Source: Gammaproteobacteria bacterium (GTDB lineage Bacteria; Pseudomonadota; Gammaproteobacteria; SG8-11). Taken from it: a stretch of 46,148 nucleotides of DNA. Positions 1-46,148 of this stretch are shown here, piece after piece (positions within the stretch are counted from its first letter, which is position 1; each line of letters begins with the position of its first letter). The DNA lies in NCBI GenBank assembly GCA_030610155.1, contig JAUWSG010000005.1, positions 1 through 46,148 of the forward strand, in the 5' to 3' direction. The position numbers and the translations under genes are program-made. The notes below the pieces were generated by a model. That model saw nothing but the letters and a program-made list of their open reading frames with translations. It made no database searches and was not told the DNA's origin.

Positions 1-1170
1 GTCTGCCCTACGCCGATAAATGTACTGTTCGGGCTGATCTGTGTTTGTGTCACTGTAATTGTACCTGATGTGACAGCACTGCCAATATTGTCAGTGACGG
101 TGACTATTGACGTGCCCGCAGCAATGGCTGTCAGTAACCCGGTCGCGCTAACTGTTGCGGTTGCAGGATTGGATGAGCGCCAGGTGTAAGGTGCTGCTCC
201 GCCAGTTGTGCTGAATTGCAGAGTTTGCCCGGCAGCAAGTGTGCTGGTCTGAGGTGTGATGGTAACGGCGGCCGGTGGCGGTGGTGTTGTGGCTGTAATG
301 GTACCGCTGTTGCCAATGATGCCGTCAGCATCTGTTGCGCGGATGGTAATAGTGCCCGCCGAAACAGCGGTTAACAAACCGGTTGTGGCATTCATTGTTG
401 CGATAGCAGGACTACTGCTGGTCCAGCTATACGGAGCCGCGCCACCTGCGGCAGTAAACTGCAGTGTGCTACCTGTTTCCACCGACGCGGTGGGAGGGGA
501 GACAGTAATTGTTCTGACCGAAATGATAGCTGAACTGGCTGTCGTACCATTGGCATCGACGGCTGTCACCGTCACAGTACCTTGCGTCAACGCTGACAAA
601 ACCGCAGTTGTCGCACCGATACTTGCCACAGCGGTATTGTTTGTCGACCAGGTATAGGGTGCAGCACCCCCTGTTGCGGAAAATTGTAATGTCGCATTGA
701 CGGCAAGTACGGCGGTTTGTGGTGTGAGGACTGGTTGTGTAATGACAATGTTGTTTGTGCTGGCCGTTGCACCAATATTATCGACTACGGAGAGGGTAAC
801 GGTGCCTGCCGCAAGTGCAGTCAACAGACCGGTTGCGGCATCAACGGATGCAATCGCAGGACTGTTGCTACTCCAGGCATAAGGCGGAAAACCGCCTGTT
901 GCAGTATATTGCTGAGTTGCACCTGTACTGAGTGTTGCACTGGATGGTGTAATTTGAATCTGGATAATATTAATGTTAGCGGAGCTGTCGGTATTACCCG
1001 TTGCATCGGTTGCCGTGACTATGACGACACCAGGCGCCAGCCCTGTTAATAGCCCGCCTGCTGAAGTGATGCTGGCGGCAGTTGAGTTTATTGACCAGGT
1101 GTACGCAGTCGTACTGCCTGTTGCGGAAAATTGAACATTACCTCCGACCGGGACGGATGCGTTATCAGGT
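1..1170 (-). repeat. Tandem Ig-like domain repeats (about 225 bp units)
   Basis: Inside the S8 protease gene, five complete and one partial unit of about 225 bp follow one another. Each encodes a pattern such as ITPQTxTLxxGxTLQF, then ATGGAAPYTW, a short SSNPAxAT strand and a GLLTAxAAGT turn, ending in TVTxTDxxG. The units are diverged at the DNA level, so they look old rather than freshly amplified. The full number cannot be known because the gene leaves the window. Confidence 0.85.
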
Positions 1171-2621
1171 GAAATCGTGATGAGAACCGGAGGGGGGGGA
1201 ACAGGTGCCCCAATACTGCTGAGTGTGTTAAATGCATTCAGGCGCCCCCCGGTCACGGTTCTGCCAAGCAAGCTGCCGACCGGATCAGTATTATCGAGTA
1301 GGGCGGCACTCAGTTCTGCGACGGATAATGTGGGTTCGCGAGACAATGCCAATGTTGCGACACCGGCGACATGGGGTGACGCCATGGATGTCCCGCTGAA
1401 AGAGGCATATGCATTTGCGGGTATGGTGCTGAGTATGGCAACACCGGGTGCGCCCAGATCAACGGAGGTCGCGCCAAAATTTGAAAAAGCCGCTAAACCG
1501 TCAGTACTATCTGTTGCTGCAACCGAGATGATGTTCGGAATATCGTAGCTGGCGGGATAGTTGGGTGTGACATCGGTATCAACACCATTATTACCCGCTG
1601 CCGCAACAAATAAAACGCCGGCTGTATTGGCGGCGGAAATGGCATCAAATAATGCCTGGCTGAAAAAAGTGCCTCCCCAGCTGGCATTGATAATACGTGC
1701 GCCGTTGGCAACAGCATAATCAATGGCGGCAATCGCGTCTGCTGTTCCACCGGTTCCTGCTGCCGTAATAAATTTCAGTGGCATCACCCGGGCTGACCAG
1801 TTGACGCCTGTGACACCGACGCCATTATTTCCGGTCGCGGCAATCGTGCCGGCTACATGGGTGCCGTGGTTATTATCGTCCATCGGGTCGTTATCCGTGT
1901 TGGCGAAATCCCAGCCGCGGACATCATCAACATAACCGTTGCCATCATCATCGATGCCGTTATTTGCAATTTCCCCACTGTTGGACCAGACGTTGCCCTG
2001 GATATCGACGTGGTTATAATCCAGGCCGGAGTCGATAACGGCAACAACCGTGTTTGTGCCTGTTTCAATGTCCCACGCTTCAGGCGCGTCAATGTCGGCG
2101 TCAATGGCACCGCCAGTCTGGGCATTATTATCAAGACCATACAGGTTAGTAAACTGGGGATCGTCAGGTATCGCGTCTATGGATAAAATGAAATTCGGTT
2201 CTGCATATTCAACATCTGGATTGGCACGCAGAACACTCAGAGTTTGATCCAGCGTTCGATTAGACGTGATGCTGGCATGTGTCAGATTATTAACAATACT
2301 AAAAGAGGCATTTGATCTACACCCGGCGGAACTTAATGCGTTTCTCTGGTTGCTTATGCTGGTGGTGCTTTTAAATTTAACGAGAACGCCATCGCTTGCC
2401 GTCGTTAGCTGTGCAGCTTGCCTGTTATTAGCATGCGCTTGTTTGATGATGCTGAGATTCAGGCTGAAGTTGGCGTTTATGTAGTTTGCGCCTGAGGGTA
2501 TGTTTGAATGTGATACTGTTGATTTTAAAACCAGGGGAGTTGTTAGGAAAAGGGAAGCGAAGCCGTAAGTAAGGCTCATTGCCAAACTGACAAAAAATAA
2601 AGGTAACAGATGCTTCCTCAC
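1..2621 (-). CDS. Secreted subtilisin-like (S8) serine protease with tandem Ig-like repeats, 3' end beyond window
   Basis: The reading frame is open from a GTG at 2621 to the window edge (873 codons seen, no stop). A G-rich run four bases upstream of the GTG probably serves as ribosome binding site. Residues 1-30 form a hydrophobic export signal. Residues ~78-145 look like an I9-type inhibitory propeptide ending in DVEYAEPNF. The S8 catalytic domain follows, with Asp197 (VIDSGLDYNH), His252 (NNHGTHVAG), oxyanion Asn344 (AAAGNNG) and Ser412 (SGTSMASPH), so the triad is complete. After a proline linker (about residue 475) come at least five ~75-residue repeats of the bacterial Ig-like (Big_2) type, with recurring FSATGGAAPYTW and GLLTALAAGT motifs; a sixth begins at the edge. 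By family knowledge it is an exported protease, probably self-processed; the Ig tail suggests attachment to the cell surface or to polymers. Substrate unknown. Confidence 0.9.
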   Translation of the reverse strand, partial: MRKHLLPLFFVSLAMSLTYGFASLFLTTPLVLKSTVSHSNIPSGANYINANFSLNLSIIKQAHANNRQAAQLTTASDGVLVKFKSTTSISNQRNALSSAGCRSNASFSIVNNLTHASITSNRTLDQTLSVLRANPDVEYAEPNFILSIDAIPDDPQFTNLYGLDNNAQTGGAIDADIDAPEAWDIETGTNTVVAVIDSGLDYNHVDIQGNVWSNSGEIANNGIDDDGNGYVDDVRGWDFANTDNDPMDDNNHGTHVAGTIAATGNNGVGVTGVNWSARVMPLKFITAAGTGGTADAIAAIDYAVANGARIINASWGGTFFSQALFDAISAANTAGVLFVAAAGNNGVDTDVTPNYPASYDIPNIISVAATDSTDGLAAFSNFGATSVDLGAPGVAILSTIPANAYASFSGTSMASPHVAGVATLALSREPTLSVAELSAALLDNTDPVGSLLGRTVTGGRLNAFNTLSSIGAPVPPPPVLITISPDNASVPVGGNVQFSATGSTTAYTWSINSTAASITSAGGLLTGLAPGVVIVTATDATGNTDSSANINIIQIQITPSSATLSTGATQQYTATGGFPPYAWSSNSPAIASVDAATGLLTALAAGTVTLSVVDNIGATASTNNIVITQPVLTPQTAVLAVNATLQFSATGGAAPYTWSTNNTAVASIGATTAVLSALTQGTVTVTAVDANGTTASSAIISVRTITVSPPTASVETGSTLQFTAAGGAAPYSWTSSSPAIATMNATTGLLTAVSAGTITIRATDADGIIGNSGTITATTPPPPAAVTITPQTSTLAAGQTLQFSTTGGAAPYTWRSSNPATATVSATGLLTAIAAGTSIVTVTDNIGSAVTSGTITVTQTQISPNSTFIGVGQ

Positions 2622-3025
2622 TATACCCCCCCTATTTCCACATGCTTAGATATGGAATTTATTATTTTGCACCGCTCCGTATTTTCCAGTGCAAACCCAT
2701 GTTGTTATTTTTTTCCGGCAGTTTGACCGGATGGTTTATTTATTATTCTCACCTTATCTGTATTTTTGTTTTTTTAGCGGTGTGCCGCCTTGTTGAATGG
2801 TTTGCTCGAATCTCTAAAATATTCAACAAAATCGGATAGTTAGGAGCTTTGTATCTAATCATAAAAGGCGCTTCATATCAAGTGAGCACAGGTGAAGAAA
2901 TGGGTGTAAAGCTGGAAAAGTTATGGATTAACAGTGCTTTATATTATTTTTTCTGAGAGTAAAAAAATAAAGGCCCCAAGTTTTGCAGGTGTACCTGCGG
3001 CGCATTCGGACACTTAAGGGGTGCC
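2622..3025. other. Intergenic region between the S8 protease gene and speA
   Basis: This 404-bp AT-rich stretch is downstream of speA and upstream of the protease gene, both read leftward. It should hold the protease promoter, but I see no convincing -35/-10 pair. A 65-codon frame at 2642-2839 (+) has no ribosome binding site and no recognisable family, and I do not call it. A possible speA terminator lies at its right end. Confidence 0.4.
2961..3022 (-). terminator. Possible rho-independent terminator of speA
   Basis: Just after the speA stop the minus strand reads GGCACCCCTTAAGT, then a small GCAGG/CCTGC hairpin, then ACTTGGGGCC followed by a T-rich run. The outer arms can pair with one or two bulges. 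The stem is imperfect, so this is a moderate call. Confidence 0.4.
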
Positions 3026-4939
3026 TCAATCTTCCAGGTAGGTGTATCCGCTGATACCGGCTTTGAGTTCTTTAAGAAACAGTTTTTTTTGTGTTGCGTT
3101 TAATTCAGCAGAATCCACTTTTTCTTCATATACATTTATAATCTGGTTTACATCGTATTTTACAAACTCAAGGACAGAACGGACTGTATCACCACGCAGT
3201 GCCTGATCGAGTTTGTAATCACCATTTTCGGTTAGCGCTACGTTAATGGAATCTGTGTCCCCAAACAGGTTGTGCATGTCGCCGAGAATTTCCTGGTATG
3301 CTCCGATCAAAAATAGTCCGATCAGGTAAGGTTCATTATTTTTCAGTGGGTGCAGGGGCAGGCTGGACTCGATACCTTCACTGTCAACATAAAAATCTAT
3401 CCTGCCATCTGAATCACAGGTGATATCATGCAGTCGTCCGCGGCGCGACGGTGCTTCGTCCAGGCGGTGTAGCGGTACGATGGGAAAAATTTGTGATATG
3501 GCCCAGATATCCGGCGTAGATTTGAAGATTGAAAAATTGCAGAAATATTTATCTGCAAGTGTCTCATTCAGTTCATCGAGTGTTTCCCTGTGCGCTTTTG
3601 TGCCAGCCTGTAATATTGTGCGTACTTTCCAGCAAATTGATGAATAAAGTTGTTCTGCATAAGCGCGCTGTTCCAATGTTAACTCGCCACTATTAAATTG
3701 TGATTGGGTTTCTGACAGGCTGTGTTTTGCTTCATGATAGATTTCAACAGGCGATCTGGATGATGTATTGCTTGTCCGGGTTTCAGATAAAGCATCAATC
3801 ATCGAAACCAGATCTTGAACGATGGCCGGTTTTTCACATGCAGGGTTTTTATCAGGTCTGTTTTGGTGTGCGGTTTCAGTATCGACCACATTTGTAATCA
3901 AAACCGCATGATGGGCTGTCAGCGCCCGGCCTGACTCAGTGATGATGTCAGGATGTGGGATGTTAGCTTTTGTGCAGGCGTCTTTGAATGTAGCTACGAT
4001 GCAGTTTGCGTAATCATCAATAGTGTAATTCATGGAACAGAAATTACGTGAACGCGTGCCGTCATAATTAATGCCCAGCCCTCCACCAACGTCGATAGTG
4101 CGAATATTGACGCCGAGCCGGTGTAACTCGGTAAAATAGCGCGCACATTCATACTGGCCCTGCTGTATGTCACGAATATTGGGTAATTGGGAGCCCATAT
4201 GAAAATGAAGCAGTTCAAGGGAGTCAAGAAAACCGCTTTCTTTCAGGCGCTCAATCATCGCGAGAGCTTGTGTCGAAGACAATCCAAATTTTGATTTATC
4301 ACCACCGGTATTTTGCCAGTTGCCCGCGCCGACTGAAGCCAGCCTGATGCGCATGCCAATGAGTGGCTGAATATCAAGTGCTTTTGCTTGCTCGATAATG
4401 AGTTCAAGTTCAGATGCTTTTTCTATCACAAGATAGATTTTGTTTCCGAGTTGTTTGCCAATCAGTGCGAGGCGGATGTATTCGCGGTCCTTGTAACCAT
4501 TGCAAATGATGACGCTGTCTTTTTTATGGGATAATGCGAGGACCGCCATTAATTCCGGTTTACTGCCTGCTTCAAGGCCGACATGTACGTCTGTGACATT
4601 CAGTATTTCCTTAACAACACTTTGCTGCTGGTTCACCTTTATCGGGTAAACGCCGGTGAACTTACCCTGGTAGTCATTTTTTTTCATTGCCTGCTGGAAA
4701 GCATGGTCCAGTGCTTTGACCCGGTCATGTAAAATATCGGTGAATCTGACTAATACGGGCAAGGACAAGCCGGTATTTTTTATTTCATCCGCGAGTTGAT
4801 GCAAGTCAACCGTCGTGGCAGTTTGTTGGCTGCAAGGGGTTGCAATGAGATGTCCCTGATCATTTAAATCAAAGTATCCACTACCCCATTGTTGAATATT
4901 ATAGGTTTTACGGGCCTGTTCTATTGTCCACTTGTTCAT
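3026..4939 (-). CDS. speA: Biosynthetic arginine decarboxylase SpeA
   Basis: A 637-residue protein, the usual size for SpeA. It decarboxylates L-arginine to agmatine with pyridoxal phosphate, the first step of the agmatine route to putrescine, in the cytoplasm. The PLP lysine is Lys101 in GVYPIKVNQQ. The barrel carries HFHMGSQL and the glycine-rich phosphate loop VGGGLGINYDG. The C-terminal domain contains the cysteine-bearing CDSDGRID region typical of the fold III decarboxylases. The ATG at 4939 fits the family N-terminus; the upstream AAGA is a weak ribosome binding site. The gene is divergent from speE with 95 bp between starts. Together they supply the precursor and the aminopropyl-transfer step for spermidine, although an agmatinase or agmatine deiminase and speD are not in the window. 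Confidence 0.95.
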   Translation of the reverse strand: MNKWTIEQARKTYNIQQWGSGYFDLNDQGHLIATPCSQQTATTVDLHQLADEIKNTGLSLPVLVRFTDILHDRVKALDHAFQQAMKKNDYQGKFTGVYPIKVNQQQSVVKEILNVTDVHVGLEAGSKPELMAVLALSHKKDSVIICNGYKDREYIRLALIGKQLGNKIYLVIEKASELELIIEQAKALDIQPLIGMRIRLASVGAGNWQNTGGDKSKFGLSSTQALAMIERLKESGFLDSLELLHFHMGSQLPNIRDIQQGQYECARYFTELHRLGVNIRTIDVGGGLGINYDGTRSRNFCSMNYTIDDYANCIVATFKDACTKANIPHPDIITESGRALTAHHAVLITNVVDTETAHQNRPDKNPACEKPAIVQDLVSMIDALSETRTSNTSSRSPVEIYHEAKHSLSETQSQFNSGELTLEQRAYAEQLYSSICWKVRTILQAGTKAHRETLDELNETLADKYFCNFSIFKSTPDIWAISQIFPIVPLHRLDEAPSRRGRLHDITCDSDGRIDFYVDSEGIESSLPLHPLKNNEPYLIGLFLIGAYQEILGDMHNLFGDTDSINVALTENGDYKLDQALRGDTVRSVLEFVKYDVNQIINVYEEKVDSAELNATQKKLFLKELKAGISGYTYLED

Positions 4940-5034
4940 TTTGTCTTAATCAGAAGTTCCCAAGGTGTTTTGCTGATAATTTTGCGATAATATGTAATTA
5001 AGTACTTCATTAATAACGACGTATTGAGGCGAAA
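4940..5034. promoter_or_regulatory. Shared divergent promoter region speA/speE
   Basis: The 95-bp AT-rich gap between two divergent polyamine genes must hold both promoters. On the plus strand TTGCTG and TGTAAT are 17 bp apart and could be a sigma-70 promoter for speE. This is a weak match. The speE ribosome binding site GAGGCGAAA directly before the ATG is clear. Confidence 0.35.
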
Positions 5035-5886
5035 ATGATACTGGATGATACATGGTTTACAGAAGTTTGCGAAGATGCAGGTTCTGCTTTTTCATTAAAG
5101 ATCAACAGCAAATTGCATGAGGAAAAGACGGACTACCAGACTATTGCGATTTACGATACACAGCAGTATGGCAAGCTAATGACCATCGATGGTCTGGTCA
5201 TGCTGACTTCCCGGGATAATTTCCTCTACCATGAAATGCTTTCTCATCCGGTTTTGTTTACCCATGATACTCCCGGAGATGTGCTCATCGTGGGGGGCGG
5301 GGATTGCGGGACCATGCTGGAAGTTTTAAAACATGAGAATGTAAAAAAAGTACAGCAAGTTGAAATAGATGAGCAAGTCACACGCCTGTCGGAAAAATAT
5401 TTTCCTGAATTGTGTGTATCCAATAATGATCCACGTGCAGCGTTCTTTTTTGAAGATGCAATAAAGTGGGTCAGGGACGCAGCTGATAACTGTTATGATG
5501 TCATTATAGTCGATAGTACTGATCCCATTGGACCGGCAGAGGGTTTATTTTCAAAACCGTTTTACCAGGATTGCTTGCGGGTATTAAGGCCAGGTGGAAT
5601 TGTTGTGCAACAGAGTGAGTCACCATTGATTCATGGAGATATCATCAAGTCGATGGTTGTTGCGATGCGTGAAGCAGGTTTTACAAATACCCAGAGTGTG
5701 TTGTTCCCGCAAAGTGTTTATCCTTCAGGCTGGTGGTCAGCGACAATGGCAAGTGCTGAAGCGCCTTTAACGCAATTCAGGGAAGGGGACGTCAGGAATA
5801 AACCATTCAGCACACGTTATTATAATAGTGATATTCACCGTGCGGCTTTAAGTTATCCGGAGTTTTTTGCCGAGTATATTAAATAA
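5035..5886 (+). CDS. speE: Spermidine synthase SpeE
   Basis: A 283-residue cytosolic aminopropyltransferase that moves the aminopropyl group of decarboxylated S-adenosylmethionine onto putrescine. The N-terminal beta domain is followed by a Rossmann fold. The nucleotide-binding loop is VLIVGGGDCGTMLEVLKH (GGGD intact), the acidic ribose-binding motif is VEIDEQV, and the active-site segment is VDSTDPIGPAEGLF with catalytic Asp160 and Asp163. The usual GGGDGG loop is GGGDCG here, a mild variation. The start is fixed by GAGGCGAAAATG. It is divergent from speA, so arginine decarboxylation and spermidine formation are encoded back to back. Two repeat elements follow immediately downstream. Confidence 0.95.
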   Translation: MILDDTWFTEVCEDAGSAFSLKINSKLHEEKTDYQTIAIYDTQQYGKLMTIDGLVMLTSRDNFLYHEMLSHPVLFTHDTPGDVLIVGGGDCGTMLEVLKHENVKKVQQVEIDEQVTRLSEKYFPELCVSNNDPRAAFFFEDAIKWVRDAADNCYDVIIVDSTDPIGPAEGLFSKPFYQDCLRVLRPGGIVVQQSESPLIHGDIIKSMVVAMREAGFTNTQSVLFPQSVYPSGWWSATMASAEAPLTQFREGDVRNKPFSTRYYNSDIHRAALSYPEFFAEYIK

Positions 5887-5932
5887 ATGATTGAGATAGG
5901 AGTTAGTGCCAAGCGCTAAGCATTAATAATGC

Positions 5933-6069
5933 CCGTCATTCCGGCGTATGCCAGAATCCAGGGATGATGACAGGGACGAATAGGGTGCGACAGTCATGCG
6001 TAGTGGAAAGTAACGTGGTTATAGAGGGTGCAGTGGTAGTCTGGATTCCGGTATGCACCGGAATGACGG
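5933..6069 (+). repeat. MITE-like element, copy 1 (about 137 bp, terminal inverted repeats)
   Basis: This element begins CGTCATTCCGGCGTATGCC and ends GGTATGCACCGGAATGACGG, so its ends are inverted repeats of about 27 bp. The ~80-bp interior, with GACAGTCATGCGTAGTGGAAAG as landmark (split here by the base limit: GACAGTCATGCG then TAGTGGAAAG), is shared by six copies in this window. It carries no coding frame of its own. It lies downstream of speE. Confidence 0.85.
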
Positions 6070-6112
6070 TTCTTAGTTAGCACTTAGCACTATTACTCAG
6101 CACTACCAGACT

Positions 6113-6248
6113 CGTCATTCCGGCGCATGCCGGAATCCAGCGATGATGACAGGGGCGAGTAGGGTACGACAGTCATGCGTAGTGGAAAGTAACGTGGTTA
6201 TAGAGGGTGCAGTGGTAGTCTGGATTCCGGTGTGCACCGGAATGACGG
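6113..6248 (+). repeat. MITE-like element, copy 2
   Basis: Same orientation as copy 1 and only 43 bp behind it. The terminal inverted repeats are nearly perfect (CATTCCGGCGCATGCCGG on the left, CCGGTGTGCACCGGAATG on the right). The interior differs from copy 1 at only a few bases. The pair fills the gap between speE and the convergent DUF4124 gene. Confidence 0.85.
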
Positions 6249-6275
6249 TTAATTAGTTAGCACTTAGCACTATTT

Positions 6276-6731
6276 TTATTTACACCACTTGGAAATAGCT
6301 TTCTGCGCTTCGGCCATCTGTTTATTTCGTTCTGCGTCAGTTACATAATGACGTTCACCATTGGCATCATGGGTAACCAGGCGGCCGCCATCTTTTAACA
6401 TGCTATATTGGCTCTTTGAGATATTGCAATTCGTTTTTGCCTTGGCTTGCTGCTTCTTTGCCTGTTCCTGGGCTTCCTTTTGTTGTTTTCTTTCTTCCTG
6501 TTTTGCATCCAGAAATTTGCTGCGTTTTTCCATACTCTCTGCTGTAGTGGGCGCCGTTGCGGGTACCGATGGCCCGGTGGGTACTTTTACGGTTTTTGCA
6601 TTACCACTTTCAGAATAATCGCCATAATGGACCTGCCCATCTTTATCGACCCACTTTTGTACTTCTCGTGCCTGGCTGTTCAGGGCGAGACCGGCAAGTA
6701 ATAAGAATAAAGCTATATGAATCAGTCGCAT
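6276..6731 (-). CDS. Secreted DUF4124-domain protein
   Basis: A 151-residue protein of unknown function. An ATG two codons further upstream (6737) abuts the GGAG ribosome binding site, so the ATG at 6731, six bases behind GGAG, is the likelier start. Residues 1-21 are a signal peptide ending NSQA. The WVDKDGQVHYGD stretch right after it is the hallmark of DUF4124, a small beta domain found at the N-terminus of many proteobacterial envelope proteins. The middle is a charged, Gln/Lys/Glu-rich segment likely to be coiled coil. The C-terminal third contains NCNISKSQYSMLKDGG and a final Trp-Cys-Lys; its two cysteines could form a disulfide in the periplasm. It follows fetB on the same strand after an 80-bp gap, so co-transcription is possible but not shown. 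Confidence 0.75.
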   Translation of the reverse strand: MRLIHIALFLLLAGLALNSQAREVQKWVDKDGQVHYGDYSESGNAKTVKVPTGPSVPATAPTTAESMEKRSKFLDAKQEERKQQKEAQEQAKKQQAKAKTNCNISKSQYSMLKDGGRLVTHDANGERHYVTDAERNKQMAEAQKAISKWCK

Positions 6732-6817
6732 AACCATCTCCAGTATGGTTTGAATAAAGTAGTAAAACCGTATATTTGTTATCGGTAAAAACAGGGCAAT
6801 ATTTAGTCTGTTTCGGG

Positions 6818-7630
6818 TTATTGCCGGTTGTTTTCAACACTTTGTAATCGATCAGTTCGCAATCGATGACGCGTGTCAAACAAACGCTGCGCACTGAAAT
6901 AAGATGCCGCGATCGTGCCCATGCCGGTCCCGGCCGAGATCAGAAACATGATCAGGATCTGGTATTTGACGGCTTCCAGTGGCGGCGTACCCGATAAAAT
7001 CTGCCCCGTCATCATGCCCGGTAAGCTCACCACTCCTGCTGCCGCCATTGCATTGATTATCGGAATTAAACCGACACGTACACTCTGGCGCTGGATATCA
7101 CTGATGGCCTGTTTCCATGTTTGACCAAGTAGCAGTCTCGCTTCGATGCTATTTTGCTGTTGAACCGTTGTGGACGTGAGATGGTTAACACCCAGAGCGA
7201 TTCCCGTCATGGTGTTGCCCAGTAACATGCCCAGTAACGGTATTGCATATTGAGGTTGATACCAGGGTTCAGGTTGAACGACCAGTGTTAATGCAAAAAT
7301 TGCTACTGTAAAAGAGGATATAAACATCGAAAAACTGCCTATGCCGTAGGCCCACGCACCTTTGAAGCGATGAGTCTGCCTCGCCATCACCTCGTAACCT
7401 GCGATGAGCAGCATGATAAGAGAGAGCAATAACACCCAGCTTAACTGACTATGTTCAAATAATGTTTTGAGCACAAACCCGATCAGGGTAAGTTGAACAG
7501 TGGTACGCAAAGCCGCGATAATAATTTTATTGCTTATATTTAGCTGTAATGAAACTGATAAACCGGCCAGTCCCAATACCAGGGATGCTGCAATGATTAA
7601 ATCAACATAAGTCAGTGCGATTACATTCAT
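6818..7630 (-). CDS. fetB: FetB-type (UPF0014) ABC transporter permease
   Basis: A 270-residue membrane protein of the YbbM/FetB family, with about seven hydrophobic segments. The conserved stretches LLGMLLGNTMTGIALGVN and SLPGMMTGQILSGTPPLEAVKYQ are characteristic. In E. coli FetAB acts as an iron exporter under oxidative stress; that function is inferred here from family membership. The start codon overlaps the fetA stop codon (ATGA, 7627-7630), so the two are translationally coupled. A weak GGCAAT/ATTGCC stem followed by a T run lies just after the stop and could end the transcript. The divergent CDGSH iron-sulfur protein upstream of fetA fits an iron-related role. Confidence 0.9.
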   Translation of the reverse strand: MNVIALTYVDLIIAASLVLGLAGLSVSLQLNISNKIIIAALRTTVQLTLIGFVLKTLFEHSQLSWVLLLSLIMLLIAGYEVMARQTHRFKGAWAYGIGSFSMFISSFTVAIFALTLVVQPEPWYQPQYAIPLLGMLLGNTMTGIALGVNHLTSTTVQQQNSIEARLLLGQTWKQAISDIQRQSVRVGLIPIINAMAAAGVVSLPGMMTGQILSGTPPLEAVKYQILIMFLISAGTGMGTIAASYFSAQRLFDTRHRLRTDRLQSVENNRQ

Positions 7631-8259
7631 GTGTTCGCGACCTCGAGCAGCCTGTTTTGTTGTATTTTTACATGTCTGTCTGAAACTCGCTTGATTTGTT
7701 CAGGGTCATGACTGATCCAGAGTAGGGCGGTGTTATTTTTTTCGGCGTAGGTTTTAATAAATGTTTCAACCCGGGTAACCGTTTCGGGGTCCATGCTTGA
7801 TGTTGGTTCGTCGAGCAACAAGACTTTGGGATTATTTTGCAACAGTCGTAGTAATGCGAGTCGCTGTCTTTCTCCCGTTGAGCAGCGGATGGGTTGTGAA
7901 TTTAAAATGGATTCGTCCAGCCCGACCAGAGCCAGGCGTTCCAGTAACGGATCATCAGGTTTTTTGCTGTAATGGTCACTTACTCGATCAAACCACCAAT
8001 AGCTTTCTGCTGTTAAAAAACCGATATGTTTGCGCCACTCGGCTGCTGGATAGCGATGGCATTCCCTGGTATCTAAAAAAATACTGCCTGTATGTTCATC
8101 CAGGTCAGAGATGGCGCGTAATAACAAGGTTTTACCGGCTCCGGAAGGGCCTGATAAACAGACGCATTCGCCATCATCAATTGAAAAAGTGACGGCTTCA
8201 AGCAGCGATCTCTTTATTATTTGCAGATTTTCAAGTTGCAGCACTGTGCAGAAACTCAT
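7627..8259 (-). CDS. fetA: FetA-type ABC transporter ATP-binding protein
   Basis: A 210-residue ABC ATPase, short as is usual for FetA/YbbL. The Walker A motif is GPSGAGKT (residues 37-44) and Walker B is KVLLLDEPTSSMD. The H-loop is WISHD. The signature motif reads CSTGERQRLAL in place of LSGGQ, a divergence common in this family. It powers the FetB permease encoded by the next, overlapping gene. The ATG at 8259 has no obvious ribosome binding site, so the exact start is less certain than the frame. The 71-bp gap to the divergent CDGSH gene must contain both promoters. Confidence 0.9.
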   Translation of the reverse strand: MSFCTVLQLENLQIIKRSLLEAVTFSIDDGECVCLSGPSGAGKTLLLRAISDLDEHTGSIFLDTRECHRYPAAEWRKHIGFLTAESYWWFDRVSDHYSKKPDDPLLERLALVGLDESILNSQPIRCSTGERQRLALLRLLQNNPKVLLLDEPTSSMDPETVTRVETFIKTYAEKNNTALLWISHDPEQIKRVSDRHVKIQQNRLLEVANT

Positions 8260-8330
8260 CTATATGTTTTGTAGGTTACAATGGTACTAAATTTTCATAG
8301 ACTATATCAGTATCATTCGAGGAGATCAGT

Positions 8331-8567
8331 ATGGCAGAGCCTGCCTGTGTGCAAAAAAAGCCCTATGTTGTTGAGCTTGAACCCGGGAAGTACTGGTGGT
8401 GCAGCTGTGGTCAATCAGCAAACCAGCCATTTTGTGATGGCTCTCACCAGGGGTCAGAGTTCACACCTGTTGAGTTTGAAGTCCATGAAAAAACAAAAAT
8501 GGGCTTGTGTGGATGTAAACGAACGCACAATGCACCGAAATGTGATGCGACACATAAGGTGCTGTAG
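8331..8567 (+). CDS. Small dual CDGSH-type iron-sulfur protein
   Basis: A 78-residue protein made almost entirely of two CDGSH zinc-finger-like motifs. The first is CSCGQSANQPFCDGSH. The second is CGCKRTHNAPKCDATH, where Gly-Ser of the canonical CDGSH is Ala-Thr; the three cysteines and the histidine that bind a 2Fe-2S cluster are kept in both. The start is firmly set by GAGGAG seven bases before ATG. Family members bind redox-active, labile 2Fe-2S clusters and are linked to iron and redox homeostasis. Its divergent neighbour is the FetAB iron exporter, which supports that theme. Partners and precise role are unknown. Confidence 0.88.
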   Translation: MAEPACVQKKPYVVELEPGKYWWCSCGQSANQPFCDGSHQGSEFTPVEFEVHEKTKMGLCGCKRTHNAPKCDATHKVL

Positions 8568-8615
8568 GAAATAGTGAGTAAGTGTCAAGTACTCGTGCAA
8601 AGTTCAAACTAATAT

Positions 8616-8750
8616 CGTCATTCCGGCGCATGCCGGAATCCAGACTACACTGCACCCTCTATAACCACGGTACTTTCCACTACGCATGACTGTCGTACCC
8701 TATTTGCCCCTGTCATCATCCCTGGATTCCGGCATGCGCTGGAATGACGG
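8616..8750 (-). repeat. MITE-like element, copy 3 (inverted relative to the others)
   Basis: Same ~135-bp element, but its interior reads as the reverse complement (CTATAACCAC ... TTTCCACTACGCATGACTG). Terminal repeats CATTCCGGCGCATGCCGG and GGCATGCGCTGGAATGACGG are intact apart from one base. It lies between the CDGSH gene and the amtB terminator, both of which point into it. Confidence 0.85.
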
Positions 8751-8848
8751 GCCAGGTTGTGTTTAGTGCAAGTGAGTGTGTGAGTGCTGGTGCCTGGAAA
8801 TTAAGTATGTTGTTTTAGTGGAATAGCTTGTATTTTCAAGAATAAAAA

Positions 8849-8875
8849 AGGGGCATTCTGTACAGAATGCCCCTG
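8849..8875 (-). terminator. Rho-independent terminator of glnK-amtB
   Basis: A perfect 24-base palindrome (GGGGCATTCTGT / ACAGAATGCCCC, 8850-8873) is followed on the minus strand by a run of six Ts. It lies 32 bases past the amtB stop codon. Confidence 0.92.
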
Positions 8876-8906
8876 AGTGTTTTGCAAATGTTTTATTTTA
8901 TTATTG

Positions 8907-10178
8907 TTACTTACCTGACCCACTTGCCCCGGTGAATTCCGGATAAGCTTCCAGCCCACATTCCGACAGGTCGACACCAGCGTATTCTTCTTCTTCACTG
9001 ACCCGTATTCCCATGACCAGCTTCAGAATGAACCAGACCGCGAGGCTGGCAGTAAACGTCCACGCCAGGATAGTGAACAGGCCGATTAACTGTGCACTGA
9101 AACTGGCTTCAGGGTTTGTGATTGCCACTGCAATCAGGCCCCACATACCAACCGTGCCATGGACAGATATCGCACCGACAGGGTCGTCGATTTTTAGTTT
9201 ATCAAGACCAACGATTGAGAACACGACCAGCACACCGCCTACTGCACCGATAATGGTTGATAATCCCGGACTACCTGCCAGAGGTTCAGCGGTAATCGCG
9301 ACCAGACCCGCTAATGCGCCGTTCAGTGCCATGGTCAAATCAGCTTTGCCGAACATCAGGCGGGCAGTGATCAGTGCTGCTATCACACCTCCTGCAGCAG
9401 CCATGTTGGTATTAACAAACACCATTGCGACAGCGTTGGCTTCACCCACATCAGACAGTTTTAACTCGGAGCCACCATTAAAACCAAACCAGCCTAACCA
9501 GAGTATGAACGTACCCAGAGTGGCCAGTGGCATGTTGGCGCCTGGAATTGGGTGTATTTCACCATTTTTACCATACTTTCCTTTACGGGCACCCAATAAC
9601 AGGACGCCTGCCAATGCTGCCGCCGCGCCACATAAGTGAACGACACCGGAACCGGCAAAATCGTTAAAACCCAGGCTATCCAGAAAACCGCCGCCCCACT
9701 TCCAGTAACCTTGCAGTGGATAAATAAAACCGGTCATCGGGATACAAAAAGCCAGGAAGGCCCAAAGTTTCATACGTTCTGCAACAGCACCCGAAACAAT
9801 CGACATTGCTGTGGCGACAAAAACAACCTGAAAGAAGAAATCAGACAGGTTTGAGTAGTAAGGTGCGCCATCGCCACCGGCTATGACTGCGGCCGCGTCG
9901 TTGTCAGCTGTTCCAAGCAGGCTTCCCAGTCCTGGCCACCATGAATTGACGGCCGCATCACCCGGATACATGATGCCATAGCCCACCAGCATGTACATGA
10001 TGCAGGCAATGGCATACAAGGAAATATTCTTGGTAAGAATTTCTGCTGTATTTTTACTGCGGACAAGGCCAGCTTCCAACATTGAGAAACCTGCTGCCAT
10101 CCACATGACTAACGCCCCGCATACAAGAAAATAAAATGTATCAAGGGCATAACTTAATTCTGCTATTGATGCTTCCAC
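8907..10178 (-). CDS. amtB: Ammonium transporter AmtB
   Basis: A 423-residue Amt/Rh-family channel with about eleven membrane helices that conducts ammonium/ammonia across the inner membrane. The twin histidines of the pore are His181 (AGSGVVHLCG) and His340 (AISVHGTVGMWG). The Amt signature DFAGSGVVH and the FGFNGGSELK loop are present. The start is GTG, chosen because GGAGG stands seven bases upstream. There is no long cleavable signal peptide. It sits 45 bp behind glnK in the standard glnK-amtB operon; GlnK plugs the channel when nitrogen is plentiful. Expression should depend on the sigma-54 promoter ahead of glnK, and a strong hairpin terminator follows. Confidence 0.96.
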   Translation of the reverse strand: MEASIAELSYALDTFYFLVCGALVMWMAAGFSMLEAGLVRSKNTAEILTKNISLYAIACIMYMLVGYGIMYPGDAAVNSWWPGLGSLLGTADNDAAAVIAGGDGAPYYSNLSDFFFQVVFVATAMSIVSGAVAERMKLWAFLAFCIPMTGFIYPLQGYWKWGGGFLDSLGFNDFAGSGVVHLCGAAAALAGVLLLGARKGKYGKNGEIHPIPGANMPLATLGTFILWLGWFGFNGGSELKLSDVGEANAVAMVFVNTNMAAAGGVIAALITARLMFGKADLTMALNGALAGLVAITAEPLAGSPGLSTIIGAVGGVLVVFSIVGLDKLKIDDPVGAISVHGTVGMWGLIAVAITNPEASFSAQLIGLFTILAWTFTASLAVWFILKLVMGIRVSEEEEYAGVDLSECGLEAYPEFTGASGSGK

Positions 10179-10223
10179 GTTTAATCCTCCCCAACGCTAA
10201 ATAATTTAAAATTAATCATTTTT

Positions 10224-10592
<369 letters not shown>

Positions 10593-10692
10593 TCAAACAG
10601 GGCTGTAACGGGTCCTGTATTTTCTGCTTGTATTGTTAGTATCAAAGGCAGATTGAAATATATGGCTATAATTGTATTTTCGTTAACCATAT

Positions 10693-10708
10693 AGCATGCC
10701 CTGTGCCA
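10693..10708 (-). promoter_or_regulatory. Sigma-54 promoter of glnK-amtB
   Basis: The minus strand reads TGGCACAGGGCATGCT. This matches the sigma-54 consensus TGGCAC-N5-TTGC at every key base, with the GG and GC doublets at the correct spacing. It lies about 130 bp upstream of the glnK start. RpoN plus an activator, presumably NtrC, would drive the operon under nitrogen limitation. Confidence 0.85.
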
Positions 10709-10771
10709 CTCTTTCTTTATCTAATAAATATAAAGACTTAGCTGGTTTGTGCTATTGTTTTAGTGCCGTCA

Positions 10772-10790
10772 GTGCACCATATTGGAAAGG
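10772..10790. promoter_or_regulatory. Possible NtrC binding half-site
   Basis: TGCACCATATTGG has one complete NtrC half (TGCACCA), the right three-base spacer and the first three bases of the second half (TGG of TGGTGCA). It lies about 65 bp upstream of the sigma-54 promoter, a normal enhancer distance. The second half-site is degenerate, so this is tentative. Confidence 0.4.
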
Positions 10791-10933
10791 GATAAATTTC
10801 TCATGCTCCAATTTAGTGCGGGTTGTGGTGGTGTATCGGTGGTGGCGCCTTGTATAATATTATTAAGCGTTACTTTATGGACCTGAGTACAGAAGCAGGG
10901 TCTTGTTTAATTAAATTAAAACAGGAAAAAAAT

Positions 10934-11182
10934 GTGATTGACCCAAAGATATTTGATGATGTGGTGAATAAACTGGCTGGCGCCATACCGACGGGGGCAC
11001 GGAATATTCAGCATGATCTGGAGAAAAATTTTAAAGCAATATTACAAAGCAGGTTTGCAAAGCTCGATCTGGTCACGCGTGAAGAGTTTGATGTGCAAAA
11101 AGCGGTTTTGCAACGCACCCGTGAAAAACTTGAAGCATTAGAAAAACAGGTCGCAAAACTGGAGCATGAAAGCAGGAAATGA
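10934..11182 (+). CDS. ubiK: Ubiquinone biosynthesis accessory factor UbiK (BMFP-domain protein)
   Basis: An 82-residue protein closely following the YqiC/UbiK pattern: MIDPKIFDDVV at the start, IPTGARNIQHDLEKNFK, then AKLDLVTREEFDVQ and a C-terminal coiled coil (RTREKLEALEKQVAKLE). I chose the GTG at 10934, because it begins exactly where family members begin and AGGA stands eight bases upstream. A longer in-frame TTG start at 10823 would add an atypical 37-residue leader. UbiK assists the UbiJ-containing ubiquinone biosynthesis complex under aerobic conditions (known for enterobacteria). It is divergent from glnK and precedes comM, a linkage common in gammaproteobacteria. Confidence 0.9.
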   Translation: MIDPKIFDDVVNKLAGAIPTGARNIQHDLEKNFKAILQSRFAKLDLVTREEFDVQKAVLQRTREKLEALEKQVAKLEHESRK

Positions 11183-11500
11183 CAGGGTTCGAGAATCGGG
11201 GTAAAGATGGTGAAACAGTTAGCTTGATCATCCTGGAAAGATTGTTTTACCGCAAAGGCGCAAAGAACGCAAAGAAAACCAATTAGATTTTAAAAACTGT
11301 TGAGAGCGGTTTGCTAAATAACTGTGGCTCACCATCATAGTGAGCCATGAATACTTTATTTTTTTAAAAATTAATCTTGCTTTGCGTTCTTTGCGCCTTT
11401 GCGGTTAATTTCACTGCTTAAAACAGCATAAAAGAAAGCGGGAAGTAAGCTAAGGCAGGTGATAGTCAGGTATTGTTCACGAATAGAGAAATAATACTGT
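11183..11500. repeat. Long palindromic repeat, family B copy 1, in ubiK-comM gap
   Basis: The 318-bp gap holds two ~27-base arms, 11249-11275 (ACCGCAAAGGCGCAAAGAAC then GCAAAG) and 11380-11405 (its reverse complement), which can pair almost perfectly. Between them is a second hairpin, TGGCTCAC (11325-11332) with GTGAGCCA (11340-11347) and a 7-base loop. No coding frame is apparent. comM expression must start in the ~90 bp behind the repeat or read through it. Confidence 0.8.
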
Positions 11501-13039
11501 ATGTCACTCGCGGTTATTTATAGTCGTGCACTGGTAGGTGTTGAGGCGCCCCTGGTCACGGTGGAAGTGCATTTATCAAATGGATTGCCGGGGCTTTCTA
11601 TTGTCGGGTTACCGGAAACCGCGGTCAAAGAGAGTAAAGACCGTGTACGCGGTGCATTATTAAATTCAAATTTTGAGTTTCCTCTTCGTCGAATCACCAT
11701 TAATCTTGCGCCTGCCGATTTGCCAAAAGAGGGTGGGCGTTTTGATCTGCCTATTGCAATCGGTATTCTTGTTGCGTCGAAACAATTACCCGCAAAGTTG
11801 ATTGATCAATATGAATTTATTGGTGAACTGGCTTTAAGTGGTGAGTTGAGGGCGGTGCGTGGCGTTTTGCCGGTGGCCATGCAAACACGAATCGCGAATC
11901 GCTCGCTTATTGTGCCGCGCCAAAATGCTGAAACCGCATCATTAGTAACGGGTGTTGAAGTGCTGGGTGCGGGTCATTTGCTCGATGTTTGTGCGCATTT
12001 GAATGAGCGTCATTTGTTGATACCCCAGGTGCCACCACAATGGCGTAATACGCGGGTTCTTGAAGCAGACCTGGCAGATGTTCGGGGACAACATCATGCT
12101 AAACGTGCTCTGGAAATTGCTGCGACAGGGGGTCATAGTTTATTAATGATTGGTCCGCCAGGTACCGGAAAAAGTATGTTGGCGGCGCGTCTGCCTGGCA
12201 TTCTGCCATCCATGACAGAACAGGAGGCGTTGGAAACTGCAGCGATCATGTCTGTGAGTAACAAAAATTTTTCTTCTGACATCATATCTGATCAATGGCG
12301 CCGTCGGCCTTTTCGTACTCCACATCATACATCGTCAGGTGTGGCCCTGGTGGGTGGCGGCAGTCATCCTCGTCCCGGGGAAATTTCACTGGCACATAAC
12401 GGTGTTATGTTTCTGGATGAGTTACCTGAATTCGAGAGGAAAGTGTTGGAAGTATTGCGCGAGCCCCTGGAGACGGGTCGGATTACTATTTCCCGTGCTG
12501 CACGCCAGGCTGAATTTAATGCTCGTTTCCAACTTATTGTTGCCATGAATCCCTGTCCCTGCGGATACCTGGGTCATCCAAGTGGGCGCTGTCATTGCTC
12601 ATCTGAACAGGTTCAGCGTTATCGCGCCCGTATTTCCGGCCCCTTGCTCGACAGGATTGACATGCATATTGAAGTACCGAATGTTTCCTACGATGTGTTG
12701 CGTGGCGCTAAACAAAGTGATGCACAACAAACACATTTTAGTACAAGCAAACAGGTGCGAGCCCGCGTTGAAGCCACCCGCGACCTGCAAATCAAGCGGG
12801 CGGGAAGGGCAAATGCACAACTTGTCAATTCCCAGATTGATGAGTTCTGCGAACTTGAGGAAAAAGACAGTTTGTTACTTGAGCAGGCCACGACAAAATT
12901 AGGCTTGTCTGCGCGGGCTTATCATCGAATATTGAAAGTGGCACGTACAATAGCAGACCTGTCCGCTTCTGAAAGCATCCAAACAGCACATCTATCAGAG
13001 GCGATATCGTACCGTCGACTTGATCGGGCGAGTGTTTAA
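11501..13039 (+). CDS. comM: YifB/ComM-family Mg-chelatase-like AAA+ ATPase
   Basis: A 512-residue protein of the standard YifB/ComM length. Residues 1-165 form the S5-like ChlI N-terminal domain (GLPGLSIVGLPETAVKESKD). The AAA+ domain has Walker A GPPGTGKS at 218-225 and a Walker B region GVMFLDELPEF. The MNPCPCGYLGHP segment with clustered cysteines is the typical insertion, and the C-terminal Mg_chelatase_C domain ends in ISYRRLDR. In Vibrio and Acinetobacter ComM is a hexameric helicase that drives branch migration during natural transformation. The role here is inferred from homology, and no competence genes lie nearby. The ribosome binding site is weak. Confidence 0.93.
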   Translation: MSLAVIYSRALVGVEAPLVTVEVHLSNGLPGLSIVGLPETAVKESKDRVRGALLNSNFEFPLRRITINLAPADLPKEGGRFDLPIAIGILVASKQLPAKLIDQYEFIGELALSGELRAVRGVLPVAMQTRIANRSLIVPRQNAETASLVTGVEVLGAGHLLDVCAHLNERHLLIPQVPPQWRNTRVLEADLADVRGQHHAKRALEIAATGGHSLLMIGPPGTGKSMLAARLPGILPSMTEQEALETAAIMSVSNKNFSSDIISDQWRRRPFRTPHHTSSGVALVGGGSHPRPGEISLAHNGVMFLDELPEFERKVLEVLREPLETGRITISRAARQAEFNARFQLIVAMNPCPCGYLGHPSGRCHCSSEQVQRYRARISGPLLDRIDMHIEVPNVSYDVLRGAKQSDAQQTHFSTSKQVRARVEATRDLQIKRAGRANAQLVNSQIDEFCELEEKDSLLLEQATTKLGLSARAYHRILKVARTIADLSASESIQTAHLSEAISYRRLDRASV

Positions 13040-13052
13040 GAACAAGAAAATT

Positions 13053-13205
13053 ATTCACCGCAAAGGCGCAAAGAACGCAAAGGAAATCATTTTGGTTTTA
13101 AAAACCTCAAGATTTTTTCTTACTTTGCGTTCTTGTCGCTCCGCACATCCATGTGCTCACGCGACATAAGAACTTCCCTGTTCAAATGCGCCTTTGCGGT
13201 GAAAT
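13053..13205. repeat. Long palindromic repeat, family B copy 2, with nested hairpin insertion
   Basis: Arm 1 (13055-13084, CACCGCAAAGGCGCAAAGAA) pairs with arm 2, but arm 2 is interrupted. CTTTGCGTTCTT ends at 13134 and TGCGCCTTTGCGGTGAA resumes at 13187. The ~52-bp insert contains nested inverted repeats GTCGC/GCGAC and GCACAT/ATGTGC, bordered by GTTCTT and AAGAAC. It lies between convergent comM and the PagP-like gene and may end both transcripts. Confidence 0.75.
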
Positions 13206-13235
13206 AATGCGGAATATAGTCCTGGTCACGTGAGT

Positions 13236-13838
13236 TTATTTTGACAAGGTTGTTTCCAATTGCAGGAAAAAAACGTGCGTTGTATCGTTGTTTATTTTTG
13301 GGATATATGAAAGGTTAACGCCGATGGCATCTGTGCCTATGCCAATAACCGGCATGAAGGTCACTAATGGTTTACCTGCTATGTAAGACGGGCTTTGTAT
13401 GACCGTAATCACACCACCATATTTAAAATGCAAATTATCCAGGTTTTTGCTGAGCAATACCCGTTTGTTTAGGCCGCCGCTAATGTATTTGGCGTCAGTA
13501 TTGAAGCTATCAAGGTATTTTCCGGCAGTGACATAGGGTATAAAATTTTTATACTGGTCAAATTCATAGATAAACCCATAACCTCTGTTATCTTCATTGT
13601 ATTTTTTTTCTTCTGCCGTCACATTACGACTTGTTTCATGACAATCTGATGGGATCTGGTTAGGGTCAAGGTTTTGCGGGACCGCTGAATCACACAAGTA
13701 ATTAATATTAGTATTAACTACCTGATAGGAACTACTTGAATGAAAGCTTTTGCCATTGATAACAAAGCTGAGTTTCCCTGCAAGGGCAGCATTTGGCATG
13801 CTTGTCGCTAACGTCAGAAACATGAGAAAAATCCTCAT
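13236..13838 (-). CDS. Putative PagP-like outer-membrane beta-barrel protein
   Basis: A 200-residue exported protein. The ATG at 13838 is preferred over longer starts because GGAGGAG stands eight bases upstream and a signal peptide (ending NAALA, residue 20) follows at once. It was not recognised at first sight. The last ~120 residues can be laid beside E. coli PagP as I remember it: YNEDNRGYGF, then YVTAGKYLDSF (PagP AMAFKDSW), then P-rich MPVIGIG and a SYIPK turn before the final strand THVFFLQLETTL. The catalytic Asp-Ser pair of PagP would be Asp110-Ser111; His33 (KSFHSS) or His67 could be the histidine. Alternating hydrophobic residues fit an 8-stranded barrel. A lipid A acyltransferase role is a hypothesis; a structural or unrelated barrel remains possible. 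Confidence 0.5.
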   Translation of the reverse strand: MRIFLMFLTLATSMPNAALAGKLSFVINGKSFHSSSSYQVVNTNINYLCDSAVPQNLDPNQIPSDCHETSRNVTAEEKKYNEDNRGYGFIYEFDQYKNFIPYVTAGKYLDSFNTDAKYISGGLNKRVLLSKNLDNLHFKYGGVITVIQSPSYIAGKPLVTFMPVIGIGTDAIGVNLSYIPKINNDTTHVFFLQLETTLSK

Positions 13839-14210
13839 GACGGTTTCTCCTCCCGATCCGCGAGACACTATTTTTATCTCGCTGTTCTTGTTATATAGAA
13901 TGATGCGTTTGGCGGTGACTTATTTTTGTGTGTACTGCCAATTGCCATGGTTCCCCAACCAGATTGCAGTTTATCATTATGTTAAAATAAATGTTATTTA
14001 GCACTCTATGGACGTGCTTCGATGCCGCATAAATTGGTGTTAAAGGTAGGTAGGTAAATTGCTGGTAAATCAATAAGTAGTGACGACTAGTTAATTGCGG
14101 GTTGGAGAAACAGCGGGTAGCTAGGATGGAAATCTTACTTGGACTGTACTGCATATGTTTATTTTTAATATAGAAATATTATGAACAAGTTCTAAGCAGC
14201 ACTATCAGGC
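13839..14210. other. Intergenic region upstream of the PagP-like gene
   Basis: This 372-bp AT-rich stretch should hold the promoter of the leftward PagP-like gene. I see no convincing promoter pair, regulatory site or conserved coding frame. Short frames on both strands lack ribosome binding sites. Confidence 0.4.
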
Positions 14211-14347
14211 CCGTTATTCCGGCGCATGCCGGAATCCAGGGATGATGACAGGGACGAACAGGGTGCGACAGTCATGCGTAGTGGAAAGCAGCGTGGTTAT
14301 AGAGAGTGTATTGGTAGCCTGGATTCCGGTATACACCGGAATGACGG
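14211..14347 (+). repeat. MITE-like element, copy 4
   Basis: A 137-bp copy with CATGCCGGAATCC on the left and GGATTCCGGTATACACCGGA on the right. The left end reads CGTTATTCC instead of CGTCATTCC. The interior retains GACAGTCATGCG and GTGGAAAG, with several private substitutions. Confidence 0.85.
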
Positions 14348-14389
14348 TTTTTGTAGGCGCTCAGCACTAACACTTAACACTACTAAACT

Positions 14390-14526
14390 CGTCATTCCGA
14401 CGTAGGTCGGAATCCAGGGATGATGACAGGGACGAACAGGGTACGACAGTCATGCGTAGTGGAAAAGTAATGTGGTTTTAGAGGGTGCAGTGGTAGTCTG
14501 GATTCCGGCATGCGCCGGAATGACGG
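14390..14526 (+). repeat. MITE-like element, copy 5
   Basis: It lies in direct orientation 42 bp behind copy 4, the same tandem arrangement and nearly the same spacing as copies 1 and 2. The left hairpin differs (CCGACGTAGGTCGG in place of CCGGCGCATGCCGG), yet both of its arms changed together, so the stem is preserved. Confidence 0.85.
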
Positions 14527-14559
14527 GCCTGGTTAGAACTTAGCACTAACCTGATGTAT

Positions 14560-15123
14560 TCAGGAAATATCGTTTGCGGCGTCCAGCAGGGAAGGGAGCT
14601 TGCTTTTTAAATACCGGTCTTCTGATCTCAGTAGTTCTTCTTTTAATACTTCATACAAGGCTTGTTTGTATTGGCGGGCCTGAGATCGTTGGTAACGTTT
14701 TGTTACCAGTCGATGGTCTGCAATCGCATCTTCATTGCCTTGATCTGCGGCCAGTTTTAACCACTTTAGAGCCATCATACGATCACGTTTAACACCTTTG
14801 CCTGATTCGTATAGCCAACCAAGAAAATTTTGTGCGCGCGCATAACCTTTGTTTGCAGCTTTTGTGTACCATTTAATGGCTTCTTTATAATCCTCTTTGA
14901 CCTCGATTCCAAATTCATGCATATATGCAATATTGAATTGTGACTGCAAATTCCCTTCGTTTGCTAATTGTTGCCAGATCTTGAGTGCCTTTTTATAGTC
15001 GCCATTGCTATAGGCTGATGAAGCGTCAGACATACTGTCTGCCCACACATTGGCTGTCGTTAGCAGCGCTAAGCAGCATGTCATGAACAAGAATTTTATT
15101 ATCTGAGTGTTAGCCACCTGCAT
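14560..15123 (-). CDS. Secreted Sel1-like repeat protein
   Basis: A 187-residue protein with a signal peptide (residues 1-28, ending VWA). It carries three helical Sel1/TPR-type repeats: SAYSNGDYKKALKIWQQLA, then QFNIAYMHEFGIEVKEDYKE, then NFLGWLYESGKGVKRDRMMA. The C-terminal 60 residues are charged and helical, without a known motif. Sel1 repeats are protein-protein interaction scaffolds, often in the periplasm. AGGAG lies just two bases before the ATG at 15123, which is tight; the ATG at residue 14 would leave a shorter signal. Repeat copies 4 and 5 lie directly downstream and copy 6 lies upstream. Binding partner and pathway cannot be read from the sequence. Confidence 0.8.
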   Translation of the reverse strand: MQVANTQIIKFLFMTCCLALLTTANVWADSMSDASSAYSNGDYKKALKIWQQLANEGNLQSQFNIAYMHEFGIEVKEDYKEAIKWYTKAANKGYARAQNFLGWLYESGKGVKRDRMMALKWLKLAADQGNEDAIADHRLVTKRYQRSQARQYKQALYEVLKEELLRSEDRYLKSKLPSLLDAANDIS

Positions 15124-15347
15124 CGCTCCTGTTGATAAAAAGGGGATTTGGCCTTAATAAAGTCATCGGCCGGGACGCAAGAAACGTTAGGGTAAAAAAG
15201 GCTCATGCCGGGTTTTAAATTAACGAATATAAGGGTGGATTTGTTAAATAATTCGTTTTAAAACAGAGGTATAGTCTAAACTTGTTATATGGTTGGCAAG
15301 GCTTAAAGCAGCGTCCTGAAAGGGCGATACATTTAGAACTTCTAAGC

Positions 15348-15495
15348 CCGTCATTCCGGCGCATGCCGGAATCCAGGGATGATGACAGGGGCGAAACAGG
15401 GGCGAATAAGGTACGACAGTCATGCGTAGTGGAAAGTAACGTGGTTATAGAGGGTGTAGTGGTAGCCTGGATTCCAGTATGCACCAGAATGACGG
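15348..15495 (+). repeat. MITE-like element, copy 6 (longer, internal duplication)
   Basis: At ~148 bp it is longer than the others because GGGGCGAA occurs twice in the left interior (GACAGGGGCGAAACAGGGGC, then GAATAAGG). The right terminal repeat has decayed (CCAGTATGCACCAGAATGAC). It lies 86 bp upstream of pgl. Confidence 0.85.
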
Positions 15496-15581
15496 TTTTA
15501 GTTAGAACCCAGCACTAGTACTTAACACTGTCCGGGCACACGATGACGGCGATTGGTTTGATTATAAATACGGAGGCGTTT

Positions 15582-16325
15582 ATGAAGGAAATCCATGTGT
15601 TGTCTGATATTGGTTCAATTAGTCAGGCGGTGGCCGAGAAATGGCGGGTCTTGTCTGAGCAGGCGATATCCGGGCATGGTGGTTTTCATATTGCATTATC
15701 AGGTGGTTCGACACCTCGCCACTTATTTGAATTTCTTGCTACGTCTGATTATTCCAAACGTATTGACTGGTCCAGAACACATATATATTTTGGTGATGAA
15801 CGTTCAGTGCCAGCAGATCATAAAGACAGTAATTTTAAAATGGCAAGTGATGCCTTGCTTGACCGGGTAAAGGTTCCTGGTTCACAGGTTTATCGAATGC
15901 CGGCTGATGCCGATGATATCCAAAAAGCGGCAGAAGAATACAGTCGTTTGTTAAAGAACAACCTTCCGGCATCTGATGATGGCCAGGTTCAATTTGATCT
16001 GGTTCTGTTGGGGATGGGCGATGATGGTCACACAGCGTCTTTATTCCCCGGTACGACTATTCTGGAAGAAGCTGACAAACTCGTATCCGCTGTCTATGTT
16101 GATAAAATGGCGACATGGCGCATGAGTCTGACATTTCCTGTTATTAATAATGCGCGTAATATTGCGGTACTTGTTGCAGGGGATAATAAAAAAGAAATAT
16201 TGGCAAAAGTGCTTGATGATAAATCTACTGTACCCTTATATCCTGTGCAGATGATACAAGCACGTGGTGATATTGATTGGTATATTGATACCGCGGCAGC
16301 ACAGTCTACATCACATCATGGGTGA
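15582..16325 (+). CDS. pgl: 6-phosphogluconolactonase
   Basis: A 247-residue DevB/Pgl-type lactonase that hydrolyses 6-phosphogluconolactone, the second step of the oxidative pentose phosphate route. Motifs are ALSGGSTPRHLF (41-48), WSRTHIYFGDERSVP and the catalytic-region LLGMGDDGHTASLFPGT. I chose the ATG at 15582 because GGAGG stands eight bases before it; an upstream in-frame ATG at 15543 lacks a ribosome binding site. glk follows 42 bp downstream and the convergent gnd-zwf pair supplies the flanking steps, so all enzymes from glucose to ribulose 5-phosphate are encoded together. Confidence 0.95.
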   Translation: MKEIHVLSDIGSISQAVAEKWRVLSEQAISGHGGFHIALSGGSTPRHLFEFLATSDYSKRIDWSRTHIYFGDERSVPADHKDSNFKMASDALLDRVKVPGSQVYRMPADADDIQKAAEEYSRLLKNNLPASDDGQVQFDLVLLGMGDDGHTASLFPGTTILEEADKLVSAVYVDKMATWRMSLTFPVINNARNIAVLVAGDNKKEILAKVLDDKSTVPLYPVQMIQARGDIDWYIDTAAAQSTSHHG

Positions 16326-16367
16326 TTTTGTAAGTGGGCTTATAGCCTTCAGTATGGAGATTATTAA

Positions 16368-17363
16368 ATGAGAGTATTGGCCGGGGATATCGGTGGTACC
16401 AAGACTATTCTTCAAATAGCAGATGTGTATCCCAATGATTACAAGACTTTGTATGAAAAAAAATACGACAGTAAAGCGTACGAAGATTTTTTGCCATTGT
16501 TAAAAGAATTTATGAAGGATGCTGCCTCACAGACAGACATGATATTAAACAGTGCCTGTTTCGGGGTGGCCGGGCCCGTTAGTGATAATTTTGCACGGAC
16601 TACAAATCTGCCCTGGATCCTGGATGGTGCGCAGTTATCCAAAGAACTGGTGATTCCTAACTTGCGCTTGATAAATGATTTTCAGGCGATCGGTTATGGT
16701 CTGGATGCATTGCGGGATGAAGATGTCGTCCTGTTACAGGAAGGCGTGGAGGTGCTGCATGGGCCACGTGCAATTTTGGGTGCCGGTACGGGTTTGGGGG
16801 AAGGCATTATGTATTGGGATCAGGACCATTATGACATTTTACCCTCCGAAGGTGGTCATGCAGATTTTGCACCGACGGATATGACGCAGGTCGAGTTATA
16901 CCGTTTTTTAAGAAATAAAATGACCAGGGTAGGTTATGAAAATGTTATCTCCGGTTCGGGTCTGGGCAATATTTTTGATTATCTATGTTCAGTTGATGGT
17001 GCGAAAGTAACACACGAACTGGAGATTGCATTGCAGAAAGAGGATCGCGCGTCTGCCATCAGCCGTATTGCGCTGCAAGGAAAAGATCCGCTTGCCATGC
17101 AGGCACTTAATATCTTCACCCAGGTGTATGGTGCCCAGGCCGGTAATCTGGCACTGACTTGCCTGGCAACCGGGGGCGTGTATATAGCAGGTGGTATAGC
17201 GGCAAAAAACATAGAAAAACTAAAAGACGGGATTTTTATTAAGGCTTTTACCGACAAGGACAAGATGTCAGTGTTGTTAGAAAAAATGCCGGTCAAGGTA
17301 GTGATGAACCCTAATGTCGGCCTGATGGGCGCGGCATTGGCCGCTTCCCGGTTGAAGAGCTAA
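16368..17363 (+). CDS. glk: Glucokinase
   Basis: A 331-residue ATP-dependent glucokinase of the proteobacterial Glk family (Pfam glucokinase, not the ROK type). The phosphate-binding motif is GDIGGTKT near the N-terminus, the catalytic region is LRLINDFQAIGYGL, and the nucleotide-binding loop is GAGTGLGEG followed by EGGHADFAP. It phosphorylates glucose released by MalQ and other glucan-degrading steps, giving glucose 6-phosphate for zwf. GGAG precedes the ATG. It forms an operon with pgl, and a long palindrome separates it from convergent zwf. Confidence 0.95.
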   Translation: MRVLAGDIGGTKTILQIADVYPNDYKTLYEKKYDSKAYEDFLPLLKEFMKDAASQTDMILNSACFGVAGPVSDNFARTTNLPWILDGAQLSKELVIPNLRLINDFQAIGYGLDALRDEDVVLLQEGVEVLHGPRAILGAGTGLGEGIMYWDQDHYDILPSEGGHADFAPTDMTQVELYRFLRNKMTRVGYENVISGSGLGNIFDYLCSVDGAKVTHELEIALQKEDRASAISRIALQGKDPLAMQALNIFTQVYGAQAGNLALTCLATGGVYIAGGIAAKNIEKLKDGIFIKAFTDKDKMSVLLEKMPVKVVMNPNVGLMGAALAASRLKS

Positions 17364-17375
17364 ACCTTGAACCAG

Positions 17376-17482
17376 TTTTACCACGGAGGTCACGGAGAAA
17401 AGCTTTTTAATTTATTTTCCTTCTTCCTTTGGAAGAAGGAAACAATCCTCTCTTTTTTCTCCGTGACCTCCGTGGTAAAAAA
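17376..17482. terminator. Family C long palindrome between convergent glk and zwf (bidirectional terminator)
   Basis: Arms of about 23 bases (TTTTACCACGGAGGTCACGG at 17377 and CCGTGACCTCCGTGGTAAAA at 17461) are perfectly complementary and flanked by T runs on both strands. Inside is a second perfect hairpin, TTCCTTCTTCC (17417-17427) with GGAAGAAGGAA (17431-17441) and a 3-base loop. It is well placed to end both transcripts. Confidence 0.75.
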
Positions 17483-17526
17483 CAATCTTTTAGCCTTTTC
17501 CCCGTGCACCCCGTGTAAAAAGGGTC

Positions 17527-19008
17527 TTACTCTTCCGGTTCTATAGAATGGCGCCAGAACTGATCGGCATGGTCGAATAATCGTTGTGTTTCTTTGGGGC
17601 CCCATGTGCCCGCCGGGTAAGTATGTATAAAGTCACGTTCGGTTGCCCATACGCGTAGTACAGGATCAACCACTCGCCAGGCCCACTCAACTTCGTCATA
17701 GCGTAGAAACAGACTATGATCGTTGCCGATTACATCCAGCAGCAGACCTTCGTATGCATCGTATTGTGTGTCTCCTTCCTTGTGGAAACTGGCATCGAGA
17801 CTGGTAGTGCGTGTCTTCATTTCAAGACCTGATTCTTTTACCTGCATTTCGATCTTTACACATTCGTGAGGCTGAATACCCAATAATAGCCAGTCGGGCT
17901 TCAGACGTTCAACTTGCGTGTTTCTGAATAATTGTTGCGGTGGATGTTTAAAGCGTATGGAGACCGCTGACTTTCCTTCCGCCATTCTTTTGCCGGTACG
18001 CAAATAAATAGGGACGCCTCGCCAGCGCCAGTTGTCGATATAAAGTTTGAGTGCAGCATAGGTTTCCGTCACGCTTTCTTCATCAACTCCTTCTGCGTCA
18101 AGATAACCTGGGACTTTCTCTCCATCAACGATGCCGCTGGCATATTGCGCGCGAAAAGAGTGGGCATGTACGGCATTCTGCGGAATAGGGCGTATGGATT
18201 TTAGTACTTTGACTTTTTCATCCCGCAATGACTCTGCATCCATTGATGCCGGGGGTTCCATGGTCACGAGTGTTAGTAGCTGTAATAAATGGCTCTGGAT
18301 CATGTCACGTAACGCACCAGCACCATCGAAGTAATCAGCACGGCCTTCAATACCGACGGTCTCGGAGTGGGTTATCTGTATGTGATCAATATAGTTGCGG
18401 TTCCATAATGGTTCCATCATGACATTGGCAAAGCGGAACACTAACACGTTTTGTACGGTGCCTTTTCCCAGGTAATGATCAATACGAAAAACCTGTTCTT
18501 CCCTTAAAAAACGCAGCATGTTTTGTTGCAACATTTGTGCGCTTTCCCGGTCATAACCAAATGGTTTTTCAACGACAATACGCCGCCAGCCATGCTCTTC
18601 AAGTAGTAGGTCTGCGCTTGCCAGGTTTTTAACAACCTGGGTATATTGTGCAGGCCGGATTGACATATAAAAAACTACATTCTTGGGAAAGGCATCTGAG
18701 TTTTCTATCTTATTACTCAGGTCCTTGAATGAGTCCTTGTTTTTCAGGTCGCCCTTTAAAAAGTGCAGGCGCTTGCTGAATTTTGTAAATATTGCCTCAT
18801 CAATACCTTCGCGTACCTGAGGAGAAAGTATTTCTTTGACTTCAGTGCGCCATTGGTCATCGCTCCAGTCGCGCCGACCAAAACCTATGATTTTCATCTC
18901 ATCTGGCAGTCTGTTGGCGACTTCCAGGTGATACAAGGCGGGTAATAGTTTTCGCTTAGATAAATTACCGGTAGAACCAAAAATGACAAATGTACATGGA
19001 TCCAACAT
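17527..19008 (-). CDS. zwf: Glucose-6-phosphate 1-dehydrogenase
   Basis: A 493-residue enzyme of standard length that oxidises glucose 6-phosphate with NAD(P)+ to 6-phosphogluconolactone. The dinucleotide loop is FGSTGNLSKRKL (residues 10-21), where GASGDLA is usual. EKPFG (147-151) and the active-site signature RIDHYLGKGTVQN with His178 and Lys182 are intact. The ATG at 19008 has only a weak ribosome binding site. It lies 30 bp downstream of gnd on the same strand, so the two oxidative steps are probably co-transcribed. Its products go to the Pgl encoded by the convergent pgl-glk pair. Confidence 0.96.
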   Translation of the reverse strand: MLDPCTFVIFGSTGNLSKRKLLPALYHLEVANRLPDEMKIIGFGRRDWSDDQWRTEVKEILSPQVREGIDEAIFTKFSKRLHFLKGDLKNKDSFKDLSNKIENSDAFPKNVVFYMSIRPAQYTQVVKNLASADLLLEEHGWRRIVVEKPFGYDRESAQMLQQNMLRFLREEQVFRIDHYLGKGTVQNVLVFRFANVMMEPLWNRNYIDHIQITHSETVGIEGRADYFDGAGALRDMIQSHLLQLLTLVTMEPPASMDAESLRDEKVKVLKSIRPIPQNAVHAHSFRAQYASGIVDGEKVPGYLDAEGVDEESVTETYAALKLYIDNWRWRGVPIYLRTGKRMAEGKSAVSIRFKHPPQQLFRNTQVERLKPDWLLLGIQPHECVKIEMQVKESGLEMKTRTTSLDASFHKEGDTQYDAYEGLLLDVIGNDHSLFLRYDEVEWAWRVVDPVLRVWATERDFIHTYPAGTWGPKETQRLFDHADQFWRHSIEPEE

Positions 19009-19038
19009 AATAGTGGGGCCTTTTGTTATCAGGAGTTA

Positions 19039-19947
19039 TCAGGATTTTTTAATGGCATGTCCGCCGAATGCATTTCGCATCATGGACAGTATTCGGTTGC
19101 TATAACCTTCTTCGTCCTGGCTGGTAAATCGCATGAACAGTGCCAGAGTCATTACAGGTGAAGAGACACCTTGATCAATTGCTTCTATTGCCGTCCAGCG
19201 ACCTTCGCCAGAATCTGAAACATAAGGGGCAATGTCTGCCAGGGACTGGTCTTCTTTTAATGATTCTGCTGACAGATCCAGTAGCCAACTACGCACCACT
19301 GAACCGTGGCGCCATATTTCAGCAAGTTCAGCAAGATCGACATCAAATTCTTTTTTACCTCTTATTAATGCAAAGCCCTCTGCAAAAGCCTGCATCATGC
19401 CATACTCAATACCATTGTGGACCATTTTGGTGAAGTGACCCGCACCAACAGGGCCGACATGGGCCCAGCCTGTTTCAGGGCCAGGCGCCAGCACCTTTAA
19501 TACCGGTTCTAATACGGTAAGCGCTTTTTTCTCGCCACCGACCATCATGCAGTAACCATTATCGAGTCCCCAGACACCGCCGGATGTCCCTACATCAATA
19601 TAATCAATGCCTTTTTCCGCCAGCATTGAACCCCTGCGTTGTGTGTCATGGTAGTTTGAGTTGCCGCCGTCCACAATGAGGTCACCTTTGCTCAGCATTG
19701 ACATGACGTCTTTAATCATATTTTCAGTGGGGTCGCCATCAGGCAGCATAAGCCAGACGACCCTGGGAGAGCTTAGTTTTCCAATGGCATCTGCCACACT
19801 TTCTGACGCGATCATGCCTTCTTCTTTTTCCAGCGTGTCAATAATACCTCTGGACCGGTTATAACCGACAACTTCAATGTCGCCACGACACAAGCGTCGT
19901 GTCATATTGCCGCCCATTTTACCTAATCCAATTATCGCTAATCTCAT
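19039..19947 (-). CDS. gnd: 6-phosphogluconate dehydrogenase, short (GndA/YqeC-like) form
   Basis: A 302-residue enzyme of the short decarboxylating type, lacking the second helical half of the ~470-residue form. The N-terminal nucleotide site is GLGKMGGNM (7-15). The substrate region has DGGNSNYHDTQRRG, and the catalytic lysine and following helix are in GHFTKMVHNGIEYGMMQ (Lys174, Glu181). It converts 6-phosphogluconate to ribulose 5-phosphate, CO2 and reduced cofactor; short forms often prefer NAD+. AAAGGAA precedes the ATG. It leads the gnd-zwf operon. Confidence 0.94.
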   Translation of the reverse strand: MRLAIIGLGKMGGNMTRRLCRGDIEVVGYNRSRGIIDTLEKEEGMIASESVADAIGKLSSPRVVWLMLPDGDPTENMIKDVMSMLSKGDLIVDGGNSNYHDTQRRGSMLAEKGIDYIDVGTSGGVWGLDNGYCMMVGGEKKALTVLEPVLKVLAPGPETGWAHVGPVGAGHFTKMVHNGIEYGMMQAFAEGFALIRGKKEFDVDLAELAEIWRHGSVVRSWLLDLSAESLKEDQSLADIAPYVSDSGEGRWTAIEAIDQGVSSPVMTLALFMRFTSQDEEGYSNRILSMMRNAFGGHAIKKS

Positions 19948-20306
19948 TTTGTATTCCTTTGTGATGGTTTTGCTTGTTTATAAGGCAATGGTTCCCGGTT
20001 GCCCTTTAATAAGGATAGTTCAAATTTAACTACAAGAATGATTCCAGTACAAGAGTATCGGGTTTTTCCTTTTTATCATTAATGGCTTGCGTATATACAA
20101 ACAGATTTTTATGGTCTTTTAATTGTAATGCCAGCGGTATAAATGCGTCACACAGCCTGTTACAGGAATTTTGTGCTACGCTTTTTTTATACTTCAGGAA
20201 GGGAAGCTTTGATGTATTCTGCATGTCACTTCAGAGACCCCTGAATTACCACCTGTCAGGTATGCGTATTTCATATTGTTAGGTCGCAAATATAAGGGAG
20301 GAGTTT
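19948..20306. other. Intergenic region between gnd and the SAP-domain gene
   Basis: This 359-bp space separates two divergent genes and should hold both promoters. I see no clear promoter pair, operator or RNA structure. A 64-codon frame on the minus strand (20030-20224) lacks a ribosome binding site and any recognisable pattern. Confidence 0.4.
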
Positions 20307-20513
20307 GTGGTGAATATTCAGCAGGTTCGTGAAAAGGCCCGTTCTTTTGGGTTGAAGGTAGGGAAATCCAAAAAAACCGAATTGATAAAAAATATCCAGA
20401 AGGTAGAGGGGAACTTTGATTGCTTCGCGACGGCGGTTAGCGGTTATTGTGATCAGGTAGGCTGCGTCTGGCGAGAGGATTGTTTTGTGTCATCTGAAAC
20501 GAAGAAAATGTAA
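20307..20513 (+). CDS. Small SAP-domain protein with cysteine-rich tail
   Basis: A 68-residue protein. The first ~40 residues (VREKARSFGLKVGKSKKTEL, then IKNIQ) match the SAP helix-extension-helix fold, a small DNA-binding module; the LIK.IQ..EGN pattern is typical of short bacterial SAP proteins. The tail GNFDCFATAVSGYCDQVGC and WREDCF has four cysteines that could bind a metal or a cluster. Two adjacent GTG codons (20307, 20310) can serve as start behind GGGAGGAG; I list the first. Its place between the pentose phosphate and glycogen genes suggests a regulatory role for this block, which is inference only. Confidence 0.72.
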   Translation: MVNIQQVREKARSFGLKVGKSKKTELIKNIQKVEGNFDCFATAVSGYCDQVGCVWREDCFVSSETKKM

Positions 20514-20553
20514 TCATTGATAATTGAATGATCGGCTGCGGAAGAGATCGCGG

Positions 20554-22005
20554 TTATAAAGTAGCCGCCTTTTCATATAGCTGTATATATTTTTTTGCGC
20601 TTTCTTCCCAGCTGAAGTTCTGCTGCATGCCGGTGCGTGCAATGCTGCGCCATGTTTGAGGTTTTTTATAGGTTTCGATGGCACGTTTCAGGGTTTTCAG
20701 CAGGGCGTCTGGAGTTGCTTCGGTGAAGATGTAACCTGTGGCAGTTTTGTTTTTTTGTGTTTGCGTATTAGTGTCCACGATGGAGTCCAGCAAACCGCCA
20801 ACGCCTTGTACGATAGGGACAGTGCCATATCGCAGACTGTAGAGCTGGTTAAGTCCACAGGGTTCAAAACGCGATGGCATTAAAAACATATCGGCACCGG
20901 CTTCAATGCGATGTGCGAGTGTTTCATCATAGCCGATCAGGGCGGAAATTTGTTTCGGGTGCTGTGTTGCAAACTGTTTTATTGCTTTTTCATATTTCTT
21001 TTCACCCGTGCCTAAAATAACCAGTTGAACGGATTCTTGCAGAAGATCGGGCAGGGCCTCCAGAACGATGTCAATTCCCTTTTGTTGAACCAGTCGGCCT
21101 ACCATGCCAATGAGCGGCGTGTCGTTTTCAACGGGAAGTGAAAATTCTTTTTGCAATGAGGTCTTGTTTTTCTGTTTTTCCTTGAGTGTCTTTACAGAAA
21201 AATTCTGTTCAATAAGCGGATCGTTTGCTGGATCCCATATATCCATATCAATACCGTTTAAAATTCCGCTTAATTTGTCGGCGCGGTGTTTTAATAATCC
21301 TTCCAGGCCAAATCCAAATTCCGCTGTCTGGATCTCCCTGGCATAACCTGGGCTGACTGTAGTGATAATGTTTGCAAACACCAGTCCGCCCTTGATGAAT
21401 GAGATTTGATTATGAAATTCCATTGTGTCAGGTGACCAGAGATAATCCGGTAAATCCAGGGTCAGGTAAGTTTCCCGGGAAAATATGCCCTGATAGGCCA
21501 GGTTATGTATGGTAAACAAGGTTGCCGGTTTTTGCGGTTGCTGTGCAAGCAGCGCAGGAATTAAACCGGTTTGCCAGTCATTACAATGAACAATTCCAGG
21601 CTTCCAGTCAGCAATAATCTGGCCAGTCGCGATCAAGGTCGCCGCTTTTGAAAATAGAGCATAACGCTCTGCATTATCAGGCCAGGGTAAACCCTGTTCA
21701 TCCAGGTAGGGGTTGCCAGGGCGGTCAAATGCTTTCGGGTAATCAATCAACCATACTTTCACTTCTGAGTCAGGTAGCCGGGTTTCCAGTAGCGAGATGG
21801 TGCCGGCATGACCGCTGACACTGAATTGCGCGATTTGTTTTACGTTTTCAAGCTTGTTTTTTATTTCCTGGTAATAAGGCAAAAGAACCCGGACATCACA
21901 ATTCAGTTTGTTCAGTGCCTGCGGGAGACTGCCGGACACATCAGCCAGCCCGCCGGTTTTTATCAACGGGTGAGCTTCACTGGTTGCAAAAAGGACGTTT
22001 CGCAT
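20554..22005 (-). CDS. glgA: Glycogen synthase (ADP-glucose type)
   Basis: A 483-residue GT5 glycosyltransferase that extends alpha-1,4 glucan chains from ADP-glucose. The N-terminal KTGGLADVSGSLPQAL holds the substrate-binding lysine (Lys16). HCNDWQTGLIPALL and the C-terminal SRFEPCGLNQLYSLRYGT with the EX7E glutamates are in place. It lies 68 bp downstream of glgB on the same strand and uses ADP-glucose from the divergent glgC. The ribosome binding site is poor (GCAAGCAA). The upstream gap contains three AACAATTT-type repeats. Confidence 0.96.
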   Translation of the reverse strand: MRNVLFATSEAHPLIKTGGLADVSGSLPQALNKLNCDVRVLLPYYQEIKNKLENVKQIAQFSVSGHAGTISLLETRLPDSEVKVWLIDYPKAFDRPGNPYLDEQGLPWPDNAERYALFSKAATLIATGQIIADWKPGIVHCNDWQTGLIPALLAQQPQKPATLFTIHNLAYQGIFSRETYLTLDLPDYLWSPDTMEFHNQISFIKGGLVFANIITTVSPGYAREIQTAEFGFGLEGLLKHRADKLSGILNGIDMDIWDPANDPLIEQNFSVKTLKEKQKNKTSLQKEFSLPVENDTPLIGMVGRLVQQKGIDIVLEALPDLLQESVQLVILGTGEKKYEKAIKQFATQHPKQISALIGYDETLAHRIEAGADMFLMPSRFEPCGLNQLYSLRYGTVPIVQGVGGLLDSIVDTNTQTQKNKTATGYIFTEATPDALLKTLKRAIETYKKPQTWRSIARTGMQQNFSWEESAKKYIQLYEKAATL

Positions 22006-22073
22006 TTATATGTTGCTTGCCTGTTGTTAAAAAATTGTTAAAAAAATTGTTGGTGAAATTGTTGCGGCACTGT

Positions 22074-24287
22074 TCAGGACGTATAGCGTAATACAACACC
22101 TGCGAGCGGTGGCAGGGTAAGATTAATAGAATAAGGCCGGTTCATCCATGGAATGTCTTCGGTTGTTATCTCGCCACTATTACCCATATTGCTGCCGCCA
22201 TAATGGGATGAATCTGAATTGAGGATTTCCTGGTAAGTGCCGCGTTCCGGTACACCTATTCGGTAGCCTTCTCTGGGTATCGGCGTGAAATTCAATGCGA
22301 CGATGATAAACTCATTTTCATGTTTGCGGATGTAAATCAATATTGATTGTGAAGAATCATGGCAATCAACCCATTCAAATCCCCGGGAGTCAAAATCGTA
22401 CTGGTACAATGCGGATTGGTCCTTGTATGTTTTGTTCAGGTCTTTGACCAGAGATTGCATACCCTTGTGTAATTCGTAGTCGAGTACATACCAATCCAGG
22501 CTCTGGCTATGATCCCATTCCCGGCCTTGAGCAAATTCTGTGCCCATGAAAAGCAGCTTTTTGCCAGGGTAGGTAAACATGTAGGTATATAACAGGCGGA
22601 GGTTGGCAAATTGCTGCCATTCATCACCCGGCATTTTGTACAGCATGGAGCCTTTGCCATGTACAACTTCATCATGCGAAAAAGGCAGTACAAAATTTTC
22701 GGTAAAGGCATACAAAAGCCCGAATGTCAGTTGGTCATGATGGTATTGCCGGTGTATTGGGTCCTGTTGCAGGTACTCCAGGGTGTCATTCATCCAGCCC
22801 ATGTTCCATTTCATGCTGAAGCCCAGTCCACCTAACCATGTGGGCCTGGAAACTTGTGGCCAGGAAGTGGATTCTTCTGCAATAGTAACGCTGCCGTCTT
22901 CCAGGCCATGTGTGACTTCATTTAGATGCCGGAGAAAATCAAGGGCTTCGAGGTTTTCATTGCCACCATACATATTTGGCACCCAGTCACCTTCTTCCCG
23001 GGAATAATCCAGATAGATCATGGATGCGACGGCATCGACCCTGAGGCCATCGATATGGAATTCTTCCAGCCAATAGACCGCATTTGATAACAGGTAATTC
23101 TTAACTTCATTACGGCCATAGTTAAAAATTAATGTCCCCCAGTCCCGGTGTTCACCTTTGCGGGGATCTTCATGTTCGTACAGCGCACTGCCATCAAATC
23201 GGGCCAGACCATGTTCATCTTTGGGGAAATGGGCCGGTACCCAGTCAATAAAAACACCAATGCCGCGAGCATGCAGATGATCAACAAAATATCGAAATTC
23301 ATCAGGGGCGCCAAAACGACTGCTAGGTGCATATGCACCGATGGTCTGGTAGCCCCAGGATGCATCCAGGGGGTGTTCGGCGATGGGCATTAATTCAATA
23401 TGCGTGAAGCCCATGTATTCAACATAATCTGCCAGTTTGTGAGCAAGCTCTGTATAGGAAAGGAAGCGCCCGTGTTCGTCTTGTTGCCAGGAGCCAAGAT
23501 GGACTTCATAAACCGACATTGGGCTATGCAGCCAATCGGTATTTTTACGTTGTTCCATCCAGCTGCCATCAGTCCAGCTATATTTACTTTCTGCCGGCAC
23601 AATGGCCGCTGTACTGGGTCTGAGTTCAAATGATTGGCCATAGGGGTCTGATTTCAGATGGATAGTATGATTGTCCCGGTTGCGTATTTCGAACTTATAC
23701 AGTGCGCCCGATTCAACATCAGGAATAAATAACTCCCAAAGACCACTGTTGCCCAGGCTTCGCATCGGGTGGCAGCGTCCATCCCAATGGTTGAAGTCAC
23801 CCGTGACACTGACGCGTTCTGCGCTGGGTGCCCAGGTTGCAAACAGGGTGCCGTTTACATTATCGACAATATGGGAATGTGCGCCCAAAAACCGGTAGGC
23901 ATGCCAATGTTTGCCTTCACCAAATAAATGTATGTCAAAATCAGACAGTTGCGCCGGGAAGTTATATGGGTCATGCGTTTGATGCAGACGGCCGTCCGAA
24001 TCGCGCCAGATAATTTGATATTTGTCCGGCATCTCACCTTTTTTGCCCTGCCATTCGAAAATATCTGTTTTGTTACTACGTACCAATGCCACGTTTTGCG
24101 CATCAAGCTTCCCGCTGTTAATAAACACCTCTTTTGCCCGGGGCAGAAATACACGTACGATTTCCTGCTGCGTGTCATTACTGGCCGGGTGCTTGCCAAG
24201 AACCGAAAAGGGGTTGTAGTGGCTTGCTTCGAGGATTTTGCGGATATCCTGTTGCATGTTCTCGTCTGTAGTATTTAAAGCTGACAT
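22074..24287 (-). CDS. glgB: 1,4-alpha-glucan branching enzyme
   Basis: A 737-residue GH13 branching enzyme that makes alpha-1,6 branch points in glycogen. N-terminal modules ([11 protein letters not shown] and a CBM48 with [20 protein letters not shown]) precede the catalytic barrel. The nucleophile is Asp418 ([11 protein letters not shown]), the acid/base Glu471 ([10 protein letters not shown]), and the third acid lies in [13 protein letters not shown]; the offsets agree with E. coli GlgB. I chose the ATG at 24287, which follows CAGGGAAAT and opens at MSALN; an in-frame ATG at 24368 would add 27 atypical residues. It heads the glgB-glgA operon, divergent from glgC. Confidence 0.95.
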
Positions 24288-24546
24288 ATTTCCCTGATTC
24301 CAATTTAGACTGTAATTGTATTTGATCAAACCCGATGACTTGCACGCATCATTTAATAATACTTTCATCCTGATACTGTATAGATGGTATCATATTAACA
24401 AGAAGAGTGATTTTTGATTGGTGTTTTACGCGAGATTGTTTATTTCAGTTTTTTGATTTAAACAACTGTTTTGGTTGGTTACTGTGCGATTTATTCAGGC
24501 GCCTTATGTTTATTATTCATAGGGGAATAACAGGGAGATTCCGTTG
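24288..24546. promoter_or_regulatory. Divergent promoter region glgB/glgC
   Basis: This 259-bp AT-rich gap must drive glgB-glgA leftward and glgC-GH57 rightward. I see no operator with clear dyad symmetry. GGGAG before the glgC start is the only well-defined element. Confidence 0.45.
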
Positions 24547-25824
24547 ATGATTAGCGGTAAAGGTAATAAAGAAAGTCGGTTCGTCAGTCGCTTAACACGC
24601 GATACATTGGCACTCATACTGGCAGGTGGCCGCGGGTCGCGGCTCAAGCAATTGACTACCTGGCGTGCAAAGCCGGCAGTGCCTTTTGGTGGGAAATTTC
24701 GCATTATCGATTTTCCGCTATCGAATTGCCTGAATTCTGACATCCGGCGTATTGGTGTGCTGACACAGTACAAGTCGCATTCATTATTGCAACATATTCA
24801 GCGGGGCTGGAGTTTTCTGCGGGGTGAGTTTGGTGAATTTGTAGAACTTATGCCTGCCCAGCAGCGCATTCAGGAGAGCTGGTACGCGGGTACCGCGGAC
24901 GCTGTTTACCAGAATCTTGATATTCTGCGAACACATGATCCAAAATACGTGCTGATTCTGGCAGGCGACCATATTTACAAGATGGACTATGGTCCCATGC
25001 TGGCACATCATGCTGATCATAATGCGGATATGACGGTGGGCTGTATCGAGGTGCCTTTAGAGGAGGCCTCTGCCTTCGGGGTCATGACCGTTGATAATAA
25101 TTGCCGGGTAAAGGAGTTTTCTGAAAAGCCTGCAAAACCGGATCCTATTCCCGGCCGTGATGATACGGCATTGGTTTCAATGGGGATTTATGTGTTTAAT
25201 ACAGAATTTTTATTTAGCCAGTTGATCAACGATGCTGACATTCCCAGCTCAAGTCATGATTTTGGTATGAATATCATTCCTGCCGCAATCGATGGTGCAA
25301 ATGTAGTCGCGTATCCTTTTCGCGACCCTGTTACTGACAAACAGGTTTATTGGCGGGATGTCGGAACGATTGATGCTTACTGGGATGCGAATATGGAATT
25401 GGTAGGTTTGACCCCCGAGTTAAACCTGTACGATGATGCGTGGCCGATATGGACCTACCAGGAACAGTTGCCACCCGCAAAATTTATTTTCAATGACAAA
25501 GACCGTCGTGGTCTGGCGGTGGATTCAATGGTGTCTGGTGGTTGTATTATTTCCGGTTCTGAAGTTAAACATTCCCTGTTGTTTTCCAATGTCCGCATCG
25601 GGTCTTATTCTCATATTGAGGACTCCGTCATATTGCCGGAAGTTAAAGTCGGGCGGCAATGCAAATTGAAAAAAGTGGTTATCGATAAGGGCTGTCATAT
25701 ACCCGATGGCACGGTCGTTGGTGAAGATCCTGAGGAAGACGCCAAACGTTTTCATGTGTCGCCGGGCGGCGTTGTATTGATTACACCTGAAATGCTGGAT
25801 CAGAATTTGCATCATGTCCGCTAA
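24547..25824 (+). CDS. glgC: Glucose-1-phosphate adenylyltransferase (ADP-glucose pyrophosphorylase)
   Basis: A 425-residue enzyme that makes ADP-glucose, the committed step of glycogen synthesis. The nucleotide-binding signature is [15 protein letters not shown], followed by [21 protein letters not shown]. Other conserved segments are [25 protein letters not shown] and the C-terminal left-handed beta-helix with the [14 protein letters not shown] repeats. The arginine-rich N-terminus ([10 protein letters not shown]) agrees with the allosteric activator region of bacterial GlgC. TTG at 24544 and ATG at 24547 both follow GGGAG; ATG is preferred. Its last 11 bases overlap the GH57 gene. Confidence 0.96.
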
Positions 25825-27565
25825 CATCATATCCGAAAATAAGAAATCAGACAGCAATAAGCTGAAGGTGGTGTTGTGCTGGCACATGCATCAGCCACAA
25901 TACCAGGACCCTGTTTCCAGGGAATATTTTTTGCCCTGGACTTATCTGCATGCGATGAAAGATTATGTCGATATGGCGGCACATATGGAAACGCGGCCTG
26001 CCGCCAGGGCGGTGGTCAATTTTGCCCCCATTCTGCTTGAACAAATCGATGATTACGCTAATCAGGTACAAGTCTTTCTGGCTGATGGCACACCCATCCG
26101 TGATCCCTTACTGGCGGCGCTGGCTTCTTTTGTTCCAACAGAGAAAGAGGCAAAACTGTCCTTGATGAAGGCCTGCCTTCGGGTGCATGAAGAACGTTTT
26201 ATAAATCGTTTCCCTGCTTATCGACATCTGGCTGATATGGCGAATATTTTTTCGCAAAATCCGGAAATGATGCGTTATATCGACGAACGGTATTTAATTG
26301 ATTTACTGGTTTGGTATCACCTGGCCTGGATAGGAGAAACAGTTCGACGTGATGATGAACGCATTAAAGCGCTCATTGAGAAGGAATTCAATTATGAAGC
26401 GGATGATCGTCGAATCCTGGTCAGTATAATAGGTGAGCTGTTATCGGGTGTGATAGGGCGTTATAAAAAATTGTCGGAAAATGGACAGGTGGAGCTTTCA
26501 ATGACACCTTATGCCCATCCTATTGTGCCCCTGATGCTGGATATAAAAAGTGCACGAGAATCTATGCCAGATATATCTCTGCCTGAACTGGACCAGTATC
26601 CGGGAGGAGAGGAGCGAGTGCATTGGCATATTCAAAAAGGGATTGAGACATTCCGGCATTATTTTGGATCAGCGCCCACCGGGTGTTGGCCTTCGGAAGG
26701 GGGTGTCAGCACACAAACAATGAAAATACTGGGTGAACATGGTTTTCGCTGGACTGCCAGTGGTGAAAATGTGTTTCGTCAGAGTTTTAGCAAGTATGGG
26801 CAATCTTCGGGCGAAGACGCAAATAACGAAACCGCAGAACACCATGTGTTATATCATCCCTATCGAATTGCGGATTCACAGACGGCCTGTTTTTTTCGTG
26901 ATGATGGTCTTTCGGATTTGATTGGTTTTACCTATTCCACCTGGCATGCTGATGACGCAGTTGCAAATATGGTGAATCATCTGGAGAACATCGCGGACTC
27001 ATTAAACGATCCGTCTGATAGTGTTATTTCAATTATTCTCGACGGCGAGAATGCCTGGGAGCATTATCCTGAAAATGGCTATTATTTCCTTGATGCATTA
27101 TATGCGCGTTTATGTGAGCATCCGAAACTGGAATTAACCACTTTTTCTCAGTGTCTGGATGATGGGGCCGACGTAAAATCGTTGCCCGGGATGGTTGCGG
27201 GTAGCTGGGTCTATGGTTCATTTTCTACCTGGATAGGTGATAAGGACAAGAACCGGGGCTGGGATATGCTGGGAGATGCAAAACGTGTATTTGATCGTGT
27301 GATTTCCTCGCAACGATTGTCCGGTGAGCAGCTTACACGAGCAGAGTATCAACTTGCGATTTGTGAAGGCTCGGATTGGTTCTGGTGGTTTGGCGATTAT
27401 AATCCGGGAGACTCTGTCAGTGACTTTGAATACTTGTTTCGTCAGCACCTGAGCAGTCTTTATACCCTGATTGGTGAAACGCCCCCTGAATATTTGACCC
27501 ATGTTTTTACCCATGGCGGTGGTACACCTCAAACGGGCGGTGTGATGCGCAAGGGTTCTGACTAG
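25814..27565 (+). CDS. Glycoside hydrolase family 57 protein (alpha-amylase/glucanotransferase type)
   Basis: A 583-residue GH57 protein. The first conserved block is [13 protein letters not shown] (HQP at 26-28). The nucleophile block is [10 protein letters not shown] with Glu295 in the expected position, and [17 protein letters not shown] (Asp410) supplies the later acidic block. WYHLAWIGE and [14 protein letters not shown] are also family features. GH57 enzymes act on alpha-glucans as amylases, branching enzymes or 4-alpha-glucanotransferases; I cannot tell which. It overlaps glgC by 11 bp, so its synthesis is tied to that of ADP-glucose pyrophosphorylase, favouring a role in glycogen structure or remodelling. 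A canonical GH13 GlgB is present too, so it is an addition, not a replacement. Confidence 0.9.
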
Positions 27566-27636
27566 AGAACTTGAACCACAGAGCGTGCTGCCTCGTCCTG
27601 GTATCTGTATGGAATAGGCAGATGTTTAAAATATGT

Positions 27637-27735
27637 TATTCACCGCAAAGGCGCAAAGGCGCAAAGGAAGCGAAGGTTTTTTAGATTTTAAAACCCGGTT
27701 TTTATCTTTCTTTGCGTCTTTGCGGTGAGATCAAG
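27637..27735. repeat. Long palindromic repeat, family B copy 3
   Basis: Arm 1 (27641-27668, CACCGCAAAGGCGCAAAGGC, then GCAAAGG) faces arm 2 (27705-27728, TTTCTTTGCGTCTTTGCGGT). It is shorter than the copies around comM and has an extra GGCGCAAA unit in arm 1. It sits between the GH57 gene and malQ; the rest of that 280-bp gap shows nothing further. Confidence 0.75.
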
Positions 27736-27845
27736 AGGCGAGTACCAGGCATTAACCTCAATGGTGTACCCTTCGGGCATAAACTGAAATGCGCACCCTG
27801 CAAAAACAGGAATTAGCTGGACAGTAATGAGCGTGAAAAAACGTT

Positions 27846-29381
27846 GTGAATAAACAAGAAGAATCATTTCTGGGCCATCGTCGCGCTGGTATTTTGTTGC
27901 ATCCTACTTCTTTGCCTGGGCAGAGTTTCGGTGATCTCGGTCCAAACGCATATCGGTTTGTTGATTTCCTGGTTGATAGCAGAATTACTGTTTGGCAGAC
28001 ATTACCGCTTGCGCCAACACATGATGATGATTCGCCTTATAATAGTCTGTCGGCACATGCCGGTAACCCACAAATGATCAGTCTCGATTTATTAAATGAG
28101 CAGGGATGGCTTGACCAGCAGGAAGAAGATAGCAGGTTCGCTGATTATCATGAATACCGCAATGCCCGTCTAAAGGAAGCAAAAGAAACATTTTTCAAGC
28201 AGGTCGGTGCGACTGATAAAAAGTCTTTTGATGAATTTGTTGTTCAGAATAGTTACTGGATTGAAGATTATGCCTTGTATCAGGCTTTGCGAGTGCAGTT
28301 TGGTACGCACTGGATTGATTGGCCAGCGGCTTTTCGGGACAAGCAGGTGGATTTTGGTTCTTTTTTTGGAGATAAAGCTGGTGTCAGTTCTGACAAGGCA
28401 GGACAAGAAACTGAGAAGCAGATAAAAGATTCGATTCAGCAGGTCTTGTTTGAGCAATATGTTTTTTTTAATCAATGGCATGCGCTTCGTCAATATGCGA
28501 ATGAACGTGACGTTTTATTGTTTGGTGATGTGCCGATATTTGTTGCTCATGACAGCGCAGATGTCTGGGCAAACAGGGATCAGTTTTTTCTGGATGAAGA
28601 TGGTCGCCCTCTGGTTGTGGCCGGCGTGCCGCCGGATTATTTTTCCGAAACGGGACAGCGTTGGGGAAACCCTTTGTACAACTGGCAGCTTATGCGCGAA
28701 GAGGGATATCAATGGTGGGTGAATCGTATGCGTACCCAGCTGGAATTGTTTGATCTGGTCAGAATAGATCATTTTAGAGGGTTCGAGGCATACTGGGAAA
28801 TTGCAGCAGATTGTGAAACGGCGATGGACGGCCATTGGGTAAAGGGGCCAGGTGAGGAATTGTTCCGGGTACTTGAGCAAACGTTTGGAAAACTGCCGGT
28901 TGTTGCAGAAGACCTTGGTTTAATCACGCCAGAAGTGACTGCACTTCGGGAGCATCACGGGTTTCCCGGGATGAAGATTCTTCAATTTGCATTTGACGGG
29001 AATAATGAAAATCCGTATTTGCCTCATAATCATGAACCCAATAGCGTTGTATATACGGGCACACATGATAATGATACGACGCTTGGGTGGTTTGAATCAC
29101 TGCCAGAGGATCAGCAGAATCGTGTAATGGAGTATCTCGCCTGTCCTGATGAGCCGATGCCCTGGTCATTGATCAGAGCAGCATTTAATTCGATAGCCGA
29201 GTTGGCTGTTGTACCCATGCAGGATGTATTGGCGCTCGACTCAGCACATCGAATGAATGTGCCTGGCACCACCTCGGAAACAAACTGGCGTTGGCAATTT
29301 TCGTGGGATCAGGTGGAAGAGGGTTTGGCAAAAAAGATCCGGCTTCTGGTAGAGCAGTGTGGAAGAGCAGAGAAAAGATAG
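27846..29381 (+). CDS. malQ: 4-alpha-glucanotransferase (amylomaltase)
   Basis: A 511-residue GH77 enzyme that transfers alpha-1,4-glucan segments between chains and releases glucose. The N-terminal RRAGILLHPTSLPG and TVWQTLPLAPTHDDDSPYNS are hallmark segments. The nucleophile is Asp308 (LVRIDHFRGFEAYW), the acid/base Glu355 (VVAEDLGLI), and the third acid Asp408 (THDNDTT). The start is GTG at 27846 with no strong ribosome binding site; family alignment supports it. It is convergent with glgP, and the free glucose it produces fits with the glk encoded in the same block. Confidence 0.95.
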   Translation: MNKQEESFLGHRRAGILLHPTSLPGQSFGDLGPNAYRFVDFLVDSRITVWQTLPLAPTHDDDSPYNSLSAHAGNPQMISLDLLNEQGWLDQQEEDSRFADYHEYRNARLKEAKETFFKQVGATDKKSFDEFVVQNSYWIEDYALYQALRVQFGTHWIDWPAAFRDKQVDFGSFFGDKAGVSSDKAGQETEKQIKDSIQQVLFEQYVFFNQWHALRQYANERDVLLFGDVPIFVAHDSADVWANRDQFFLDEDGRPLVVAGVPPDYFSETGQRWGNPLYNWQLMREEGYQWWVNRMRTQLELFDLVRIDHFRGFEAYWEIAADCETAMDGHWVKGPGEELFRVLEQTFGKLPVVAEDLGLITPEVTALREHHGFPGMKILQFAFDGNNENPYLPHNHEPNSVVYTGTHDNDTTLGWFESLPEDQQNRVMEYLACPDEPMPWSLIRAAFNSIAELAVVPMQDVLALDSAHRMNVPGTTSETNWRWQFSWDQVEEGLAKKIRLLVEQCGRAEKR

Positions 29382-29461
29382 CAGGGTAAAGGGAAAAGAT
29401 AAATATTGCGATCAGGTAGATTCCTGTTCCCTGTTATCTTTCCCCTTTCCTCTGCTTTATT
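29365..29461. terminator. Inverted repeat between convergent malQ and glgP
   Basis: GCAGAGAAAAGATAG with GGGTAAAGGGAAAAGATAA on the left can pair with TTATCTTTCCCCTTTCCTCTGC-type sequence on the right (given here in parts: TTATCTTTCCCC and TTTCCTCTGC). The purine-rich left arm overlaps the end of malQ. It probably terminates both genes. Pairing is imperfect. Confidence 0.5.
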
Positions 29462-32020
29462 CTATACCCACTTCATCAATCCTGTTTCAAAGCGATGACT
29501 TAACAAGTCATGAGACGGGTACATGCGTATTTTGAAGAACTGTAAACCCGGCAGGTCTGTGTTCAGATCAAGTTCAAAAATAGTTTCATTCTGACCATTT
29601 TTTTCCTTTGCTTCAAAGATGTAATGCTTGTGCAGTATAAAATTTTCTGCCTGATTTTCTTTTCCAACGAGGCACTCTACGATAATGTCATCTGCTGACA
29701 AGTCTTGCAGATTAACCGCGATTTTTATAGGTAATGCGTTGCCTGACTGGATTTGTTTTGATGTTTCAGAAATTTTTCGAATAGCAACCTTGGGCCAGGT
29801 GCGGGTAATTTTCTTTTTCCATTTGGATAGTCTGCGGGCAGGTTCACCATTATCTTTAGTCAGTTTTTTCCGTTGTGTTGTCGCCGGATAATAAAAACTT
29901 TCTATATAATCCCGTACCATACGTTGTGAATTGAAATGGGGGATCAGCGACTTCATTGAAGCCTTGGACATTTTCACCCAGCTCTCGGAAAAACCGTAGC
30001 CATTACGATCGTAATAAAGTGGAATAACCTGTTTTTCCAGTATATTAAGCAAGTCCTTGGCTTCTTCCTGATTACGGTAGTGTTCATCAAACTGGGGTCC
30101 ATGCGGCGTAATGCCCCAGCCATTTTCACCATTAAAACCTTCGTTCCACCAGCCATCGAGTACACTCAGGTTTAATACACCATTGATACCAGCCTTTTCA
30201 CCTGATGTGCCACTCGCCTCCAGGGGGTAGGTCGGTGTATTCAGCCAGACATCGACACCGGTGACCAGTTTGCGTGCCAGCGCAATATCATAACCTTCAA
30301 GTAAAATCACCTTTCCTTCAAATTCGGGGCGCCGGGAGTACTCGTGAATCATCTGTATTAATTGTTGCCCGGGGACATCGTTTGGATGCGCTTTGCCGGC
30401 AAAAATAAGCAAAACAGGTCTATCAGTGTCGTTAAGTATTTTTCTCAGACGTTCGAGATCATAAAAAATCAAATTGGCTCTTTTATATGTAGCAAAACGG
30501 CGTGCAAACCCGAGTATCAGTATGTCGGTATCATGTGGTGACAAATGTTGGGTGAGTCGTTCGATTTGTGCTTCACTACAGCCGTTTCTGCGGTATTGTA
30601 AGATTGCACTGTTGCGCACAACTTCGAGTAGATCAGATTTCAGAGATTGATGCTGGCTCCAGAAACTGTGATCCGGTATGTCTTCGATGCGTTCCCAATA
30701 AGGGGCATTGAGCATTTCATTACGCCATTCGCGTCCAAATTGCATGTCAAACAGGTTTGACCAGCCTCTGGCGAGAAAAGTCTGCGCATGAACACCATTG
30801 GTTACGTATCTCAACGGGTTTTCATCCGGTGGTATTTCCGGCCAGACATAACTTTCCATATTTGCTGCGACGTCACCATGTATCTGACTGACACCGTTAT
30901 GAAAACGTGAGCCGCGCAGCGCCAGGGTTGTCATGTTAAAGCCGCCCGGGTTGTTAGGGCACGCGCCAATTGCATAAAATGCGTCATTTTCGATGTTAAG
31001 TTTTGTGATAAAGCTGGAGAAGTAGGGTTCAATCAGCTCGCGTTCAAAAATGTCGTGGCCCGCTGCGACAGGCGTATGTGTTGTGAAAACGGTGCTGCCC
31101 GCTGTCAATTCAAGTGCGCTGTCAAAATCAAAACCTTCCAGAACCCGCTCACGGCAGCGTTCCAGAATTTGAAATGCTGAATGACCTTCGTTTATATGCC
31201 AAACGGTGGGTGCGATATCAAGTGCGCGTATCGCACGTATGCCACCAATACCCAGTACAATATCCTGCTGGATACGCATTTGGCTGTCACCGCCATATAA
31301 CTGATAGGTTATTCGGCGGTCCTGTTCGCTGTTAACTTCCAGGTCAGTGTCGAGCAAATAAATTGTGATATGCCCTGCTTTTGCTTGCCATACTTTTATC
31401 ATGACCTGTCTGCCGGGCAGGTCAATATTGACATGCAGCTCTTTGCCGCTTGAATCCAGTGCAGGGCTGATTGGTAAATCATCAAAATCACTTTGAATAT
31501 AATGAGCAACCTGTTTGCCGTTGACGTCAATAGTCTGATGAAAATAACCTTGTCGATAGAGCATGCCCATGGCGATGAAAGGAATACCCAGGTCACTCGC
31601 CGCTTTACAATGATCACCCGCGAGGATACCCAGTCCACCGGAATAAATCGGGACACTTTCGTGTAATCCAAATTCAGCACAAAAATAGGCGACCAGGTCT
31701 TCCTCGGGATTGAGAAATTTATCCAGGCCATAATCAATTTCTTCTGCCAGGTAGGTGTTATAGGCAGACATTGCCCGATGGTAGTCTTCCACAAAATTTC
31801 GGTCTTCAGCCGCGTCATCAAGGCGTTGTTGGGCAACCCGGCGTAAAAACACTTTCGGGCTATGACCTGCCTCTTGCCATAAATCCGGGTCAAGGCGTAT
31901 AAATAGACGGCGTACTTCACGGTCCCAGCTATAGAGCAAGTCGTTTGCAATTTCATTTAGTCCTTTCAGTTTTTCGGGTATAACTGGTTGAACTTCAAGG
32001 CAAAATCGGGTTCCGGTCAT
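29462..32020 (-). CDS. glgP: Alpha-glucan phosphorylase (TIGR02094 type, DUF3417 N-terminus)
   Basis: An 852-residue GT35 phosphorylase that releases glucose 1-phosphate from glycogen chain ends using PLP. The N-terminal ~110 residues (LKGLNEIANDLLYSWDREVR) are the DUF3417 domain of the non-enterobacterial family. HINEGHSAF and TTHTPVAAGHD are active-site segments, and the PLP lysine is Lys609 in ASGTSGEKAGINGVLN. The ATG at 32020 is chosen over a TTG four codons upstream. The C-terminal ~130 residues (after YYPATTQRKK) are a less conserved extension. With MalQ and the GH57 enzyme it forms the glycogen-breakdown arm. Confidence 0.94.
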   Translation of the reverse strand: MTGTRFCLEVQPVIPEKLKGLNEIANDLLYSWDREVRRLFIRLDPDLWQEAGHSPKVFLRRVAQQRLDDAAEDRNFVEDYHRAMSAYNTYLAEEIDYGLDKFLNPEEDLVAYFCAEFGLHESVPIYSGGLGILAGDHCKAASDLGIPFIAMGMLYRQGYFHQTIDVNGKQVAHYIQSDFDDLPISPALDSSGKELHVNIDLPGRQVMIKVWQAKAGHITIYLLDTDLEVNSEQDRRITYQLYGGDSQMRIQQDIVLGIGGIRAIRALDIAPTVWHINEGHSAFQILERCRERVLEGFDFDSALELTAGSTVFTTHTPVAAGHDIFERELIEPYFSSFITKLNIENDAFYAIGACPNNPGGFNMTTLALRGSRFHNGVSQIHGDVAANMESYVWPEIPPDENPLRYVTNGVHAQTFLARGWSNLFDMQFGREWRNEMLNAPYWERIEDIPDHSFWSQHQSLKSDLLEVVRNSAILQYRRNGCSEAQIERLTQHLSPHDTDILILGFARRFATYKRANLIFYDLERLRKILNDTDRPVLLIFAGKAHPNDVPGQQLIQMIHEYSRRPEFEGKVILLEGYDIALARKLVTGVDVWLNTPTYPLEASGTSGEKAGINGVLNLSVLDGWWNEGFNGENGWGITPHGPQFDEHYRNQEEAKDLLNILEKQVIPLYYDRNGYGFSESWVKMSKASMKSLIPHFNSQRMVRDYIESFYYPATTQRKKLTKDNGEPARRLSKWKKKITRTWPKVAIRKISETSKQIQSGNALPIKIAVNLQDLSADDIIVECLVGKENQAENFILHKHYIFEAKEKNGQNETIFELDLNTDLPGLQFFKIRMYPSHDLLSHRFETGLMKWV

Positions 32021-32032
32021 AATGATTACCAA

Positions 32033-32587
32033 TTAATTATCAGGTTAAAAGTGTGTGCTGTACATGCAAATTGTTCGCCAGTTTATTGGTCTTTTGCGCC
32101 AGTGCTGGTGATATTGCTGTAACGAAGCAAGCGAGTATAGCGATTAAACGTATAAACATACAAACGATGAAAGATTGTTCCCTCGGGTCGTATAAAAAAG
32201 GATCAGATTTACGTTTCCCAGGGCATCATAAAACCTCTGAAAATGTAAAAACAGGCCGATTTCAGATATATCCCCCAAAATAAGTAGAAAAATACAGTTT
32301 TAGTTGGCTTTGCAAGCCCCTGATGGACGTAAATAGCATGGAACATGCTGTTCTTGAACTCAATAAATTCATTTCAACAAGTGTACCTAAAGTTCTGCAG
32401 GTTTATTCCGACATAACTTCCTAGGAAACAAGTACTTGTAATCTGAAGTGGCAGGCCGATCTGGCTATAAAAATAACGGAATCACAAACGCGTGTTTAAT
32501 CGCATTTAGATGTTTTACGACTACATGCGGTTTGTTGGTTTAAAAGAATAGAAAATATCTGATCTGGAATCAAGCAGGGTTTAAAAA
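32033..32587. promoter_or_regulatory. Long non-coding region upstream of the TonB-receptor cluster, with a spaced direct repeat
   Basis: This 555-bp stretch between divergent glgP and the TonB-dependent receptor has no credible coding frame. It contains CAGGCCGAT twice, at 32252 and 32452, exactly 200 bp apart and each followed by an AT-rich GATATA/GCTATAA stretch. CAAGTACTTG (32429-32438) is a 10-base palindrome. I see no certain promoter. The length suggests complex control of the signalling cluster. Confidence 0.45.
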
Positions 32588-34771
32588 ATGAGATACAAAA
32601 TTAAAAAGATGCACCACCTGGTTAACAAAATTGTGTTCGGTAGTTTGATACTGCAATTAAGTGTGTTGGCAGGTTCGCATGACAGTTTTGCGGCAACGCT
32701 ATCCGAGCCTGTGACAGGCCAGAGTGAAAATAAAAATAGTCAGTTGGCTGTAGCAGATGAGTCAGAGGGTGCCATGGAGGACTTGCTGGGTATATTAAGC
32801 AAGGAAACAGAGATTGCAACAAAAACAAAAATGAATATCGATTTTGTGCCCGGTATGGTGACCGTTTTACATGGTAAAGATTTGCTGGCAAAGGGTGTTG
32901 CTAATGTGTTTGATGCATTAAAACTTGTACCAGGTGTTGATCTGAATATTGCTGGTGACGGTCAGACACAATTAATTTTTCGTGGTTTGGGTAAGTTGTT
33001 CGGCTCAGGCAAGGTGAAAGTGCTGATTAACGGTATTGGGTTTAATAATACGTTTGCAGCGCAAACACAATTGAATGGAATATCCATCGAGCAGGTTGAT
33101 CGTATTGAGGTGATTCGTGGGCCAGGGTCGACCATTCATGGTGAGTTTGCATTTGCCGGTGTGATTGATGTGATCACAAAAGACACTGACTCAGAAGTAT
33201 TTGCGCGTGTCGGTGATCTGAATTCCCGTATGCTGGGGGGTATTTATGTACACAAGGACAAGGAAAATGATTTTGCAGTCAGTCTGAATGTCTCGGTTTC
33301 AGAATCTGATCCGGATAACGTTTTCGCGGGTGAAGATGCATTATTTGGTACGCCATTGCAAGGGATTTCAAATTCACCGGGTCCGGTTAATGATAATGAG
33401 GAACATCTGGCTGCGATATTTAAAATCGATTACAAGGGCATGACATTTACGGGTGAAAAAACACACCGTGGATTCGGCAGTTTTTTTGGAGCGGCAAATA
33501 ATTTGCCTGATGCAAATTCCGGTGTTATCAGGGAAGCAGACAATCAGGTATTTGAATTTTCCACGCCAATTAAAATTAGTGATTCGGTAACATCAAAACT
33601 GAAAGCAGGTTGGGCCAGTTTTGAATTTGAGGCAACTGACCAGATGGTATTTCCGGCAGGCTTTCCAGGTAGTTTTCCTAACGGCACCCCCGGTGTTTTC
33701 TCTGATGGCGTATTGGCGACGCCGCATTATGAAGAAGACAAATATTATGTGGGTTATGAAATGCATTTCCCTGATCTGGGGGACCATGATCTACTTTGGG
33801 GGATAGACTACGCACGTATAGAGCAAGGTGATACACATATTCATCGTAATGCTGTTCCAAATCCTGCACCGCCTCCACAATTAATCATTCTTGACCCGCC
33901 ACAAAAATTTACCGGAAATGCTAATTGGATGACTGAAAATAACAGTCGATCAATAATTGGTCTGTTTGTGCAAGACCAATATTTCATTACAGAGTCATTT
34001 AACATCACAGCGGGTATTCGGTTTGATGATTATGATGATGTTGGCAGTAATACGTCACCGCGTCTGTCGGCAGTTTATCATCTGGGTAATCACCAAACAT
34101 TAAAGGCCCAGTATGCAGAGGCTTTCAGGCCGCCCACCTTTGTTGAGCTTTATTCGCAAAACAATCCCATAGTTAATGGCAATGCAGATCTTCAGGCTGA
34201 AACAATTAAAAGTTTTGAAGTTGGCTATGTCTACAATGACGGAGTATCCATCAGTCGAATCACCTGGTTTACTGCTGATCTGGAGGATCTTATTGGTGGG
34301 AGTGCTTCAGCACCTGTTACTTTTGAGAATATAGGAAAAGCGCGACAGACAGGAATAGAGTTTGAATATGTCAGACAAATCGGTAAAAGCGTAAAACTTG
34401 ATGCCAATGTATCGTTTGTAGAAGTTTCCGATGAGATTAATAATGCTGATTTTTCTGAAATTGCAAATGTCATGGCAAACGTTGGGGTGATCTATCAGCC
34501 ATTAAATGATTTTTCATTGAATGGTCAATATCGGTTTACCGGAGAAAAAGATCGCGCGGCAGTGGATACACGGAGTGCTCTGGAAAGTTTAAATACGATA
34601 GATATCACAGCCAGTTTTTTTAATCTCATGACTGATCAATTGACACTTCGTGTTGGTGTCAATAATTTGTTTGATAATAATATATTCTATCCTGCGCCAA
34701 TAAATACATATGTGAATGATTATCCGCAACCTGGTAGGGAATGGTGGACGAGTCTGGCGTATAAATTCTAG
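32588..34771 (+). CDS. TonB-dependent outer-membrane receptor
   Basis: A 727-residue receptor with signal peptide (cut near SFA-A, residue ~36). The plug domain covers about residues 85-205: VTVLHGKDLLAKGVANVFDA, then VPGVDLN, RGLG, and EVIRGPGSTIHGEFAFAGVI. A 22-strand barrel follows, ending in SLAYKF with the C-terminal phenylalanine needed for outer-membrane insertion. AEAFRPPTFVELYSQN is the conserved barrel segment. There is no N-terminal STN signalling domain, so it is not a FecA-type transducer. The ligand is unknown. It is followed 27 bp later by a YfiR-like gene and then by a kinase, an arrangement that suggests a sensory as well as a transport role. Confidence 0.93.
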   Translation: MRYKIKKMHHLVNKIVFGSLILQLSVLAGSHDSFAATLSEPVTGQSENKNSQLAVADESEGAMEDLLGILSKETEIATKTKMNIDFVPGMVTVLHGKDLLAKGVANVFDALKLVPGVDLNIAGDGQTQLIFRGLGKLFGSGKVKVLINGIGFNNTFAAQTQLNGISIEQVDRIEVIRGPGSTIHGEFAFAGVIDVITKDTDSEVFARVGDLNSRMLGGIYVHKDKENDFAVSLNVSVSESDPDNVFAGEDALFGTPLQGISNSPGPVNDNEEHLAAIFKIDYKGMTFTGEKTHRGFGSFFGAANNLPDANSGVIREADNQVFEFSTPIKISDSVTSKLKAGWASFEFEATDQMVFPAGFPGSFPNGTPGVFSDGVLATPHYEEDKYYVGYEMHFPDLGDHDLLWGIDYARIEQGDTHIHRNAVPNPAPPPQLIILDPPQKFTGNANWMTENNSRSIIGLFVQDQYFITESFNITAGIRFDDYDDVGSNTSPRLSAVYHLGNHQTLKAQYAEAFRPPTFVELYSQNNPIVNGNADLQAETIKSFEVGYVYNDGVSISRITWFTADLEDLIGGSASAPVTFENIGKARQTGIEFEYVRQIGKSVKLDANVSFVEVSDEINNADFSEIANVMANVGVIYQPLNDFSLNGQYRFTGEKDRAAVDTRSALESLNTIDITASFFNLMTDQLTLRVGVNNLFDNNIFYPAPINTYVNDYPQPGREWWTSLAYKF

Positions 34772-34798
34772 ACGTAGTTGAACTATTGTACGCTAGTG

Positions 34799-35377
34799 AT
34801 GATGAAATATTTAAACAATAAACTAAGCATAAAGGCGATAAGTGTCTTTTGTGTTTTATTGCTTTATCTGGCTCCATCTTATTCTGATGAGCTGGAAGAG
34901 CGAAGAATAAAAATTTCGCTGGCAATTTTCCCTAAAATTGTTGCTGTCGACCAGGATCTGGAGTCCAAGTTACCCCGGGATAATGATGTAAGATTTTTGT
35001 TTGTTTACGATAACAATAAGAGCAGAGCAGAGGCGCTATCCGAGTTACTCAAGGATAAGGTGACAAATATAGCGGGCAAGCCGGTCAGGGTTGTTGTGAT
35101 AAATGTAAGGGATGTCAGTTTGATATTTACAGAGCGTTCCGCAGCAATATTTATAACTGAGCGACTGGATAAAACCCAGTTTGATAAGATTGTGAGAGTG
35201 GGAGTGAGTGAGCAGATAATGGTTTTTTCACCTTACGCGGGTGATGTTGAGCGAGGTGCGACAGTTGGAGTCGCGATAGGTAACCGGGTCAGGCCGTATT
35301 TTAATATTGATACACTAAATGCGTCCAAGGTAAATATTCTCAAGAAATTATTGAAAGTATCGAAACGTTATGAATGA
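34799..35377 (+). CDS. YfiR-like (DUF4154) periplasmic protein
   Basis: A 192-residue exported protein. ATGs at 34799 and 34802 are both possible and neither has a good ribosome binding site; a TTG further up (34778) is less likely. The signal peptide ends near APSYS. The mature part has the YfiR order: an N-terminal helix (RRIKISLAIFPKIVAV), a strand VRFLFVYD, GKPVRVVVIN, a helix SAAIFITERLD, VGVSEQIMVFSP, and the closing NIDTLNASKVNILKKLLKVS. The paired cysteines of Pseudomonas YfiR are absent. YfiR restrains the diguanylate cyclase YfiN; here the gene overlaps a histidine kinase by 8 bp, which suggests that it controls the kinase. That link is inference. Confidence 0.8.
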   Translation: MMKYLNNKLSIKAISVFCVLLLYLAPSYSDELEERRIKISLAIFPKIVAVDQDLESKLPRDNDVRFLFVYDNNKSRAEALSELLKDKVTNIAGKPVRVVVINVRDVSLIFTERSAAIFITERLDKTQFDKIVRVGVSEQIMVFSPYAGDVERGATVGVAIGNRVRPYFNIDTLNASKVNILKKLLKVSKRYE

Positions 35378-37001
35378 TTTTTTTAAACGACTGACGACAC
35401 GTATAACAATTGCATTTATGTTTTTGGTGCTGATTGTGTCTGCGGCAATTTATTATTATTGGTCGTCCACGATTGTAACCATGATTTATAATGGCGAACA
35501 AACAAAATCCGAGTTACTTGTTTCGTATTACTCACAAATATTTGAAAGTATCCTTGATGAGAAGGATGCGCAGAAATTGGATAGATTGACAAACGAACTT
35601 ATATTGCTGACGGATGAGAAAAGTGGCTGGCCATTGATTACCGAGTTAAAGTTGGAGCTGTTTGATGGGCGAGTGATTGAAAAAAGAAATGATGGGCATG
35701 ACAAGTCAGGTGTGAAGTTTGAGGTTGAAACGCCAATTTTCTCAAAGAAAAGCCAGGAAATGCTGGGGACATTACAGGTTTTTTATAATGGGCGTTTTTA
35801 TCAGGAGTTGATAAATAACACCAGAAAACAAATGTTGTGGGCAATCGGGATAATCGCGCTAATTTTGTTATTGGTGCAACGTTTTGTATCTGGTTTGTTG
35901 AAACCATTGCGAATAATGGCACAGGGCCTGAATGTAATTGATCTGGAGGAATATCATCGTTTACCAGTGCCCAGGAAAGGCGTCAGTGTCGAAATACAAA
36001 AAGTATGGAGCGCGATAAATGCAGTGTTTGAGAGATTAAAACAGCGTGATGGTGAATTGATTGCAGAACACAGAGCGGTTGAGGCCGCTTTAAGGGACAA
36101 GTTGGAAGCCGAGTCAGCAAGTCAGGCGAAGAGTCAGTTTCTGGCAAATATGAGCCATGAACTACGAACTCCATTAAATGCAATTATTGGTTACAGTGAA
36201 ATTTTGCAGGAGGAAGTGCTGGAAGGTGGGCATGAAATATATGATCCTGATTTGAGGAAAATACATTCATCTGGTAAGCATTTGCTATCCCTTATTAATG
36301 ACATACTGGATATCTCTAAGATTGAAGCCGGTAAGATGCAGCTGTATATCGAGGTGTTTGATCTGTATCAGGTTATTCAGGATGCATTAATTACTGTCAG
36401 GCCAATGATTGAAAAAAATGGTAATGACATTGTGCTCCGTTGTGATGAAAATATCGGATTGATGCGTGGAGATAAAATGAAAGTGAGACAGGTGTTACAA
36501 AATATTCTTAGTAATGCTGGAAAATTTACGCATCAAGGACAAATTGAAATGACAGTGAATCATGCTGTAGGAGATGGTAAGGACTGGTTTAACTTTATGG
36601 TCAAGGATACTGGAATTGGAATAGGTGAGGAGCAATTGGGTAAGCTGTTTCAGGCTTTTGTTCAGGCTGATGCCTCAACGACACGGGAGTATGGAGGAAC
36701 CGGTTTAGGTCTGGCTATTAGCCAGGGTTTCAGCCGGGCGATGGGTGGTGAAATAACAGTAGAAAGTAAGCTTGGTATTGGGACAAGGTTTAATTTAAGG
36801 CTGCCGGTGGAGATGGAAGGTAATGGAGAAACTGAACAATCTGTAATGCCAGCTGAGAAGATACAGACGGTAATAACGAATGGCGGAGTGGGTGGTGACA
36901 GAGTGTCTGGTCATGCAGGGCCTGCCAGTGAAAAAACTTTAAATCAGGAAAATGAAAGCCGATTATTTGAAACGAAAAAAGTCAGGTATGAAAAATTGTA
37001 A
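35370..37001 (+). CDS. Membrane sensor histidine kinase
   Basis: A 543-residue kinase. A first membrane helix (12-31), a ~120-residue periplasmic sensor and a second helix (155-172) precede a HAMP-like linker and a short coiled coil (230-255). The dimerisation domain has FLANMSHELRTPLNAI with phospho-acceptor His263. The ATPase domain shows N-box VLQNILSNAGKF, G1 DTGIGIG and G2 GGTGLGLAIS. The last ~50 residues are a charged tail without a receiver. The sensor region resembles in layout (two helices around a small periplasmic domain) that of YfiN. It overlaps the YfiR-like gene by 8 bp, so coupling is likely. Probable partners are the two receivers encoded next. Confidence 0.93.
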   Translation: MNDFFKRLTTRITIAFMFLVLIVSAAIYYYWSSTIVTMIYNGEQTKSELLVSYYSQIFESILDEKDAQKLDRLTNELILLTDEKSGWPLITELKLELFDGRVIEKRNDGHDKSGVKFEVETPIFSKKSQEMLGTLQVFYNGRFYQELINNTRKQMLWAIGIIALILLLVQRFVSGLLKPLRIMAQGLNVIDLEEYHRLPVPRKGVSVEIQKVWSAINAVFERLKQRDGELIAEHRAVEAALRDKLEAESASQAKSQFLANMSHELRTPLNAIIGYSEILQEEVLEGGHEIYDPDLRKIHSSGKHLLSLINDILDISKIEAGKMQLYIEVFDLYQVIQDALITVRPMIEKNGNDIVLRCDENIGLMRGDKMKVRQVLQNILSNAGKFTHQGQIEMTVNHAVGDGKDWFNFMVKDTGIGIGEEQLGKLFQAFVQADASTTREYGGTGLGLAISQGFSRAMGGEITVESKLGIGTRFNLRLPVEMEGNGETEQSVMPAEKIQTVITNGGVGGDRVSGHAGPASEKTLNQENESRLFETKKVRYEKL

Positions 37002-37088
37002 TGCAGTTGCAATGCGGGCGTTAATTAGAAAAGAATTTTATGATAATGGTTGAGTGTTACTTAAACGAAGAAAAGCAGGTGTAAGTTT

Positions 37089-38201
37089 ATGAAAGATACA
37101 GTACGTTCGGTACTCATTGTGGATGATAATGAGATGAATAGAGACCTTCTGTCTCGTCGTCTTGATCGTCAGGGCTATAATATTTCTTTGGCTAAGGATG
37201 GTCGTCAGGCGCTGGATATGATCGGGGCAAACGATTATGACCTGGTTTTGCTGGATATAATGATGCCGGAGGTCAACGGTTATCAGGTTCTGGAGCAAAT
37301 GAAAGAAGATGGCAAGCTACGCCATATCCCCGTGATTATGATTTCCGCCCTGGATGAGATAGAGAGTGTTGTACGTTGCGTGGATTTGGGTGCAGATGAT
37401 TATATTACCAAGCCATTTAATCCTGTGCTGTTGAACGCGCGTATCAATGCCTGTCTGGAAAAGAAAGCTTTATATGATAAAGAGCAGGAATACCGAAAAA
37501 ATATTGAAAAGTATAATTTACATCTGGAAGACCAGGTGCGGGAACAGGTCAAGGAAATTACATCAACTCAGCTGGCAGCAATATTTGCGATGTCGAAGCT
37601 GGCGGAGTCCAGGGATACGGAAACGGGTGAGCATCTGGAGCGTATGCGGGAATATTGTAAAATATTGTCACAAAAGCTGAGCACAACGGAAAAATTTGCG
37701 CATGCGATTGATGAAAAATTTGTTGATGATATTTATGCGGCAAGCCCATTGCATGATATTGGGAAAGTGGGTATTCCTGACGACGTGTTGTTAAAGCCGG
37801 GCAAGTTGACAGCTGAAGAATGGGTCGTTATGAAATCACACACGACTATCGGTGTACAGACTTTGCTGGAAGTTGATAAACAACATCCGGGCAATGATTT
37901 TATTTGTATGGGTATCGCTATCGCGGGTGGCCATCATGAAAAATGGGATGGTTCGGGATATCCTGCTGGTCTGGAGGGCGCAAATATACCTCTGCCTGCA
38001 CGTATACTTGCGTTGGGTGATGTGTATGATGCCCTCACATCCAAGCGTTGTTATAAAGATGCATTTTCACATGACAAGGGCAGGGAGATTATTATCTCCA
38101 GTAGTGGGACACATTTTGATCCGGATGTTGTTGATGCTTTTCTGGATATGGAAGATGAATTTAAGAGGGTGCGGGTCTTTTATGAGGACACAGAGGAGTG
38201 A
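37089..38201 (+). CDS. Response regulator with REC and HD-GYP (c-di-GMP phosphodiesterase) domains
   Basis: A 370-residue two-domain regulator. The receiver (5-122) has Asp56 (LVLLDIMMPEVNG), the acidic pair VDDNE, and Lys108 in ITKPF. A coiled coil (125-160) leads to the HD-GYP domain, with His182 (TGEHLERM), HD at 222-223 (PLHDIGKVGIPD), HHEKWDGSGYPAG (GYP at 290-292) and DVYDALTSKR. All metal-binding residues expected for c-di-GMP hydrolysis are present. It lies 87 bp behind the kinase gene and is most simply its phosphorylated output, linking the cluster to c-di-GMP levels. Confidence 0.93.
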   Translation: MKDTVRSVLIVDDNEMNRDLLSRRLDRQGYNISLAKDGRQALDMIGANDYDLVLLDIMMPEVNGYQVLEQMKEDGKLRHIPVIMISALDEIESVVRCVDLGADDYITKPFNPVLLNARINACLEKKALYDKEQEYRKNIEKYNLHLEDQVREQVKEITSTQLAAIFAMSKLAESRDTETGEHLERMREYCKILSQKLSTTEKFAHAIDEKFVDDIYAASPLHDIGKVGIPDDVLLKPGKLTAEEWVVMKSHTTIGVQTLLEVDKQHPGNDFICMGIAIAGGHHEKWDGSGYPAGLEGANIPLPARILALGDVYDALTSKRCYKDAFSHDKGREIIISSSGTHFDPDVVDAFLDMEDEFKRVRVFYEDTEE

Positions 38202-38311
38202 CATTGCAATCTCGTCAATATAAGTTACATTATAATGCAGAAATGAATAGTAATATTATTATAGTAGTGAATTAGTTTTTTATTGTCATTTAAAGTTTTG
38301 GAGAAATATTT

Positions 38312-38677
38312 ATGTCTAGGATACTTCTTGTAGAAGATAATGAAATGAACAGGGACATGTTATCAAGGCGCCTGGAAAGAAAAGGTTTTGAAGTTATTAT
38401 CGCGGTAGATGGGGAGGAGGCGGTGAATAAAGCGACTGCTGAGATGCCGGATCTGATCCTTATGGATATGAGTTTACCTGTTCTCGATGGCTGGGAAGCA
38501 ACCCGGAAGATCAAGGCCGATAGTAATACAGCTTTAATTCCTGTTATCGGTTTGTCTGCGCATGCAATGGCGGGTGATAGAGAAAAGGGTCTGGCATCAG
38601 GCTGTAATGATTATGATACCAAGCCTGTAGAGTTTGAACGTTTGTTAGGTAAAATTAACGAGCTTTTAACTGCGTAA
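38312..38677 (+). CDS. Stand-alone receiver-domain response regulator
   Basis: A 121-residue single receiver with no output domain. The acidic pair is VEDNE, the phospho-acceptor Asp52 (LILMDMSLPVLDG), the switch residue in GLSAHAM and the lysine in YDTKPVEF. GGAG stands nine bases before ATG. Its first helix, DNEMNRDMLSRRLERKG, is nearly identical to DNEMNRDLLSRRLDRQG of the HD-GYP regulator, the surface that usually sets kinase specificity. It could be a phosphate sink, a DivK-like relay or an allosteric partner. Confidence 0.92.
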   Translation: MSRILLVEDNEMNRDMLSRRLERKGFEVIIAVDGEEAVNKATAEMPDLILMDMSLPVLDGWEATRKIKADSNTALIPVIGLSAHAMAGDREKGLASGCNDYDTKPVEFERLLGKINELLTA

Positions 38678-38796
38678 TCGAAAATGAATTATTTTATGCT
38701 TTGTCAGTAGAGCTGCTGGTTGTTGAATGGGATGATAATATCAGGCTTCTGGGTTTCAGGCTTTGCGCGCTAATTCACATCTTGTGTGCCGGGTTT

Positions 38797-41700
38797 CTAC
38801 TGTTTAATATCTTCTTGTTCCTGATTCACGGAATGCGCACGAAGAATTTTCATCGCAAAACCAGGTTCGGTATTTTTATACGCACTCTGGACATTATGTT
38901 CCCAAAGTTGTCTGGCATTTCGTTTGTCGTTTAATGCCAGATACCCTAAAATTCCCGCTGCCAACAAATACTTTCGTTGGCCATCAGAAAGATTATAACT
39001 TATCGCTGTATGATCGACAGTTAACAAGCTGGATGCGGCACTTGCCATTTCGGCAGCATTTCTGTTTGAAATTGCCCTGAATAATGTGATCCATAGCTGT
39101 TGTATGTTGGACAGGCTCTCCCAGCAATTATCGGATTCAAAATTGCGCCATATTCTGTCAAGTTCATTCCGGGTCAGGTAAGGCATCACCGTTAAAGCAA
39201 CATTGTTATATAAGGTTTCCAGCCAGAAACCAAAATGGGTGTCCGCATCACAATCCCGTATTACGGGCGCAGCCATTTGTGTATACATGATGAACTGTCT
39301 GGATAAATTTGTGCTTGCCTGGAAATCCTCTTGCGTGAGTAAATTAAGAAAATTAAAGGCGGTTGCCGTTTTTTCTGTTTTCGGAAAATAAGGGTTTGCA
39401 CTTATATTTGTTTCAATATTGGCAGATGTCTTGTCGTCCAGCATTTCTAATATTGGTAATGGGAAGTTGGCCAACTCGATGAGCTCCAGTGCGTCGGCGT
39501 TCAGAAAGCGGGCATGAGCTGCATTTAAATCCAGGTAGGGATAATAATCAGAATTAGCAGGTGCTTCATAGGTGGGAAGCAAAGGGTCCAGTATTTTTTT
39601 ACTGGCGATTCTTCTGATCTCCAGGTCCTGAATGTTGTGAAAATTTAACTGTGCCAGTTCTCCGGCAAGCCTGGTTTGTTTGAATATGTCCGGGTCAAGT
39701 GATGCGAGCTTGCCTTCCTTGCGGGCTAAAATCAGGATGTCACTCGTATTGCTGGCAAATATTTGATAGTCAGTATAGTTTGCAGACAAGGCTTTTAATA
39801 CGCTGGTGACCAGATTGAAGTCTATCTCGTATAACTGAATCCATTGTACCAGCAGGCCATCCTGTTCCAGGTAGTTGTTTACATGCTGATAAAATTCAGT
39901 TGTAAACAGATTGGCGGTACCGCTGACCCAGGGGTTGGATGGCTCGGAGATAATGATGTCATATTTTTTCTTGTGATTAGAGAAAAATGTTTTTGCGTCG
40001 TCTATGTGTATCCGGCCCTTATTGCTGGTGTAGGCCAATTCGACTTTTGGGCGGAAAATTTCTGCTGCTTCCACCATGGCGGCTTCAATTTCAATGGTAT
40101 CGACTGACTCGATCGAGCTGGATGACAGCAGTGTGTGTGTCGTTAGGCCGGAGCCCAGGCCAATGTTGGCCGCTGTTGTGGCGGCTGGGTTGATCGCTAG
40201 TGGGATCGCAGCCGCTAAAACCATTGTGGCTTCATCTGCAGTGTGAAATCCGTTGTCTAGCAGGTTTATGCTCGCGTCTACCTTACCATTGGTGCGAATG
40301 CCAACTATGCCATCGTGGCCTTGCGTTAAATCAACCGTTGCCGTCTTGCCATCTTTATGAAAAATAATGTCAAATTTGTCCGGTGACAGGATGTTGCCCA
40401 GACGATAGACGCCCGATGCCATTTTATAGGCGTCAAGATTAACAAAGAGTAATACTGCCGCGATTGCCAGTAGTGCTGCAGCAGTTCGAATGACCGGGAA
40501 GGCTGAGACATTAATTTTTGTGAGCCAGACTAATAATGTAATACCGATCAAAATGTCGATGCTGGCGCCAAAAGTAATTAAACCTTTTAAGCCAAGCACC
40601 GGCATTCCAATGTGTACGGCAAAAAAGATACCGACAATCGCACCTAATGTATTTGCGGCATAAACTGCCCCGATACTTTTCTCGCCGCCACCTTTTTTTA
40701 TTAAGGAAAAAGTGATAAGCGGGAGTGTCATGCCGGCACAAAAAGTCGTTGGCAGCATAATTAACATGGCGATGACATGGCTGGAAAGATTAAAAACAGA
40801 GTAGCCAGAATCAGTGCGCGGCACTACCTTCAGTATCCATTGCATGAGTTCGAAGGTGTTTCCATATAACGGCAACGTTAGTAGCGCGAGAATGCCCATG
40901 ATAATCTGGATATTGGCAAGCGCCCGGGTTGTATTCTTGAATGAATCTATGCGGCGTTTTATCCAAAGCCCACCGAGCGCTATACCCAGAATAAACGCGC
41001 TTAACATCAGTTCAAAGGCGTGAGTTGAACTACCCAGCACCAGGCTGAGCATTCTGATCCAGCTTATTTCATATATAAAAGATGCCGTGCCGGTCAGAAA
41101 GGCAACGAGACACAGGGCGGCATAAAAAACCGGTTTAAGCGTTTTTTCTTTCTCAGGAAATGTTTCTGTTTCCGCTGCTGGATTGTTTCTTATTAACAGC
41201 CATACCAGTAATGCCAGTAAAATATTAATGACGCCTGCGATCTGTATAGTGCCGGGCAGGCCAACGTAATCAATGAGGAAAAAGCCGCTGACAATTACGC
41301 CAATCGTCGCGCCGATACTGTTTGAAAAATACAGCATGGCAATACGGGCACCGGGCGTTTGTGGGAAACGCCTGATAATACTGGCGCTCATCAATGGGAA
41401 GGTCATTCCCAGTAATATTGATTGCGGTAAAATCAGTAAGGAAGACAATGACCACTTGAAAAGTGTCACACCATAAACAGTGTCGAGACCGGGCAGGACC
41501 TGATTATAGGCATACTGGATTGTCTGGTCGAAGACGGTATGAAAGAGAATAGCTGCAATACCAATAATAAACTCGACCAGTGCGTAGGCGAAGAACAGGT
41601 TTTTCCAGCGTGTGGAGTATTGACTGCTGATCCAGGCGCCCAGTGCCATACCGCCCATAAATATAGCCAGGACCAGCGTTTGCGCGTAGGCCGCATGACC

Positions 41701-41823
41701 GAGAAAGAGTTTTAGATAATGGCTCCAGATAGATTCATAGATCAGGCCAGTGAAGCCGGATAAAGCGAATATCAAATAAAAGAACAGGAGCAGGTTTTTT
41801 TGATTGTTTTTTACTGAAGTCAT
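38797..41823 (-). CDS. Large membrane protein fused to a spermidine-synthase-like domain
   Basis: A 1008-residue protein. Residues 1-~480 contain some 14 hydrophobic segments in two related blocks: LSGFTGLIYESIWSHYL near the N-terminus and TGTASFIYEISWIRMLSLVLG at ~240, which looks like an internal duplication. From ~550 follows a Rossmann methyltransferase/aminopropyltransferase domain: NIGLGSGLTTHTLL, VDTIEIEAAMVEAA, and IIISEPSNPWVSG. The spermidine synthase DSTDP catalytic motif is SEPSNP here, so both usual aspartates are lost. The C-terminal ~250 residues are helical and unassigned. Such fused MFS/SpeE-like proteins are widespread, with unknown function. It follows ppsA by 19 bp. Confidence 0.85.
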   Translation of the reverse strand: MTSVKNNQKNLLLFFYLIFALSGFTGLIYESIWSHYLKLFLGHAAYAQTLVLAIFMGGMALGAWISSQYSTRWKNLFFAYALVEFIIGIAAILFHTVFDQTIQYAYNQVLPGLDTVYGVTLFKWSLSSLLILPQSILLGMTFPLMSASIIRRFPQTPGARIAMLYFSNSIGATIGVIVSGFFLIDYVGLPGTIQIAGVINILLALLVWLLIRNNPAAETETFPEKEKTLKPVFYAALCLVAFLTGTASFIYEISWIRMLSLVLGSSTHAFELMLSAFILGIALGGLWIKRRIDSFKNTTRALANIQIIMGILALLTLPLYGNTFELMQWILKVVPRTDSGYSVFNLSSHVIAMLIMLPTTFCAGMTLPLITFSLIKKGGGEKSIGAVYAANTLGAIVGIFFAVHIGMPVLGLKGLITFGASIDILIGITLLVWLTKINVSAFPVIRTAAALLAIAAVLLFVNLDAYKMASGVYRLGNILSPDKFDIIFHKDGKTATVDLTQGHDGIVGIRTNGKVDASINLLDNGFHTADEATMVLAAAIPLAINPAATTAANIGLGSGLTTHTLLSSSSIESVDTIEIEAAMVEAAEIFRPKVELAYTSNKGRIHIDDAKTFFSNHKKKYDIIISEPSNPWVSGTANLFTTEFYQHVNNYLEQDGLLVQWIQLYEIDFNLVTSVLKALSANYTDYQIFASNTSDILILARKEGKLASLDPDIFKQTRLAGELAQLNFHNIQDLEIRRIASKKILDPLLPTYEAPANSDYYPYLDLNAAHARFLNADALELIELANFPLPILEMLDDKTSANIETNISANPYFPKTEKTATAFNFLNLLTQEDFQASTNLSRQFIMYTQMAAPVIRDCDADTHFGFWLETLYNNVALTVMPYLTRNELDRIWRNFESDNCWESLSNIQQLWITLFRAISNRNAAEMASAASSLLTVDHTAISYNLSDGQRKYLLAAGILGYLALNDKRNARQLWEHNVQSAYKNTEPGFAMKILRAHSVNQEQEDIKQ

Positions 41824-41842
41824 TTGGAGTGAGCTTACGGGC

Positions 41843-44239
41843 TTATTCTACCAGGTTGTTTTCTGCATTCCAGACTGCTTCAGTCATATCCAGAATGCTG
41901 TCAGGATTAAGTGAAATCGACTGGATACCATGCTCAACCAGCCATTTGGTTATCTCCGGGTAATCAGAAGGTGCTTGCCCACAAATACCAACATATTTAT
42001 TTTGCTTCCTACATGCCTTGATTGCCACATTCATGAGTTTTAACACGGCAGGATTTCGTTCATCAAAGCTGGAGATCAAGCTGGAATCGCGGTCTACACC
42101 AAGTGTTAATTGTGTCAGATCATTGGACCCGATAGACATTCCATCAAAATACTCGAGAAACTGTTCTGCCAGAATTGCATTTGCCGGTATTTCACACATC
42201 AGAAAAACATTAAATCCGTCTTCGCCTCGTTTTAACTGATGTTTGGCCATCAGGTCCAGTACATTGGCACCTTCTTCTATAGTGCGAACAAATGGGATCA
42301 TTGATGAGACATTGGTGAGCCCCATATTATTTCTGACCTGATAAATTGCGGCACATTCCATCGCAAAACATTCGGTAAATGATTCCGAGAAATAGCGTGA
42401 TGCGCCACGAAAGCCGATCATCGGATTTTCTTCGCGGGGCTCAAAGCTTGTTCCTCCGATCAGTGAAGCATACTCATTTGATTTGAAGTCACTCATGCGG
42501 ACAATAACCGGGCGTGGGTAAAATGCGGCAGCAATAGTCGCAATTCCTTCGGCCAGGCGGTTGATGTAGAACGTTTTCCGGTCGGCATAGCCTGCTGTGA
42601 TCTTATCAATTTTCTTTTGAGTGGCCGGGTCAAGCTGATCATATTCCAGTAATGCACGAGGATGGATCTGAATGCTGTTATTGATTATAAATTCCAGTCG
42701 TGCCAGACCTACACCATCACAGGGGAGTTTGCTTAGCCCAAATGCCAGCTCCGGGTTAGCCAGGTTAAGCATGATATGTGTTTTGGTATGAGGGAGCTTG
42801 GACAGGTCATGTTTTGTTGTTGAGAATTCCTGTTTGCCTTCATAAATATATCCACTATCGCCTTCTGCGCAAGATACCGTTATCTCCTGGCCTGTATGGA
42901 TAGCTTGCGTCCCGTCGCCGGTTCCCACGACAGCAGGTACGCCAAGTTCTCGTGCGATAATGGCGGCATGGCATGTTCTACCGCCACGGTTAGTGACAAT
43001 AGCAGAGGCAATTTTCATAACCGGTTCCCAGTCCGGATCCGTGATATCGGTTACCAGTACTTCGCCCGCTTTTAACTCTCGCATATCAGCGGCTTCGATG
43101 ATAACGCGCGCTTCACCCATTGCTATTTTTCGGCCGATACTCTTGCCTGTTGCAATGCGTGTTCCGCGTGATTCCAGTTTGTAGACCTCGTGTATCATTT
43201 GATCCTGTTGGGACTGCACTGTTTCCGGGCGGGCCTGTAATACAAATAACTCACCAGTATTTCCGTCTTTTGCCCACTCAATATCCATCGGCATATCACG
43301 ACCGGCTTTTTTGGAGTAATGATGTTCGATGGCGGTGCCATAACGTGCCAGTTCAAGTATTTCATCATCATTCAGACAAAAGTGGTCTCTTTCATTTCGA
43401 CTGGTTGGGATGTTGCGGGTTGATATGCCAGCCGCGCCATCTTTTGTGTAAATCATTTTTATTGCTTTATCACCAAGCTGGCGCTTGATTATAGGACGGA
43501 AACCGCTTGCTAGAGTTTGTTTAAATACATGAAATTCATCCGGGTTGACGCTGCCCTGTACGATATTTTCTCCCAGACCATAAGCGCCGTTAATCAAGAT
43601 AACATCGCGGAAGCCTGATTCAGTATCGAGTGTGAACATAACACCTGATACTCCGAGGTCAGAGCGCACCATTTTTTGGATACCAATGGATAAGGCAACG
43701 TCCATATGAGAGAAACCCTGGTCAATACGATAAGAAATAGCACGATCAGTGAACAGGGACGCATAGACACGTTTACAGGCGCTGACCAGATTATCGATAC
43801 CCGTGATATTTAAATAGGATTCCTGTTGGCCTGCAAACGATGCGGTTGGCAAGTCTTCGGCCGTTGCAGAGCTGCGTACCGCAACATCCGGGTGAACACC
43901 GTATTCCTTTTCCAGGTCAGAATAACCCTGTTGAATATCTGCCAGCAGATCATCGGGCATTTCGGCATGCATAATCCAGCCACGGATGCTTTTACTGAAG
44001 TTGATTAATGATTCAATATCATTCTTGTTTATATTTGCCAGCGCATCTGCTATTTTCCCTTCCAGATTATTGTGCTGAAGATAATGGCGGTATCCATCTG
44101 CTGTTGTCGCAAAACCATTGGGTACCTTGATGTTATAGGCAGAAAGGTTCTGGTACATCTCTCCGAGAGAGGCGTTTTTTCCGCCTACCAGAGCAATGTC
44201 ATTGATGCCTATTTCTGAAAATTGTCGAATATATCTCAT
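41843..44239 (-). CDS. ppsA: Phosphoenolpyruvate synthase
   Basis: A 798-residue enzyme of the usual size that converts pyruvate, ATP and water to phosphoenolpyruvate, AMP and phosphate in gluconeogenesis. The N-terminal ATP-grasp region begins VGGKNASLGEM and has RSSATAEDLPTASFAGQQES. The phospho-histidine is His424 in GGRTCHAAIIARELGVP. The PEP/pyruvate-binding barrel holds GFRGASRY, and EIPANAILAEQFLE; the catalytic cysteine lies in YVGICGQAPSDYPE. It is divergent from htpG and leads into the membrane-fused spermidine-synthase-like gene. Its product feeds sugar phosphate formation and so the glycogen genes upstream, a metabolic rather than an operon link. Confidence 0.96.
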   Translation of the reverse strand: MRYIRQFSEIGINDIALVGGKNASLGEMYQNLSAYNIKVPNGFATTADGYRHYLQHNNLEGKIADALANINKNDIESLINFSKSIRGWIMHAEMPDDLLADIQQGYSDLEKEYGVHPDVAVRSSATAEDLPTASFAGQQESYLNITGIDNLVSACKRVYASLFTDRAISYRIDQGFSHMDVALSIGIQKMVRSDLGVSGVMFTLDTESGFRDVILINGAYGLGENIVQGSVNPDEFHVFKQTLASGFRPIIKRQLGDKAIKMIYTKDGAAGISTRNIPTSRNERDHFCLNDDEILELARYGTAIEHHYSKKAGRDMPMDIEWAKDGNTGELFVLQARPETVQSQQDQMIHEVYKLESRGTRIATGKSIGRKIAMGEARVIIEAADMRELKAGEVLVTDITDPDWEPVMKIASAIVTNRGGRTCHAAIIARELGVPAVVGTGDGTQAIHTGQEITVSCAEGDSGYIYEGKQEFSTTKHDLSKLPHTKTHIMLNLANPELAFGLSKLPCDGVGLARLEFIINNSIQIHPRALLEYDQLDPATQKKIDKITAGYADRKTFYINRLAEGIATIAAAFYPRPVIVRMSDFKSNEYASLIGGTSFEPREENPMIGFRGASRYFSESFTECFAMECAAIYQVRNNMGLTNVSSMIPFVRTIEEGANVLDLMAKHQLKRGEDGFNVFLMCEIPANAILAEQFLEYFDGMSIGSNDLTQLTLGVDRDSSLISSFDERNPAVLKLMNVAIKACRKQNKYVGICGQAPSDYPEITKWLVEHGIQSISLNPDSILDMTEAVWNAENNLVE

Positions 44240-44488
44240 ATTGTTTTAAATAAGTCGATGAGCTTTATTTTCAGGCAAAAGTCATTAAAATGTCCCTGCC
44301 TGAAAAGTCAGCTGGCTAAATTCCACTTTGGCTTCTATCTTATTGTTTTTATAGATAATAAGGAAGTGGGTCGCGATATAATAATTCCATATTTTTGGAT
44401 GACAGGCTTGAATAAAGACATTTTGCACCCATTAATAACAATTACTCTTGATTACAGCAAAACTTAACACAAGGAGTTCGAAAATCCT
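44240..44488. other. Divergent regulatory region ppsA/htpG
   Basis: The 249-bp AT-rich gap contains the heat-shock promoter of htpG (listed separately). I see no clear promoter for ppsA on the other strand. Confidence 0.5.
44407..44434 (+). promoter_or_regulatory. Sigma-32 (RpoH) heat-shock promoter of htpG
   Basis: CTTGAA (44407-44412) and ACCCATTA (44427-44434) are separated by 14 bp. This fits the sigma-32 consensus CTTGAA - 13 to 15 bp - CCCCATNT with one mismatch in the -10 block. It lies about 55 bp upstream of the htpG start, as expected for this heat-shock gene. Confidence 0.8.
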
Positions 44489-46148
44489 ATGAGCGTCGAA
44501 GCACATAAAGAAACACTGGGTTTCCAGGCAGAAGTTAAACAGCTTTTACAATTAATGATTAATTCCTTATACAGCAATAAGGAAATTTTTCTGCGTGAGC
44601 TTGTTTCTAATTCAGCTGATGCGGCTGACAAACTAAGGTTTGAGGCCTTAAGTGATGACGCGTTATTTGAAGAGGATCCGGATCTTAAGATCCGGGTTTC
44701 TTTTGATAAAGACACCAAAACGGTAAAGATAGAAGATAATGGTATTGGTATGTCACGGCAGGAGGTCATTGATAATGTCGGTACGATAGCCAAATCCGGT
44801 ACACGGCAATTTCTTGATTCTCTTACTGGTGATCAGGCTAAAGATTCAAATCTTATCGGGCAATTTGGTGTTGGTTTGTATTCAGCATTTATCGTTGCAG
44901 ACAAACTGACGCTTGATACGCGCCGGGCCGGTCTGGGTGCTGAACATGGCGTGCGTTGGGTGTCTGCTGGTGAAGGTGAATACACCATTGAAACAATCGA
45001 AAAAAAGGACAGAGGTACAAGTATTACCCTGCATTTACGCGAAGCAGAAGATGAATTTCTGGATGGAATGCGCCTGAGAAGTATTATTCAAAAATATTCG
45101 GACCATATTATGTGCCCCATTCTCATGGAAAAAGAAGAGTTTGATGACAAGGGTGAAAAGAAGGCAGGCAATGAAGACGAGACAGTAAACAGTGCTTCTG
45201 CATTGTGGGCAAAGTCGAAGAGTGAGATCACAGAAGAAGAGTACAATGAATTTTATAAACACGTTGCGCATGATTTTGAAGATCCGTTATTACATTTGCA
45301 TAGCCGTGTAGAAGGTAAACTGGAATATTCTTCTCTGCTTTATTTGCCCAAAAAGGCACCGTTTGATATGTGGAACCGTGAATCGCGCCACGGTGTTAAA
45401 CTCTATGTTAAACGAGTATTTATCATGGATGATGCAGAGCAACTTATGCCCGGGTATCTGCGGTTCGTACGGGGTGTAATTGATACCAATGATCTGCCGT
45501 TAAATGTTTCCCGGGAGATATTGCAAAAGAACAAGGTGATCGACAGTATTCGAAGTGGTTCGGTCAAGAAGATACTGGGTGCCCTGGAGAAGCTGGCAAA
45601 AAATGAGAAAGAAAAATATGCTGAATTCTGGGAACAATTTGGCAATGTGATCAAGGAAGGCCCGGGAGAAGATTTTTCCAATCGCGATAAAATTGCAAAA
45701 TTATTACGCTTTTCATCTACTCATACGGATAACGAAATACAGGATGTATCACTGGAAGATTATCTTTCGAGAATGAAAGAAGGGCAGGACAATATTTATT
45801 ATATAACGGCCGAAAACTTCACTACCGCCAAAAACAGTCCCCATCTGGAAGTATTTCGACAAAAAGGACTGGAAGCTTTGATCTTATCTGATCGTGTAGA
45901 TGAGTGGCTAATGTCATCTCTCACTGAGTTTGATGGTAAACATTTTCAGTCTGTTACCAAGGGTGAGCTGGATCTGGGTGACGTTGAAGACGAAAAAGAG
46001 AAAGAGCAAAAAGAAAAAACTAAAGGGGAATTCAAGGAGCTGGTTGGGAAAATCCAGGAAACCCTTAAGGATGACGTAAAAGAAGTACGTATGACTAATC
46101 GGTTAACTACTTCTCCCGCTTGTCTTGTTAATGAAGCATATGACATGA
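44489..46148 (+). CDS. htpG: Chaperone protein HtpG (Hsp90), 3' end beyond window
   Basis: 553 codons are visible and the frame is open at the window edge; family members have ~630 residues. The GHKL ATPase domain shows [28 protein letters not shown] and [11 protein letters not shown]. The middle domain contains [20 protein letters not shown] and [16 protein letters not shown], followed by the charged segment [13 protein letters not shown]. It is a cytosolic ATP-dependent chaperone. AAGGAG lies twelve bases before the ATG, longer than usual, yet [16 protein letters not shown] is the normal N-terminus. A sigma-32 promoter stands upstream. Confidence 0.96.

Follow-up and report, generated by a model that had tools for sequence, protein, structure and literature searches.

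A gene at 13236..13838 on the reverse strand of the window, the 46,148-nucleotide stretch of DNA analysed here, encodes a 200-residue protein that is probably an outer-membrane phospholipid:lipid A acyltransferase, as predicted from its sequence and modelled structure, and belongs to a branch of the PagP superfamily lacking the N-terminal helix. Enzymes of the PagP kind, which transfer a fatty acid to a surface lipid from a phospholipid, reshape the exterior of the Gram-negative cell. The computed support comprises sequence homology, a predicted fold that resembles PagP and the conservation of His33, Asp110 and Ser111; against the assignment stand Pfam and NCBIfam scores below their cut-offs, a serine (Ser149) in place of an arginine, and the lack of a helix and of a terminal aromatic residue. 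The branch is already known by annotation, since its short relatives pass the Pfam PagP cut-off and phage members are annotated as PagP-like. The new features here are a proposed lineage-specific lid and the lost arginine, making the protein a variant rather than a new kind. The solved structures and mechanistic papers that we met concern the helix-bearing Escherichia coli form. A branch with the catalytic residues but without the helix and the A-B side prolines represents a natural test of the parts needed for substrate entry, the lid proposed for the window lineage can be put to the test as well, and the rule that locates the catalytic histidine by residue spacing fails where the loop is enlarged.

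Homology to PagP and distribution of relatives

Evidence from the single sequence for homology to PagP is weak but above chance. The Pfam PagP model (PF07017) matched the window protein at E = 9.4e-5 with 22.3 bits, 1.7 bits short of the curated cut-off of 24, and NCBIfam PRK11045 matched it at E = 4.4e-6 with 26.1 bits, far under its curated cut-off of 155. PagP was the only family matched in either collection, except for one weak and unrelated NCBIfam row (E 0.07). The protein alone gave no match in the PDB with phmmer and none in PHROG. In an eight-row alignment (A2), which omits the classical-type loci L004 and L005 as well as L011 and L006, whose match is interrupted by two in-frame stops, the Pfam PagP model matched seven members at E values up to 0.01 and PHROG 3600 'PagP' matched six, the window protein being outside those six. 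A 31-row profile (A4) was built from 29 of 32 named loci, L015 and the window protein, leaving out L046 (near L045), L075 (distant) and L049, which lies on the same contig as the L007 used in A2. Against the PDB, this profile matched the PagP entries 1mm4, 1mm5 and 1thq at 9.8e-13 and 3gp6 at 1.2e-12, aligning histidine on histidine and Asp-Ser on Asp-Ser of the solved E. coli PagP, and PagP was the sole family found at E values up to 1. Profile-profile comparison of the family with eight classical PagPs (hhalign) gave a probability of 98.6 and E = 1.1e-15. Judged from these profiles, the window protein is homologous to PagP.

A first scan of genome contigs with the single window protein gave no match. 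In a search of 55 genomes the gene was found in three including the window's own; one of the others holds the congener orthologue, which is 63% identical, and the other a distant form matched at 1e-14. The Pfam PagP model matched 11 of the 274 genomes in the class, the window's own included, and ten exceeded the cut-off, seven of these with the short form. A mixed profile, which also caught classical PagPs, matched 25 of 398 genomes of the phylum, and the species-genome collection yielded the 32 named loci. Outside the class, the short PagP-like profile was matched in seven genomes of family f198 (L020/L055 and others), at least one of them from the Zetaproteobacteria. While tblastn of phages with the window protein gave no match, a short relative retrieved five Burkholderia phage records, of which phage DC1 is known from its match row only.

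An alignment of 49 rows, part of all the family matches found in the genome searches, holds two sequences of the window genus, 32 short, two Burkholderia phage, one viral contig, nine classical and three distant rows; by source these are 30 named short loci, L012, L018, L075, L038, L039, three phage or viral sequences, nine classical sequences and the window pair. The short proteins (L044-L074) come from MAGs labelled Gammaproteobacteria or subgroups thereof, with one each from the Zetaproteobacteria and Betaproteobacteria. They share with the window protein a strand A directly after the signal peptide, the motifs G-x3-H, NE-x-N-x-G-x-G and D-S and the C-terminal half, and differ in a His-to-Asn distance of 7 to 12 positions, the lack of a loop cysteine pair and a retained strand-E arginine (32/32). 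In a tree of 48 of the rows (without L075), the classical group and the window pair each received support of 100/99, and a branch supported at 98/94 divides the classical and phage rows from all others (short, window, distant and viral). The window pair sits on a long branch (1.37 changes per column) in a region where long branches meet, which leaves its precise position uncertain. The window protein is a member of a PagP-like branch in which the N-terminal amphipathic helix is missing and asparagine stands where classical PagP mostly has proline.

Predicted fold

AlphaFold2 with A4 produced a model of the window protein (pLDDT 83.8, pTM 0.72) with eight barrel strands at residues 20-33, 82-93, 99-109, 115-130, 136-148, 158-168, 172-179 and 189-199, and an extra hairpin (37-49/66-78) between the first two. 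Foldseek against the PDB placed 3gp6 first (E 2.3e-7, TM 0.62/0.78, rmsd 6.1), and VIA-align gave Z 17.4 for 3gp6 (rmsd 5.3 Å over 151 residues) and 15.9 for 1thq (3.5 Å over 144 residues). The predicted fold is thus an eight-stranded barrel with PagP crystal structures as its first matches, and together with the A4 profile search of the PDB these comparisons bear out the original prediction of a divergent PagP-like protein. The fold match alone is not decisive, because other eight-stranded barrels score close (OprF Z 14.6, a designed barrel and OmpA 14.2, PagL 14.0) and the PagP NMR model 1mm4 reaches only Z 10.6; fold match plus sequence profile is enough for a PagP-like assignment. A model of a short relative, in which the window protein was not used (pLDDT 87.1), likewise had 3gp6 as its first Foldseek match (E 2.3e-9, TM 0.71, rmsd 2.9) and PagP first in VIA-align (Z 17.4 at rmsd 6.8 and 16.2 at 2.9). 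The 50 matches listed for the window model in BFVD were mostly unnamed phage proteins, with uninformative TM values by query length of 0.18-0.51.

The resemblance to PagL (2erv, rmsd 2.7 over 126 residues at the Z of 14.0, a level common to other eight-stranded barrels) raises the reading of a PagL-type lipid A deacylase on a similar barrel, as does a His-x-Ser at residues 33-35, which we take to be the PagL motif. This reading, already disfavoured, is very improbable: the residue two after His33 is not serine in the congener (H-T-N), no PagL row appeared in the Pfam and NCBIfam scans at E values up to 10, although HMMER filters may drop weak matches, and the A4 profile found only PagP in the PDB.

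Proposed catalytic residues

Asp110-Ser111 (13506..13511, reverse strand), which had been placed at the catalytic position, indeed aligns by profile with Asp76-Ser77 of PagP, with the serine conserved in 49/49 rows and the aspartate in 45/49; the viral contig and three distant rows have asparagine or serine at the position of Asp110. Asn-Ser replaces Asp-Ser, with the conserved histidine kept, in the viral contig (L015:4603-5013) and in two bacterial genomes (L038 and L039). The histidine aligned with PagP His33 is His33 of the window protein (13740..13742, reverse strand), at the end of strand A and invariant in all 49 rows. For the E. coli enzyme we assume the residue numbering His33, Asp76 and Ser77.

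The original prediction preferred His67 (13638..13640, reverse strand) as the catalytic histidine, since it precedes Asp110 by 43 residues, the PagP spacing. Both histidines and this distance are confirmed in the sequence, but His67 is present in just one of the 49 rows, being arginine in the congener and a gap in the remaining rows, and lies inside a lineage-specific insertion, by which it is ruled out as a catalytic residue. From the conserved histidine to the aspartate, the classical rows count 43 or 45 residues, the short rows 36-42, the two phage rows 35 and the window protein 77. The spacing argument misleads because the stretch after His33 exceeds that of most relatives by 34 to 41 residues, and the value of 43 for His67 is a coincidence. 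By conservation, His33 and not His67 is proposed as the catalytic histidine; the protein has further histidines at His137 and His188. Strand A of the model terminates at His33, and Asp110-Ser111 comes immediately after strand C, so that both sites would lie at the extracellular rim if both termini are periplasmic.

Several PagP motifs proposed for the C-terminal half are present as described, namely YNE (80-82), GYGF (86-89), YLDSF (108-112) and YIPK (178-181). The literal 'P.MPVIGIG' does not occur, the sequence actually being ...KPLVTFMPVIGIG. Similarly, the final strand proposed to be aromatic does contain FF at 190-191, but the C-terminus reads ...TLSK and is not aromatic.

The long branch of the window pair and the loss of an otherwise kept arginine could reflect a PagP-fold barrel that has given up catalysis for a structural or binding role. 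We consider this improbable, as both species of the window genus retain the histidine, aspartate, serine, YNE, Gly86 and Gly88 and share a strand A (21-33) identical at 13/13 residues. In addition, the dN of 0.28 between the two genes against a dS of 2.2, which is saturated, suggests purifying selection.

Enlarged loop L1 and cysteine pair

The loop L1 (residues 34-79; 13602..13739, reverse strand), predicted to form the 37-49/66-78 hairpin, is enlarged only in the window protein and its congener among the 49 rows, with 34 to 41 more residues than the loop of most relatives. The hairpin is modelled at low confidence (block-mean pLDDT 60-76). The two cysteines noted earlier in the enlarged loop are likewise found, as Cys49 (13692..13694) at the end of the first hairpin strand and Cys66 (13641..13643) at the start of the second, both encoded on the reverse strand and both kept in the congener. 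With the register taken from the strand ends, Cys49 would face Cys66, an arrangement that fits a disulphide.

Between the window protein and its congener, 25 of 46 L1 residues are identical (dN 0.42, dS not computable), compared to 55 of 84 in the core (dN 0.20, dS saturated), and L1 thus diverges faster than the core. No long loop was recovered elsewhere: among 369 genomes of the class, 11 others match a profile of the two sequences, from column 72 or later only, close to the insertion's end or past it, and of 11 loci that were read eight gave a motif-bearing ORF, 0/8 with the loop. Two of the five genomes of the family, which belong to a single genus, have the gene; the three without it have completeness values of 79%, 99% and 78%. 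Among the sequences examined, a long L1 with two cysteines is confined to the window genus.

Other departures from classical PagP

A 19-residue N-terminal amphipathic helix is described for PagP and its homologues in PMC2887491. It is absent from the window protein, with no helix between the probable signal peptide and strand A in either the window or the short-relative model. The window protein and E. coli PagP (CrcA; 1thq, 3gp6, 1mm4) share the eight-stranded barrel, His33, the Asp-Ser pair (Asp76-Ser77), the F-G side prolines and a YNE and GxG after strand A, in an alignment covering most of the barrel. They differ, aside from the helix, in the distance from the histidine to the asparagine of NE (48 positions versus 14 in E. 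coli PagP), the L1 cysteine pair, asparagines for prolines and a strand-E serine for arginine.

We presume that Pro28/Pro50 (A-B gap) and Pro127/Pro144 (F-G gap) of PagP flank lateral gates for lipid. The places of Pro28 and Pro50 are taken by Asn28 and Asn84 in the window pair, and hold proline in seven of the nine classical rows. In the short rows the Pro28 place holds asparagine (29/32) or serine (3/32) and the Pro50 place always asparagine (32/32). The F-G side prolines are kept in the window protein as Pro163 and Pro180. The other two classical rows, of Legionella type (L078 from a Legionella adelaidensis plasmid, with which L005 groups), likewise lack the A-B side prolines, having serine and alanine instead. 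They share the histidine and Asp-Ser with the window protein, and differ in having an N-terminal stretch before strand A, an L1 of classical length (14 and 16), alanine at Gly88 and a retained arginine.

The strand-E arginine, in an [S/T]AR or MTR motif, is present in 9/9 classical and 32/32 short rows, with Ser149 at this position in the window protein, and is also missing from the phage and viral rows. Burkholderia phages BcepIL02 and CSP3 encode PagP-like proteins (147 and 156 aa) that resemble the window protein in this loss and as short forms with FGKSHH, YNELN and KDS; these proteins differ in lacking the L1 insertion, and their tree position is unsure. Burkholderia phage proteins are already annotated as PagP-like or as palmitoyltransferases (PMC10269572 and PMC9144972). 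No literature on a helix-less PagP or an L1 disulphide was found in a search that covered few subscription journals. At the C-terminus, the window protein has lysine, the short rows phenylalanine (11/32), tryptophan (2/32) or polar residues, and the classical rows mostly phenylalanine (7/9). Ending in a polar residue is not unique to the window protein, because most short rows do so too. As the asparagine replacements and helix loss are common to the short branch, the features special to the window genus are the loop and the arginine loss.

Taken together, these changes could describe a PagP-type enzyme re-tooled for a different or gated acceptor, with a disulphide-capped hairpin as a lid over the active site, an A-B gate built of asparagines and no strand-E arginine, so that acceptor choice or redox state would control the reaction, a suggestion that we consider tentative and rather unlikely.

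Proposed function and acceptor

The window's own genome has two matches to LpxC and three to LpxL/M-type acyltransferases, on account of which it should make lipid A. The second LpxC match (G000:C121:11897-12697) scored 272 bits against 374 bits for the main match in the same genome, and may be a paralogue or lie on a contaminating contig. Since lipid A is expected and the gene neighbourhoods are little alike, the protein is read as a probable phospholipid:lipid A acyltransferase. The main rival to lipid A as acceptor is a PagP-type acyltransferase that uses phosphatidylglycerol or a lineage-specific surface lipid, by means of the L1 lid and the lost arginine. The retention of the catalytic residues within changed surroundings (long L1, Ser149, Asn28 and Asn84) and the faster evolution of L1 than of the core are in keeping with such a shift, but the asparagine replacements and helix loss are common to the short branch and the genome should make lipid A, and we regard another acceptor as rather unlikely.

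As a lipid A acyltransferase, the protein would be exported, lose its signal peptide and insert as a barrel in the outer membrane. A stray outer-leaflet phospholipid would slip laterally into the barrel through the F-G gap, flanked by Pro163 and Pro180, and its acyl chain would be measured in the lumen above Gly122. Gly122, kept in 44/49 rows, is the equivalent of Gly88, which we take to be the floor of the hydrocarbon ruler in E. coli PagP, and because this position is kept the chain transferred is probably palmitate. At the outer rim His33, Asp110 and Ser111 would hand the chain on, in all likelihood to lipid A as acceptor, and the L1 hairpin directly after His33, tied by Cys49-Cys66, may act as a lid tuning acceptor access.

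Gene boundaries and genomic neighbourhood

The coding sequence runs on the reverse strand from an ATG at 13838 to a stop ending at 13236; its congener orthologue (L002) is truncated by the end of a contig. A good ribosome-binding site, GGGAGGAG (13847..13854, reverse strand), lies 8 bases 5' of this ATG; because it fits ATG 13838, that start is preferred over an upstream GTG at 13868, which is disfavoured by the GGGAGGAG spacing. Residues 1-20 (13779..13838, reverse strand) form a probable signal peptide by inspection, with cleavage at ALA|G and a helix at 2-12 in the model.

On the 5' side, 721 bases away on the same strand, is a Sel1-repeat gene (14560..15123, reverse strand), to which we ascribe no mechanistic role; its order and orientation are kept in the one congener carrying the PagP-like gene. 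The other flank is occupied by a Mg-chelatase/ComM-type gene on the opposite strand. Clustering of ORFs of at least 90 aa around 30 named relatives with the window neighbours revealed no operon partner that would give a function for the window gene. Among the 25 clusters listed, the largest span 9, 8 and 8 loci, all from short-branch MAGs, and the one gene of the window to appear encodes an ABC ATPase, whose cluster draws on three sources. Few neighbours are common to the window and the relatives, as expected for a stand-alone enzyme. In nine of the 30 named loci (L060, L062, L064, L065, L067, L068, L070, L073 and L074) a similar protein, a small lipoprotein by its start in L060, is encoded on the same strand, 0.4 to 3.3 kb away from where the short PagP-like match begins; none was seen in the window.

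Repeats lie on both sides of the gene. The 5' region at 14200-14550 holds an intergenic repeat rich in palindromes, in two head-to-tail copies with a spacing of about 179. Its part 14200-14465 gave 117 aligned pieces in the window's own genome, counting its own copy and cross-matches, with further window copies including 5931-6188, 8581-8761 and 15346-15529; this is a dispersed REP- or MITE-like family. On the 3' side, an element of 150 bases (13054-13203), whose inverted ends match perfectly over 17 bases, is likewise a dispersed repeat, with 74 aligned genome pieces, its own included, and is also found at 11246-11297 and 11377-11408.
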